A DNA stretch of 50,969 nt, taken from positions 1 through 50,969 of the IMG/VR virus record IMGVR_UViG_3300030685_000032, one strand, 5' to 3'. The stretch is from a virus. The translations under genes were made by a program, and so were the position numbers. Positions 1-50,969 of the stretch are shown here, one piece after another. The number at the start of each line of letters is the position of its first letter. The stretch's first letter is position 1. The notes under the pieces were generated by a model. That model was not told the origin of the DNA and searched no databases. It worked only from the letters and a program-made list of their open reading frames with translations.

Positions 1-197
1 TTAATGTCAATAAACTTTGCTGTTTTGTGAGATACTCTGTCTGAGTGTTTCACTTCAAATCTTATTGCCCTTGTTATTATATTTGTCACGATCGACAACT
101 GTGCAGCCTTATGTTTGATTGCACTAACAAAAGAACAAAACGTTACCGACACCTCAGGGTCAGCAATTACATTCTCTAAACTAACTTTGTGGTTCAT
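1..197 (-). CDS. Hypothetical protein, 3' part beyond window
   Basis: An open frame runs leftward from an ATG at 197-195 to the window edge with no stop, giving about 65 residues (start MNHKVSLENVIADPEV). It overlaps the end of the upstream 57-residue gene by 17 nt, which fits a compact phage operon. The visible part alternates hydrophobic and basic stretches and has no motif I recognise. The start is the only ATG near the end of the preceding gene. The function is unknown, and the real length cannot be judged because the gene is cut by the window. Confidence 0.55.
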   Translation of the reverse strand, partial: MNHKVSLENVIADPEVSVTFCSFVSAIKHKAAQLSIVTNIITRAIRFEVKHSDRVSHKTAKFIDI

Positions 198-354
198 TTG
201 ATATGATTTTTTTTGGTTTATAACCCATACAATTAACTGCAGTATGACATCCAGCTCCTTTGAAATCGCAATAATATATGCCATCTCTTATTAATTTGCC
301 AGCTGTTTTACAATCTCTTGCATATTGTACTTGTTTAATTGGTTGCTTTGCCAT
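181..354 (-). CDS. Small Cys-rich hypothetical protein (57 aa)
   Basis: Starts MAKQPIKQVQYARDC and carries four cysteines at about residues 15, 29, 36 and 42, in a pattern that could bind a metal. The ATG at 354-352 overlaps the TAA of the upstream gene (TAATG), so translation is probably coupled. Short proteins with a similar run of Cys residues are common in phages of Bacteroidota, but I know of no defined function. Another small four-Cys protein is encoded at 8017-8199. A zinc-knuckle-like role is inference. Confidence 0.65.
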   Translation of the reverse strand: MAKQPIKQVQYARDCKTAGKLIRDGIYYCDFKGAGCHTAVNCMGYKPKKIISNEPQS

Positions 355-584
355 TAGAATAGCTTTACAAGGTACGTAGAATTAAGTGTTTTAAACTTAT
401 ATTCTGAATCTGTCAAATAGAGTATTTCTGTCACTATTGAGGTTCTTCTCGAACCAAACCAATAACATTCTCCTACTATTGGAATCTCCGGCATTGTTTC
501 TATTTTCTTCGTACTTCCTGGATTAATTCCATTTGGGTGATTCCCATTGAATCTTTCATCTGATAATTTAATTAATGTTGGCAT
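354..584 (-). CDS. Hypothetical protein (76 aa)
   Basis: Starts MPTLIKLSDERFNGNH and ends in TAA at 356-354, which overlaps the next leftward gene's ATG. The second half (ECYWFGSRRTSIVTEILYLT) alternates like a small beta-barrel, but I cannot assign it. It follows a 450-nt non-coding stretch full of inverted repeats, so it may be the first gene of a leftward unit with a structured leader. The opposite-strand ORF over its start looks like a shadow. Confidence 0.6.
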   Translation of the reverse strand: MPTLIKLSDERFNGNHPNGINPGSTKKIETMPEIPIVGECYWFGSRRTSIVTEILYLTDSEYKFKTLNSTYLVKLF

Positions 585-618
585 AATATATAATTTATTG
601 ATTAAGTTTCAAAGAAGC

Positions 619-701
619 GGAGTGATAGTTTTATTTCCTTACCAGGATTCTATGCCTTTCGTATTTAATTTGACGATTTTAAGGACTTATCCTATCACTC
701 C
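619..701 (-). other. Nested inverted repeat in leader of 354-584 gene
   Basis: Perfect 10-bp arms GGAGTGATAG (619-628) and CTATCACTCC (692-701) enclose a second pair, TCCTTA (636-641) with TAAGGA (680-685). The site lies 35 nt upstream of the leftward start at 584. It could be a structured 5' leader, an attenuator or a short stable RNA. There is no U-run typical of an intrinsic terminator, and it does not fold as a canonical tRNA. The pairing is seen directly; the role is inferred. Confidence 0.45.
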
Positions 702-794
702 TGCATTTCAATTGGACATACATCTATAACGCTTTATAGACATATCGGTTTTGAAGTCCCCACTTTGCACCTTTATTAGCACCCTCTTGTCTGT

Positions 795-937
795 GTTTAA
801 TTTATATATAAACAGGGAGAGTAGGGTCACAATGATTAAATAGTGTTTTACCTATTATTAAGTGGGGCATCCCCTAATCATTTTGCTGAGAACTCATTTG
901 TGTTGTAGTGCAAATTATAGGTTATATTTCACTCTCC
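795..937. ncRNA. Candidate multibranched structured RNA
   Basis: An outer stem GGAGAGT (816-822) with ACTCTCC (931-937) encloses AATGATTA (831-838) paired with TAATCATT (875-882). Inside that lie two hairpins, AATAG/CTATT (839-843 with 852-856) and GGGG-CAT-CCCC (864-874), making a three-way junction. GTTTA/TAAAC (795-799 with 809-813) forms a further hairpin. Such nesting is unlikely by chance in non-coding phage DNA. The strand is uncertain; neighbouring genes read leftward. I recognise no known RNA family, and no reverse transcriptase is nearby. Confidence 0.35.
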
Positions 938-1042
938 TACAAACAGCTTTCTTAAGGCCGCAACACATCCATCATTACTGACAGTATCTAATTTATATCC
1001 CGCTATCAATAGTTTAGAGCGGTATTTATCTGTAAGGATATA

Positions 1043-1348
1043 TTATAGTTTGGCTAATTGTTTATTAAGCCATTCAAGTCTTGGTAATACTAATCCCGGT
1101 TCCCAAAAGAATTGGTATCCATTCTTTCTACTCCATACACCATTATGACACCAATATCTAGTTTCCCATATATATGGCTTAGCTGTCTTAATTAATGCAA
1201 ATAGTATATCAGCTTCTTCACGAGTGATTTTTTCATCTCCTGGTATATATCTCATCATATCTACTTGGAAGCATAGTCCATTTGATAAGTATCCTATCTT
1301 TTCAATTCGGGCTATTAGTAATTGTATTAGTTCTTTCTTTGTTCTCAT
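1043..1348 (-). CDS. Hypothetical protein (101 aa)
   Basis: Starts MRTKKELIQLLIARIEKIG and ends FFWEPGLVLPRLEWLNKQL-AKL. The helical N-terminus and aromatic C-terminus resemble small phage proteins in which a Trp-Pro segment precedes a leucine-rich helix, but no function is known to me. It begins 10 nt after the stop of the 1359-1646 gene, so the two are probably cotranscribed leftward. The same frame stays open for about 37 codons beyond its TAA. Confidence 0.7.
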   Translation of the reverse strand: MRTKKELIQLLIARIEKIGYLSNGLCFQVDMMRYIPGDEKITREEADILFALIKTAKPYIWETRYWCHNGVWSRKNGYQFFWEPGLVLPRLEWLNKQLAKL

Positions 1349-1358
1349 AGTTAGTTGT

Positions 1359-1646
1359 TTAGTATGTAATAATACTACCTTTACCTCTTTCGATATGCTT
1401 CATCGTCATTATTATTTCTTTAGTGCTATTATTTGAGTCAGTACATTGTAATGCTTTCTCAAATAATTGTTCATTTAGAAATAATATTTTAGGATCAGAC
1501 TCAACTATGAATGCAATATTGTTTTGTATCGTATCTTTCATGTATTTCTGTAGATTTACTAATGGACAATATGATTCAATCTTATATACATTTCCACTTG
1601 GTAGTAATGTATATCTTATATACTTTGCGTAATGAATATCACTCAT
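1359..1646 (-). CDS. Hypothetical protein (95 aa)
   Basis: Starts MSDIHYAKYIRYTLLPSG. It is a soluble, mixed alpha/beta sequence with no transmembrane stretch and no motif I can name. It is the upstream member of a leftward pair with 1043-1348 and is preceded by a 310-nt non-coding stretch carrying several hairpins. Plus-strand ORFs over the same bases lack a sensible context and look like shadows. Confidence 0.65.
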   Translation of the reverse strand: MSDIHYAKYIRYTLLPSGNVYKIESYCPLVNLQKYMKDTIQNNIAFIVESDPKILFLNEQLFEKALQCTDSNNSTKEIIMTMKHIERGKGSIITY

Positions 1647-1727
1647 ATATATTGATTTTAAGCTCTTTTAAGGCATTGGTTATTGTAAATGGTACTAACT
1701 ATCCATTTGATATAGATAATGTCTTAG

Positions 1728-1866
1728 AGAGGCTGTAAATGGCCTCTATGCGTGTGTTACGCTATAATATGTCACCCTGCTATGAAAATAGAAGAATGAA
1801 TGGTAATATAAAAGCACGGTGGAAGGAATAGTCCCCCTAATGCCAATAATATTCCACAAAATCGTG
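1728..1866 (-). other. Hairpin-rich leader upstream of 1359-1646
   Basis: This non-coding stretch between two leftward genes contains AGAGGC/GCCTCT (1728-1733 with 1742-1747), GCGT/ACGC (1750-1753 with 1759-1762) and a longer nested stem, CACG (1815-1818) with CGTG (1863-1866) around GTGGAA (1819-1824) and TTCCAC (1852-1857). It probably contains the 5' leader of the 1646 gene. I see no promoter I can name and no ORF with a credible start. Confidence 0.35.
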
Positions 1867-1908
1867 GTTTAAAATGCAAATAATTGTCATCCAGAGGTAA
1901 GGAAATAC

Positions 1909-1938
1909 AGATAGTACACACTACTGTGCATACTATCT
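1909..1938 (-). terminator. Terminator-like hairpin after 1961-2500
   Basis: AGATAGTA (1909-1916) pairs with TACTATCT (1931-1938), and the stem continues as CACA/TGTG after a 2-nt bulge. It lies 22 nt downstream of the stop of the leftward gene at 1961. No strong U-tract follows, so it may be a weak terminator or an RNA-stabilising 3' stem. Confidence 0.45.
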
Positions 1939-1960
1939 GCAAATCATCTGCAGTTACTGA

Positions 1961-2500
1961 TTAGTTACCTGCAGTGGTTGTGAATGTTGGTACTGCCACG
2001 TCTGCTGCGGGTGCTGCATCGGCTGCAGGTGTAGGATTAATGACAGTTTCAACGTGAGTTGCACCTGTTCCAATCCATTTACCCAAACGGTCAACAGTTT
2101 GTTCGGCTTTAGCCTTAGGATTACCGTCAACACGGAAGCCTCCATTGAGTTTGTCAGTAAGAATACGCATATAAACGTCCATACCTGTAAATACTTTGGT
2201 AGAACCGTCTTTGCGTTTGATAAATTCACCGGCTTTGCGTTGGTCATACATGTGATACGGTGGCAATTCAACGTGAATTGGTTCGTATTCAGCATCTTTC
2301 AACACTTTGCTGTTGTCAACCATTTCCTGCCACAAAGCTTGTTGGGCATCAGTTTCAGGGAATAAATTAACTTTAATCACTTTGGTAGCTTGGTCATCTT
2401 CTTTAGAGATAAATTCGCCTTGGAAATAAACCTTGTTAGGGTTTGTCTTAGCATCTGCAGGTACAACCTGTGCTGTGAAAGTTAAACAGTAATAAAGCAT
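1961..2500 (-). CDS. Hypothetical protein, possible nucleic-acid-binding (179 aa)
   Basis: I chose the ATG at 2500-2498 (MLYYCLTFTAQVVPADAKTN). The longer frame from 2614 would run through a repeated non-coding element and add an unlikely N-terminus. The core (KVYFQGEFISKEDDQA, ATKVIKVNLFPETDAQ) alternates like beta-strands, and the last 30 residues are Ala/Pro/Thr-rich and look disordered. The G/C-rich third codon positions differ from neighbours and suggest high expression. A compact fold with a flexible tail in an early arm could be a single-strand DNA-binding protein, but that is a guess. Confidence 0.7.
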   Translation of the reverse strand: MLYYCLTFTAQVVPADAKTNPNKVYFQGEFISKEDDQATKVIKVNLFPETDAQQALWQEMVDNSKVLKDAEYEPIHVELPPYHMYDQRKAGEFIKRKDGSTKVFTGMDVYMRILTDKLNGGFRVDGNPKAKAEQTVDRLGKWIGTGATHVETVINPTPAADAAPAADVAVPTFTTTAGN

Positions 2501-2550
2501 AATAATAATGTATAAAAGGGTTAAATATAAAGTAATACAGATATGATTAT

Positions 2551-2600
2551 ATCCGCAATTTCCACTAAAGGCGAATTGATTGGGACCTATAAGGGAAAAA
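2551..2600 (-). repeat. Leader element copy A
   Basis: First of three related ~45-bp sequences. On the plus strand it shares CCGCAATTTC with copy B, then AAAGG, ATTGATTGGGA and CTATA with the others. It ends 51 nt before the leftward start at 2500. The function is unknown; it could be a promoter, a processing site or an RNA element for the leftward genes. Confidence 0.65.
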
Positions 2601-2708
2601 AAGTTAGAGCGCAATGAACTCGGACCGATTTTGGGTCATTCTGTTCGTTGCCTTTGCTCTTTGATTCCGGCGCCAATCTCTCAACATTACGTCATTCCAT
2701 TGGAACTC

Positions 2709-3023
2709 TCATAATACGCCTTTGGTGTTTCGATTGTTTATAATTGTGAGCATTTCGGTGATTTGGCACCAAATTGTCCTTCCACTGACCTCTGCTCTGT
2801 CGGTCATCGAGCTGCTGCCTTGTACTTTAACAGCCTGTAACATTATGCAATCATTACTCGTTCTCTTGCATAACGGTGATTCGTCAATCACTTTATTTGC
2901 CACTTTATTGTCAGTTAGTGCTGTACTGTGCTTCTTTGTTAAGGAACAGCACATTGGCTGTCCCTTATTTATTCGTGAGCTTAGAGCGGATTTACAGTCC
3001 GGTTGCTCTGAATTATCAGTCAC
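2709..3023 (-). CDS. Hypothetical protein, GTG start (104 aa)
   Basis: The GTG at 3023-3021 overlaps the TGA of the lipoprotein gene (GTGA), which suggests translational coupling. The product is hydrophilic, with six cysteines and no recognised motif. An opposite-strand ORF of similar length (2722-3033) covers the same bases and would be very hydrophobic. I prefer the minus frame because it is coupled to the upstream gene, but codon choice is not decisive and either or neither could be real. Confidence 0.4.
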   Translation of the reverse strand: MTDNSEQPDCKSALSSRINKGQPMCCSLTKKHSTALTDNKVANKVIDESPLCKRTSNDCIMLQAVKVQGSSSMTDRAEVSGRTIWCQITEMLTIINNRNTKGVL

Positions 3024-3334
3024 CGATTGTTAATTAGCGCTATCTCGCGAATAGTGTATGTATCGTATAAATTCTGCTTAACCAATGTTATTGAGTCATT
3101 GAACACTCTATCTGCATCATACCTATCAAAGGCTTTGCAATAGAATGTAGTTTCTGACTTAATACCAATAGAGTCAACAGTAGCTACTGTAGCAACAAAT
3201 AGCTTCATCACCCTGGGCTGAATAATGACATTAGCCCGTCTTTCACTTGGATAGGTGCAACTGCTTAGAGCAACTGCTGATAGCATAAACATTGTAATAA
3301 TGAATACTACCCATAATAAGCCATTCTTTTTCAT
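3020..3334 (-). CDS. Small predicted lipoprotein (104 aa)
   Basis: From the ATG at 3334, the product begins MKKNGLLWVVFIITMFML and has a lipobox-like LSSC with the acylated Cys at about residue 26, a standard signal-peptidase II arrangement. The mature part is about 79 residues, basic at first, without a recognised domain. A longer start at 3373 would put 13 residues before this signal and is less likely. Phage lipoproteins are often made early and can block superinfection at the envelope; that role here is inference from the signal and position only. Confidence 0.65.
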   Translation of the reverse strand: MKKNGLLWVVFIITMFMLSAVALSSCTYPSERRANVIIQPRVMKLFVATVATVDSIGIKSETTFYCKAFDRYDADRVFNDSITLVKQNLYDTYTIREIALINNR

Positions 3335-3464
3335 AACATTGATTGTTAGAAGGTAAAACAAACCGCCTTTCACTAAGCTATTGTGACGGTCTGCGATATA
3401 TGTGCAGTACAGCTCCTGCTTGATTGGATAGATAAGAGGACGGCAACATTGTCAGCCTCTATTA

Positions 3465-3514
3465 CTCCGCAATTTCATCTGAAGGTGCATTGAATGGGAA
3501 CTATAGCGGGACAG
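3465..3514 (-). repeat. Leader element copy B
   Basis: Second copy of the ~45-bp element. On the plus strand it shows CCGCAATTTC, CTGAAGG, TGGGAACTATAG and GGGA. It lies between the stop of the 3539-3691 gene and the start at 3334, about 130 nt upstream of that start. An AGAGG/CCTCT hairpin (about 3436-3460) sits between the element and the gene. Confidence 0.65.
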
Positions 3515-3538
3515 TAGTTATCTGTCAACATAGTGCAA

Positions 3539-3691
3539 TCAATGTGCATACTCAAGTTCAATGTCCTGTTGATATTCACTATCATGGTCAATGATAGTGT
3601 CAACATGTGGCTTATGTATGTTATACGCATGGATTGCAATTACTATAGCACATGCTATAATAACAATGATTAATACAATAATGTGTTCCAT
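3539..3691 (-). CDS. Small single-pass membrane protein (50 aa)
   Basis: The frame from the ATG at 3691 to the TGA at 3541-3539 encodes MEHIIVLIIVIIACAIVIAI followed by a His/Asp/Glu-rich tail of about 30 residues. The hydrophobic stretch at residues 4-20 is a clear membrane anchor, and the tail is acidic. It is the first leftward gene after the divergent region and is preceded by copy C of the repeated element and an operator-like palindrome. The function is unknown; an early membrane-acting protein is plausible. Confidence 0.6.
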   Translation of the reverse strand: MEHIIVLIIVIIACAIVIAIHAYNIHKPHVDTIIDHDSEYQQDIELEYAH

Positions 3692-3724
3692 ATATATAGT
3701 ATATTAAAGGTGACAATGTATTAT

Positions 3725-3741
3725 ATTACATTCAATGTAAT
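3725..3741. promoter_or_regulatory. Operator-like perfect palindrome
   Basis: ATTACATT and AATGTAAT flank a single central C, a perfect 8-bp dyad 33 nt upstream of the leftward start at 3691. Short perfect palindromes at this distance often bind a dimeric repressor. It could equally be a small RNA hairpin in the leader. Confidence 0.4.
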
Positions 3742-3749
3742 GTGATTAG

Positions 3750-3785
3750 AGCAATCAAATAACAAATGAGAATGAACTGATTGCT
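3750..3785 (-). other. Inverted repeat in leader of 3539-3691
   Basis: AGCAATCA (3750-3757) and TGATTGCT (3778-3785) are perfect 8-bp arms separated by 20 nt. They lie between copy C of the repeated element and the palindrome at 3725-3741. This may form a stem in the leftward leader transcript; no U-tract is present. Confidence 0.4.
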
Positions 3786-3836
3786 GCGCATATCCAACTG
3801 AAGGAGGACTGATTGGGAGCTATAGAGGAGCAATGG
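3783..3836 (-). repeat. Leader element copy C
   Basis: Third copy of the ~45-bp element. The plus strand reads AACTGAAGGAGGACTGATTG followed by GGAGCTATAGAGGAG, and aligns without gaps to copy B over the core. It is about 92 nt upstream of the leftward start at 3691. All three copies have the same orientation relative to the gene that follows. Confidence 0.65.
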
Positions 3837-3910
3837 CGGGGGACTTGCCTTCGGTCGGAACCCCCGGGGAGTGCCTGGGAGAGACATTCACGCTTGCCCA
3901 TATGCACTCC
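3837..3910. other. Two adjacent GC-rich hairpins in divergent region
   Basis: CGGGGG (3837-3842) pairs with CCCCCG (3861-3866). Immediately after, GGAGTGC (3868-3874) pairs with GCACTCC (3904-3910), with GGG/CCC stacking inside (3877-3879 with 3897-3899). These are the most GC-rich bases nearby. They sit between the leftward genes and the rightward promoter. They could be a terminator pair separating the arms, part of an origin, or the 5' end of the leftward transcript. Confidence 0.4.
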
Positions 3911-4009
3911 AAAATAAATTTTCTACTAATTTTTTTAGGTTCTCGCGTGCTTATATGCCCTTCGAAATTTATTTTTTAAAAAAATTTGCAAAATAATTCA
4001 TTTTCATTG

Positions 4010-4040
4010 CAACCTTTTTGAATTAAATACGTTATATAGG
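4010..4040 (+). promoter_or_regulatory. ECF-sigma-like promoter P1
   Basis: CAACCTTTTT at 4010 is followed by ATTAAATACGTTATATA. AAC (4011-4013) and CGT (4030-4032) are 16 nt apart, like the -35 AAC and -10 CGT of ECF-sigma promoters in Bacteroidota. A near-identical copy is at 5801-5830. Transcription would start near 4039-4041, exactly where a strong hairpin begins. Confidence 0.6.
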
Positions 4041-4320
4041 TGATACCAGTCTCCAAAGGCTGATTCACCCTAGGATAATCAATAAGGGGTTAGACATCGG
4101 ATTGTAGTTACTTAAGTAATGAGTTTTCTCCGGTAGTATCAAAGATTTTAAGTACATATTGAATGCAGCAGGTTACTATTCGAAAGGATGTGTATCTAAT
4201 AAGGGGAGATTGAGATAAGCTGATGGGTGTAGGCGAAAGCTGACGTACGGATTGAATATGGAACTAAATTGAAAGCCAACTGGAATATGGACCCGGTCTC
4301 AAGGGGTAAATTATGTTTAA
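4039..4320 (+). ncRNA. Candidate structured RNA downstream of P1
   Basis: This is a 280-nt stretch without a credible ORF, richer in G than its surroundings. It opens with the stem GGTGA (4039-4043)/TCACC (4065-4069), extended by CAG/CTG and CC/GG. It also holds the palindrome TTACTTAAGTAA (4108-4119) and a GCGAAAGC tetraloop hairpin near 4233. Parts read like domain I of bacterial group II introns, but there is no maturase gene and no domain V. It could be a free regulatory RNA or a long leader for the thioredoxin unit. Confidence 0.4.
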
Positions 4321-4345
4321 TTGTTAATTAAATATAAGATATAGT

Positions 4346-4376
4346 AGAACAAATAAGCCCAGAATACGTTTATATT
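4346..4376 (+). promoter_or_regulatory. ECF-sigma-like promoter P3
   Basis: AAC (4348-4350), exactly 16 nt, then CGTTTATAT (from 4367). The -10 part matches the promoter at 5801-5830 and the spacing is the same as in P1. It would serve the small ORF at 4380 or the thioredoxin gene at 4496; a start near 4377 leaves almost no leader for the 4380 ORF. Confidence 0.45.
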
Positions 4377-4379
4377 AGT

Positions 4380-4532
4380 ATGGAGAAGAACAAAGAAGAA
4401 TTACCTTTTATCATTAAGTGGGCATTTGGATTGTTAGGACCTGAATATAGAATAGATCCAGAATTGTTTATAGATAGTAAAGAAGGAGAATATAAATGGA
4501 AGGTATCAACGACTCAGAAGCATACAAACTAA
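4380..4532 (+). CDS. Small hypothetical protein (50 aa)
   Basis: The frame from ATG 4380 reads MEKNKEELPFIIKWAFGLLG and continues to a TAA at 4530-4532, overlapping the thioredoxin start by 37 nt in another frame. The overlap is long for this phage, so either this ORF is real with a short shared region or only its first part is conserved. It contains one amphipathic hydrophobic segment and a charged C-terminus. The function is unknown. Confidence 0.4.
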   Translation: MEKNKEELPFIIKWAFGLLGPEYRIDPELFIDSKEGEYKWKVSTTQKHTN

Positions 4533-4834
4533 TTGAAACAGGGAAGCCAGTAATGGTATTCTGTCATGCCACTTGGTGTGGGCCTTGTGTTGAATTAGAA
4601 CCAGCCATTATTGATCTTACTCAGGAATATGGCAACGATATAGATATAGTCTCTATAGAAGTTGATAAGAATACAAGATTAGCCACAGAACAGAATGTAA
4701 GAAACATACCTACAGTATTGTTCTTTAATGATGGAAGTTTAAAGACCAGAATAATAGGAGCACACCCTATTCATGATTATAAAGATGTGCTAGATAGTTT
4801 ATTAAAAATAGAAGTAAAAGAAGATGACAAGTAA
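4496..4834 (+). CDS. trxA-like: Thioredoxin
   Basis: A thioredoxin-fold protein of 112 residues, the usual length of the family. The active site WCGPC has cysteines at residues 28 and 31, and the cis-proline is in RNIPTV at residue 72. It would reduce disulfides in the host cytoplasm; phage thioredoxins typically feed ribonucleotide reductase or act as folding or processivity partners. The start is supported by an AAGGAG upstream. It overlaps the GroES-like gene by 11 nt. Its pairing with a chaperonin-like protein and RNase HI suggests an early or middle unit that conditions the host. Confidence 0.92.
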   Translation: MEGINDSEAYKLIETGKPVMVFCHATWCGPCVELEPAIIDLTQEYGNDIDIVSIEVDKNTRLATEQNVRNIPTVLFFNDGSLKTRIIGAHPIHDYKDVLDSLLKIEVKEDDK

Positions 4835-5240
4835 TAAAATGGATGCTACAAAAGTTCAAGAGCAAACGATCAGCGTTGAAAACATGGACAATAAGACCTT
4901 GCTTAAGGTAGTAGCAGATGGATTAGGATATGAAATGCAGAAAGATGCATTAGTAAAACCACTAGAGGTTATAAAAATTAAGACACAAGTCAATGTGCCT
5001 ATGGAGACTGAAGAAGTCGATGAGGAAACTGGAGATAAAATAATGGCAATGCAAGTACAGGAAGTAGAGATAGACTCTTCTTTTAGAACAGGCATCGTGC
5101 TAGCCCTTCCAGTTAATTATGAAGGAAGTGTCGTACTGGGTGATACAATTGCCTATCCGAATAAGTATTCAATTGATTTTGATTTATTCAAGGATAGTGT
5201 ATTGGTAAAACCTTATGACATTATTGCTATAGTGAAATAA
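4824..5240 (+). CDS. GroES-like co-chaperonin candidate
   Basis: 138 residues. The C-terminal half follows the cpn10 pattern: TGIVLALP, then VVLGDTIAY, a mid barrel strand, and the ending YDIIAIVK, which matches the DILAIVE ending of GroES. The N-terminal strand (LVKPLEVIKIK, about residues 43-53) matches the first barrel strand. Between them lies a Glu/Asp-rich insert (about residues 55-82) in the place of the mobile loop that contacts GroEL, longer than in host GroES. About 40 residues precede the domain. Like T4 gp31, it might redirect host GroEL to fold the capsid protein. This is fold-level recognition by eye. Confidence 0.5.
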   Translation: MTSNKMDATKVQEQTISVENMDNKTLLKVVADGLGYEMQKDALVKPLEVIKIKTQVNVPMETEEVDEETGDKIMAMQVQEVEIDSSFRTGIVLALPVNYEGSVVLGDTIAYPNKYSIDFDLFKDSVLVKPYDIIAIVK

Positions 5241-5713
5241 TGACTGATCAAATAGTTATATGGTGCGACGGAGCTTGCTCTGGCAATCCAGGACCAGGAG
5301 GATTCGCCTCTGTTGTAGTAAATGGAGAAGAGAGTGTGGTTATATCTGGATCAGAGAAGCATACTACAAACAATAGGATGGAATTACTGGGACTGATAGC
5401 AGGTCTAGGATATGTAGCAGAGGAGATTAAGCTTTATCCAAGTACTAAAATATTAGTTTACACTGATTCCAAATACATAGAGAATTCAATCAACTGTAAG
5501 TGGCTCGATAAGTGGGTCAAGAAAGGATGGAATAATATAAAGATCAAGAATGTAGATTTGTGGATACAAGTATATAAACTTTTAAAATTATTGAATCCGG
5601 AGATACAATGGGTGAAGGGACATTCCGGTGTTCCAGGTAATGAATTAGTAGATAAGTTTGCTACTATTGCCAAAGACAATAATTATGGCAAACAAGTTAT
5701 AATGTCTTTTTAA
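5240..5713 (+). CDS. rnhA-like: Ribonuclease HI
   Basis: A full-length RNase HI of 157 residues that cleaves the RNA strand of RNA-DNA hybrids, for example primers during phage replication. The catalytic residues are present: Asp10 in WCDGACSGNPGPGG, Glu48 in NNRMEL, Asp76 in VYTDSKYI, with His128 and Asp138 in WVKGHSGVPGNELVD. The start ATG overlaps the GroES-like stop (TAATG), so translation is coupled. It ends the unit just before a strong terminator. Confidence 0.95.
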   Translation: MTDQIVIWCDGACSGNPGPGGFASVVVNGEESVVISGSEKHTTNNRMELLGLIAGLGYVAEEIKLYPSTKILVYTDSKYIENSINCKWLDKWVKKGWNNIKIKNVDLWIQVYKLLKLLNPEIQWVKGHSGVPGNELVDKFATIAKDNNYGKQVIMSF

Positions 5714-5734
5714 AAATTATTTAGTTGTGATTAT

Positions 5735-5775
5735 GAAAGGTCGGTACTTAATTGTATCGGCCTTTCTTTTTATTA
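5735..5775 (+). terminator. Intrinsic terminator after rnhA-like gene
   Basis: GAAAGG (5735-5740) pairs with CCTTTC (5761-5766), with further inner CG pairs, and is followed by a T-rich run. It ends the thioredoxin/GroES-like/RNase H unit. Confidence 0.85.
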
Positions 5776-5799
5776 TTATTAAAATAATATCATTTGACT

Positions 5800-5831
5800 A
5801 CAACCTTTTTCATTTAAATACGTTTATATAT
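5800..5831 (+). promoter_or_regulatory. ECF-sigma-like promoter P2
   Basis: CAACCTTTTT (5801-5810) followed by ATTTAAATACGTTTATATA. The AAC and CGT are 16 nt apart. It is almost base-for-base the same as P1 at 4010-4040. It lies between a terminator and the first gene of a long operon, which is where a promoter is expected. Confidence 0.65.
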
Positions 5832-5856
5832 ATAGTTATCCATAATAACACTATAA

Positions 5857-6138
5857 ATGAATAAAGAAGATATTGAATCATTAAATCTATTGGCATCTGA
5901 TGGGAGACAATATGTTGACCAACAAGAGCCAAGCAAATTAAACTTTATATATTGGAATGGTCAGGACGAATGGAAGATACAATACAATCCAATAAAAAAA
6001 AGGATTGAGTATTTTACACACATTGGCGGACTTTATAATATGGGAAATTCATCAGGACTTATGATATATTTAGATACAAAAGAGGAATTAATGGATTTAT
6101 TAAATAAACTAAAACCGAATACTAATGAAACACTTTAG
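5857..6138 (+). CDS. Hypothetical protein, DIESL family (93 aa)
   Basis: First gene after promoter P2. It begins MNKEDIESLNLLASDG and ends with KEELMDLLNKLKPN. The same layout, a DIESL opening, tryptophan-rich beta-strands and a KxELxxLLxxL helix at the end, recurs in the 10155-10610 protein, so the two are probably distant paralogues. Such small proteins are frequent in Bacteroidota phages, but I know of no function. It ends in TAG, one of few in the window, inside an overlap with the next start. Confidence 0.75.
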   Translation: MNKEDIESLNLLASDGRQYVDQQEPSKLNFIYWNGQDEWKIQYNPIKKRIEYFTHIGGLYNMGNSSGLMIYLDTKEELMDLLNKLKPNTNETL

Positions 6139-6367
6139 AGAAGACTATAATAGGATACAGGACCCGGCTGGATTAATACCAGAGAATGAACCAGTATTCT
6201 TATTGAGAGGACAAGATAAATTGGCTCCATCTTTATTACTTAGGTGGGCGGCAGAGTTAAGACTTCAAGGAGGCAATCCAGAAATGGCTAGAATAGTTGA
6301 AGATGGCGCTCAAGAAATGATTGAGTGGCAAAAGAACATAAATAAAAAATTACCTGATTTAAAATAA
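6125..6367 (+). CDS. Conserved small phage protein (80 aa)
   Basis: Starts MKHFREDYNRIQDP and contains EPVFLLRGQDKLAP followed by an Ala-rich helix ending in MIEWQKN. From memory, this RIQDP/FLLRxQD pattern is common among small proteins of Bacteroidota phages; its function is unknown to me. It overlaps the previous gene by 14 nt and is followed 5 nt later by the next start. Soluble, no membrane segment. Confidence 0.75.
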   Translation: MKHFREDYNRIQDPAGLIPENEPVFLLRGQDKLAPSLLLRWAAELRLQGGNPEMARIVEDGAQEMIEWQKNINKKLPDLK

Positions 6368-6371
6368 GATA

Positions 6372-6932
6372 ATGAATAATATTAAAACAGTAGAAGTATT
6401 AGATCCGATTTACGGATTAACAATTGGAGACGTGTTAACAAGAGAAAATGATTTAGATAATTTCTCATTCTCAACAGAACATATTGGTGAAGATTATAAT
6501 CTATCAAGATCAGTATCGCTATCTCCTAATTTAATTACTAAAGAAAACTTTACAGCAACTGAATGGTTCGAGGAAAAGAAAGCAGTGTCTAAGAAAGCTA
6601 AAGTAGAAGAACTTGAAGATAAATTAGAATCAGCATACATGAACTATGAAGAATTACTTCAGTCCAATCAGGAGACTGCAAAACGATTAGAAGAATGCGA
6701 AAGAGCTTTAGAATCAGAAGAAAGATACTGTGCCACATTAGAAGAATATGTTTCTAAAATTGATAGACGTATCGGCGAGAAGATTGATGAATACGAAACT
6801 AAACTGAGCGATCTTAAAGAAAAAGTACTTGATGATGAATTTTACTCAGGAGAAGTAATCGAATGGGCAGATGAAGCAATGACAGTATATTATAATTTAA
6901 TAGATTTACTGAAGAAACTGAGAAATGAATAA
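6372..6932 (+). CDS. Coiled-coil hypothetical protein (186 aa)
   Basis: After about 70 residues of non-repetitive sequence containing TATEWFEEKK, residues 70-155 are dominated by Glu, Lys and Leu with heptad-like spacing and should form long coiled coils (KVEELEDKLESAYMNYEELL). The C-terminus has hydrophobic residues in a helix (AMTVYYNLIDLLKKL). It overlaps the winged-helix gene by 8 nt. A scaffold or oligomeric adaptor role would fit, but nothing specific supports it. Confidence 0.75.
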   Translation: MNNIKTVEVLDPIYGLTIGDVLTRENDLDNFSFSTEHIGEDYNLSRSVSLSPNLITKENFTATEWFEEKKAVSKKAKVEELEDKLESAYMNYEELLQSNQETAKRLEECERALESEERYCATLEEYVSKIDRRIGEKIDEYETKLSDLKEKVLDDEFYSGEVIEWADEAMTVYYNLIDLLKKLRNE

Positions 6933-7302
6933 ACTTATAAAAACCGTATCGGTAAATAAGTTGAATTATGAATTTCTACATAGCATGAATGGTTTATTGG
7001 AGTTAACTGGCAGGGAAGTATATTTACTATCCTTGCTATTTGATCTCTACTTAAATCCAATTAAAACAAAACGATCTAGACAGAATATTGATTGTGCTGA
7101 GAATAGAAAATCTGTTATGCTCCAAACTGGAGTTACTAAAGATAATCTAAGTAGGTATATTAAGAAATACAAAGCAAAGGGAATATTTGTAAAGGATCAA
7201 GATAACTTTTATGTTATTAACAAGGCATTAGTGCCTATCCTAATTGGAGGAAAAACTATTCAAATAACAATGATTTTAAAAGCGAAAGAAGATGAGCAAT
7301 AG
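6925..7302 (+). CDS. Winged-helix-like DNA-binding protein (125 aa)
   Basis: Residues about 25-100 look like a winged helix: a leading helix (LTGREVYLLSLLFDLYL), a helix-turn-helix (RKSVMLQTGVTKDNLSRYIK), then a two-strand wing (AKGIFVKDQDNFYVIN). The SVMLQTGVTKDNLSRYIKKY stretch is the likely recognition helix. It probably regulates transcription of this or the late operon, as one of the only DNA-binding-like products in the unit. No enzymatic motif is present. The exact family is uncertain. Confidence 0.65.
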   Translation: MNKLIKTVSVNKLNYEFLHSMNGLLELTGREVYLLSLLFDLYLNPIKTKRSRQNIDCAENRKSVMLQTGVTKDNLSRYIKKYKAKGIFVKDQDNFYVINKALVPILIGGKTIQITMILKAKEDEQ

Positions 7303-7510
7303 ATATAATAAAAGACCTGGCTTGTTTAGTAGAATTTTTAATCTATTTGCGGAAAAAGATAATTCGTCTTATACCAAATTTGATTATGGATTTAAAAATA
7401 ATTATATTTTTACTAGGCCAGAAAGAAGAAGAACTACATATATAATTACATATAGTAGACCGAGACCAACATATACTATTTATGTTACGACAAAAAAGAG
7501 ATATTTATAA
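7292..7510 (+). CDS. Basic, Tyr/Arg/Thr-rich small protein (72 aa)
   Basis: Starts MSNRYNKRPGLFSRIFNLFA. The second half is highly basic and rich in Tyr, Thr and Arg (PERRRTTYIITYSRPRPTYT), suggesting nucleic-acid contact or disorder. It overlaps both neighbours (11 and 29 nt). There is no known family in my reading. Confidence 0.6.
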   Translation: MSNRYNKRPGLFSRIFNLFAEKDNSSYTKFDYGFKNNYIFTRPERRRTTYIITYSRPRPTYTIYVTTKKRYL

Positions 7511-7736
7511 TGAACTGTCTTTAAAGTATTGTATACCGAAGCAAGTTATAACACAGATATGTAACCATCCATTTATATTTGCAAATAGGAGAATAGCAGA
7601 CCCTGATGACGACAAAGGAATGATGTTTGCTTACTTATTTAAAATAAGACTAAAGAGACGATATAGGAATGAACATAAAAAAGATTACTACAAAATAAGA
7701 GATGAAAGAATTAAAAGAGAATCTAATCCCGAATAG
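7482..7736 (+). CDS. Small basic hypothetical protein (84 aa)
   Basis: Contains DIYNELSLKYCIPKQVITQI, which looks like a small helix-turn-helix, then NHPFIFANRRIADPDDDKGM and a Lys/Arg-rich tail (FKIRLKRRYRNEHKKDYY). Proteins with this pattern of a short helical domain, an Ile-Ala-Asp segment and a basic tail recur in Bacteroidota phages. DNA binding is possible. It ends in TAG inside the next gene. Confidence 0.65.
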   Translation: MLRQKRDIYNELSLKYCIPKQVITQICNHPFIFANRRIADPDDDKGMMFAYLFKIRLKRRYRNEHKKDYYKIRDERIKRESNPE

Positions 7737-8010
7737 CTTTATGCTAGGAGGATCTACCATTACGACAGAGATCACAGATGGTAAGATGGGTAAGGAAGTT
7801 GGTAAGTTTATATTTCCAGAGGGAAAGATATATTTAGCAAATGAGTACAATGGATATGTATGTTCTAGGGACTATATGGAGACCTCGTTCTTTCATGAAC
7901 TCACTCATGGAATATTAGATTATATGGGAAAGCATGAGCTTTCTAATGATGAGGAATTTGTAGAGGGATTTGCTAATATGTTGCATCAATACATGAAGAC
8001 TAAAAAATAA
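7702..8010 (+). CDS. Minimal zincin-like metallopeptidase (102 aa)
   Basis: FFHELTHGIL gives HExxH with His65, Glu66 and His69, and a downstream acidic EEFVEGF (Glu84/85/88) supplies the probable third zinc ligand. The first half is a small beta domain (IPNSFMLGGSTITTEI). At 102 residues it is close to the smallest zincin cores. I keep the start at 7702 because IPNSFMLGG looks like part of the domain, though it overlaps the upstream gene by 35 nt; the alternative ATG is at 7741. The substrate is unknown; ImmA-like cleavage of a regulator is one option. Confidence 0.8.
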   Translation: MKELKENLIPNSFMLGGSTITTEITDGKMGKEVGKFIFPEGKIYLANEYNGYVCSRDYMETSFFHELTHGILDYMGKHELSNDEEFVEGFANMLHQYMKTKK

Positions 8011-8016
8011 TCAATA

Positions 8017-8199
8017 ATGGCTAATCAAAAACCACAACCACAAAAAGTTACAATAGAATACGCATTAGATGCATTCAGAAAATCAGTATGTTTTAATAAC
8101 TGCAAGAAAGAAGAACGCAAAGCATTTAAGTGCGTTAACGAAGGTGCATCATGCACTACTTATAAAATGTTTAAATTTAAATTAGAACACAATGGTTAA
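8017..8199 (+). CDS. Small Cys-rich protein (60 aa)
   Basis: Starts MANQKPQPQKVTIEYALDAF. Four cysteines in about 28 residues (CFNNC, then KCVNEGASC) could bind zinc. It follows the zincin gene by 6 nt and is overlapped at its end by a 16-codon micro-ORF. It resembles in layout the 57-residue Cys-rich protein at 181-354. Unknown function. Confidence 0.7.
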   Translation: MANQKPQPQKVTIEYALDAFRKSVCFNNCKKEERKAFKCVNEGASCTTYKMFKFKLEHNG

Positions 8200-8242
8200 G
8201 AAAACAGCACCAAAGAAACCAACCAAAAAAGGCGGATGTTAA
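8192..8242 (+). CDS. Lys-rich micro-ORF (16 aa)
   Basis: ATG at 8192 encodes MVKKTAPKKPTKKGGC and ends in TAA at 8240-8242, overlapping the preceding gene by 8 nt and stopping one base before the dUTPase-like ATG at 8244. Its position exactly fills the gap and half of its residues are Lys or Pro. It may be a real micropeptide or only a coupling device. There is no independent evidence for expression. Confidence 0.35.
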   Translation: MVKKTAPKKPTKKGGC

Positions 8243-8243
8243 T

Positions 8244-8672
8244 ATGTATAAGATAAATGTAAAAAGAACTAGTGAAAAAGCTGGAATTCCTCAATTAAAC
8301 GGATCATTATACAATATTACTTGTATTGATATCAACACGAGAGTTGGTAGAGACGGAAGATTAATATTAGTATATAGAACTGGATTAAAGATTGAGATGC
8401 CACTTGATAAGATTGGAATGATCATCCCGAGAGTTGATGCGTCAATGTACTCAGTAGAGTTTGCTGGAGGTCTAAAGACTATTAATCCAGGAACATATGA
8501 TGAATTAGTAATCGAAATGAAAACTAATACAGATTCAATTCCTGCAATATTTGAACCAGGAGATGTAATATGTAGCCTTGCTATAACGGATATAACTGCT
8601 GTAGAATTTAATGAAGAAATAGAGACGATTGAACCTCTAGTAGAAGAAGTAACTGAAACAGCAGAAGCATAA
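8244..8672 (+). CDS. dUTPase-like protein, probably catalytically altered
   Basis: 142 residues with the trimeric dUTPase framework: TGLKIEMP (46-53), GMIIPR (58-63), a motif-3 counterpart INPGTYDE (80-87) and GDVICSLAI (106-114). dUTPase hydrolyses dUTP to dUMP and keeps uracil out of DNA, and crAss-like phages often encode one. Here the expected Asp of motif 3 (normally IDxxY) is Asn, the AGxDL motif 1 is not evident, and the Gly-rich C-terminal arm is replaced by an acidic tail (VEEVTETAEA). It may be a non-enzymatic relative with a binding or regulatory role. Confidence 0.6.
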   Translation: MYKINVKRTSEKAGIPQLNGSLYNITCIDINTRVGRDGRLILVYRTGLKIEMPLDKIGMIIPRVDASMYSVEFAGGLKTINPGTYDELVIEMKTNTDSIPAIFEPGDVICSLAITDITAVEFNEEIETIEPLVEEVTETAEA

Positions 8673-8785
8673 TGAGCATGATAATCGAACAGCCGAGAAT
8701 ACACATACTTATTGCAGATATAACTCAAAACGGATATACGACTGATTTTGAATATAATATGCTAATAGCAATTAATAAGAAATGA
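8672..8785 (+). CDS. Small hypothetical protein (37 aa)
   Basis: MSMIIEQPRIHILIADITQN onward. The ATG overlaps the dUTPase-like TAA (TAATG) and its TGA overlaps the next ATG (ATGA), so it sits precisely between two genes. That spacing supports a real gene despite the short length. No motif is recognised. Confidence 0.6.
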   Translation: MSMIIEQPRIHILIADITQNGYTTDFEYNMLIAINKK

Positions 8786-9318
8786 GCAATTTATTTGATA
8801 TACAAGGAGGAAAAGTAGTTATACATCCATATATGTTAGGGATACCATGTTTTAAAGAAATATGGAATAACTATAAGGACAAAGACTATGCAACCAATCT
8901 AATATCATACATAGTTCTTAAACATCATTATAGTAGTCCCTATGTAGAAAATATCGGTGATATAGAATATAGGGATACTAAATTGAGAAAGGAGCTATTT
9001 AAGAAAGATTGGATTCCAACAGAGGACGTTCTATACGCCGAGTCTACATTCTTAGAATTCTCTAATACATTATTAGTGCAGTTGCTAGATTCGTCTAGAC
9101 ATGCAGTATACATGATTAGTTTATACTTAAAAGACCTAGCAATTGGAGCAATGGATATGAAGACTGTTAAAGAGGCAATGTCTGCAATGGGATCATTAGA
9201 CAAAGTAGTTAAGTCATTAGACTCATTAGCCAAGCAGGTTAAAACAGAGGATATGCAATCTAGTAGAGTACAGGGTGGATCTGAGATAGGTCATTTTGAA
9301 ATACCAAAGGCAAGATAA
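8782..9318 (+). CDS. Conserved crAss-like hypothetical protein upstream of TerL (178 aa)
   Basis: The pattern FDIQGGKVVIHPYMLGIPCF, then SYIVLKHHYSSPYVENI, and a long helical C-terminal half (TFLEFSNTLLVQLLDSSRHA; KSLDSLAKQVKTED) matches a protein I associate with crAss-like phages. Its function is undefined. A small, mostly helical protein a few genes before the large terminase could be a small terminase subunit or structural accessory, but it lacks an obvious DNA-binding motif. It is coupled to both neighbours by overlaps. Confidence 0.75.
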   Translation: MSNLFDIQGGKVVIHPYMLGIPCFKEIWNNYKDKDYATNLISYIVLKHHYSSPYVENIGDIEYRDTKLRKELFKKDWIPTEDVLYAESTFLEFSNTLLVQLLDSSRHAVYMISLYLKDLAIGAMDMKTVKEAMSAMGSLDKVVKSLDSLAKQVKTEDMQSSRVQGGSEIGHFEIPKAR

Positions 9319-9518
9319 TGGTTAGGGCTAAAGAATGGACAAAAGGAATGTATGATTTGTCTATTAAATACTGGACTGAAGTGATCAGACAAAAATTGAT
9401 AGAAGATTCTCCGACCGGGGATATATCTTGGTATATAGATAAAGAATTTAAAAAAGAATTAGATGGATATATTAACGGAGGACTACGGTCATTCGCACAA
9501 GACTTTAATACTAGATGA
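9318..9518 (+). CDS. Hypothetical protein (66 aa)
   Basis: MVRAKEWTKGMYDLSIKYWT onward; helical, Lys/Trp-rich, no motif recognised. Its ATG overlaps the previous TAA (TAATG). Its last 55 nt are shared with the next ORF in another frame, an unusually long overlap for this operon. Function unknown. Confidence 0.6.
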   Translation: MVRAKEWTKGMYDLSIKYWTEVIRQKLIEDSPTGDISWYIDKEFKKELDGYINGGLRSFAQDFNTR

Positions 9519-9675
9519 TAAGGATTTTACTAATCAAAGATTATTTAGTCTAGGAAGATATACATTTGAAAAAATATTTATTCCTCTATCTGTAAAGACC
9601 AATAAGCATTACGAGCAAATTATGACACTGTTGTCTCCGCATTGCAATGCAGAAAATATATACTATTATGAATAG
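9463..9675 (+). CDS. Hypothetical protein (70 aa), start uncertain
   Basis: The longest frame starts at 9463 and overlaps the previous gene by 56 nt. No other ATG occurs until residue 53, so either this start is right or a non-ATG start near 9520 is used. The central part (LGRYTFEKIFIPLSVKTNKH) looks like a compact alpha/beta segment. It ends in TAG within the start region of the 9668 ORF. Unknown function. Confidence 0.5.
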   Translation: MDILTEDYGHSHKTLILDDKDFTNQRLFSLGRYTFEKIFIPLSVKTNKHYEQIMTLLSPHCNAENIYYYE

Positions 9676-9823
9676 AAAATACAAATTAAGACCTGGATTA
9701 TACAATCAATTAAGTCAAGCGACTCTAATAGAATATAATAAAATAACAATGGATATGCTGATTGAATTCCTAGACGACTTACAAGCACAAAGAAAAGCCG
9801 GACAATTAATAATGGACAATTAA
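9668..9823 (+). CDS. Small helical hypothetical protein (51 aa)
   Basis: MNRKYKLRPGLYNQLSQATL onward, with a leucine-rich amphipathic helix (MDMLIEFLDDLQAQRKAGQL). It overlaps the previous gene by 8 nt and is followed by a short tandem duplication (AATTAATAATGGACAATTAA and nearby) before the 9836 start. Its placement between two genes supports it. Function unknown. Confidence 0.5.
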   Translation: MNRKYKLRPGLYNQLSQATLIEYNKITMDMLIEFLDDLQAQRKAGQLIMDN

Positions 9824-9835
9824 TAATGGAGAATT

Positions 9836-10171
9836 ATGGAAAATAAACTAGACACATTAATATTACTTCTTAATAAAATAGGATCTGATAGGGTAATGAG
9901 AAGAACTGAAAATGATGTTATATTCTCATATGACTTTGGGGATTTTAATGGAGTTAAAGTAATTCAGATATACTTCAAAAGAAAGACTGATACTAAATTG
10001 TCAATGATAATAAGATTAACATGTGAAGACGAGTCTAAGATATATGATATTGCAGCATTGCAGTTATTAAGATATATAATATTTGCAAAGGATTCCAATG
10101 AGTCAATTGACTTAAAAGGAGTTCCAGTAATAGTATATTCAGCAAAAACAATATTTGGAAATGGACAATAA
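9836..10171 (+). CDS. Hypothetical protein (111 aa)
   Basis: Starts MENKLDTLILLLNKIGSDRV. The middle alternates as beta-strands (VKVIQIYFKRKTDTKLSMII), then a helix with a LLRYII core. No catalytic motif is recognised. It overlaps the next gene by 17 nt. An alternative in-frame ATG ten bases upstream opens only a six-codon ORF, so 9836 is the start. Confidence 0.65.
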   Translation: MENKLDTLILLLNKIGSDRVMRRTENDVIFSYDFGDFNGVKVIQIYFKRKTDTKLSMIIRLTCEDESKIYDIAALQLLRYIIFAKDSNESIDLKGVPVIVYSAKTIFGNGQ

Positions 10172-10610
10172 ATATTATGAGCCAGACATATCTGAGTTCT
10201 ATGTAGGATTTGAATATGAACAACAGGAGCCAGGACTCTTAGCCCGAAGTACATCCGAATGGAAGAAAATGGTATTTGAGTTAACTGAGTCTTCATGGAA
10301 GATTTATAGATACTCCAATCTAAGTACAATTAGAGTTAAATACTTAGATAAAGAAGATATAGAAAGTCTTGGATTTAAATTCACTGGAAATGGAGAATCA
10401 TATTCAGATGAATTAAATAGCTGGCACTTTGACTATGTATTTACTAAAAAAGGATTCTTTGATATAAAACTTCAATATATTAATTGGAGGGCAAATGACA
10501 ACGAGTATTCAATGGTACTGATAAAAAAGGACGATACTTTTGTTTATAGAGGAGTAATTAAGAATAAATCCGAGTTAATTAAATTATTAAGCCAATTAAA
10601 AGTAGATTAA
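10155..10610 (+). CDS. Hypothetical protein, DIESL family (151 aa)
   Basis: Contains KEDIESLGFKFTGNG, aromatic beta-strands (FDIKLQYINWRAND) and the ending NKSELIKLLSQLKVD. The layout repeats that of the 5857-6138 protein with an added N-terminal domain of about 60 residues. The family is widespread in phages of Bacteroidota as hypothetical proteins. Its repetition at the start and middle of one operon suggests an ancient duplication. Function unknown. Confidence 0.7.
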   Translation: MEMDNKYYEPDISEFYVGFEYEQQEPGLLARSTSEWKKMVFELTESSWKIYRYSNLSTIRVKYLDKEDIESLGFKFTGNGESYSDELNSWHFDYVFTKKGFFDIKLQYINWRANDNEYSMVLIKKDDTFVYRGVIKNKSELIKLLSQLKVD

Positions 10611-10611
10611 T

Positions 10612-10881
10612 ATGCAGTTATATAAAGGAGTTTCTTTTGAAAATTTAACAAAGGATAATCATATAGAGAATAATAATATATCAAAAGATGAATTTGATGA
10701 GTTGCTTAAAAAGGATCCATTTGGAAATATGTTAGATATTAACAAGTTTAATAGCTTTAAATACTATGAACTAACAGATAGAGAATATGTAATAGCATTC
10801 TTTAATGAAGAAAATAAAGAGTACAAATGGATGAGCTATGAAGACTTCAAAAAAGCACATTATGAAAAACCTATGGATTAA
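10612..10881 (+). CDS. Hypothetical acidic protein (89 aa)
   Basis: MQLYKGVSFENLTKDNHIEN onward. Acidic and Asn-rich with a C-terminal aromatic patch (NEENKEYKWMSYEDFKKAHY). It is separated from its neighbours by 1 and 2 nt, consistent with operon packing. No family recognised. Confidence 0.65.
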   Translation: MQLYKGVSFENLTKDNHIENNNISKDEFDELLKKDPFGNMLDINKFNSFKYYELTDREYVIAFFNEENKEYKWMSYEDFKKAHYEKPMD

Positions 10882-10883
10882 TT

Positions 10884-11417
10884 ATGAAGAATGGAAATAT
10901 GCTACAGAATACAGAAAATATCAACAATCCAAATGGTGGGCAGAAATCTTCTATGATATTCCTTCATGGCAATATCCCGAGTTCGAAGAATTCCAAAATT
11001 GCGACAAGCAAAGGGGTATTCCACTCAAAGACAGTAGCGAGATTCTTAAGGGAAATGGGAATTCAACACTACTCAGCCTCACGGAAGGAAGTAACTTATT
11101 ACAAAACAAAACCATGTTTATTCCCAGTGGAGGAACTCAAGCAACTCATATGCTTAGCGAGAAAGGAATATTACGAGGAGAAAGACTCTGTCCGTGGGTT
11201 CCAAGAACCACTAAAGATTGGGTTGCACTTTGTTAGGCAGACAAAAGCTAGATTTGATTTCCATAATATATGCCAGATAGTATTCGACCTCCTAGTGGCA
11301 TTCGATATAATAGAGGACGATAATATGGATTGCATCTTGCCCTTTCCAATGGAAATTGATGGCAAATGGTATTCAGTTGATAAAAACAATCCAGGTTGCT
11401 GGATAACAATATTATAA
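10884..11417 (+). CDS. RusA-like Holliday junction resolvase
   Basis: 177 residues. NIPSSKNSK (30-38) is the usual N-terminal Pro-Ser-Lys-Asn motif of RusA-like nucleases. The core FDFHNICQIVFDLLVAFDII (124-143) followed by EDDNMDCILP carries Asp125, Asn128, Asp135 and Asp145/146, and the C-terminus ends NNPGCWITIL as in other phage members. RusA dimers resolve four-way junctions, which would clear branched DNA before packaging. The second Asp of the classical DxDN motif is His127 here. The overlapping frame 10838-11236 is a shadow. Confidence 0.75.
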   Translation: MKNGNMLQNTENINNPNGGQKSSMIFLHGNIPSSKNSKIATSKGVFHSKTVARFLREMGIQHYSASRKEVTYYKTKPCLFPVEELKQLICLARKEYYEEKDSVRGFQEPLKIGLHFVRQTKARFDFHNICQIVFDLLVAFDIIEDDNMDCILPFPMEIDGKWYSVDKNNPGCWITIL

Positions 11418-11418
11418 A

Positions 11419-11775
11419 ATGAATAAATTAATATTAAGTGAAAACGGATATGTAGCCTTGGCATTTAATCCAGATACATTAGAATTGAAAGAACATGCTT
11501 CTATGAATAATAGAATTGATAATATGTTCTTAGTAGAATATCCATGTGAAGTAATCCTTGGATCTAAAATAGTTAATTGTGTAGCAGGAGATATCGTATG
11601 CAAAATGTATGGATACAATGGAGAGAAAGACTTTATTATTATTAATTCAAAAGAATTAGTAGAATTTAATAAGGTATACGAATTAAAAAGAGATGAAGAA
11701 AGAGCAAAATATAAAAACTCTGACCAGATATTAGGTAAAGAATGTAATGATACTGGAACTGTTCAAAGTAACTAA
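11419..11775 (+). CDS. Hypothetical protein (118 aa)
   Basis: MNKLILSENGYVALAFNPDT onward: a beta-rich N-terminal half, a Cys pair (YPCE and IVNCVAG) and a charged C-terminal helix (ELKRDEERAKYKNSDQ). It starts 1 nt after the RusA-like stop. Nothing identifies a function. Confidence 0.65.
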   Translation: MNKLILSENGYVALAFNPDTLELKEHASMNNRIDNMFLVEYPCEVILGSKIVNCVAGDIVCKMYGYNGEKDFIIINSKELVEFNKVYELKRDEERAKYKNSDQILGKECNDTGTVQSN

Positions 11776-11777
11776 TT

Positions 11778-11972
11778 ATGACATATATATTAGAAAATAA
11801 TGGTCTAAATATAATGCTGACAATGATTGGATTGTCCTCATTTTTATCAATAGTTTTGTTTTCATGGTTTATCCATTTAGAAAATAGGCTATACAAGATC
11901 TCTAAAAAACTAGATCAGATAATTGAGTCTGGTTGTATAAAGAAACATACAAATCAAACAATAGATAAATAA
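11778..11972 (+). CDS. Small membrane protein (64 aa)
   Basis: One strong hydrophobic helix at about residues 10-33 (NIMLTMIGLSSFLSIVLFSW) followed by an amphipathic helix (HLENRLYKISKKLDQIIES). A small holin or membrane-anchored accessory would have this shape. It closes the operon just before promoter P4, far from the other holin-like genes, so a lysis role is not assured. Confidence 0.6.
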   Translation: MTYILENNGLNIMLTMIGLSSFLSIVLFSWFIHLENRLYKISKKLDQIIESGCIKKHTNQTIDK

Positions 11973-11985
11973 CAACGTTATACAT
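11957..11985 (+). promoter_or_regulatory. ECF-sigma-like promoter P4 for the virion block
   Basis: AAC (11957-11959), exactly 16 nt, then CGTTATACAT (from 11976). The -35 context is CAAAC rather than CAACC, and the T-run is missing, so it is weaker than P1 and P2. It lies over the end of the 11778 gene and just upstream of 12008 and the terminase. Confidence 0.45.
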
Positions 11986-12007
11986 ATTATAATCATATAA
12001 ATAAATT

Positions 12008-12277
12008 ATGAATAAAGAAACAATGACTAAGGCGTCTGCTAAATCAGTATTGACTCCTACTATAGAAATTAAGGAAACTCCTGTAATTACAGATGCACCT
12101 TTGGTAAAGAAACCATATAAGAAACGTTACCATAAAAAACCAAAAGCAACAATTCTTGCAGTTCCAGTTGCAGAAATTTCATTAACCGTTGAGAAAGAAG
12201 TTCTTACTCCGATTAAACCTAAATTAAATTGGTTTCAAAGACAATGGAATAAATTTGTAGCTTGGTACAATGCCTAA
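12008..12277 (+). CDS. Basic Lys/Pro-rich hypothetical protein (89 aa)
   Basis: A Thr/Val/Pro-rich sequence with a strongly basic patch (KKPYKKRYHKKPKA) near residue 40 and a C-terminal aromatic tail (NWFQRQWNKFVAWYNA). The basic patch could contact DNA or RNA. It is the first gene after P4 and lies 15 nt upstream of the large terminase, so a packaging-related role is possible, but no small-terminase domain is visible. Confidence 0.65.
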   Translation: MNKETMTKASAKSVLTPTIEIKETPVITDAPLVKKPYKKRYHKKPKATILAVPVAEISLTVEKEVLTPIKPKLNWFQRQWNKFVAWYNA

Positions 12278-12292
12278 TTACAAACAAAAAGT

Positions 12293-14347
12293 ATGATCGA
12301 TTTTAGTAAGAAGATTTTAAATTCTGATAAATTTCGAGCCCCGTGCATGCACTACCAGCAGCACGGGGTTTACTGTTTTGCACCGAGTGGCACTACGGAA
12401 TATCTCAAATACTGGGAGACAGAGGAGTCTAGATGTACTGATGGATATACCGCAGAAGATGGAGATTGGATTAGTGGATATAACTATTTCTATTTAAATT
12501 ACTGTCCAATTCTAAGACTTGTTGAGTTTGATTATAAGGACAAGCACGGGAAAATAAAGAAACGTAGAGAGAAAGTAAGGGAGTTCCCAGATTTCTACGA
12601 CTACGATTATTATTACTTCTTAGGTGTTCAGGAGGCTGAGGATGAAGGTAAGCATATGGTCACTTTAAAGGCTCGTGGTAAGGGTTATTCTTTTAAGGGT
12701 AGTTCTATGCTCTGTAGGAATTATTATCTCATACCGGGCTCTAAATCGTACGCTATAGCCTCTGAGACAGAATATTTAGTACGTGATGGTCTTTTAACTA
12801 AGGCCTGGGATATTATGGACTTCATGGACGAACATACTGCATGGGCAAAGAAACGTCAAGCAGTTAATACTAAGATGCATAGACGTGCTTCTATTCTTAC
12901 TACCGATGAAATGGGTAATAAGATAGAAATTGGATATAAATCTGAGATTATTGGAGTAACACTTAAGAATGATCCCAATAAGGCTCGTGGTAAGCGTGGT
13001 AAGCTTATATTGTGGGAAGAAGGTGGATCGTTTAAAGATATCCTTCAGGCGTGGCAGATAGCTAGACCTTCCGTAGAGGAAGATGGAGTAGCATTCGGTC
13101 TTATGTGTTGTTTTGGTACCGGTGGTGATAGTGCAAGTAAGTTCGATGGGCTTAAAGAATTGTTCTATAATCCATCTGGGTATAACGTAAAATCATTCTC
13201 AAACATATGGGATGATGGCGCCTCGGCTAGTGAATGCGGATTCTTTGTTCCTGTATATGCTAATATGTCTGTATTAGATATGTATAGCAAAAGACTTTAT
13301 ATGGACCATAATGGTAATACATTTAAAGAGAAAGCTATAGAGTATGCAATACAAGAGAGACAAAAGGTAATAGACGGATCTTCTGATTCAAGAGCAATTG
13401 ATAGGTATATTGCTGAAAATCCAATCACTCCACAGGAGGCTGTATTAGAACTTACTGGTAATATATTTCCAAAGAAGGATCTGATGAATCAATTAGCATC
13501 TATTAGAACTAATAAGAAACTACAATCACACAAACAAGTTGGTGATCTATCATGGATTAATGGAGAGTTACATTGGACCGTTAAGCAGAAAGGAGATATT
13601 ACTAAGTATCCACTCGGAAGGGACGACAAAACAGAAGGATCTATAGTTATATGGGAGCATCCTAATAAGGATACTTCAGGACAGTTATATATAGCAGGAT
13701 GTGACCCTTATGATCATGATAAGGCAGGAACTAATTCCTTAGGAGCTACATTTATATACAAGAGATTTCAGAACTTTGAAGAGTATTATGATATATTAGT
13801 TGCTGAGTATACGGGTAGACCAGACACGGCAGAGGATTATTATGAAAATGTACGTAATCTATTAATGTATTATAATGCTAGATTACTATATGAAAATGAA
13901 AGGAAGGGTATATTTCCTTACTTTACACAAAAGCATTCCGACTACTTACTGGCAGATCAACCAGATATTATTAGTGATATCATAGGCAAATCTACAGTAC
14001 AGAGAAGAAAAGGAATACACATGACTACTCAAATTATAGACTATTCGGAAGGTCTAATCAAGGAGTGGTTAAATGAAGAATATGCTCCAGGCAAAAAGAA
14101 CTTAACTAGGATATTGTCAGAACCTCTATTAGAGGAACTTATACAGTATAATGACAAAGGAAACTTTGACCGCGTTAGAGCATTACAATGTCTGATGATT
14201 TATCGTCAGCAATTACACAATACGCATGTTAAGCAGAAAGAAAGATACGAAAAGAAAAAGGATCTGTTTGATATGCCGCTGTTTTCCAGAGCTTGGTTCG
14301 AAACAACAGGAAGTAGCAGCAATAGTTATTTTGAAGAAATAATATAA
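12293..14347 (+). CDS. terL: Terminase large subunit
   Basis: 684 residues, the size expected for crAss-like TerL. The N-terminal ATPase has a Walker A-like LKARGKGYSFKGSS (125-138) and a Walker B-like KLILWEEGG (237-245). The C-terminal RNase H-like nuclease opens with AGCDPYDHD (Asp471) and continues with acidic residues in LLYENERKG. It docks on the portal and pumps and cuts phage DNA. It is followed 16 nt later by the portal gene, the usual order. A GC-rich hairpin lies within its first 25 codons. Confidence 0.92.
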   Translation: MIDFSKKILNSDKFRAPCMHYQQHGVYCFAPSGTTEYLKYWETEESRCTDGYTAEDGDWISGYNYFYLNYCPILRLVEFDYKDKHGKIKKRREKVREFPDFYDYDYYYFLGVQEAEDEGKHMVTLKARGKGYSFKGSSMLCRNYYLIPGSKSYAIASETEYLVRDGLLTKAWDIMDFMDEHTAWAKKRQAVNTKMHRRASILTTDEMGNKIEIGYKSEIIGVTLKNDPNKARGKRGKLILWEEGGSFKDILQAWQIARPSVEEDGVAFGLMCCFGTGGDSASKFDGLKELFYNPSGYNVKSFSNIWDDGASASECGFFVPVYANMSVLDMYSKRLYMDHNGNTFKEKAIEYAIQERQKVIDGSSDSRAIDRYIAENPITPQEAVLELTGNIFPKKDLMNQLASIRTNKKLQSHKQVGDLSWINGELHWTVKQKGDITKYPLGRDDKTEGSIVIWEHPNKDTSGQLYIAGCDPYDHDKAGTNSLGATFIYKRFQNFEEYYDILVAEYTGRPDTAEDYYENVRNLLMYYNARLLYENERKGIFPYFTQKHSDYLLADQPDIISDIIGKSTVQRRKGIHMTTQIIDYSEGLIKEWLNEEYAPGKKNLTRILSEPLLEELIQYNDKGNFDRVRALQCLMIYRQQLHNTHVKQKERYEKKKDLFDMPLFSRAWFETTGSSSNSYFEEII
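12339..12368 (+). promoter_or_regulatory. GC-rich hairpin inside terL start region
   Basis: CCCCGTGC (12339-12346) and GCACGGGG (12361-12368) are perfect 8-bp arms with a 14-nt loop, followed by TTTACTGTTTTG. This is exceptional in AT-rich coding DNA. It may slow elongation or act as an attenuator early in terL. The codons involved also encode Cys/His/Gly residues, so protein constraint is an alternative explanation. Confidence 0.35.
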
Positions 14348-14363
14348 AATTTTAAAGCGCTTT

Positions 14364-16919
14364 ATGAAATATAACACAACGATGTTTCCAGCACAAAAAC
14401 TACCAATCAATAAGAAAGATAAAGAATGGAGAGAACAGTGCGTAGACTACATTATTGGAATGGGGGAAACCGTTCCTAATGGACAGGAGCATACAGGATT
14501 CGAAGAGATGCAAACATTATACGATTTGTATAATAGTATCTTCAACGAGAAAGATCTTAAGTATGTAACAGATCCATTTAAACAAGATGACGGATTTCCA
14601 GCAAGTCCACAGAATTTCAATATAATTAAACCGAAAATTGATTTATTACTTGGAGAAGAGACTAAATACCCATTTAGCTTTAGAGTAATAAGAACTAGTC
14701 AGGACGCAGCTTCCGATATACAGGATAAGTCAAAACAGATGCTTATAGACTATACTATGGCAGAGTTAATGGCGGGTATGTCTCAAGAAGGAGCACAAGA
14801 ATTTCAACAGAAACTACAGAGTGGAGAGATTATGCCACCTGATAAGATTAGCAAGTATATGGGTCAATCCTATAAGGATATCGCAGAAAGTTCTGCTTAC
14901 CATACATTAGCTTATCTGAAAGAGCAATTAAATCTACCACATGAGTTTCATAAAGGATTCAAGGATGGCCTTATCTCTGGCAAGGAACTATACTATGTAG
15001 GTATACTTAATGGAGAACCTAATGCAGAAAGAGTAAATCCTATGTACTTTTCACATGACACATCTCCTGATATTGAATTCATTGAAGACGGAGACTGGGC
15101 ATGTAGACGAATGAGGATGTCTTATACTGAAGTATATGATAGACTATTCGATAAAATGGAAGAGTCAGATCTTAATAAACTGCTTGAATTAGGTGGAGAA
15201 AATCCAGTTACAGGTAGATATGGAAATGATTTAAAGACTGGGGCATTAGACTATAATCACTATGAATTCAAGACTATTACTAGCAATAGCAATGACTTTA
15301 ATAATGATCATCAGATCAACTTATGGCATGCTGTATGGAAATCATATAAGAAGATAGGATTCGTAACAATGTTTGATGAGGCTGGACAAGTTCAACAAAC
15401 TATCGTTAGCGAAGATTATATGAAGATTGGAAATGAGATCTCTGTAGAATGGAAATGGATTATTGAGGTATGGGAAGGATATAGAATTGGAGAAGACTTA
15501 TATGTAGGAATTCAACCATTAGAATATCAACACGTATCCGCTGATAATCTTAACTCACAGAAATTACCATATGTAGGTGTTATCTATAATAACTCTAACT
15601 CTACTTCTAAGTCATTGGTATCTATAATGAAACCATTGCAATATATGTATATCATTATATGGTATCGTTTAGAATTGGCATTAGCTAGAGATAAAGGTAA
15701 AGTAATAACAATGGATATTACGCAGATTCCTAAATCTATGAACATTGACGCTGCTAAATGGATGCATTATCTGTCTGCGGTAGGTGTAAACTTCATTAAT
15801 CCATACGAAGAAGGATGGGATATTCCTGGTCGTGAAGGTGGTAAACCTGCTCAATTTAACCAGGTAAGCGCATTGGATTTAACTATGGCTAATGTAATTG
15901 ATCAGTATATTAATCTTATGTCTAAGATCGAAGATATGATTGGAGAGATTTCTGGCGTGTCTAGACAAAGACAAGGAGAAATATCTACTAGCGAACTTGT
16001 AGGAAATGTACAAAGAGCTACTACTCAATCTAGTCATATAACAGAGCCATTATTCTGGATGCACAATCAGTGCAAGAGAAATGTAATGACTATGTTATTG
16101 AATACAGCCAAAGAAGCATGGAGAGATTCAAAGAAAACTAAATTACAATACATATTAGACGATTCTACTAGAACGTTCTTGACATTAGCCGAGAATTTCT
16201 TTTACGAGGATTTCGACATATTTGTATCTGACTCTAGTAAAGAAAATCAGAATCTTGAAACAGTTAAAAGTCTTTATCAACCTGCAATGCAGAATGGAGC
16301 TTCGTTGTTGGATATCGCTGAGATCATGACATTAGATAACTTATCTGCAATTAAATTAAGATTGGGATCTATAGAACAGAAGAGAACTGAACAGAATCAA
16401 CAAGCTGCCGATCAAGAAAATCAAAGACAAATGCAGTTAATTCAAGCACAGAATGAAGTTAAACAGCAAGAGATTGCAATGAAACAACAGGAGCTAGAAA
16501 TGACTAAATATAAGATTGATACTGATAATCAGACTAGAATTACAGTTGCTGAGATTGATGTTTACAAACTTCAACAGACTTTAGACCAAAATAATAATGG
16601 TATACCAGATCCAATGGAGATAGCAGATATGGGTATTAAGCGTACTCAGATGGAGGCTGGAATCATGGATAAGGAAATGCAAGCGTCTCAGAAAGAAAGA
16701 GAAGCATCTATGAAAATGGATGTAGAACATAAGAAGTTAAAGAATCAAGTTGATATTGAAAATAAGAAAGTGTCATTAGAAAAAGATAAGATGGCCCTTG
16801 AAGAAAAACGAATGAAACATGAAAAGGACCTTCAAGTTATTAAAGACAAAGCTGCAATGGCTCGCGAGCAAATTAAAGCAAAAACCGCACTGAAGAACAA
16901 AGTGGTCGGACAGAAGTAA
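14364..16919 (+). CDS. Portal protein
   Basis: 851 residues directly after terL. The first two thirds have the mixed alpha/beta features of portal proteins, including the membrane-like helix area around SLVSIMKPLQYMYIIIWYRL and the ISGVSRQRQGEISTSELVG segment. The last 200 residues are Gln/Lys/Glu-rich coiled coil (residues about 670-840), likely the barrel and crown. The dodecamer forms the channel for DNA at one capsid vertex. An IPDPMEIADMG insert interrupts the coiled coil. Identification rests on position, length and layout. Confidence 0.85.
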   Translation: MKYNTTMFPAQKLPINKKDKEWREQCVDYIIGMGETVPNGQEHTGFEEMQTLYDLYNSIFNEKDLKYVTDPFKQDDGFPASPQNFNIIKPKIDLLLGEETKYPFSFRVIRTSQDAASDIQDKSKQMLIDYTMAELMAGMSQEGAQEFQQKLQSGEIMPPDKISKYMGQSYKDIAESSAYHTLAYLKEQLNLPHEFHKGFKDGLISGKELYYVGILNGEPNAERVNPMYFSHDTSPDIEFIEDGDWACRRMRMSYTEVYDRLFDKMEESDLNKLLELGGENPVTGRYGNDLKTGALDYNHYEFKTITSNSNDFNNDHQINLWHAVWKSYKKIGFVTMFDEAGQVQQTIVSEDYMKIGNEISVEWKWIIEVWEGYRIGEDLYVGIQPLEYQHVSADNLNSQKLPYVGVIYNNSNSTSKSLVSIMKPLQYMYIIIWYRLELALARDKGKVITMDITQIPKSMNIDAAKWMHYLSAVGVNFINPYEEGWDIPGREGGKPAQFNQVSALDLTMANVIDQYINLMSKIEDMIGEISGVSRQRQGEISTSELVGNVQRATTQSSHITEPLFWMHNQCKRNVMTMLLNTAKEAWRDSKKTKLQYILDDSTRTFLTLAENFFYEDFDIFVSDSSKENQNLETVKSLYQPAMQNGASLLDIAEIMTLDNLSAIKLRLGSIEQKRTEQNQQAADQENQRQMQLIQAQNEVKQQEIAMKQQELEMTKYKIDTDNQTRITVAEIDVYKLQQTLDQNNNGIPDPMEIADMGIKRTQMEAGIMDKEMQASQKEREASMKMDVEHKKLKNQVDIENKKVSLEKDKMALEEKRMKHEKDLQVIKDKAAMAREQIKAKTALKNKVVGQK

Positions 16920-16998
16920 TAAATATAAGTTAAATATACTATTTATGATGTTGTTTGTATATCAAATACAGATGACCATAAATACAATTATATATAAT

Positions 16999-17727
16999 AT
17001 GCCAAACGAAAATTATAATTACTGGTTTAGTCCAGAAATAAAGAAAGCGGCAACTGCGCCTGCTCAAAAGGCTGCTGATATATCTAAAATACCTCAGTTC
17101 GTTAGAGAGACTATTGGAATTAAAACTCCAGAAGGAGTAGTAACTAAGTCTGTTGATAAGAACAGTCCTACATACAAAATGGCATTAAAGTCATATAAAA
17201 CCAATGTAGATCCTTATATGGCACACGCTATATCTGATGCCGAGACTGGTGATGTATCTGGCAAGACTGGAGATGGGCAGATAGGAAAGAAAGGTAATCC
17301 TGGAGCATACTTTCATTTGAATCCAAATGATTATGGAAGGCCCGCAGCAGGTATAGACGACGGAGTTCCGATTATTAAAGAGAAGTTAGACTATGGTAGG
17401 CAAATGGTTAAGAAATTAGGGCTACCAGATACTCCAGAATATCAGATACAGGCATTTAATGGATATGGAAAGATAAAGAAAGGACATTACGATCTGAATG
17501 GAGCAACTAGCATATATGGAGTTCCAATTCCAGATGAAGGAATAGATTTTAAGAAAACTCCATTATATGGTAAAAGAGTAGTTAATATTATGAATAATCT
17601 AAAGGCCAATAAATATGTTTCTGATAATGTAGAAGCGGCCAAAGAGGATTATGATAAATACTATGAGAATTTAAGCCCGGTTAGATTAGTGAAACCAATA
17701 AATACTAAGTTATATGCAGCCAACTAA
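16999..17727 (+). CDS. Lysozyme/transglycosylase-like virion protein
   Basis: I chose ATG 16999 (MPNENYNYWFSPEIKKAATA), since the upstream frame from 16945 adds a hydrophobic stretch out of AT-rich leader DNA. 242 residues. The region around HAISDAETGDVSGKTGDGQI contains a probable catalytic Glu in an ISDAETG context, followed by a substrate-cleft-like segment (YQIQAFNGYGKIKKGHYDLN), a pattern seen in goose-type lysozyme and soluble lytic transglycosylase folds. It may open the peptidoglycan during DNA entry. The position between portal and scaffold fits a virion-associated enzyme. Confidence 0.5.
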   Translation: MPNENYNYWFSPEIKKAATAPAQKAADISKIPQFVRETIGIKTPEGVVTKSVDKNSPTYKMALKSYKTNVDPYMAHAISDAETGDVSGKTGDGQIGKKGNPGAYFHLNPNDYGRPAAGIDDGVPIIKEKLDYGRQMVKKLGLPDTPEYQIQAFNGYGKIKKGHYDLNGATSIYGVPIPDEGIDFKKTPLYGKRVVNIMNNLKANKYVSDNVEAAKEDYDKYYENLSPVRLVKPINTKLYAAN

Positions 17728-17805
17728 TATCAAATACGATGTATCTGATATAAAAAATATGACTATAACTAGAAAAAAATAAAAATACAATTATAATAAA
17801 TAATT

Positions 17806-18945
17806 ATGAAAGAAAAAGATAATGATATATTGGGAGGATTCTCAGCCATATTTGACCAAGTAGGCGCGAATGACCTTAGTACACTGAAAGATGTGGAAGT
17901 TATGGACGATCCATATGATGCACACGATACAGAGTACAATCCATTTAATATCAACGTTGATCCTGTAGAAGATGACGACAATATTGACAAATCTAAGTTA
18001 GACAATGATGTAGATTCAGAACCTCCTGCAAAAAACGATAATGATAAATCCGATGACAACAGTAATGCTGTAGATGACGCCGCTAATATGGATGATGAAC
18101 CATCCGAACAAGTAGTTGCATTCTTTGATGCCATTGCAGAATCAGTAGGATGGACTGATGTTCCTGAGGACGAAAAACCTAAGACCGTAGAGGACTTGGT
18201 AGGATACATGAAGTCCGTAGTAGAATCTAACAGCAAACCAGAGTACGCAAGTGACGATGTAGCTAAGATAGATGAGTTTGTGAAGTCTGGTGGAAAGATA
18301 GAAGACTATTTTGATTACTTAGGTGGAGTAATAGATTATGATAATATTGATATCTCCGACGAAAGAACGCAGAGAGTGGTATTACATGATTTCTTACTTG
18401 ATAAAGGATTTACTGAGGCTCAAATACAGAGAAAGCTAGAAAAATATGAAGATGCAGACTTATTAGAAGATGAAGCTTCTGATGCATTAGAATATTTAAA
18501 AGTGGATGTAGTCAAAAAGAAGGAAGCGCTATTAGAAGCACAGAAAAATTCACAGGTCGAAACGTTGCAAGCACAACAAAATTTTTACAACAACGTTGTT
18601 GGAGAAATAGAAGCACTTACAGACGTACGTGGTATTAAAATACCAAAGCAGGATAAGCAAGCTTTGATGGAATATATATTCAAGGTTGATAACGATGGTC
18701 GTACGAAATATCAAAAAGACTACGCATCTAAAACCAAGAATCTTATTGAGTCAGCATATTTTACAATGAAAGGCGATGTCTTAATTGATAATGCAAGGAA
18801 GGATGGGGAAACCAATGCAACTGAAAAACTCAGAAGAACATTAAATTCAAACAAAGTAGGTGGTTCAAAATCAAAAATAAATAATGGGTCTCCAACACCG
18901 CTATGGTCTGTAGCTTCTTCACAACTACTACGAAGACCCCAATAA
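17806..18945 (+). CDS. Capsid scaffold-like protein
   Basis: 379 residues immediately before the major capsid protein. The first 130 residues are very acidic and Asn/Asp-rich (DPVEDDDNIDKSKLDNDV and similar), the middle is helical (TEAQIQRKLEKYEDADLLED; VKKKEALLEAQKNSQVETLQ) and the C-terminus is basic (KLRRTLNSNKVGGSKSKINN). An acidic, helical protein with a basic end just upstream of the capsid gene is the typical form of a scaffold. No protease motif is evident. Function is inferred from position and composition. Confidence 0.65.
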   Translation: MKEKDNDILGGFSAIFDQVGANDLSTLKDVEVMDDPYDAHDTEYNPFNINVDPVEDDDNIDKSKLDNDVDSEPPAKNDNDKSDDNSNAVDDAANMDDEPSEQVVAFFDAIAESVGWTDVPEDEKPKTVEDLVGYMKSVVESNSKPEYASDDVAKIDEFVKSGGKIEDYFDYLGGVIDYDNIDISDERTQRVVLHDFLLDKGFTEAQIQRKLEKYEDADLLEDEASDALEYLKVDVVKKKEALLEAQKNSQVETLQAQQNFYNNVVGEIEALTDVRGIKIPKQDKQALMEYIFKVDNDGRTKYQKDYASKTKNLIESAYFTMKGDVLIDNARKDGETNATEKLRRTLNSNKVGGSKSKINNGSPTPLWSVASSQLLRRPQ

Positions 18946-18971
18946 TAATTAAATGAAACTAAGTTTTATAT

Positions 18972-20450
18972 ATGGATAATGGAATTTTAAATAACCTACA
19001 ACTATACAAAGGTAAAATCTTTTCTGATCTTGTTGACGAAAATATGTTATCGAATGCGCTGTTAACTAAACCGCATGAAGTATCTAGCGTAATATCTTAT
19101 GTATTCGGTACAAAAGATAGTGGTTATAGCTCTTCTTTAGACTTCTTAACCGGTGGTCTTGGAAAAACTATGACAATCGATCAACGCGAATTCAGATGGT
19201 CAGTAATGATCGACTCAGATCGCGCTGTAGCAATTCGTTCTGCAAAATGGAATGGCTCAGAAGTTTCTTCGAGCACTACCTCTGCTGGCGTTGGAAATAC
19301 ACCAATCATGTTATGGTTGGAAGATAAATGGTTTGGTCCTGGAGCAATCTTGGAATTAGACAACAAAGAATATCAATTACGTGTTGCTGGCGCACCGTAT
19401 CAAGATGGTAACGAATGGGTTTATACCTGCTTCTTGGCTGATGGTCAAGCAAGTTCTTTCGTTCCTTATCAATACTTATTGCCAGGAACTCAAGTATCTC
19501 GTTTAGGTTCTGCTTATGAAGAATATTCTGAAGAAGCTGATATCATAAACTATAACACTCATATCAAATTGCACAATCACTTGACAACCGTTCGTTTGTC
19601 TTATGATATTACTGGTTCTGCTTACAGTACAGTATTGGCAATTGCTTTGAAAGATCCTAAAACAGGAAAAACTTCTTATTTATGGTCTGACTTCCAAGAA
19701 TGGAAAGCTATGAGAGAATGGTACAAACGTCTTGAAAGACAATTGGTATATTCGAAATATAATGCAAATGCTGATGGTACTACCGATTTAATGGGTACTA
19801 ACGGTCGTCCAGTTTATATTGGAGCAGGTCTGTTACAGCAAATTGCACCTTCAAATCGTAGATATTATACTGAATTAACCGCAGAATTGCTGGAAGATTT
19901 CTTATTTGATTTATCATACAATATGTTGGGAACTAACGAACGTAAGTTTGTTGCTTTCACCGGCGAAATGGGTATGAGAGAATTCGATAGATTATTGAAA
20001 GAAAAAGTATCTGCATTTACTTTAGTTGATAGTAAATTTATTACAGGTTCTGGTCAAGAATTAGTATTAGGTGGACAGTTCATTACCTATAGAATGACTA
20101 ATGGTATTGAATTAACTGTTAAACACATGCCATTGTATGATGATATCGTGTCTAACCGTCAAACACACCCAATCACTGGTAAACCACTTGAATCTTACAG
20201 ATTTACCTTCTTAGACTTCGGTACAAGAGATGGTGAAGCTAACATTGTTAAAGTAGCTAGAAAAGGCCGCGAATTGTCAATTTGGCATAATGCTGGTTCT
20301 GTAGCTCCTGGCGCAGGATATGCTTCTTCTGTTAACACTTTGCGTTCAAATGCAAAAGATGGTTATTCAGTACACTTCTTAGGCGAAGTAGGTATCATGG
20401 TTCGCGACCCACGTGCTTGTGGTGAGTTGATCATGGATCTTGAAGACTAA
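18972..20450 (+). CDS. Major capsid protein
   Basis: 492 residues, typical for a crAss-like HK97-fold capsid protein, directly after the scaffold-like gene and closed by a strong terminator. The sequence is beta-rich with few charged coils, includes TTDLMGTNGRPVYIGAGLLQ and ends VGIMVRDPRACGELIMDLED. Codon use shifts from neighbours towards C-ending and CGT arginine codons, as expected for the most expressed gene. It forms the hexamers and pentamers of the head. Identification rests on size, position, codon use and resemblance to the family. Confidence 0.85.
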   Translation: MDNGILNNLQLYKGKIFSDLVDENMLSNALLTKPHEVSSVISYVFGTKDSGYSSSLDFLTGGLGKTMTIDQREFRWSVMIDSDRAVAIRSAKWNGSEVSSSTTSAGVGNTPIMLWLEDKWFGPGAILELDNKEYQLRVAGAPYQDGNEWVYTCFLADGQASSFVPYQYLLPGTQVSRLGSAYEEYSEEADIINYNTHIKLHNHLTTVRLSYDITGSAYSTVLAIALKDPKTGKTSYLWSDFQEWKAMREWYKRLERQLVYSKYNANADGTTDLMGTNGRPVYIGAGLLQQIAPSNRRYYTELTAELLEDFLFDLSYNMLGTNERKFVAFTGEMGMREFDRLLKEKVSAFTLVDSKFITGSGQELVLGGQFITYRMTNGIELTVKHMPLYDDIVSNRQTHPITGKPLESYRFTFLDFGTRDGEANIVKVARKGRELSIWHNAGSVAPGAGYASSVNTLRSNAKDGYSVHFLGEVGIMVRDPRACGELIMDLED

Positions 20451-20457
20451 CAAAACT

Positions 20458-20495
20458 ATATGCCCTGGTTGGTTCTGGGGCATATACCTATTTTT
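20458..20495 (+). terminator. Intrinsic terminator after major capsid gene
   Basis: ATATGCCC (20458-20465) and GGGCATAT (20478-20485) form a perfect 8-bp stem, followed by ACCTATTTTTC. Partial termination here would raise capsid transcript level over downstream genes. Confidence 0.85.
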
Positions 20496-20562
20496 CTGGC
20501 AATCATGCCAACGAGTGTTTCATTATACTTATTAAATAAATGAAAATAAATACTATAAAACT

Positions 20563-21315
20563 ATGAAAGTAATATTACGTCATAAGAAAAAAGACTCCTG
20601 GTCGGGAGTAACAAAATATAAAAATTGTTTTGACTATCTTGCACCTATGTTAACTAGATCTGGAAACAGGCATACTGGTCTAACAGAAGAAGATGCAGCC
20701 AGATTGGAGAAACTATTAGGATTAGATAAAGACACATTAGCTCCATGGAGCAAATATTGGATCACGTTCGCTGTTAAAATTACAAACAAAGAGTTAATAC
20801 TAAATACTGAAATACCTTGGGATGAGTTACAATACTTATTCTTGAGAAATCACAAAAGAGTATCTAACGGACTTACAGATATAAGACAGAATACGGACTA
20901 TGTATTAATAAACGAAGACTCAGAAGCGCAAGAAGCAAACAAAATTGCAAAACGCAAAAGAGATGCCATCAAGGAATTTGACAAATTATCTCTCGAAGAT
21001 ATGCGTAAATGCTTGCGATTATTTGGTTATAAAGCAGATACAATGTCAGCGGAACTCGTTGAAAACAAATTATTTGAACTGATAGAAAAAAGTCCTGAAC
21101 AATTCTTTATTAAGTGGGTTAACAATAAAAGTAAAACCACTGAGTACGTTATACAAGCAGCTCTTGCTAAGAACGTAATGAGAAAAACTAAAAATGTGTA
21201 TTACTATGGTACCGAGATAATCGGAAATTCATTAGAAGACACTATTGCTTACTTGGAGAATAACTCTAACGGAGATTTGAAGATGGCAATATTAAATGAA
21301 ATAGAGAGTAAATAA
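20563..21315 (+). CDS. Conserved structural protein after capsid gene (250 aa)
   Basis: Starts MKVILRHKKKDSWSGVTKYK. The C-terminal half contains a SAP-like helical element (LSLEDMRKCLRLFGYKADTM, about 146-165), then FIKWVNNKSKTTEYVIQAAL. Proteins of this length with the same helical module follow the capsid gene in related phages. It probably belongs to the head or neck. A SAP-like motif would bind DNA, but the match is by eye. Confidence 0.6.
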   Translation: MKVILRHKKKDSWSGVTKYKNCFDYLAPMLTRSGNRHTGLTEEDAARLEKLLGLDKDTLAPWSKYWITFAVKITNKELILNTEIPWDELQYLFLRNHKRVSNGLTDIRQNTDYVLINEDSEAQEANKIAKRKRDAIKEFDKLSLEDMRKCLRLFGYKADTMSAELVENKLFELIEKSPEQFFIKWVNNKSKTTEYVIQAALAKNVMRKTKNVYYYGTEIIGNSLEDTIAYLENNSNGDLKMAILNEIESK

Positions 21316-21317
21316 AT

Positions 21318-22223
21318 ATGACATTACTTAACGCATATAGAGCATTTAATCTAGAACTAGATAAGTCTGGCGATATAGCTAGTTATCCATCCTTTCTTCC
21401 TGAAGAAAAGGACTACTGGATAAATACGGCGATTACTAGAATTACTAAGACGAGATATTCTGGCGTTAATTCGCACAAATTAGGATTCCAACAGGATCAA
21501 AAGAGATCAGATGATCTTAGAACTCTTGTTAAAACCGTTAATATTTCTACACTTGCAGTATCTGAATTTAATGGACATACTGTATATTCTACTTCTTATC
21601 CAAATGATTATTGGTTCGCACTCGGAGAATATGTAAATATAAAAACAACCGACGAGTCTCCAGTTTCAAAAAGAACAGACGTAGTTGAAACTACTATTGA
21701 AAATTTAGATTCCAAATTAAGTGATACTCTTTCAGATCATATATACCATTTAGGAAAAGCAAAACCACTTAGAGTATACGCTGATAATAAAATAGATTTA
21801 TATACTGATGGAACTTATATTGTATCCAACTATTCATTGACATATTTAATGAAACCAAAATCTATTAGCTGGTATCCTGGTTGGTATTTTCTAGAAGATG
21901 GTTCTACTCCAAAATTAGCTACTCCTGCTACTACATATTGTTACGAAGGAGAATACTATAAAAATACATATAATAATGAATTCTATAAATGTAATGATAA
22001 TGGATACTTTTTAGTAGGTACAGGATTTACAAGTTTAGGAACATTAGAAGATATAAATTCAAACGAAAATTCATTGAAATACTATGAAGATGGAGTTTGG
22101 AAAGAAATAATGCCAGACCACATGTGGGATGAAATCATAGTCTTAGCAGTGAGACTGGCGTTAGAAAACATTTCCGACAGCAGGTATCAAACCTACTCAC
22201 AGGAATCTCAAGTAATTGAGTAA
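21318..22223 (+). CDS. Head-tail connector/ring-like protein candidate (301 aa)
   Basis: Begins MTLLNAYRAFNLELDKSGDI and soon has DYWINTAITRITKTRYSGVN, a leading helical segment like that of crAss-like neck proteins. The later part is aromatic beta-rich (YYKNTYNNEFYKCNDNGYFL), ending with a helix (DEIIVLAVRLALENISDSRY). It starts 2 nt after the previous stop. A ring or adaptor role is inferred from the helical opening and position. Confidence 0.5.
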   Translation: MTLLNAYRAFNLELDKSGDIASYPSFLPEEKDYWINTAITRITKTRYSGVNSHKLGFQQDQKRSDDLRTLVKTVNISTLAVSEFNGHTVYSTSYPNDYWFALGEYVNIKTTDESPVSKRTDVVETTIENLDSKLSDTLSDHIYHLGKAKPLRVYADNKIDLYTDGTYIVSNYSLTYLMKPKSISWYPGWYFLEDGSTPKLATPATTYCYEGEYYKNTYNNEFYKCNDNGYFLVGTGFTSLGTLEDINSNENSLKYYEDGVWKEIMPDHMWDEIIVLAVRLALENISDSRYQTYSQESQVIE

Positions 22224-22317
22224 AAAAGATCTCAGTTTAGTATCGACGTGGAAATCCAATTACGGGAAAGTAGAAGAGCTAAACGATAGTTATGAACTGA
22301 GTCGACAAGTAAATTAA
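22216..22317 (+). CDS. Possible TTG-start micro-ORF (33 aa)
   Basis: A TTG at 22216, overlapping the previous stop, opens a frame reading LSKKDLSLVSTWKSNYGKVE to a TAA at 22317. The composition looks coding and the gap is otherwise empty, but no ATG or clear ribosome site is present. It could be a small protein, a frameshift extension of the preceding gene, or chance. Confidence 0.25.
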   Translation: MSKKDLSLVSTWKSNYGKVEELNDSYELSRQVN

Positions 22318-22336
22318 CTAAAAAAATTAAAAAATT

Positions 22337-23299
22337 ATGATGCAAAAACCTAATACTGTATTTGTTGGAACACAAGTAAATACAGCAGGAACGAGTTTAG
22401 CCGCTGGAGATATTGTTGTTATAAATGCAACTACTGGCGCAGTTATGGCTACTACCGGTATTGCCGCTGCAGATTCAATTCAACTTGGATATGTAAAAGC
22501 AGACGGAGTTAGCATTGCTAAGACTCAAGTTATCGCAAAAAATAGTGTTAAATCAATCACTCCTAACGGAACCTGTGCATATGTTGCAAAAACAGTTGCC
22601 GCTTCGACTATTGATTTCACTGGTGTTACTGTAGTTTCAGGATATCGTTATGTTGTTAGAGTAATCTATAAAGATTTATTCGAACATCCAGGACAATTTA
22701 CTCATTCTTATGAAGTAGTTGCCGCCGCTGGAGAAACTGCCACCACTATGGCTACCAAATTCTTTGATAGAATTAATGCCCACAAGGGAGCTAGAGTTAC
22801 TGCTACTAATGGTACCGCTGGTATCGTAGTAATGACTGCTAAATCTGTTGTAGATAATGGATTCGCAACTCAAGGGAAAGAAGCTATTACTCCTTATTCT
22901 CAAGTTAGCATGAAAGTTGTTGCTTATTTTAGCAATCCAACTACCTTCTTCACTAGTAAATATAATGCAATTCCTGGAATTACAATTACTACTACTGAAA
23001 GCAAACCTGGAAAAGGAAATCCATATATCGTTAGAGATCGCGAACAAGCTGCTCTTGGATATAAAGGAATTACCTATCGTACAGAATGGCCTATTATCAA
23101 ACCAGAATTAAACGTTGACTTAACTAAAACTTATGATACCTTAGTACTAGAATATTCTAGAGCTTATCAGAGTCCAGATAATCAATATGTTAAATCTACT
23201 GATTTGGCTGCAGAGGTTTATGTTATAGCAAGTGGTGCTGGCGCTGGAGATGCTGAAGCTCTTCGCGATCAAATCGCATCTTGGGCTGGATTAGCATAA
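22337..23299 (+). CDS. Capsid accessory/decoration protein candidate (320 aa)
   Basis: Ala/Thr/Val-rich, beta-dominated protein starting MMQKPNTVFVGTQVNTAGTS, with repeats of short hydrophobic strands (LAAGDIVVINATTGAVMATT) and an Ala-rich C-terminal helix (DAEALRDQIASWAGLA). It is followed by its own terminator and has C-ending codons like the capsid gene, indicating high copy number. A head auxiliary or decoration protein fits; a tail tube-like protein is the alternative. An in-frame ATG also lies one codon downstream. Confidence 0.5.
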   Translation: MMQKPNTVFVGTQVNTAGTSLAAGDIVVINATTGAVMATTGIAAADSIQLGYVKADGVSIAKTQVIAKNSVKSITPNGTCAYVAKTVAASTIDFTGVTVVSGYRYVVRVIYKDLFEHPGQFTHSYEVVAAAGETATTMATKFFDRINAHKGARVTATNGTAGIVVMTAKSVVDNGFATQGKEAITPYSQVSMKVVAYFSNPTTFFTSKYNAIPGITITTTESKPGKGNPYIVRDREQAALGYKGITYRTEWPIIKPELNVDLTKTYDTLVLEYSRAYQSPDNQYVKSTDLAAEVYVIASGAGAGDAEALRDQIASWAGLA

Positions 23300-23322
23300 T
23301 TAAGTAATACTAATTAATAATT

Positions 23323-23352
23323 AAGGGGCGGTGTTAAAGCCTCCCCTTTTTT
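23323..23352 (+). terminator. Intrinsic terminator after 22337-23299
   Basis: AAGGGG (23323-23328) pairs with CCCCTT, with an inner GG/CC, and runs into TTTTTT. A classic rho-independent terminator closing the putative capsid accessory gene. Confidence 0.85.
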
Positions 23353-23362
23353 AATATATAAT

Positions 23363-23944
23363 ATGATAACAATACAAAAAGCATACTTCTCGAAGAAATC
23401 CAATATATTAGTAGTTGAATTATATAATGACAATATATCTGGCGCTCCATACGATTCTGGTAATTTTTATATTACTTTAAAAAGAAAACATATAAATATA
23501 GATGATTTTGTATTATATCATATCAATGACAATAATGATCTAATTTCATTTCCATCTACAACCGATTCTAATGGATTCTATTCTGTAGTAATTAATCTTG
23601 ATGATATACTTCCATTTGTTACATCAGATCCTTCTTTTGATACAAAAGGAATAACCAACATAATAACCACATCGTTAGTTCATGGTAGTGACGAGATCTC
23701 TATATGTGATTTAGATGAATTATATTCTTATAGAATAAAGTTATATAGCATATTTAATGATAATGGTATATATAATAAGTTCGATAAAAAAATGACTGAG
23801 TTTACCTTCCTAGAACAGATGATAATTCATTCATGTGATATGGAAAATATTGATATAGCAGACATATATTATAAGAAATTATTGTCTATATGTGGACTTG
23901 GATTCAGAGAATTTAGTCTAGAGTCGATAAACAACAACAGATAA
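23363..23944 (+). CDS. Hypothetical structural protein (193 aa)
   Basis: Starts MITIQKAYFSKKSNILVVEL. The first 130 residues are beta-rich with many Asp/Asn/Ser; the end is helical (FLEQMIIHSCDMENIDIADI, then YYKKLLSICGLGFREFSLES). It begins 10 nt after a terminator and one base before the next gene. Its place at the head of the fibre cassette suggests an adaptor for a fibre. No family recognised. Confidence 0.55.
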   Translation: MITIQKAYFSKKSNILVVELYNDNISGAPYDSGNFYITLKRKHINIDDFVLYHINDNNDLISFPSTTDSNGFYSVVINLDDILPFVTSDPSFDTKGITNIITTSLVHGSDEISICDLDELYSYRIKLYSIFNDNGIYNKFDKKMTEFTFLEQMIIHSCDMENIDIADIYYKKLLSICGLGFREFSLESINNNR

Positions 23945-23945
23945 T

Positions 23946-24272
23946 ATGTTAGATATACGAAATACAATAAAGAATTTTGCTAATCATATATATAATATAC
24001 TATCATTTAGCACTGAAAACCAAATAGAAAACATGCAATATGCAATAGCTATTTTAGGTGCAAAAAAAAGTATAGACTATATGAATGACAGAGATTATGA
24101 ATATGATCAAGTTAGACATATAGAGAATATATTAACCCATATGATTACTAACAATAAAAATATAGTAATTGAAAACAGCGTACATGAATACTCTTCCAAT
24201 AACTATATGTCTATGGAATATGGATCTGGATATATGTTGGCTGAGAATGATACATTAATGAGACTTCAATAA
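23946..24272 (+). CDS. Hypothetical helical protein (108 aa)
   Basis: Helical first part (NTIKNFANHIYNILSFSTEN), then IENMQYAIAILGAKKSIDYM, with a Tyr/Met/Ser-rich tail (YSSNNYMSMEYGSGYMLAEN). It is 1 nt from the previous gene and 7 nt from the next. Possibly an adaptor subunit working with the 23363 protein; no direct evidence. Confidence 0.55.
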   Translation: MLDIRNTIKNFANHIYNILSFSTENQIENMQYAIAILGAKKSIDYMNDRDYEYDQVRHIENILTHMITNNKNIVIENSVHEYSSNNYMSMEYGSGYMLAENDTLMRLQ

Positions 24273-24279
24273 ATAAAAT

Positions 24280-25044
24280 ATGAATATAGAAAATAAAATG
24301 TGGTCTCAATGGGATTCTATTAATGCCATTAGTGGATCAACAAAGATACCAGTAATAGATGGTATTAACCCAATAGAGAACAAATTACTTGCTCCTAGTG
24401 TGCTTACGGCCGGAATGGCTACTACCCAACAACTTCAAGATACAAAGAACTCTATAACAGGAGATTCTATGTCTACAATAGAGTCCATTGAAAGTTCATT
24501 GGGATATGCTGTAGAGAGAATAACTGCGTTAGAAAATAGTTCCTCTGAAGTTAATGTTACCACTAAAACAACTAATACTACTCTTGGATCATCTGATGAT
24601 ATAGTATTAATAGATGGCGCAAAGAAAATAACACTTCCGTCAGCCACTATTAGCCAAAACAAAAAATATACAATTAAATCCATAAATAATATAACTCCAG
24701 TTCAATGTCATTTCTCTGCAATTAGAACACTTACAAGAGAGGGTTGGTCTCCAGCCTTGAACACATTATTTACGGGCGGAGAATCTATATACTTCGTTAG
24801 AGGTGGATTTAAATATTACAATATTATAGATACCGTAAACGCGGAGACAGTTACATTGGCATATGATAAACCAGAGTCAGTGAATAATGGAGATGTTCTA
24901 AATATATATTCAGAGGTTAGATTAGCATCAGTATCGTTAATAGATGGAATTGATACTACTACTAACGAAGGAATATTATTTCTAGATAATAACGAATCAA
25001 TTACTGTTGTTAGCAACGGAACTTCTTGGTATAAATTAAATTAA
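24280..25044 (+). CDS. Fibre-like protein with TLP/tIK tip domain (254 aa)
   Basis: The first 90 residues are helical and likely trimeric coiled coil (TQQLQDTKNSITGDSMSTIE). From about residue 100 it has a beta domain with ITLPSATISQNKKYTIKSIN, later SVSLIDGIDTTTNEGILFLD and NESITVVSNGTSWYKLN. The same domain ends the 25076-25972 protein and, more distantly, the large tail fibre at 29079. Such domains are receptor-facing modules of phage fibres. Probably a head or tail fibre. Confidence 0.6.
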   Translation: MNIENKMWSQWDSINAISGSTKIPVIDGINPIENKLLAPSVLTAGMATTQQLQDTKNSITGDSMSTIESIESSLGYAVERITALENSSSEVNVTTKTTNTTLGSSDDIVLIDGAKKITLPSATISQNKKYTIKSINNITPVQCHFSAIRTLTREGWSPALNTLFTGGESIYFVRGGFKYYNIIDTVNAETVTLAYDKPESVNNGDVLNIYSEVRLASVSLIDGIDTTTNEGILFLDNNESITVVSNGTSWYKLN

Positions 25045-25075
25045 TTGGAGTCAACTCCTAAACTAAATAAACAAT

Positions 25076-25972
25076 ATGAATAATAAATCAATTGTAAATA
25101 TATACGCTGGTACTACTCAGCCAGCAGAAAACGTAAACTCGTATTGGGTTGACTTGCAAACAGATCCTTATGGATCATCTTTAAAATACTGGAATGGAAC
25201 TGAATATACTCCATTAATTGATAATACTCCTCCTGCTCCAGAATTAAATGGTAACAACTATGTAATGGTTTATGGTACAGGTACTCCAACTGAAAATGCA
25301 GTAGAATTACAAGCAGTTTATGAAGTTGCTAAGACTATGCCTAGATATTTAGGTGTATCTGGAACCTTAAACGATACTACAATATATAAAGGACAAACAT
25401 TTTACTATCAAGGTCCAAACATTTATGTAATAGCTACTAAAACGGGAATGGGTGTATCTGCTTCAGAGAGCATTGAAATAACTGGGGTAAATGCAGAAGC
25501 AGAAGCTAAATCAGTTCGTACTACAGTTATAGTTGCTCCTGGCGATTATGGAAATCCAACATTATCTTTAGTTAGCGGAATAAATATAGTTAGTCTTACT
25601 GGAAAAAATGATGTTCTCATCAATGGAGTAGGTAATTATGGGTTAGTTAAAGAGGTTAGATTTATTTCTACTGCTTCGTCTGAAGTGAGTATATCCGACG
25701 AAATACTCTTATGCGAGGAAACAAACAATACTTTAACACTTCCAGTGGCAGATATTGTTGGAGCTGGGAAAACATATACAATTAAAAACATTCATACAAC
25801 GGCAAGCAATATTAATATTAAAACATCCTATAATTTATCCGCAGAAGCAAATACATTGGATGGTAGTGATTATACTACCTCGTCATCATATGCTTTAGCA
25901 AAAAATAATGCAATAGTGGTTGTTTCGGATGGTTTACTTGGTTGGCAAATACTTAGTAAGTATACAGTTTAA
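25076..25972 (+). CDS. Fibre protein with shared anchor and tip domain (298 aa)
   Basis: Residues 1-50 (SYWVDLQTDPYGSSLKYWNG) match the start of the giant fibre at 29079 (ILWMDMSEDPNGSIVKFWNG), pointing to a common attachment domain. The middle is beta-rich. The last 100 residues (NTLTLPVADIVGAGKTYTIK, then NAIVVVSDGLLGWQIL) match the tip domain of the 24280 protein. Modular exchange of anchors and tips is usual for adhesion proteins. It probably decorates the virion and binds surface glycans. Confidence 0.65.
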   Translation: MNNKSIVNIYAGTTQPAENVNSYWVDLQTDPYGSSLKYWNGTEYTPLIDNTPPAPELNGNNYVMVYGTGTPTENAVELQAVYEVAKTMPRYLGVSGTLNDTTIYKGQTFYYQGPNIYVIATKTGMGVSASESIEITGVNAEAEAKSVRTTVIVAPGDYGNPTLSLVSGINIVSLTGKNDVLINGVGNYGLVKEVRFISTASSEVSISDEILLCEETNNTLTLPVADIVGAGKTYTIKNIHTTASNINIKTSYNLSAEANTLDGSDYTTSSSYALAKNNAIVVVSDGLLGWQILSKYTV

Positions 25973-26011
25973 TATTAACTCTATATTTACTAAATTTTAC
26001 ATATTAATAAA

Positions 26012-26071
26012 ATGAAAAAAATTGATAGAAGTCTAAGAGGTTTAATGATGATTAATAGGTTTTTAAAATGA
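26012..26071 (+). CDS. Possible leader micro-ORF (19 aa)
   Basis: MKKIDRSLRGLMMINRFLK, basic and amphipathic. Its TGA overlaps the ATG of the holin-like gene at 26068 (ATGA), so ribosomes finishing it could reinitiate there. It may be a leader peptide that tunes holin synthesis. It is too short for composition to prove coding. Confidence 0.35.
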   Translation: MKKIDRSLRGLMMINRFLK

Positions 26072-26364
26072 ATAAATTAGATCCATCAAAATTTTCATTT
26101 CCGGAAGCAATGAGTAATTCAAATGGTAAAACATCTGGTAGTAAGTTTGGTTCTTTTATAGCACTAATTACTGGATGCGTGGCATTTATAGCTGATACCG
26201 TTGCATTATTTATTGTAGATGGAGATATGGGGCAATCTTTAGTAATACTAGGGAGTGCTGCCGCCGGTGTAATAGCTGGAGCGATTGCAGGATTTTCTTA
26301 TTCAAAGAAAATGGGAACAAAAGGTACTGTTAGTACTACTAATATAGAAACAAGAGAGGAGTAA
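26068..26364 (+). CDS. Holin-like membrane protein (98 aa)
   Basis: Two hydrophobic helices, FGSFIALITGCVAFIADTVA (about 27-50) and SLVILGSAAAGVIAGAIAGF (about 56-76), with a charged C-terminus. Two helices, small size and position next to another small membrane protein fit a class II holin, which would permeabilise the inner membrane at lysis. A Gly/Ala-rich small-residue face supports oligomerisation. The assignment is topological, not by family. Confidence 0.5.
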   Translation: MNKLDPSKFSFPEAMSNSNGKTSGSKFGSFIALITGCVAFIADTVALFIVDGDMGQSLVILGSAAAGVIAGAIAGFSYSKKMGTKGTVSTTNIETREE

Positions 26365-26368
26365 TGTA

Positions 26369-26689
26369 ATGGGAATAGTTTTAGAGCCCCAATTTTTATT
26401 AGCAGCACTAGGAATACTAATTGCGAATGCGGCTGCAATAGGAACTGTATTTATCAATTTAAACGTCAAGATAGCTGAGAATGCTAAAGATCTTTTGTCG
26501 ATTAAAAGCGACATGGAAGAGCATAAGGTAAAAAATACAGACGACATAAAAGAACTTAAAGACATAACTATGCGAGATAAGCAAGAAAATAGAATGGATC
26601 ACAAAGAGATCATGAATTTACTTGGGGCAATGACAAATAGTTTCTATGACTTTAAACTTGAAATACTAAAGGCAATACAAAAAATTTAA
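26369..26689 (+). CDS. Membrane-anchored coiled-coil protein (106 aa)
   Basis: One N-terminal helix (FLLAALGILIANAAAIGTVF, about 9-28) followed by about 75 residues of charged coiled coil (KDLLSIKSDMEEHKVKNTDD). This shape is seen in spanin-like and holin-accessory proteins. It lies 4 nt after the holin-like gene and just before a terminator. It could also be a tape-like or scaffold-associated factor. Confidence 0.5.
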   Translation: MGIVLEPQFLLAALGILIANAAAIGTVFINLNVKIAENAKDLLSIKSDMEEHKVKNTDDIKELKDITMRDKQENRMDHKEIMNLLGAMTNSFYDFKLEILKAIQKI

Positions 26690-26712
26690 AATAGAATATA
26701 TTTTATACAGTT

Positions 26713-26747
26713 AGCGCACTACTGGCCATCAGTGGCGCGCTTTTTGT
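26713..26747 (+). terminator. Strong intrinsic terminator
   Basis: AGCGC...CTACTG pairs with CAGTGG...GCGCT around a GCCAT loop (one internal mismatch), followed by TTTTTG. It ends the transcript that includes the holin-like genes. Confidence 0.9.
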
Positions 26748-26778
26748 TTATATACGATTTAACGCATTTTAAAGTGCA

Positions 26779-26839
26779 TTTAAGACAGTCAAACTTTATT
26801 TGGATAAGTTTATCATATTTATGAAGAAAGTGTCTTAAA
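26779..26839. other. Nested inverted repeat in 26,690-27,009 gap
   Basis: TTTAAGACA (26779-26787) and TGTCTTAAA (26831-26839) are perfect 9-bp arms. They enclose AAACTT (26791-26796) and AAGTTT (26806-26811). The rest of the gap also contains short AGGC/GCCT repeats (26841-26870) and no ORF. It may be a small RNA or a recombination-prone spacer. Confidence 0.35.
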
Positions 26840-26935
26840 CAGGCTTATATAGGCCTCTACTAGCCTTATTTAGGCATAAAATGATATTATTTAAAATATA
26901 TTCAAAAATATACGTTAAAATAACAATTAGGTATA

Positions 26936-26962
26936 AACAATAAGTTCATTTTACTCGTTTAC
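26936..26962 (+). promoter_or_regulatory. Weak ECF-sigma-like promoter candidate P5
   Basis: AAC (26936-26938), 17 nt, then CGTTTACC (from 26956). The spacing is one base longer than in P1-P4 and the -35 lacks the T-run. It lies after a terminator and about 50 nt before the gene at 27010, where a promoter is expected. Confidence 0.3.
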
Positions 26963-27009
26963 CAAAAAGAGGGGTTTATGGTTAGTATATACATATAAAT
27001 AAAAAGAAC

Positions 27010-27441
27010 ATGAAATTAAAATCAAAAAGAGTGGCACTTAAGCCTACCTACACTATAAGTAAGTTATCTATAAATGACACATATTTTTGTGACATTTTAG
27101 AGGATGAAGTGAGAGACTTCAATAAAGATGGTGATCTAACCGACGCCGGAGAAGGCAAGATATTTGGTAAAACTGCAATACCATATGGAACATATAAGAT
27201 TATTATTACTTATTCTAATAGGTTTAAAAGGAATTTACCTTTACTGTTAGACGTTCCGGGCTTTGAAGGTATAAGAATTCATCCAGGAAACACTGCTGAA
27301 GATACGCATGGATGTCTGTTGGTTGGACAAAATAAGGAAATAGGAAAAGTAATAAACTCTAAAATCTGCTTTGATAATCTATTTGAAAAAATAGAATTAG
27401 CTATTACAGATGGAGAAGAAGTAACAATAGAAATAGTATAA
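27010..27441 (+). CDS. DUF5675-like protein, possible cell-wall-active
   Basis: 143 residues with the hallmark series of this family: IPYGTYKIIITYSNRF (58-73), DVPGFEGIRIHPGN (81-94) and DTHGCLLVG (98-106). The His91, Gly and Cys102 arrangement resembles the HxGN...GC signature of L,D-transpeptidase-like enzymes, so a role on peptidoglycan is plausible though unproved. A DFNKDGDLTDAGEG loop resembles a calcium site. It lies among holin-like, VanZ-like and spanin-like genes, which supports a lysis or wall role. Confidence 0.7.
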   Translation: MKLKSKRVALKPTYTISKLSINDTYFCDILEDEVRDFNKDGDLTDAGEGKIFGKTAIPYGTYKIIITYSNRFKRNLPLLLDVPGFEGIRIHPGNTAEDTHGCLLVGQNKEIGKVINSKICFDNLFEKIELAITDGEEVTIEIV

Positions 27442-27442
27442 T

Positions 27443-28837
27443 ATGGGAATATATAATACAAACGAAATGGATAATATAAATATCCTATTTAATAGTGGCC
27501 CCGACGGAGCGTTAATGATCAGAGATGAGAAAGGTAATATTATTGTTCCTGCATCAAAGGCTGATATAGAGAATCTTATAAATAAACCCAAACTTGATTT
27601 CCTTTTGGTAGATTATTGGCGCGGAGAAAGTGATTCAGAAATACCCACTGCTACTGGTCAATTATACGTTGTATATAGTGGTGAAGAATTAAACGTTGTG
27701 TCCGTTGGTATTTCTAAGTTAGTCGAAGAAAATTTGACGTTTTGTTACCTTATGGGAAATAGGAGTTATTGGAATGATTCATACCAAAATGAAAATATCC
27801 CCTCCATTCCAATCAGTCAAAATACAATTTTTGTACATCCTACTACTTTTGAACGTTATCGCTTCAATGGTACTACTATGGAAGTGTACCTTGACGTTAA
27901 TAAGGTAGTTCCTGACTTTTTACATTATGAAGCACTACTTACACAAAGTGGTACAGATGCGCCTGTAGCACGTGTACTTAATGCTGATGAACGTAATTAT
28001 TTAAAGATTGATTGGGTTAATAACTCCCCAGACATAAATGCCAACATAAGTTTTGATTATAAACTAATGACTTATATTGGCTCTAAACAAGATTCCAACA
28101 ATAGTTCGGATACTTTTATACATTATTCAAAAGATTCGGGAATAATTATCATATCCAATGGTGATAGTGGAGATATTACTGATTATCCTATCTCAATCAA
28201 ACAGCGCCTACGTGGTGCACCTCCTGTTTTAGTTAGTGCTGAAACTAATACTACAGGTGATAAGGTTATTCTTACATTTAGTAAGAAAATGAGTGGGTAC
28301 AATCTATCTGAATTTGTAAATGCAATTACGTTTAGTGGTTTAAATAATGTATCATCAAGTAATATAGTATTTAGTGTTATTGATAATACGATTATAATAA
28401 GTTTGATAGACGGAGTTGTTTCTCTTGATAACCCAAATCCATTTGTTGGTTTTGATGGTAGTGTGTCAATTGAATCCCTTGATTACGGTTTACTTCAACC
28501 GTTTGAAAATATTCCTGTAACTAATAATGTAACATCTCCTCCTCAATTACTTGATGCTTACACTAATGAAGATGGCTCACAAATTACGTTAGAGTTTGAT
28601 AAGAATATGGAGGATAACACCCCACAACCTCTTTATATGGTCGGAGTTAACGGACAAGTTAGTATTGCATGGGAAAGTGCTGTAGCGAATTTAGTGTACG
28701 TTGGATTTAATGAAAATGCTACATCAGGAGCAATCATAAAATTGAATTACCCTTCTGATGGGAGTTGGAAGTCATCAGATGGTGGAATTGTTGCTGAATT
28801 CTATGACTTCCCTGTAACTAACAACGTCATCCTGTAG
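27443..28837 (+). CDS. Tail appendage with two SwmB/Ig-like domains, atypical codons
   Basis: 464 residues. The N-terminal part opens with a helix and LLVDYWRGESDSEIPTATGQ. The C-terminal 250 residues contain two repeats of an adhesive beta domain (LVSAETNTTGDKVILTFSKK; LLDAYTNEDGSQITLEFDKN), each ending with FPVTNNV or IPVTNNV. Such SwmB-like domains mediate surface binding. Arginine codons are almost all CGN and the stop is TAG, whereas neighbours use AGA and TAA, so the gene was probably acquired from another source. Probably a receptor-binding accessory. Confidence 0.6.
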   Translation: MGIYNTNEMDNINILFNSGPDGALMIRDEKGNIIVPASKADIENLINKPKLDFLLVDYWRGESDSEIPTATGQLYVVYSGEELNVVSVGISKLVEENLTFCYLMGNRSYWNDSYQNENIPSIPISQNTIFVHPTTFERYRFNGTTMEVYLDVNKVVPDFLHYEALLTQSGTDAPVARVLNADERNYLKIDWVNNSPDINANISFDYKLMTYIGSKQDSNNSSDTFIHYSKDSGIIIISNGDSGDITDYPISIKQRLRGAPPVLVSAETNTTGDKVILTFSKKMSGYNLSEFVNAITFSGLNNVSSSNIVFSVIDNTIIISLIDGVVSLDNPNPFVGFDGSVSIESLDYGLLQPFENIPVTNNVTSPPQLLDAYTNEDGSQITLEFDKNMEDNTPQPLYMVGVNGQVSIAWESAVANLVYVGFNENATSGAIIKLNYPSDGSWKSSDGGIVAEFYDFPVTNNVIL

Positions 28838-28844
28838 AAGAATA

Positions 28845-29078
28845 ATGGAAAGATTATTTAAACTTCTGCAATCTGATAAAGTACTTCATTTTCTTTTGTG
28901 TTATTTTATAACCACATTAGGGCATTGGTACTTTATTGGTGCAGGGTTTGCTTTATTATTTTCACTATATAAAGAGTATTACGATTACAAAACACCTGGC
29001 CACGAAGCAAGTTGGTTTGATTTACTAGCAGGATTATCTGGTATCGCTATCGGAATGATAATAAATATAATAAAATAA
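28845..29078 (+). CDS. VanZ-like small membrane protein (77 aa)
   Basis: MERLFKLLQSDKVLHFLLCYF onward has three hydrophobic segments and the pattern DKVLHF, then KEYYDY, then SWFDLLAGLSGIAIGM, typical of VanZ/YfiM-like small membrane proteins found in Bacteroidota phages. A lysis or envelope-modifying role is often presumed. It lies between two fibre genes. The function is not established. Confidence 0.65.
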   Translation: MERLFKLLQSDKVLHFLLCYFITTLGHWYFIGAGFALLFSLYKEYYDYKTPGHEASWFDLLAGLSGIAIGMIINIIK

Positions 29079-32000
29079 ATGAATACAAAAGCCAATATAC
29101 GAATATTTTCAGACTATATTGCTCCATATCCAAATGGGGAAATACTGTGGATGGATATGTCCGAAGATCCAAACGGCTCTATCGTTAAATTCTGGAATGG
29201 CATATACTGGAAACCTATTGCCGGACTAAGCCCGGAAGAGGATCATGCAGATGTGATAGGACCAGGATATTCTCAAAACAATAACGTAGCCACATTCGAT
29301 GGAAATACTGGAAAATTAATTAAGGATTCTGGTAAAAGTTTAAATGACTTTCAGATACAATTAATATCTGGGCAGACTATAAAAACTATTAATGGAAACT
29401 CTATATTGGGATCTGGAAATATTTTTATAGAAGGATCTGGCGGGGGAATTGACGTATCTAGTCTAGTAATAAATAATAAGCATTTTGTCAATAACATAAT
29501 CAATTTAGTAAAAAGCGATATTGGACTGTCAAATGTAGATAATACTAGCGATATAAATAAGCCTATTAGTACTGCTGTTCAGAACGCATTAAATTCAATT
29601 GGTCCAATAAATAGGCAATATTCTGTTACTATAGATAAAGACGATATTTTATGGGAGGATGGATGGATATCGATGCCGAGCTCGATCGTTTTCACTACGT
29701 ATTCTATTGAGGACGTTTATTTGGAGGCGGAATTTGGATATGGAACTGTCAGTCTTAGTCCTATTATTCACTATAGGGCGGCTGATGCATTCAATGGAGC
29801 AACCCGTACTGGGTTTCTATTAAGAGATACAGATGGGTTGATATCTGAGAATGCCGACATATCTTATATTAAGATAGAATATAATGCAGTAGTAGACGGA
29901 ATAAATAAATATGATAGTAAATTATACAATCTAGGAGAGAATATAATAAATAATCATAACGCGCATGATGGGTGGCATTCCGAAAAGAATCAAATCATAA
30001 TTAAAGCAGCTTGTAAGAATATAGATATTGATATAGATTGTATTAAAAGCTATTTAGATCCAATAAGCAACTATGCTATCGTCGGGCCAAATTTTTTACC
30101 TACATATTGTGAAGAATATAATGCTAATATGACAATAGTCCCATATGTAGATTCTTCTGAATGGATGGGATCCGCAGGAAATCCAAATGTATTATCAATA
30201 ACTTCTCATTTTGATAATGTGTTTAGACAAATGGATATTACTCCTAGACCTAGTTCACTTCCGTTAGGTACTATTAGTGTAATAGATGTTTCTGTTTTAG
30301 AATTTATACCAGACTGTATTGCCGTATCTGCAAGAAATAACGATACCACCACTCAAGAGGGAACATCATTTGGATTCGGATTAGAATTTTCAGAAGATTT
30401 AAGGCCTGAGGCGCTTGACCCTTTTTATCCAGAAAGGAATTTAAAAAGTGATATCGCCGCAGTGACTACGGACGTCACAGGAACAATCGTATATGGATAT
30501 AGATATACTAACTTTACTCAAAACATAGTTGTAGGAGATAAATTTACAAGATACATTGGGGATAATGAAGAGGTGACTTATGCTACTGAAATATTAAACG
30601 GAGAGTCTTTTAGATGCAGCCCTGCATTTACTCCATCTGAATCAACCGAATTTGTTATTTGGATAGATGTTACATTGGCAGGCTATTGTGGAGCACAACA
30701 ACAGAGTTGGGCAGTTCCTTTGATTGGAGGAAAATTAAAGACAATTAAATTATCAACAGGAGCAAATTGGCAGATAATAAGAGAAGCTGCAAGGGCTACT
30801 GCATATAGAGCTGGCGTTACAGATGGATCTAAATGGGATATATATAGAGGATTTGGTACTATAAATGTTGCAGATGCAATTCAATATGTACAGGAGAATT
30901 ATTCTGACAATTTACAATATAGAAAGAATGTGGCAGATAAATTGCCTAGAATGGATAGTTTTTTAACCTACGATGATTTAAATCAAGATAATTCTATTAC
31001 AAAGAAATTCCTAGAGGAAAAGATAAATACTTCTGGAGGAATATCTCTTGGAGAGACGTCTACTACTGCTTATAGAGGAGATAGAGGAAAGACGGCATAC
31101 GATCACTCTCAAATTGCACACGCTCCTTCAAATGCAGAACAAAATGTTAATTCAGACTGGAATGCCGTTAGTGGGGATGCTAGAATATTAAATAAGCCTA
31201 CAATACCAACTAATACAAATCAATTAACCAATGGAGCTGGGTTTTTAACATCAGAAACAGATCCAACAGTACCTTCTTGGGCAAAACAGACTAATAAACC
31301 ATCTTATAATAATAGTGAAATAGTATCGTATTTAGGATTTACTCCAGAAAGTATATCTAATAAGAATCAAAGCAATGGTTATGCGCCACTTGATTCTGGA
31401 GGAAAAGTTCCATTGGCAAATTTGCCATCCACATTACTTAAATATATAGGACAATGGGATACATCTACAAATATACCCACGCTTACAAATCCGGATGTTA
31501 CCAAAAAAGGAAATGTCTATGATGTTTCAGTCGGAGGTACTATATTTGGACTTACATTCAAACAGGGAGACTGGCTTATATATAACGATAGTGGAGTCCC
31601 AGAAAAATCAGATAATTCAGATGAAGTTACATCGGTAAATGGACTAGTTGGAGCGGTGACTGTAACTACAAATAACGTTACTGAGGTTACTAATAGAAGA
31701 TATCAAACAGATAATCAACAGTATTATAATGACGCTACTAGCTCTATACAAACACAGTTGAATGGGAAGCAACCAATTACTTCTGTGCTTACAAATACAA
31801 CAGCTAGCTATACTACGACAATAGATTCTAGACTAGCAAATACTAGTGGAACAAATACTGGAGATAATGCAGCAAATTCATTGTATTCTGGTCTTGTATC
31901 ATTTCCTGGATTTGGAACATCACACTCTACTGCAGCATATGGGGATCATACGCATTATGCAGACACAACAAAATCAGATAAATTAATAACGTTCGTTCAA

Positions 32001-32276
32001 AAAACAGCTTCGTTCAATTTAGCAGATTCTGATTCGGATGTTATGCTTAATTGCGAACACGCTACAGTTCCTATTGTAGTAACAGTCCCAACCGGATTAA
32101 CCACAGGGAAACAGTTCTTTATTTGTCAGAATGGAGCAGCACAAGTGAGTGTTGGAGTTTCTGGAACTACTGCAAAATCAGATGGAAGTAAAGTAATTAT
32201 TAACGCGCAAAATGGAGTGGCTCAAATAATAATTGAGAGTTCTACTACATTTAAATTATTTGGAGATTTGAAATAA
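29079..32276 (+). CDS. Large tail fibre protein (1065 aa)
   Basis: Residues 1-55 match the anchor of the 25076 protein. Later come fibre repeats: a NTNQLTNGAGFLTSETDPTV segment, YRGDRGKTAYDHSQIAH, a common tail-fibre motif, and QPITSVLTNTTASYTTTIDS. The last 100 residues (FFICQNGAAQVSVGVSGTTA) resemble the tip domain of the other fibres. It would be a trimeric adhesin bound to the tail and facing the host capsule or receptor. The internal region around 150-600 is unique and has no recognised fold. Confidence 0.8.
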   Translation: MNTKANIRIFSDYIAPYPNGEILWMDMSEDPNGSIVKFWNGIYWKPIAGLSPEEDHADVIGPGYSQNNNVATFDGNTGKLIKDSGKSLNDFQIQLISGQTIKTINGNSILGSGNIFIEGSGGGIDVSSLVINNKHFVNNIINLVKSDIGLSNVDNTSDINKPISTAVQNALNSIGPINRQYSVTIDKDDILWEDGWISMPSSIVFTTYSIEDVYLEAEFGYGTVSLSPIIHYRAADAFNGATRTGFLLRDTDGLISENADISYIKIEYNAVVDGINKYDSKLYNLGENIINNHNAHDGWHSEKNQIIIKAACKNIDIDIDCIKSYLDPISNYAIVGPNFLPTYCEEYNANMTIVPYVDSSEWMGSAGNPNVLSITSHFDNVFRQMDITPRPSSLPLGTISVIDVSVLEFIPDCIAVSARNNDTTTQEGTSFGFGLEFSEDLRPEALDPFYPERNLKSDIAAVTTDVTGTIVYGYRYTNFTQNIVVGDKFTRYIGDNEEVTYATEILNGESFRCSPAFTPSESTEFVIWIDVTLAGYCGAQQQSWAVPLIGGKLKTIKLSTGANWQIIREAARATAYRAGVTDGSKWDIYRGFGTINVADAIQYVQENYSDNLQYRKNVADKLPRMDSFLTYDDLNQDNSITKKFLEEKINTSGGISLGETSTTAYRGDRGKTAYDHSQIAHAPSNAEQNVNSDWNAVSGDARILNKPTIPTNTNQLTNGAGFLTSETDPTVPSWAKQTNKPSYNNSEIVSYLGFTPESISNKNQSNGYAPLDSGGKVPLANLPSTLLKYIGQWDTSTNIPTLTNPDVTKKGNVYDVSVGGTIFGLTFKQGDWLIYNDSGVPEKSDNSDEVTSVNGLVGAVTVTTNNVTEVTNRRYQTDNQQYYNDATSSIQTQLNGKQPITSVLTNTTASYTTTIDSRLANTSGTNTGDNAANSLYSGLVSFPGFGTSHSTAAYGDHTHYADTTKSDKLITFVQKTASFNLADSDSDVMLNCEHATVPIVVTVPTGLTTGKQFFICQNGAAQVSVGVSGTTAKSDGSKVIINAQNGVAQIIIESSTTFKLFGDLK

Positions 32277-32941
32277 TGATAGGAGCAATAGCAAGTAATT
32301 TTAAATCAGGAGAATTAGGATTAGTCCTAAGTTTAGATGCAACAAACATTTCTTCATATCCTGGAACTGGAACTATTTGGTATGATTTAAGTGGTAAAGG
32401 TAATAATGCAACCATAATAGGATCTCCAGTATTCAATTCCACAACGAAAGACTTTTATTTTAATGCAATAGCCAAATATATAACGCTACCTATTAGTAGT
32501 CCACAGTTCTATCCAAGAACAGGAAGTTATACTTATAGGTTTTATGTTAACTGTACCATTTCGAATAATTATCAACAAATATTTAAGTCTACTATAGGTT
32601 ACGGTGGAACTGGCATGGGAATTGGACTGTATACAAGTACGGCAACCAGGATGTCATGTAAGTTAACAGATGATTCGTCTGTATCTTCTTTACTAAGCAT
32701 AGCTTCCGCTGGGAATTATTCAAATGTATATATATGGTTTACTATTATAATTAATAGGGCTGATAACACTTTTAAAGTATATGCTGGAAATATATTAACA
32801 GCTTCTGCATCAATATCATCATTAGGCGCAATATCTGAAATTGCAGCTAATCCAATTATATTTGGGAATGGCGGAAGTAATAATATGTATGGTCAAAAAG
32901 TAAAATTTTATAATAGAGCATTAGATGTTTCTGAATTATAA
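32276..32941 (+). CDS. LamG/concanavalin-like adhesin (221 aa)
   Basis: GLVLSLDATNISSYPGTGTI followed by WYDLSGKGNNATI is the standard opening of the concanavalin A-like lectin fold in phage adhesins, and YNRALDVSEL is its usual ending. It spans nearly the whole protein. It likely binds carbohydrate at the fibre tip. The ATG overlaps the tail fibre stop (AATAATGA), suggesting the two are made together. The C-terminus stops short of the usual final strand. Confidence 0.75.
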   Translation: MIGAIASNFKSGELGLVLSLDATNISSYPGTGTIWYDLSGKGNNATIIGSPVFNSTTKDFYFNAIAKYITLPISSPQFYPRTGSYTYRFYVNCTISNNYQQIFKSTIGYGGTGMGIGLYTSTATRMSCKLTDDSSVSSLLSIASAGNYSNVYIWFTIIINRADNTFKVYAGNILTASASISSLGAISEIAANPIIFGNGGSNNMYGQKVKFYNRALDVSEL

Positions 32942-32945
32942 TAAT

Positions 32946-33617
32946 ATGAAAATAATAAATTTTATAAAAACAAATTACATTAGTATTTTGCTAATATCGG
33001 TATTGACTACGTTTATAATTTTTGGTTCTGCTGATAAATGCACTCGCAATAGAGTAGACAACTTAATACAGCAGTCAGAGAAAATTAAACGTGAGAAATT
33101 TTTAGTAGACTCAGTTAAAACTGCAGATGCTAAAAAAATTATTCATGCAATAGACAGTGTTAATACTGAAAGAAAATCAGAGATAGCAGTCCTGAAAAAA
33201 GTAATCTCTAATAGAGATAGGATGATAGTTGACATTAAACATGATGTTGATTCTTTATTAGGCAAATTTGAATCTGGAGACTCTACCCAGCATACCTTAC
33301 CGGCATGCGAAAGGATAGTAGAAGTACAGAAAGTTCTAATAGCTAAGCAAGACTTAAACCTTGTAGATAAGTCGTCAATAATAAACAAGCAGGACTCTAT
33401 TATTAAAGGAGATTCTGTAGTTATTGATTTAAAGTCAAAAGAAATCATTAGAGTTCGTGATATGTATAACACATGTGACGAAACTTCTAAGAAACTAGTA
33501 AAAGAATTACAAGGCACACAAACATGGTGGAAGCGCAATGAAAAATGGTTCTATTTTGGTGGGGGCGTTGTAAGTGTGGCAGGAATAATCTATTTGGTTA
33601 AACCACTAATAAAATAA
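32946..33617 (+). CDS. Spanin-like membrane coiled-coil protein (223 aa)
   Basis: I chose ATG 32946 (MKIINFIKTNYISILLISVL), just after the previous stop. An N-terminal helix (about 5-28) is followed by about 150 residues of charged coiled coil with Asp-Ser repeats, then a second hydrophobic segment (FYFGGGVVSVAGIIYLVKPL) at the C-terminus. A protein anchored at both ends and spanning a long coil resembles unimolecular spanins that fuse envelopes at lysis. It could instead be a structural membrane protein. Confidence 0.5.
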   Translation: MKIINFIKTNYISILLISVLTTFIIFGSADKCTRNRVDNLIQQSEKIKREKFLVDSVKTADAKKIIHAIDSVNTERKSEIAVLKKVISNRDRMIVDIKHDVDSLLGKFESGDSTQHTLPACERIVEVQKVLIAKQDLNLVDKSSIINKQDSIIKGDSVVIDLKSKEIIRVRDMYNTCDETSKKLVKELQGTQTWWKRNEKWFYFGGGVVSVAGIIYLVKPLIK

Positions 33618-33620
33618 AAA

Positions 33621-34304
33621 ATGATATTTAATACATTAAATTCTATTATAGACGACATCCTTAACGAGGCTAGGTCTAATAATATATCGGAGTCTGAATC
33701 TCTAAACAGAAAACAAATTGAGCAGTGGATTATCCAATATAGAGCATTCTTAATTAAGCAGGATATTGACAAAGGTAGAGGGCTTAATCAGGACTATATT
33801 CAAGAAATTAAGAATATAAAACTTATTCAGTCTAGTATAGTATCCCCTTCTGTATTTGCTAATTCTAGCTATAAAGGACCAGATGCATATAAATTAGTTA
33901 CGTCTATAACTATACCAAAGACATTAGATTTTAATTCTGTATTTGGATTGACTTCAGTTACTGATTTATTAGGAAATGATATCCAAATAACTACAGAGGC
34001 TAGAAGTAATAAACAAAAGAACAGGAGATACGTTCATAATGATTATGTTGCGTACCAATCCGAAGATAGAATAAAATTAGACGGTCCCGGGGAATTAGAA
34101 TACATAAACGTAAAAGGAGTGTTTGTAAATCCGCTAGAAGCTATTCCAAATGCAACTGGAGATGAGAATTATCCAATTCCGGAGAATATGATACCATTAT
34201 TGAAAGAACTTATATTCGCAAAAGAATTTAAATTCTCAATACCGGTAGATAATTCTAATAACTCTAAAAATGATACAGAAAATGCGTCAGTCTCTAAAGG
34301 ATAA
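33621..34304 (+). CDS. Ring/connector-like structural protein (227 aa)
   Basis: First of three genes immediately upstream of the muzzle-like gene. It starts with a helix (IFNTLNSIIDDILNEARSNN), then WIIQYRAFLIKQDIDKGRGL, followed by a beta-rich domain (SITIPKTLDFNSVFGLTSVT). The order small, small, ring, muzzle matches the neck of crAss-like phages, where stacked rings link portal and tail. The 3' end overlaps the next gene by 35 nt. Confidence 0.65.
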   Translation: MIFNTLNSIIDDILNEARSNNISESESLNRKQIEQWIIQYRAFLIKQDIDKGRGLNQDYIQEIKNIKLIQSSIVSPSVFANSSYKGPDAYKLVTSITIPKTLDFNSVFGLTSVTDLLGNDIQITTEARSNKQKNRRYVHNDYVAYQSEDRIKLDGPGELEYINVKGVFVNPLEAIPNATGDENYPIPENMIPLLKELIFAKEFKFSIPVDNSNNSKNDTENASVSKG

Positions 34305-34740
34305 AAAATCATATACGATAATAGATTATTACGAGTCTTATTTAACTAATATTGCAAGTTCTAAATTATATACTGTCAAGTACTCTGTATTTAGATCAAT
34401 ATTGGTAGACTACTTTAAGTTCTTATCAGAAGAGATTATTGACAATTCAAAAGAAGTAAGAATACCCGGTAGAATGGGATTAGTTTATATAGAAAAGAGA
34501 AAGCCCATCAAGTATGAGCGATCTAGACTCCATGTAGACTTTAAGGCTACCAAAGAGAGCGATAAGACTATACTTCATTTTAATGAACATAGTAATGGAT
34601 ATTCTTATAGATTCCATTGGGACAAGACAAACATGTTAGTTGGTTTTTACAAGGCATATGAGATGGTGTTCACTAGAAGGAATAAGAGATATTTGGCTTC
34701 GCTAATAAAAGAAAATAAAAAAGATTATATAGAAAAATAA
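34270..34740 (+). CDS. Ring/connector-like structural protein (156 aa)
   Basis: Recurrent phage pattern: helical start (KKSYTIIDYYESYLTNIASS), then VRIPGRMGLVYIEKRKP, a beta segment and FNEHSNGYSYRFHWDKTNML. Related proteins occur beside the muzzle gene in crAss-like phages. It shares 35 nt with the preceding gene. I did not choose a later ATG because the KKSYTI helix belongs to the pattern. It was considered as an IHF-like protein, but the sequence does not show that fold clearly. Confidence 0.6.
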   Translation: MIQKMRQSLKDKKSYTIIDYYESYLTNIASSKLYTVKYSVFRSILVDYFKFLSEEIIDNSKEVRIPGRMGLVYIEKRKPIKYERSRLHVDFKATKESDKTILHFNEHSNGYSYRFHWDKTNMLVGFYKAYEMVFTRRNKRYLASLIKENKKDYIEK

Positions 34741-34741
34741 C

Positions 34742-35674
34742 ATGGTATACAAGTTAATATCAGCAAAACAGATAGTTGCAAAAGTCTATTCCGACTTAGA
34801 TCTAGGAGAAGAAGCACAAAGAAATTCAGACTTTATTGAATGGGTTGGAGAAGCGCTGGAAAAGATAGGCTCAGTAAGACAACTTACTAGAAAAATATCT
34901 GGAGAAGACGGATCCGATCTATTGCAAATAAAGGGACATCAAGTGTCGTTGCCTAGCGATCTATTTAGATTGAACAGCGTGTCATATTCAGCTACAATTA
35001 ATGGACCATGGTTTCCAATGAAATTGGCTACTGGATCATTTGATTGTTGGTCTGATGACGGCTCTATAGTCTATGATGATAATGGAAGAATAGTTCCAGA
35101 CGCAGAATTGATAGAGATGACCAAAATCCTATACAATAAATACGTAGAAGATCCAATCTATACGTGGTTCAATAAAATGGATTATCAGACAGCATTGGAG
35201 ATCCTGAATACCAATCAGAACGTAAGAACCTTACTTACTAATCTAGTAAATAAGCATAACCATGGTACTGAGGGATATTTAATGCAGTATTCTATTAAGC
35301 CTGGATTTATATCTACTTCTCCTAGAATGGGATATGTAAGATTAAGTTATGATGCAATTCCATTAGATACTGATGGATACCCAATGGTGCCAGATATGAT
35401 TTCATATATAGAAGCTATCTATTGGTACATAGTAATGAAACTAAAATATCCAGAGTATTTGTCAGGGAAAATGCAAAGACAGATATATTACGATATAAGA
35501 AATTCCTGGAACTTCTATTGTAAACAGGCGTACGGAGAATCATTGATGCCAAATCAAGATGAGATGGAGAATATAAAAGACGAATGGAATAAACTGATGC
35601 CAGAAATGAATTCGAACATTGATTTTTACTCGTCTGTAGGCAAAAGACAAAACATAAAAAACTTTAATAGATAA
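34742..35674 (+). CDS. Tail ring protein, gp4-like (310 aa)
   Basis: 310 residues immediately upstream of the muzzle-like gene. It contains a SLPSDLFRLNSVSYSATING segment typical of the P22 gp4/tail-tubular A-like class, a following beta core, then VPDMISYIEAIYWYIVMKLK and a helical end. In crAss-like virions such proteins form rings between portal and muzzle. The next ATG overlaps its stop (TAATGG), so the two are translated in concert. Confidence 0.7.
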   Translation: MVYKLISAKQIVAKVYSDLDLGEEAQRNSDFIEWVGEALEKIGSVRQLTRKISGEDGSDLLQIKGHQVSLPSDLFRLNSVSYSATINGPWFPMKLATGSFDCWSDDGSIVYDDNGRIVPDAELIEMTKILYNKYVEDPIYTWFNKMDYQTALEILNTNQNVRTLLTNLVNKHNHGTEGYLMQYSIKPGFISTSPRMGYVRLSYDAIPLDTDGYPMVPDMISYIEAIYWYIVMKLKYPEYLSGKMQRQIYYDIRNSWNFYCKQAYGESLMPNQDEMENIKDEWNKLMPEMNSNIDFYSSVGKRQNIKNFNR

Positions 35675-38600
35675 TGGCTAGCACAATAGGAAAAGAGACT
35701 ATTAATAGTTTTGCCGGCGGTATGGATATGGATTTAGATTTGAGCTTACTTAAGTCTAGTCAATATCGATACGCCGAGAACGTACATATATCTTCAGATG
35801 ATATTGGATCTGTTGGAGCTCTATCTCCGGTAGAAGATATATATAATTTAAAATTTGACGTAAAGACATATAATCCTACTACTAAACTATATAGTACAAT
35901 AGTGGATAGTTCTCTAACCGGGGAAGAGGTAATTGCCTCCGCTACTATTAGAGACTTTGGTGTTTTATTTACTAATGTAATATCTAGTGGAAATACCAAG
36001 ATATATAGGATAGAGTTTAAACCAGATGGAATAACTCCAATTCTATATAGTCTTATTGGTATAAATGGAATATCTATGAATATAGATTTAAATACTCCAA
36101 TAAGTATAGTATCAAGATACGAAGATGACGATAATATTAAGGTATACTGGGCAGATGGAAAGATCTTTATTAGAAGCATAAATATAGCAAGTTCTAATGA
36201 TGGAAAAAACTCTATAGTCACTAATTCTTCTATATTCGACATAATCCCTTCTGCATTTCTAGAGAAACCTACGATTGCATCACTCGGATCTGGTAAACTT
36301 AATTCTGGAATAATACAGTATTTCTATCAGTTATATGGTCCATCTGGGACTGAGACCATGCTGAGTCCAGGTTCAGCTCCGATTAACCTTTCCGCAAGTG
36401 ATATTGAAGATAAAAGTATTAAATACCTAGGGACTGGACTTGGCGATGTGTATGGAAAGCCTACTAGCAAGTCCGTAAGAGTTAAAATAGATCTTCCTTC
36501 TGAAAATTTATTTACTAGAATAAAATTAATATCAGTATATTATTTTGACTATGGGAAACAGCCTATAATATCTATAGTTAAAGAGTCTAAAATAGATAAA
36601 GATATAATTGGGAATTCCGTTTTTATGGAAGATGGCGGTGTGTCTGCGATTGGAGAGCTAACACAGAATGAATTTAATTTAATTGGAGGTAATTTATTTA
36701 TACCTAATTATATAGAGTCTAAAGATAATATCCTATTTGCTGCAAATACAAAAGAAGATACTTGGGATATAGATACTTATGATACTAGAAGTTATCAGTT
36801 TAAAAGAAATGAGACTGGATCTATAATAAACGTTGTTAGATATACTCCAATAACTAATCTATACCCAATACAAGTAAATTGGGAAGATTACTTTATGTAT
36901 GTATATGTAGATGCTGCAGCAAACCAAGACATGCTGATTACGGTTCGCCATGCAGCTATTACTCATTCTATTACTACATCTACATTGTTTATACCTGCAG
37001 GAGACGTTAGAAGTGATTTCTTGAGAATGGAGTATAGAAATGAATATTTATCTGGAATGCCAATTGTAGACATAACATGTTCTATTTCCCATGATGGAGT
37101 ATATGATGAGGTTTATGGTACTTGGAGTAATGTTACTGGTATATATCAGAAAACTACAGATGGGGTTCTTAATCCAACAACTCTATCTCTTCCAATGTTA
37201 TTTGAGGAAACCGTATATGATTACAACTACACTACAAAACTATATAGATCTAATTTAGACTCAATTGAATATGATGCGGACTCTTTATCTGCAGTTTTGC
37301 CTAGCCATGATGCCATTCACGATGAGATATATAAAAAAGATAGATACTCTGAATTAGAATATATATACAATAAGGATGGAAAACTTGGCGGAACTGGATT
37401 AAATGTAGATTATTTATTTACAAATACTTATTTTATAGAATCATATGGAGATTTTTGGGGTTCAAATCCAGGAACGTCTATACCGACTCCAGGTGCAAAT
37501 AAGTATATAGATGAACGAACTGCTAGAATCGGGGATATTAAAAGAGATTTAAGTTCTATCAGGCTATTTAAATCGGATGGAAGTCATCCAGATAGCAATT
37601 TGTCTAATTTTGGAATATCAAATCATCAAGGTCCATTAAATTATGCAAATCCATATCTGGCAAATGTACTTAAATCTTATCAAAGAGATGAGATATATAG
37701 ATTTGCTGCAGTATTCTATGATGAAAAAGGTAGAAAATCCCCTGCTCATTGGATTGCCGACGTAAGATTTCCTGCTGGCTATTATAAGGATAGCTCATGG
37801 GAGTCAAGTATATTTGAAATGCCATCCGAATATAGAAGTAATGGATATGATTCGAATAATCTACTAAATAAGCAAGAGCTTTTAGTAAAGCCTCTTGGAA
37901 TATCATTTACTTTTAGGAATCTGAACGTAATTCCTAATGTAAAAAGAATTGAAATAGTCAGAGCCAAAAGAGATATAAACAATAAAACTATATACGCTCA
38001 GGGAGTTACTAAAAAAATCGGAATATATAACGAAAAACATATAGATAGTAATAGTGGGAAACCTATACTAGATCTTGGGATAGATGGTACATTAAGACCA
38101 ATGCAATTGATATCTATGGGAAGATTTGGAGTTGCTCCGGTAATGTCATCGGAGGAATGGATCCCTAATGCGGCTGTTTCTTCTTCTAATATGATAACTG
38201 GATTTGAAAATTACGGTTCTACTGGTAACTTATATTATGAACAGCAACTATTTAATGATACGGCAAATTCTGATCCAAAAATAATTTCCTACAACAACTT
38301 TATGTTTATAAATCCAGAAACTTCTTATTATGGTGTAGACTTTTCAGAGCAGTTAATCAATTTATCAAGTATTAAAATAGCAGATATAGTTGATATAATA
38401 TATCCAATACAAACTCCACCCCTTTTGAGCGATTGGTCTGTATATTTTGGCAAAAATGAACATGATCAATTATCGTTTATACAGGATTCAAAACAATACC
38501 CAACGGCTATATATCTAGCCGCAGACATTACTAGAAAAAATAGAGCCAGTAATCTATCCGAAAGAGTTACTAGTAAATTATTTTTAATGGGACTTGCTGG

Positions 38601-40356
38601 AATTGAACATTTACAGGTCTTGAGCGACGAAGACATTGATTCTTCTTATAATAATCCAATCGTATCGCTAGGATCAAATGTAACTAGAATATATCCGGAT
38701 GGAGCTGATGAATATTATTATTATAGAAATGGATTTGAAAGTAGTTCTATAAATGGCGAAGACGATGATGATCCATCTGTAAAAAATTCTACTATTTTAG
38801 AAAATAACTATTTAGGAATTTCATTTAAGTATTTCAATAAATACGCATACAAAGTAGGAACTTTCTATAATCTGACCTATAAAGATATAGACGGAGCAGA
38901 CATAAACGAAATAGGAGAGGACCTTCTAGATGACAATAAATATACATTTACTATTAATTCTATTGAATATTCTGGCCTATTAGACGGAAGTAAAAATATA
39001 AAAGACGTTTCTGCGTCAGAGTATATTAGTATTGGAAATTCCCAATATTTAAATTTTACACAGCCTGTTACCGATGGGGTTCAATCCACTAATAAAAATG
39101 GTAAGAGGTCGACCATATCAAAAGGGAAGTCATTTGGTCCTCACGGAGCAGGACTTATTCTTAATTTTAATATGGAGGAATCACTTCCATCTATTACCGG
39201 AATGCGCAATTGGAGAAGTATATATGACGTTGATACAGATTACGCTAGTAGTTACAGAAATATAGAGAATAGAACTGCGATGGCACTATCTACATTTGTA
39301 GTTAATTTAAAAGAGCTAAATGCTTATATCTACGGTGGATCCTCTTTATTAGATAGGCAGTTTACTGAGTATATATCAACTGGATTTGAATTAGATTTAA
39401 ATAATTCAACAGAAACTATTGATGTATTTGGAGGAGATACGTTTATTGGATTGTTCGATTACACAATGACATATGCTACAGATCCAATGGTCGATACGTT
39501 GGGAAGTACCGATTTAGCTAAAATAAACTTAAATATAGTTTCCCAGGTTAAGAATATTAATTCACTAATCCCATTAGAATCTTCTATAAATTTGCATTTG
39601 GTTAATTCCAAGTCATATGTAGCTAGTGATTATAATTTTGCTATTAGACCAGAACCTGGCGTATATTCTCCTGGCAATTCGGTAGGTAATACGTGGAAGT
39701 ACTCACAAGAGTTGCCACAATATTCATATAATTCTGCTTATTCAAGTGAGCAGACTGGGATTGGGTATGTATCTTCCTTATTAATTAATGAGCCAAATAA
39801 GAATTTTGATTGCAGAATATATTCATCGGAAGTAAAAACTAATGATGAAATATATGATAAGTGGGCCACATTTAAAATAGCCAATTATATAGACGTAGAC
39901 ACTCAGTATGGACAAATAACAGGACTTAAGAAATTTAATGATAAGCTGTTCTTCTGGCAAGAAAATGCATTTGGGACGGTATCAGTAAACGAGAGGTCTT
40001 TAATTACAGATAATAATATAAGTTCACTAACATTAGGTACTAGCGGTATATTGACTAGATATGACTATATATCAACATCTAACGGATTTAAATATGGAGT
40101 AATTGGCGGTATAATAGACTCAGATACCGGACTATACTGGTTTGATCATAATAAAGCTCAAATAGCAACATACGCTCCTACTTCTACCGGATCTTTAACT
40201 ACTAGAATGGTATTATCATCCGCGAAGGGAATACAATCAATATTAAATAAGAGCAAAACGTCTTTGAATGCTCAGAATAGAATTCCTGCAGTATATGATG
40301 ATAAGTACGGAGAGATACTTATGACGCTTAATGGTCTTATAAATACTAATGAATAA
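35674..40356 (+). CDS. Muzzle-like large tail protein (1560 aa)
   Basis: The largest complete gene here. It begins MASTIGKETINSFAGGMDMD, with the short GGMDMD motif also seen at the start of tail-tubular B-like proteins, and proceeds through beta-rich repeats (VSVNERSLITDNNISSLTLG near the end). The length, beta content and location after ring genes fit the crAss-like muzzle, the stout tail barrel through which DNA and cargo exit. The final KYGEILMTLNGLINTNE is typical of the family end. Assignment is by context and general resemblance. Confidence 0.75.
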   Translation: MASTIGKETINSFAGGMDMDLDLSLLKSSQYRYAENVHISSDDIGSVGALSPVEDIYNLKFDVKTYNPTTKLYSTIVDSSLTGEEVIASATIRDFGVLFTNVISSGNTKIYRIEFKPDGITPILYSLIGINGISMNIDLNTPISIVSRYEDDDNIKVYWADGKIFIRSINIASSNDGKNSIVTNSSIFDIIPSAFLEKPTIASLGSGKLNSGIIQYFYQLYGPSGTETMLSPGSAPINLSASDIEDKSIKYLGTGLGDVYGKPTSKSVRVKIDLPSENLFTRIKLISVYYFDYGKQPIISIVKESKIDKDIIGNSVFMEDGGVSAIGELTQNEFNLIGGNLFIPNYIESKDNILFAANTKEDTWDIDTYDTRSYQFKRNETGSIINVVRYTPITNLYPIQVNWEDYFMYVYVDAAANQDMLITVRHAAITHSITTSTLFIPAGDVRSDFLRMEYRNEYLSGMPIVDITCSISHDGVYDEVYGTWSNVTGIYQKTTDGVLNPTTLSLPMLFEETVYDYNYTTKLYRSNLDSIEYDADSLSAVLPSHDAIHDEIYKKDRYSELEYIYNKDGKLGGTGLNVDYLFTNTYFIESYGDFWGSNPGTSIPTPGANKYIDERTARIGDIKRDLSSIRLFKSDGSHPDSNLSNFGISNHQGPLNYANPYLANVLKSYQRDEIYRFAAVFYDEKGRKSPAHWIADVRFPAGYYKDSSWESSIFEMPSEYRSNGYDSNNLLNKQELLVKPLGISFTFRNLNVIPNVKRIEIVRAKRDINNKTIYAQGVTKKIGIYNEKHIDSNSGKPILDLGIDGTLRPMQLISMGRFGVAPVMSSEEWIPNAAVSSSNMITGFENYGSTGNLYYEQQLFNDTANSDPKIISYNNFMFINPETSYYGVDFSEQLINLSSIKIADIVDIIYPIQTPPLLSDWSVYFGKNEHDQLSFIQDSKQYPTAIYLAADITRKNRASNLSERVTSKLFLMGLAGIEHLQVLSDEDIDSSYNNPIVSLGSNVTRIYPDGADEYYYYRNGFESSSINGEDDDDPSVKNSTILENNYLGISFKYFNKYAYKVGTFYNLTYKDIDGADINEIGEDLLDDNKYTFTINSIEYSGLLDGSKNIKDVSASEYISIGNSQYLNFTQPVTDGVQSTNKNGKRSTISKGKSFGPHGAGLILNFNMEESLPSITGMRNWRSIYDVDTDYASSYRNIENRTAMALSTFVVNLKELNAYIYGGSSLLDRQFTEYISTGFELDLNNSTETIDVFGGDTFIGLFDYTMTYATDPMVDTLGSTDLAKINLNIVSQVKNINSLIPLESSINLHLVNSKSYVASDYNFAIRPEPGVYSPGNSVGNTWKYSQELPQYSYNSAYSSEQTGIGYVSSLLINEPNKNFDCRIYSSEVKTNDEIYDKWATFKIANYIDVDTQYGQITGLKKFNDKLFFWQENAFGTVSVNERSLITDNNISSLTLGTSGILTRYDYISTSNGFKYGVIGGIIDSDTGLYWFDHNKAQIATYAPTSTGSLTTRMVLSSAKGIQSILNKSKTSLNAQNRIPAVYDDKYGEILMTLNGLINTNE

Positions 40357-40885
40357 TATGGAAACATTAAACTACTCAGAATCGGCTCAATCATTTTTAT
40401 CATTCTTATCAACTACTCCAAGATTTTATCTGAAGTTTAAGGATAAGTATTACTCGGTAGATGCTGATAATAAAATTTACCTACATAATAGCAATAGCTA
40501 CGTTGTCGAGAATAATTTAACTCCAAATAGCGTATATGAGAGATCCTTTATGAAGCTAATAGTCAATGAAGGATACTCTCAAACAAAAGTGTTTGACAAC
40601 GTTGAATATACAACTGGTCCAACCAATTCCGCTAAATTATCGTTTGCTAGTTATAGTAACGATAAGCAGAATAGTTATACTATAACTGGAGACGAAATAA
40701 TCCCAAGAGAGGGCACATATAAATTTGCAATACCAAGAGCGTCTGGAACTGGAAATATGTTTCAGGAGAGAATGAGAGGTAAGTATATTATATGTAACTA
40801 CGAATTTAAAAGAAAGGATATAGCCAGTAATTATTACTTCTCTATACCATATATCAAAACTATATATAGATATTCTAAAATATAA
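40349..40885 (+). CDS. Hypothetical structural protein (178 aa)
   Basis: The longest frame starts inside the muzzle stop; ATG 40358 (METLNYSESAQSFLSFLSTT) is just as likely. It is a beta-rich, Tyr/Ser/Asn-rich protein (YYSVDADNKIYLHNSNSYVV). It lies between the muzzle and cargo-like genes, so it may be a tail plug or cargo accessory. No motif recognised. Confidence 0.6.
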   Translation: MNNMETLNYSESAQSFLSFLSTTPRFYLKFKDKYYSVDADNKIYLHNSNSYVVENNLTPNSVYERSFMKLIVNEGYSQTKVFDNVEYTTGPTNSAKLSFASYSNDKQNSYTITGDEIIPREGTYKFAIPRASGTGNMFQERMRGKYIICNYEFKRKDIASNYYFSIPYIKTIYRYSKI

Positions 40886-42999
40886 TGAATAATAAAAGAA
40901 ATAAAAATAAACAGCTTCCTAAATTTGCAAATGGCACATGGAACTTTGCAAGTACTGCTAAAGATGGACTAACACAAGCCAACTTTGCTGGAGGAGCTAA
41001 TTTAGCCGGAGGCGTGTTTGATATTGTAGATAATTTGTCTCCAGATCAATCTTCTGCCGGATCATACGTTGGAAAGATAGGCTCAAACGCCGCTAAATTT
41101 GCAGGCATGGGAGCAGCACTAGGTCCATGGGGAGCGGTTGCCGGTGGAGTAATTGGCGCTGGAGCTGGAGTTTACGAGGCAGTTACTGGAGATCAGGCTA
41201 ATCAGAATAGAATTAGAACTGAAAAGATAAATACCAATGCTGCTAGAATTATGGATATGAGCAATGTCGTGCAATCTAAATATGATTTGCGTAATCCAAA
41301 TAATTATCAAGTTCCAGGAATGGATAAAGGATCTGCTAATTTTAAAGGAGCAAATGCTCTTGTAGCAAAAGAAGAAGGGATTAAGGATCCAAATACAGGA
41401 AGAGTTATGACTGTTCCTGGTAAGTACAATCCAAACAATCCAGACACAGTTCCGGTAAATTTACCAGACGGATCATCTATATATAGTGCTAATCCAAAAT
41501 ACAAAATACCTGGAGGAAAAAGTACTCCAGCGGATATAGTTGCAAAATTAGAAAAAATGCAAAACAATAATGATAAAATACTATCTGGCAAAAGACCTTC
41601 TGGTCTGTTAGATAAAAAAACAGCAGAGTTGAATAAAAAGAACATAGATAAGCAAACAGAATTACTTAATATGAATACTATGATTCAACAGTATATGAAA
41701 GGAGCAGCTCAAGGACAATCTTCATTGCCTAAATACGATGAAGGGGTCGCATTTACAGTCGGAGGAAAAACGTATTATAATACGAATCCTAAAAGTGGAA
41801 TGTATAAAGCAAATCCATTGTATTATAAGGATAAAAATGGTCAAGAACTATATATTCCTAAGGCTGATGCTGATGAACTAAGAAATAGTATTCCTCAAGA
41901 GTATAACACTGGATTTAAAAATAATGTGCTTGGAAGAGTCACTGTTGATTCAAAGGGAAATCCTACTGGGATGGTCGAAAGAACTGCTCCTAATGTAAAT
42001 GGGATTACAGAGACTGCTACTAAATCAGTAGAGGCTCCTATGGTTCCCGGATATTCATCTAATGTAATGGGTAATGCTGCAACCAATATTGCTAATACCC
42101 CTGCAACCGGCACTACTGTTGGTCCTGCGTCAGTTAAATTAGTTACGCCAGAGAAGACGATCTCAAATACAAAAGAGAATAGAATGTCTGAACTATATAA
42201 GGATCCGCTACTAGTTGGCAAAAGTACTGATGCAATTAAGAACAATGTAGTTAATGGCCCAATTTTAGCAAAATCATCTGCTGCTCCGGCTGGCGCTGAC
42301 ACGGAAGATGTTGTCGACAATGGAGGTTCTTTGATGGACAAATTATCGTCTATAGGAAATGGATTAATGTCATTAGCTCCAATAGCATTTAATGCTGCTA
42401 ATGCAACTCCGGAAGTAGTAAGACCTAGATTTAACTCAGTTATAAACCCAATAGAAAGAGCTGATATTTCAGTTCCATTGGCAGAGGCTAAGAAACAAAG
42501 AGTAATATCGAGATTTAATCAATCTGCAACTAATACTGGTACTGGAGCTTCAATGGCTTATGGTGCTGACTTATACTCAAGAGGTGCTGAACAAACTGCA
42601 AATATTCTTGATTCCGCACAGAAAGCAAATGCTGGGTATAGAAATACATATGCAGACGTAGCAAATAGAAACTCAGAAATCAATACTAACGAACTTAAAC
42701 GAGTAGACGATTTGAATTCTAGAAACAGAGCAGCTGCTAGAGGTTATTTGGCCAAGAATGCTGAAATGATTAGTCAATATGGACAGGTTAATGAACTGAT
42801 GAAGAATCAAAAGAACAGCGACTTACTTAATAGTAATGTATGGGCTCAATTTGCAAGTGCTGTAGACCCAGAAGTTAAAATGACATTAGCAAAACAGATG
42901 GCTAGAACTTTAGGAGTTCCAGTATCTGAAATATATAAAATGAAAACTAAAAAACCTGTATCTAAGACAGATCAATATCTGAGCGAAGTAGCAGCATAA
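40885..42999 (+). CDS. Internal (cargo-like) virion protein (704 aa)
   Basis: Begins basic (MNNKRNKNKQLPKFANGTWN). A Gly/Ala-rich hydrophobic segment lies at about 72-100 (GMGAALGPWGAVAGGVIGAG), like the membrane-active parts of ejection proteins. The middle is Pro/Asn/Lys-rich and probably flexible, and the C-terminus is helical (QTANILDSAQKANAGYRNTY). The motif LPKFANG at 11-17 recurs as LPKYDEG at 281-287. Its place after the muzzle matches the cargo genes of crAss-like phages, whose products fill the tail and enter the cell with DNA. Confidence 0.65.
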   Translation: MNNKRNKNKQLPKFANGTWNFASTAKDGLTQANFAGGANLAGGVFDIVDNLSPDQSSAGSYVGKIGSNAAKFAGMGAALGPWGAVAGGVIGAGAGVYEAVTGDQANQNRIRTEKINTNAARIMDMSNVVQSKYDLRNPNNYQVPGMDKGSANFKGANALVAKEEGIKDPNTGRVMTVPGKYNPNNPDTVPVNLPDGSSIYSANPKYKIPGGKSTPADIVAKLEKMQNNNDKILSGKRPSGLLDKKTAELNKKNIDKQTELLNMNTMIQQYMKGAAQGQSSLPKYDEGVAFTVGGKTYYNTNPKSGMYKANPLYYKDKNGQELYIPKADADELRNSIPQEYNTGFKNNVLGRVTVDSKGNPTGMVERTAPNVNGITETATKSVEAPMVPGYSSNVMGNAATNIANTPATGTTVGPASVKLVTPEKTISNTKENRMSELYKDPLLVGKSTDAIKNNVVNGPILAKSSAAPAGADTEDVVDNGGSLMDKLSSIGNGLMSLAPIAFNAANATPEVVRPRFNSVINPIERADISVPLAEAKKQRVISRFNQSATNTGTGASMAYGADLYSRGAEQTANILDSAQKANAGYRNTYADVANRNSEINTNELKRVDDLNSRNRAAARGYLAKNAEMISQYGQVNELMKNQKNSDLLNSNVWAQFASAVDPEVKMTLAKQMARTLGVPVSEIYKMKTKKPVSKTDQYLSEVAA

Positions 43000-43010
43000 A
43001 CTAAAATATA

Positions 43011-44999
43011 ATGGGAGTAAATTTATACGATAGTCCTGCTCAGGCACAATTTATCAATACATACGTACCAATCCAATTTGAAGGGTTATACAAGATGGCA
43101 GATAAGGCTCAGTCTGATATGGACAAAGGAACTGAATTAGTAGATAATCTTAGTGCAATGAGTTCATTGGGGTCTCTGTCTAAGGTAGACAATGCTAATT
43201 GGACTGCAGATTATGGAGATGTAATATCTAACTTTATAAATGAAAAAGTAAAAAGCAACTACGATTTAACTAATCCGGAAGTTCTTAGTGGTTTGGCATC
43301 TATCAAAAGGAAGATACAGAATGATCCTAATGCTAAGAATATGCTTGAGTCTAAGGAAAATTTAAAACAAGCAGCAGCTAAAGTTGATCCTAAATGGGGT
43401 TCTACTTATACTGATATCTTTAACAGCTACGACACTAAGAACACTGGTCAGATATATTCTGGTAATACCATGGAATACCGTGGATGGGAAGGAGCTGGAG
43501 ATGCTTATACTAAAGAAATAAAAGCAAGGAAACTTAGAAAAGAAGGTGGATACTTTGTAATGGGAGTGGATCCTACTGACGTTAAACACGTAGTAAATGA
43601 TAAGGCTAATGAGATTTCATCAGATCCAGAGTTAAACTTACTTGTAGATAAAGACATGAAGGATGGTAAAATTAATCCTAATTCAACTCCTAGTCTATTT
43701 AAGAAAGATCCTGCTACTAAACAGCCTGTATTGATACAGAATTGGAGAGGAGAATACGCTAAGACAATGGTTGCTAATGCTAAGATGGATGCTACAATTG
43801 GAAATACTCTTATGTACGATCAAGCTGGAGCGGATGCTAATAGAATGGCTGAGCAGAGATTATATCATAATCAGATGTTAGGATTGAAACAAAAAGAAGT
43901 TGAAAATGCCAAGGTAATTCAAAATTGGCTCAATGGAAAACAAGAAGATGTTGCATCTTTCAAGACTACTCATGTAGAGAATAAAACTGCACTACATTTG
44001 GCTAAATACACTGATCCTAATGCGAGATTTAATGTGGCTAAGAATATGCTTGGTTCCGCAGAATCTGCCACATATATAGTTACTAAGATGGATAGAGATG
44101 CAATTAAGGAAAAAATAGATAAATTAACATCAGATAAATCTGTAGCACAGGCAGCCGGAAAACCTGTAGATGATTATACTTCGCAAATATCTAATCTTAC
44201 TAGTGAATATGACAAAAAGAATGTTATATTAAGAAGCACTTCTAATGCATTTAGACAATCTGTTAGTAACGAAGAGGCTAAAGCCATGAGAGGAAAGGGA
44301 GAAAGTATATACTTCAATAGACAACAGTTGAATGAACTTAATCTAGTAGATACTCCTGCTGTAGTTGGTACTGAATTTGCAAAAATAGTATTTGGACCTT
44401 CGTCTAAAATGGTATTTGCGGCTGGTCCAAATGCAGAGGGAATAATTGGAAGTAATACTAAGTTAAAGATAAGAAGCGCCGCCAATGAAAATGATGAAAA
44501 TCTAGCTATTCGCGATGAAGTCTCTAGAGTACAAAAGAGCGATAGACCTAAAGCTGAACTCGGGCTTAGAACATTCACCGCTAAATTGAAATCAGGAGCG
44601 TATGACAATAAAGGATTTACAATTCCTGGAGGACAAACTAAGATAGAGGGACAAAATTCAGAGCTTACTGGAGTGTATTATATTCCTAAAGATGAGCTTT
44701 CACAAGAAGAGCAGAATGCTTTGGTTGGATTGTATGGTACGGAAATATTCTCAACAAAAGATAAAGAAGTTGATCCAAAAACATATTTGAATGTCTCAGT
44801 TAAAAAAGAATTTGTAAAAGTACCTATATTTATGCCTGGAACTGGAGCTAGTACTGAAATGGAAAATACTGTATATAATCAGAATTTAATGCATAAATTT
44901 GGCAAGGATAATTACCAAACTAAAAAAGAAACAAGCGTTACGGCATCAGAGACAAACTCGGCTTCAGAAGCAGATGCATATACTACAGATGATAACTAA
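43011..44999 (+). CDS. Internal (cargo-like) virion protein 2 (662 aa)
   Basis: Starts MGVNLYDSPAQAQFINTYVP, with YVPIQFEGLYKMADKAQSDM, a helical opening typical of large internal phage proteins. Extended Lys/Asn-rich helical and beta segments follow. The end is Thr/Ser/Glu-rich (SVTASETNSASEADAYTTDD). No enzymatic motif is seen. It follows the first cargo-like gene by 11 nt and precedes the giant zincin-containing gene. Likely ejected with the DNA, by analogy to crAss-like virions. Confidence 0.6.
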   Translation: MGVNLYDSPAQAQFINTYVPIQFEGLYKMADKAQSDMDKGTELVDNLSAMSSLGSLSKVDNANWTADYGDVISNFINEKVKSNYDLTNPEVLSGLASIKRKIQNDPNAKNMLESKENLKQAAAKVDPKWGSTYTDIFNSYDTKNTGQIYSGNTMEYRGWEGAGDAYTKEIKARKLRKEGGYFVMGVDPTDVKHVVNDKANEISSDPELNLLVDKDMKDGKINPNSTPSLFKKDPATKQPVLIQNWRGEYAKTMVANAKMDATIGNTLMYDQAGADANRMAEQRLYHNQMLGLKQKEVENAKVIQNWLNGKQEDVASFKTTHVENKTALHLAKYTDPNARFNVAKNMLGSAESATYIVTKMDRDAIKEKIDKLTSDKSVAQAAGKPVDDYTSQISNLTSEYDKKNVILRSTSNAFRQSVSNEEAKAMRGKGESIYFNRQQLNELNLVDTPAVVGTEFAKIVFGPSSKMVFAAGPNAEGIIGSNTKLKIRSAANENDENLAIRDEVSRVQKSDRPKAELGLRTFTAKLKSGAYDNKGFTIPGGQTKIEGQNSELTGVYYIPKDELSQEEQNALVGLYGTEIFSTKDKEVDPKTYLNVSVKKEFVKVPIFMPGTGASTEMENTVYNQNLMHKFGKDNYQTKKETSVTASETNSASEADAYTTDDN

Positions 45000-45026
45000 T
45001 TAAAATATAGTCTTAATTAAACTAAT

Positions 45027-48000
45027 ATGACAAAACAAGAAATTAGGGCCGCGCTGAATAGCGGCAGCATGAGATGGTCGGATTTAAATCCGGCCTCTGC
45101 TGTTTCTAATCGATCCTATAGAAGACAAGAGCTAGAAGATGAACTACGTAAGAGCGAACAAGAATCCGCAGTAGCATCTGAACCTCAAAAACCGACAAAA
45201 CCAGTACAAAATACTGCAGTTAACCAATCCGAGCAAACGTCTCAGGATGCTGTTTTTAACCCCGCTACGGACTCTATAGTTCCAACTGATACAATTAGTC
45301 CAGAACTGAGAGAAAAGGCCACCAAGGAGCTTAAAACAAGCGAGAAGGGCATTGTAGCCCCCAATAATCAGCAGTCAAAAACAAAAAAGGATTATAGCCT
45401 ATTTGATCTTGCTGGAAACTCGTTTAAGAACTTTGCAGGAGGTGTATATAACACTGGAATGACATGGTTTGAAGCCAAAACACTCAACGAAATCACTCCA
45501 TTATTGGAGGCGAAAGACATATTAAGTGAGTCTGCAAATGATCCAAATACATACAAATTGATAGATTTATATGCTAAAGGACAGACAAAAAACTTTACTC
45601 CATATGTGGCTCCTAGCGATCCAGTTAGAGATAAATTAAACGCAGAGGAAAAATGGAAGTATGATTTAAATAAGCAACTAGAAAAGAATGCTGTTGATAG
45701 TCCTGATTTATTGGACAATGTTGTATCTGCATTTAAGGCTCCATTAAGAGTGTTAGACTCGTGGGCTAAGAATCCAACAAAAATACTTGGAGATATAGAA
45801 AATCCAATTAGAAGTATATTTGGAGATACAGACCAAAACAATAGGATATTTAAGAATAGTGCTGGAGATATACAAAAAGACCAGAGAGCCGACAGACAAG
45901 ATAGGTTTGATGTTAGGTCTGGAAAAACTACAATTGGTAGTGATTTATTGGCTGGCGTAAATGAAGGAGCGTCTAAGACTACTGCTCCTATGTTATTAGG
46001 TACGTCATTGATAGATGGAACTATTTTGCCAAAGATAGCACCTTATGCTGCTGCCGCTTATGGTGCGTATTCAAATTCTGATGCAGTTAACCAGAATACT
46101 GGATGGAGAAGGCTTGATCCTGCTGAGATACCGGATGAGCTTCAAGAAACAAATGCTAGACTTGGCAACTCAATAATTGCATTGTCAAAAATGAATGGTA
46201 AATTTAGAGATAAATTTCCAAGTATTGACGAAATCGTAGCTGGCAAAAACATAAACAACACTTCTGCCGGAAAAGACTGGAAAGATAAAGCTACTAAGGC
46301 CTTATATGAGGACTACAAAGCCAACAAGGATTGGGCTGGAAAATTTCAGTACATGAAAGATAGAACTGCAGCTCCCGATGAGGAGATAAATACAGAATAC
46401 CCAACGCTGGCAAATGTTACGCAGAGTTTAGGGGCTTCTTCTTCTATGATTGTTCCTATGATAGTAAATCAGGCGGCTACTGCTGCTGTTTCTGGACTCA
46501 CAAGAGGTCTTATATCTGCAAATGGTACTAGACCAGTATTAGACTACTTAGTAACAAAAGGTGGAATTCTATCTGGAGCAATGTCTAATGCATATATGTC
46601 TGTGAAATCCAGAGAGTCTGAGGCTTATTCTCAGCTGCTTCCAAGCTATACTAAGAGGTTTTCAGAGCAACTAGCAAAAGAAAAAGATCCGACTACTGGA
46701 TTGTCATATGATATTTTCGATGGGAAATCATTTTCTGATAAGAAATTGCTCGAAATTGTTGACAGAAACAAATCTTTGTCATCTCTAAATTCTAGTGATG
46801 TTCAGAAAAATGGTAATATAGGATATTCTAGCGTTTTAAGTAATTACGATAATGCAATTTCTGAGTTAAATAAGACTGGGGCTTTATCAAAAGAGACTAG
46901 AGGCAAATTGCTTAGTGATATCCAATCTGGATTTCTTAAAACTAAGATAGATGATAAGATAAACAGCGCCAGAAGTCACGCATTAAGTGGCGTAGACGAA
47001 TATCTTAGAGAATATATGTCTATGCTTGCTATAGATATGGCTCAGAATTCATATATATCTGCTCCATTCAATGCAAATAAGATAGCAGCTGTAAATAAAT
47101 TTGATCAATCATTGTTTGGGTCTATAAATAGGACATCAGAAATGGTTTCTGATTACTTAGTCAATTCTACTGCCGGGAAGATGGTGAATAAAGTCAATAA
47201 TTTCTCTTTAGCTGGAGTTCGAGTTGGTGCTGTTCCGGAATTTGTAGGAAGGACTGGAAAAAGAATGGTTGTCGAAGGACTTTCAGAGGCTTTCTTAGAG
47301 GAAAATCCGCAACAGTTGATTCAGTACAAGTACGAAGATGGCAAGTTAAAGGACTCTAACAACTTAATGGATGCTATAACTAATACTGCAAATTTTGCTG
47401 TATCTGCGCACTTGGCTCAGTGGGGAGTTGGAGAGGATGCTAAATATCAAAAAGGGATAAATGAGAATTTCGTTATGACCCTTTTGACCACCAGTATACA
47501 TACTGGGGTTATGGGCTTGCCGGGTACGATAAAAGAAATGTCTAACGCCCAAAAAGAGCAAAAGGCAAAGGCTTTCGTGAAAGGGAATGTTATAAAAGAC
47601 ATGCAGACTGCCGATAGAGTCAATAAAACGAATGTATATGTTGACGCCGTCACCAAAGGAAAAGAAGAGTATATAGTAAACTATCTGAATGAGCTAGCTC
47701 AAAATCCTCCAGAAGGAATCTCTACTGAGGATATAAAGGATGAGGCTAGAATAGCTCAGAGGACAATGGCTGTTGCTAATAATAAAAAAATACTTGGATA
47801 CGCAAATAGAGCTGGAGGAGTTGGGTCAGAAGCCCATAAATTACTTACTGCATTATTTATTGACCACGAAGAATCTGCTAATCAGGATAAATTTGAGGCT
47901 GTTTCTAATCTATCTGAATTTGAGGCAGTAAAAAGAGATAAATTCAAAGATTCTTCATTTAAGGAGTTCTTCGATCAACACAATGAGAATAATCCAGAAA

Positions 48001-50969
48001 ATCCAATATCTACCGCTTCTCAAAATGATATATTCAATGCTATAGCAGAGGCAAAGGTTTTGAATAGTATATTGTTCGTTAATAAAGCTAAGGACAAAAT
48101 CTCTCAGACTAAGCTAGATGTTCTTAATAGGTCTTTAAATAAAGAAAGAAACGCAGCTGTTACTAATCTTCATAATCAATTAATATCTAATGGATTAATC
48201 AGCAAAGAAGACGTGTCAGATCCTTCTCTGGATAATCTATTAAGTAAAGTAGACGAATTGGATATTCCATCTATAGAAAATGACTTCTTGATACCAATGG
48301 GTAAATCTAAGATATCATTGATGGGATATGATTATAATAACTACATGAAGAGGGAGTTGATGAATAATCCAATCGAAAAGCAGGATAAATTATCTACTCA
48401 AGACCATGATATTTATATAGATGAGATTCTTGACGCGTATAGAACTAAAAAGAAAGAGGAATTAGAAGCCGAAAAAGTAAAGGAAGTTGTAGATGAAGTA
48501 AAGTCTGAAGTATCTGAAGAAGAGGAACCTATAGTTCCAACGTATGAGAGTACATCTGAAGAACTAGAACATGTAGCAGAAGTAGTTCCTGCAGAGGCAG
48601 AATCTCCTATTCCAACAGAAACTCCTGATATAATTCCAATAGTAGATACCGAGGCTGGGGCAGTAGAGGATTTAACTGGAGATGTAGATTCTATGATAGA
48701 CGAGATGAATTCAGGTATTCAGTCAGATATCGTTGAGCCAGATCAAAATCCAGATAAACCAGTCGATATAGAGCCGTCTATAGTTGATAACAATGCAGAG
48801 GTATTGGCCGATATCAAAGATAATAACGATTTAGAGGAAGTGTACTCGGAACCTGACACTGAAATTATAAATGATCTATCAGATGATATTACTGGGCTTA
48901 TTTCTACTGAAACTGCCAAACACGATAGAATTAGTAGAACATTATTTGCTGATGTAAAGATTCCTATAATACGAGAATTTTTAATGAATCCAGACGCATT
49001 TAAGTCTGCAAAGGTTAAAATCGTAGTAAACAGACATAGATCTGGGACTACAAATACATATACTGTACCTGCTTCTGTAAATCAGAACGGAGTAAAGAAT
49101 ACTATAACTGGAGAAGATTATACTGCATTAAATGACTTTGATGTAAACTTACCAGAAACATGGGATAATGCATTCATAAAAGTAGATATCAAATTCCAGG
49201 ATGGAAAGATCGAAAGAGCATTGATATTTACAATGAAAAATCCAGGAGAAAGGGATATCGTTGTTGATGACAGCGGTATGAAGAAGTATTCTCCAGAAGA
49301 AGTTCAAGCTCTTAGAGACTTCAGAAACTCTATCATATCAGAATATGCAAAAACTATTGCAGATCCATCTTTAGAATTAAGAATGAAGAATGGATTTGAG
49401 AGAGGTATTGCTAAGTATGCATTAAATAGGGATAAGAATGGAAGAGCAGTACAAAGAGCTCTTAATGAAATTGTTGGACTAATTGACGAAAGCGATGTAA
49501 ATAAACTTGGCGTACACAATCTTACTGTTGCTTACGGTAGAGGAGAAAGAGGAGGAAACTTAGTTGTTTCTTTATTTGAGTCTATGGGTATTTCAAACAG
49601 TGAAAACTCTGGTTCTATATTTATTACTAAGCCAGATCCATTAAATTCCAATGAAGAAGTAAAAATCAAAGTAAATAAAACTAGATTTTCTGATGAGGCT
49701 GGAACAGCAGAATTAGTATATAAATTAGCTGTAGATATGAGAGGTAGTACTGCTAAGCAGATTACAATCTCAGATAAAGGAGAAGTTATAGAGACTACTG
49801 ATACGTCTCCATATGGACTTACTCCTGCATTGTTATTGTCTAGAATAGTCAATTTTGATAGAAAGACAAATGTTTCTGCAGATGGAAAAGACTTCTTAAA
49901 GAATAAACAGTTCTATGTAGAGTCTGGCATATTACACTATAGTGAAAATACTATACCATTATCATTAATAAAGGAAAATGAAAAGGCAGAAATCCTTAAA
50001 TTTATAAACGATAATCTTACTTGGATTGTAGACAAAAATGATTTATGGAATTCTGATAATAACACTGATAATTTAGTATCTGACTTATTTCCTGGTATAA
50101 AATCTTATTTAGATAGAAACTCAGATAAAGGTTCTGTATCATTTGCTCCTGGAGTTACATTCTCTAAGGAAGATATGGGTATCACTTGGACTGCGTGGCT
50201 GATAAAGAATAAGAAATTAGTATCTGATATTGGCGATGGAGTATTTGAACCACCATTCTTATTTATGACTGATGTAGTTGCTGTTCCTAGAGGATCTGAA
50301 GACATTGTGTCCATAAAGGATGGAGCATATAATACTTCTCCTGTTGCTGAAGTTAAAAGTTCAGTTGCAGATGATGTTGCTACCGAATATACTCCAGATC
50401 CAACGGAAATCGCAGAAGAAACTAAGACTCCTGCTGCAGAAGTGAAACCACTTGATTTCTTTGATGATTTCATGGGCGGAGTACCGAGCTTGATAGATGT
50501 TAATAATCTACCAACAAGTACTTTAGATGCAGAATCTGCAGTTAGATTCCTTAGAGAAAAACTTGGAGATAACTTTGAAGCGAGCGTAATTGATGATGTC
50601 ATAGCATTAGCTAATGGTGGATTTGCACAGGGATTGACTGGAAATGATTTAATATTATTATCTAGATTAGCTCAAAAAGGTACTGAGTTCCATGAGGCAT
50701 TCCACAGAGCGTCATTATTGCTTATTCCAAGAAGAAGGAGAATGGCAATATATGATAATATTAGAAATACTAACGAAGAATTTAAAAATGCTACAGACTC
50801 TCAAATAGAGGAAATGTTAGCTGAGAAATTTAGAGAAAGAGTATTATCTAATGAGGTTGATATTGCGAATGGTACCGTAGTTAATAGGGTGTTTAGAAAG
50901 ATGTATAACGCTCTTAATGCTTATAATAACTTCAAAGATAGAGACGTTGAAAGACTATTCAGAGATATA
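45027..50969 (+). CDS. Giant cargo polyprotein with zincin motif, truncated by window
   Basis: The frame is open from ATG 45027 to the window end, 1,981 residues so far. It opens MTKQEIRAALNSGSMRWSDL, then has Ala-rich amphipathic segments (LPKIAPYAAAAYGAYSNSDA) and long helical parts. An acidic linker occupies about 1140-1280, and a second Pro/Glu linker about 1772-1815. GTEFHEAFHRASLLL places HExxH at 1889-1893, with EEMLAEKFRE a probable third ligand. In crAss-like phages such giant proteins lie beside, or fuse with, the virion RNA polymerase, so polymerase domains may lie beyond the window. A self-processing protease is plausible. Confidence 0.8.
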   Translation, partial: MTKQEIRAALNSGSMRWSDLNPASAVSNRSYRRQELEDELRKSEQESAVASEPQKPTKPVQNTAVNQSEQTSQDAVFNPATDSIVPTDTISPELREKATKELKTSEKGIVAPNNQQSKTKKDYSLFDLAGNSFKNFAGGVYNTGMTWFEAKTLNEITPLLEAKDILSESANDPNTYKLIDLYAKGQTKNFTPYVAPSDPVRDKLNAEEKWKYDLNKQLEKNAVDSPDLLDNVVSAFKAPLRVLDSWAKNPTKILGDIENPIRSIFGDTDQNNRIFKNSAGDIQKDQRADRQDRFDVRSGKTTIGSDLLAGVNEGASKTTAPMLLGTSLIDGTILPKIAPYAAAAYGAYSNSDAVNQNTGWRRLDPAEIPDELQETNARLGNSIIALSKMNGKFRDKFPSIDEIVAGKNINNTSAGKDWKDKATKALYEDYKANKDWAGKFQYMKDRTAAPDEEINTEYPTLANVTQSLGASSSMIVPMIVNQAATAAVSGLTRGLISANGTRPVLDYLVTKGGILSGAMSNAYMSVKSRESEAYSQLLPSYTKRFSEQLAKEKDPTTGLSYDIFDGKSFSDKKLLEIVDRNKSLSSLNSSDVQKNGNIGYSSVLSNYDNAISELNKTGALSKETRGKLLSDIQSGFLKTKIDDKINSARSHALSGVDEYLREYMSMLAIDMAQNSYISAPFNANKIAAVNKFDQSLFGSINRTSEMVSDYLVNSTAGKMVNKVNNFSLAGVRVGAVPEFVGRTGKRMVVEGLSEAFLEENPQQLIQYKYEDGKLKDSNNLMDAITNTANFAVSAHLAQWGVGEDAKYQKGINENFVMTLLTTSIHTGVMGLPGTIKEMSNAQKEQKAKAFVKGNVIKDMQTADRVNKTNVYVDAVTKGKEEYIVNYLNELAQNPPEGISTEDIKDEARIAQRTMAVANNKKILGYANRAGGVGSEAHKLLTALFIDHEESANQDKFEAVSNLSEFEAVKRDKFKDSSFKEFFDQHNENNPENPISTASQNDIFNAIAEAKVLNSILFVNKAKDKISQTKLDVLNRSLNKERNAAVTNLHNQLISNGLISKEDVSDPSLDNLLSKVDELDIPSIENDFLIPMGKSKISLMGYDYNNYMKRELMNNPIEKQDKLSTQDHDIYIDEILDAYRTKKKEELEAEKVKEVVDEVKSEVSEEEEPIVPTYESTSEELEHVAEVVPAEAESPIPTETPDIIPIVDTEAGAVEDLTGDVDSMIDEMNSGIQSDIVEPDQNPDKPVDIEPSIVDNNAEVLADIKDNNDLEEVYSEPDTEIINDLSDDITGLISTETAKHDRISRTLFADVKIPIIREFLMNPDAFKSAKVKIVVNRHRSGTTNTYTVPASVNQNGVKNTITGEDYTALNDFDVNLPETWDNAFIKVDIKFQDGKIERALIFTMKNPGERDIVVDDSGMKKYSPEEVQALRDFRNSIISEYAKTIADPSLELRMKNGFERGIAKYALNRDKNGRAVQRALNEIVGLIDESDVNKLGVHNLTVAYGRGERGGNLVVSLFESMGISNSENSGSIFITKPDPLNSNEEVKIKVNKTRFSDEAGTAELVYKLAVDMRGSTAKQITISDKGEVIETTDTSPYGLTPALLLSRIVNFDRKTNVSADGKDFLKNKQFYVESGILHYSENTIPLSLIKENEKAEILKFINDNLTWIVDKNDLWNSDNNTDNLVSDLFPGIKSYLDRNSDKGSVSFAPGVTFSKEDMGITWTAWLIKNKKLVSDIGDGVFEPPFLFMTDVVAVPRGSEDIVSIKDGAYNTSPVAEVKSSVADDVATEYTPDPTEIAEETKTPAAEVKPLDFFDDFMGGVPSLIDVNNLPTSTLDAESAVRFLREKLGDNFEASVIDDVIALANGGFAQGLTGNDLILLSRLAQKGTEFHEAFHRASLLLIPRRRRMAIYDNIRNTNEEFKNATDSQIEEMLAEKFRERVLSNEVDIANGTVVNRVFRKMYNALNAYNNFKDRDVERLFRDI

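Follow-up and report, generated by a model that had tools for sequence, protein, structure and literature searches.

The locus

The window, i.e. the whole stretch of 50,969 nucleotides analysed here, is a single virus record and represents a fragment of a crAss-like phage. Its terminase, portal and major capsid proteins could be assigned to the respective PHROG families, and the major capsid protein is 79% identical to that of Besingivirus coli cr118_1 (family Suoliviridae), 87–89% identical to those of several uncultured contigs and 100% identical to that of one short contig. Genes run leftward from about 3.7 kb and rightward from about 4.4 kb, and three copies of a degenerate element lie at this divergent point. 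At the right-hand end of the window a giant protein runs off the contig. In the homologous cr118 protein, the virion RNA polymerase domain of phi14:2 is present (PDB 6vr4, E=1.7e-44), and a domain of this type is also present in the related contig G006 (E=2.1e-32). The polymerase gene of the phage itself is interrupted by the contig end, and the polymerase domain proper is seen in the relatives. The features considered below are:

1961–2500, minus strand: gene 3 (presumed pre-early), 179 aa; orthologs in G006, G009 and cr118, a weaker one in G011
2552–2601, minus strand: element copy 1, ahead of gene 3 (start codon ATG at 2500, 51 nt away)
3020–3334, minus strand: gene 2 (presumed pre-early), 104-aa lipoprotein-like protein; ortholog in G022
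3466–3515, minus strand: element copy 2, ahead of gene 2 (start codon ATG at 3334, 131 nt away)
3539–3691, minus strand: gene 1 (presumed pre-early), 50-aa membrane-helix protein; ortholog in G006
3785–3834, minus strand: element copy 3, ahead of gene 1 (start codon ATG at 3691, 93 nt away)
3835–3873, minus strand: C-run block (CACTCCCCGGGGG...GGCAAGTCCCCCGCC) abutting copy 3 upstream, aligned by eye
3885–3907, minus strand: short direct repeat, iteron-like, GTGCATATGGGCAAGCGTGAATG
3938–3960, minus strand: short direct repeat, iteron-like, GGGCATATAAGCACGCGAGAACC, 53 nt from the other repeat
4009–4038, plus strand: ECF-sigma-like promoter 1 (GCAACC ... TACGTTATA) before the noncoding RNA
4036–4318, plus strand: conserved covarying noncoding RNA of about 280 nt, not in Rfam
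4347–4375, plus strand: ECF-sigma-like promoter 2 (GAACAA ... TACGTTTATA)
5800–5832, plus strand: ECF-sigma-like promoter 3 (ACAACC ... TACGTTTATA)
45027–50969, plus strand: giant protein, N-terminal part of 1981 aa, running off the contig; homology to the cr118 protein

A three-copy element in front of the first leftward genes

Positions 2552–2606, 3466–3520 and 3785–3839 form an ungapped three-copy repeat in a single orientation, the second and third copies being 76% and 65% identical to copy 1 over 55 nt. This bears out the sequence-only reading of this DNA, which had described three degenerate, same-orientation copies upstream of the leftward starts at 2500, 3334 and 3691. The blocks CTGAAGG, TGGGA and CTATAG, which that reading took to be shared, hold in general, except that copy 1 reads CTAAAGG and CTATAA. 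On the minus strand the consensus of about 40 bp is TATAGnTCCCAwTCArTnCnCCTTyAGnTGrAATTGCGGA; it is non-palindromic and strictly oriented. The window contains three matches to the consensus and 100 dinucleotide shuffles contain none; no fourth copy was found anywhere in the 51 kb. The copies are clustered within 1.3 kb, and the sequence surrounding them has diverged.

The element sits in untranslated sequence. An upstream TTG start would extend the reading frame of gene 3 through copy 1; when gene 3 is aligned to its ortholog, however, the match begins at the ATG at 2500 and not at this TTG. A translated repeat was ruled out by direct reading of the sequence, as each reading frame across the copies meets stops in at least one of them. 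A host repeat or mobile element was rejected as well: the pattern as it occurs in the window had two scattered matches among GTDB genomes and none in a viral collection.

The products of the three genes are unrelated to one another, as had been claimed from the sequence; none of them belongs to a PHROG family, and the two tested against Pfam had no match. Orthologs of all three occur in relatives, for the most part at the corresponding position. The gene 1 and gene 3 proteins are 47% and 39% identical, respectively, to their G006 counterparts, and the G022 gene located behind the element copy of that contig aligns to gene 3 at 26%. A gene 3 search of viral and phage collections returned no relatives outside G006. 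Beyond the ortholog in G022, gene 2 is matched more weakly in G002 and G011, and its similarity to the G006 gene at the corresponding place is not detectable. The distance from element to start codon is 93 nt in the window and 94 nt in G006 for gene 1, and 51 nt in the window, 51 nt in G006 and 52 nt in G022 for gene 3. Judged by their position, genes 1 to 3 would constitute the earliest-expressed class.

Two minus-strand segments next to these genes were also noticed. The leader of gene 2 (3366–3419, minus strand), downstream of copy 2, shares GCAGGAGCTGTACTGCA and CACAATAGCTTAGTGA with G006, pointing to a conserved 5' untranslated RNA. The interval between genes 2 and 3 includes about 400 nt (2610–3030, minus strand) that are devoid of a convincing gene and fold better than 100 of 100 shuffles (z -3.2); they include CGGACTGTAAATCCG, which resembles a tRNA anticodon arm.

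The element in related phages

The sequence-only reading had put forward a search of the remaining genome and of related phages as a check on the element. The window holds no further copy. Three copies each were found in G006 and G005, and diverged versions in G011 and G022. Searching 35 related contigs with up to three mismatches detected two copies in G006 and none in the others, with no matches in the controls; profile scans added the third copy in G006 and the three in G005. A relaxed core pattern, applied to 45 related contigs, matched five times, always in G005 or G006, and its backward control had no match. De novo motif discovery by itself did not rise above shuffled controls in most single genomes.

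The key test consisted of weight matrices from which one genome at a time was left out, with scores in bits. A matrix built from G006 and G005 only ranked the three window copies as the top three sites (32.8, 30.8 and 30.0 bits), the next site scoring 9.1 and the reversed control 16.9; the best score across 100 simulated windows was 18.9 bits. The matrix from the window and G005 recovered the G006 copies at 44.2, 40.2 and 32.2 bits (next site, 15.8), and that from the window and G006 recovered the G005 copies at 26.5, 24.4 and 24.3 bits (next site, 1.4). With all three sources combined, the top sites in G011 (17 kb) and G022 (10 kb) scored 14.8 and 11.8 bits, respectively, both oriented and located before an early gene. 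G011 has its own diverged version of the element in triplicate (GAATATGTCATTG...GCCT...AATTGGC), of which copies two and three come no higher than third and fourth in the ranking.

In the relatives, the copies have the orientation of the early genes and are confined to positions ahead of the first few genes of the early arm, beside the divergent region. Mean identity between copies is 69% within a genome versus 56% between genomes, a difference not reached in any of 5000 label permutations, and the contrast is strongest in the upstream part of the element (78% versus 57%). Such likeness within a genome would be expected of sites that are read by one co-evolving trans-acting factor.

In G002, G008, G010 and the gut Suoliviridae, copies are weak or arguable only. 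Candidates in G002, cr118, cr10, cr50 and cr272 are no more than suggestive, including one in cr118 that lies 40 nt upstream of the gene 3 ortholog; whole-genome self-comparison of cr118 and cr50 did not reveal a comparable repeat family. The early region of crAss001, a cultured member of the Steigviridae whose early transcription has been measured, is free of the element. Thus, the element is not a signal common to all Crassvirales.

Other signals in the divergent region

Upstream of copy 3, the C-run block and the two direct repeats have equivalents before the first early gene in many Suoliviridae, the sequence of the repeat being lineage-specific. Seven of 127 scored upstream segments matched the C-run pattern, each time ahead of the first early gene, and further cases were recognized by eye. 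Block and repeats could together represent the main early promoter or a replication origin, or they may be a further component of the early control region.

The ECF-type sites on the plus strand (AAC, about 16 bp, TACGTTwTA; 4028, 4365 and 5819) recur as a trio, at the same three positions, in G005, G008, G010 and G022, and an ECF sigma factor is encoded by relatives. Taken by itself, the TACGTT box is found no less often than its reversed control, so that the case for these sites is made by the AAC box together with the spacing and the recurrence of the positions. They likely represent the phage's own class of middle or late promoters.

Behind the first of these sites, between the two arms, lies the noncoding RNA of about 280 nt, which is apparently undescribed. 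An automatic alignment of nine genomes, evaluated without a shuffled control, has at least one pair-keeping two-sided change in 30 of 42 predicted pairs. A model of the 3' core of this RNA weakly matched the same place in the gut phage cr118 (L010 16680–16778, E=0.0018). Other RNA-like features were noticed in early regions of the relatives. A leader sequence around TTGTCGAGCTAAGACTnAGACATGTGTTTAGACACACAT recurs in the first early leader of G008 (L121), G022 (L128), G002 (L118/L119) and G005 (L120), and is possibly another structured RNA. The early region of G002 contains a permuted tmRNA (L118 13917–14099, minus strand), and tmRNAs are annotated in the early region of the gut Suoliviridae cr50, cr114, cr10 and cr272.

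Function of the element

Two functions had been considered from the sequence for an element selected for its own sake, a promoter or a leader RNA. Occurrence in relatives, orientation, orthologous genes behind the copies and matched distances to their start codons speak for a promoter, and we infer this function with good support from sequence comparison. Architecture, orientation and distance would, however, fit a promoter of any kind, including one that is read at the pre-early stage by host RNA polymerase, either redirected by an injected phage factor or combined with an unrecognised host sigma factor. The presence of an ECF sigma factor gene in these phages implies that the host polymerase is probably used for other genes. 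Nevertheless, we regard such an enzyme as an unlikely reader of the element. Early genes of phi14:2 are resistant to rifampicin (PMC10136315), and the ECF-like sites of the window are a different motif on the opposite arm. The element itself does not have AAC and CGT boxes 16–17 bp apart, and TACGTT(A/T)TA sites near the divergent region occur on the plus strand only. A host promoter of the sigma-A-like type (Bacteroidetes -7 box TAnnTTTG, TTTG at -33) was not apparent near the element either, with no TAnnTTTG on the minus strand between 2451 and 4100.

The leader position of the copies and their orientation on a single strand would also suit a cis-acting RNA element in the 5' leaders of pre-early mRNAs, serving phage-protein binding, processing or stability. 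Yet the three window copies, taken from either strand and folded with RNA parameters, are no more stable than shuffles, the single hairpin tested does not covary, the curated covariance models of Rfam do not match the element, and the distance to the start codon varies between the different genes of the window (51–131 nt). Hence, the leader RNA half of the earlier proposal was not upheld, and we consider it rather improbable. An N4-like hairpin promoter was likewise rejected, for lack of a conserved inverted repeat: the candidate three-pair stem is 61.5% paired over 13 copies, with covariation not above that of shuffles.

Co-variation of the copies within a genome suits any trans-acting reader, among them a phage regulator that binds the element as an operator and controls early genes whose promoter is located elsewhere. 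The size of about 40 bp, the non-palindromic sequence and the strict orientation argue against an operator, and another recurring promoter-like motif was not seen before genes 2 and 3; we give this reading little credence. Finally, local duplication would also yield copies that are more alike within than between genomes and clustered within a short distance, and could contribute to this likeness, but a functionless by-product of duplication is very hard to reconcile with the matched distances before orthologs, given gene 3 products that are only 39% identical, and with the diverged flanks of the three window copies.

A candidate promoter of the virion RNA polymerase

On balance, we favour the reading that the element is a double-stranded DNA promoter of the three pre-early genes, most likely read by the injected virion RNA polymerase. 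The virion RNA polymerase would enter the cell together with the phage DNA and read the element, and each of the first three immediate-early genes would be driven by its own copy. The pre-early genes would thereby be transcribed without a host sigma factor. Transcription would begin at the element or immediately downstream of it, giving leaders of about 50–130 nt.

Assignment to the virion polymerase, the most likely enzyme, is made because of the analogy with the Thermus phage P23-45, whose virion polymerase was assigned to a motif upstream of the pre-early genes (PMC10770324). Here, too, a motif recurs, always in one orientation, in front of several genes that are presumed from their position to be the earliest. 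The motif is also common to near relatives that carry the polymerase, as G006 has both three copies and the phi14:2-type domain. Early transcription of phi14:2 is rifampicin-resistant and has been assigned to the virion polymerase, and early genes of crAss001 are switched on within 10 min (PMC10136315, PMC8375218). The proposal of the sequence-only reading that the element is the site of this polymerase is thus consistent with the phi14:2 literature and with the polymerase found in relatives. Alternatively, the polymerase may actually recognise the C-run block or the direct repeats ahead of the first gene, or the element may be just one of two polymerase signals in the early control region.

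In its most specific form, our proposal is that a crAss-like virion RNA polymerase recognises the element, which would be a long, oriented and lineage-specific promoter, marking a conserved three-gene pre-early class, co-evolving with the enzyme, and facing the phage's ECF-sigma promoter class across the divergent region. We regard the chances of this fuller proposal as evenly balanced. In the accessible literature we found no published promoter motif for crAss001 or phi14:2; the phi14:2 polymerase paper lies outside that scope and might report one. In the human gut, crAss-like phages belong to the most common viruses, and they deliver a giant RNA polymerase into the cell; a description of the sequence which this enzyme targets on phage DNA was not found in the same literature. 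With a defined 40-bp candidate, three copies per genome, graded variants in relatives and named target genes, the question becomes open to testing in vitro. If the proposal is true, the very first genes expressed by these phages would be named.

Comparison with known systems

Promoters of the N4 virion RNA polymerase are small DNA hairpins that are read by a T7-like enzyme, and several separate early promoters for this injected polymerase are found near the start of the early region. The element resembles them in that multiple separate early promoters would lie close to the beginning of the early region. By contrast, a consistent hairpin was not found here, and the enzyme is of the two-barrel phi14:2 type. 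ECF-sigma promoters, with AAC and CGT boxes about 16 bp apart, are present next door on the plus strand; the element differs from them in having neither box in such an arrangement and in belonging to the opposite arm. Crass001 and phi14:2 likewise have their early genes on one genome arm; these genes are read by the virion polymerase in phi14:2 and are thought to be so in crAss001 (PMC8375218, PMC10136315), which differs in that its early region does not contain the element. Compared by description only, P23-45 differs in having an AT-rich motif and mapped transcript starts, whereas the crAss element spans about 40 bp of mixed composition. Common to both systems, however, are a recurring motif before the first-entering genes, an injected two-barrel RNA polymerase and a motif that is shared by close relatives (PMC10770324).
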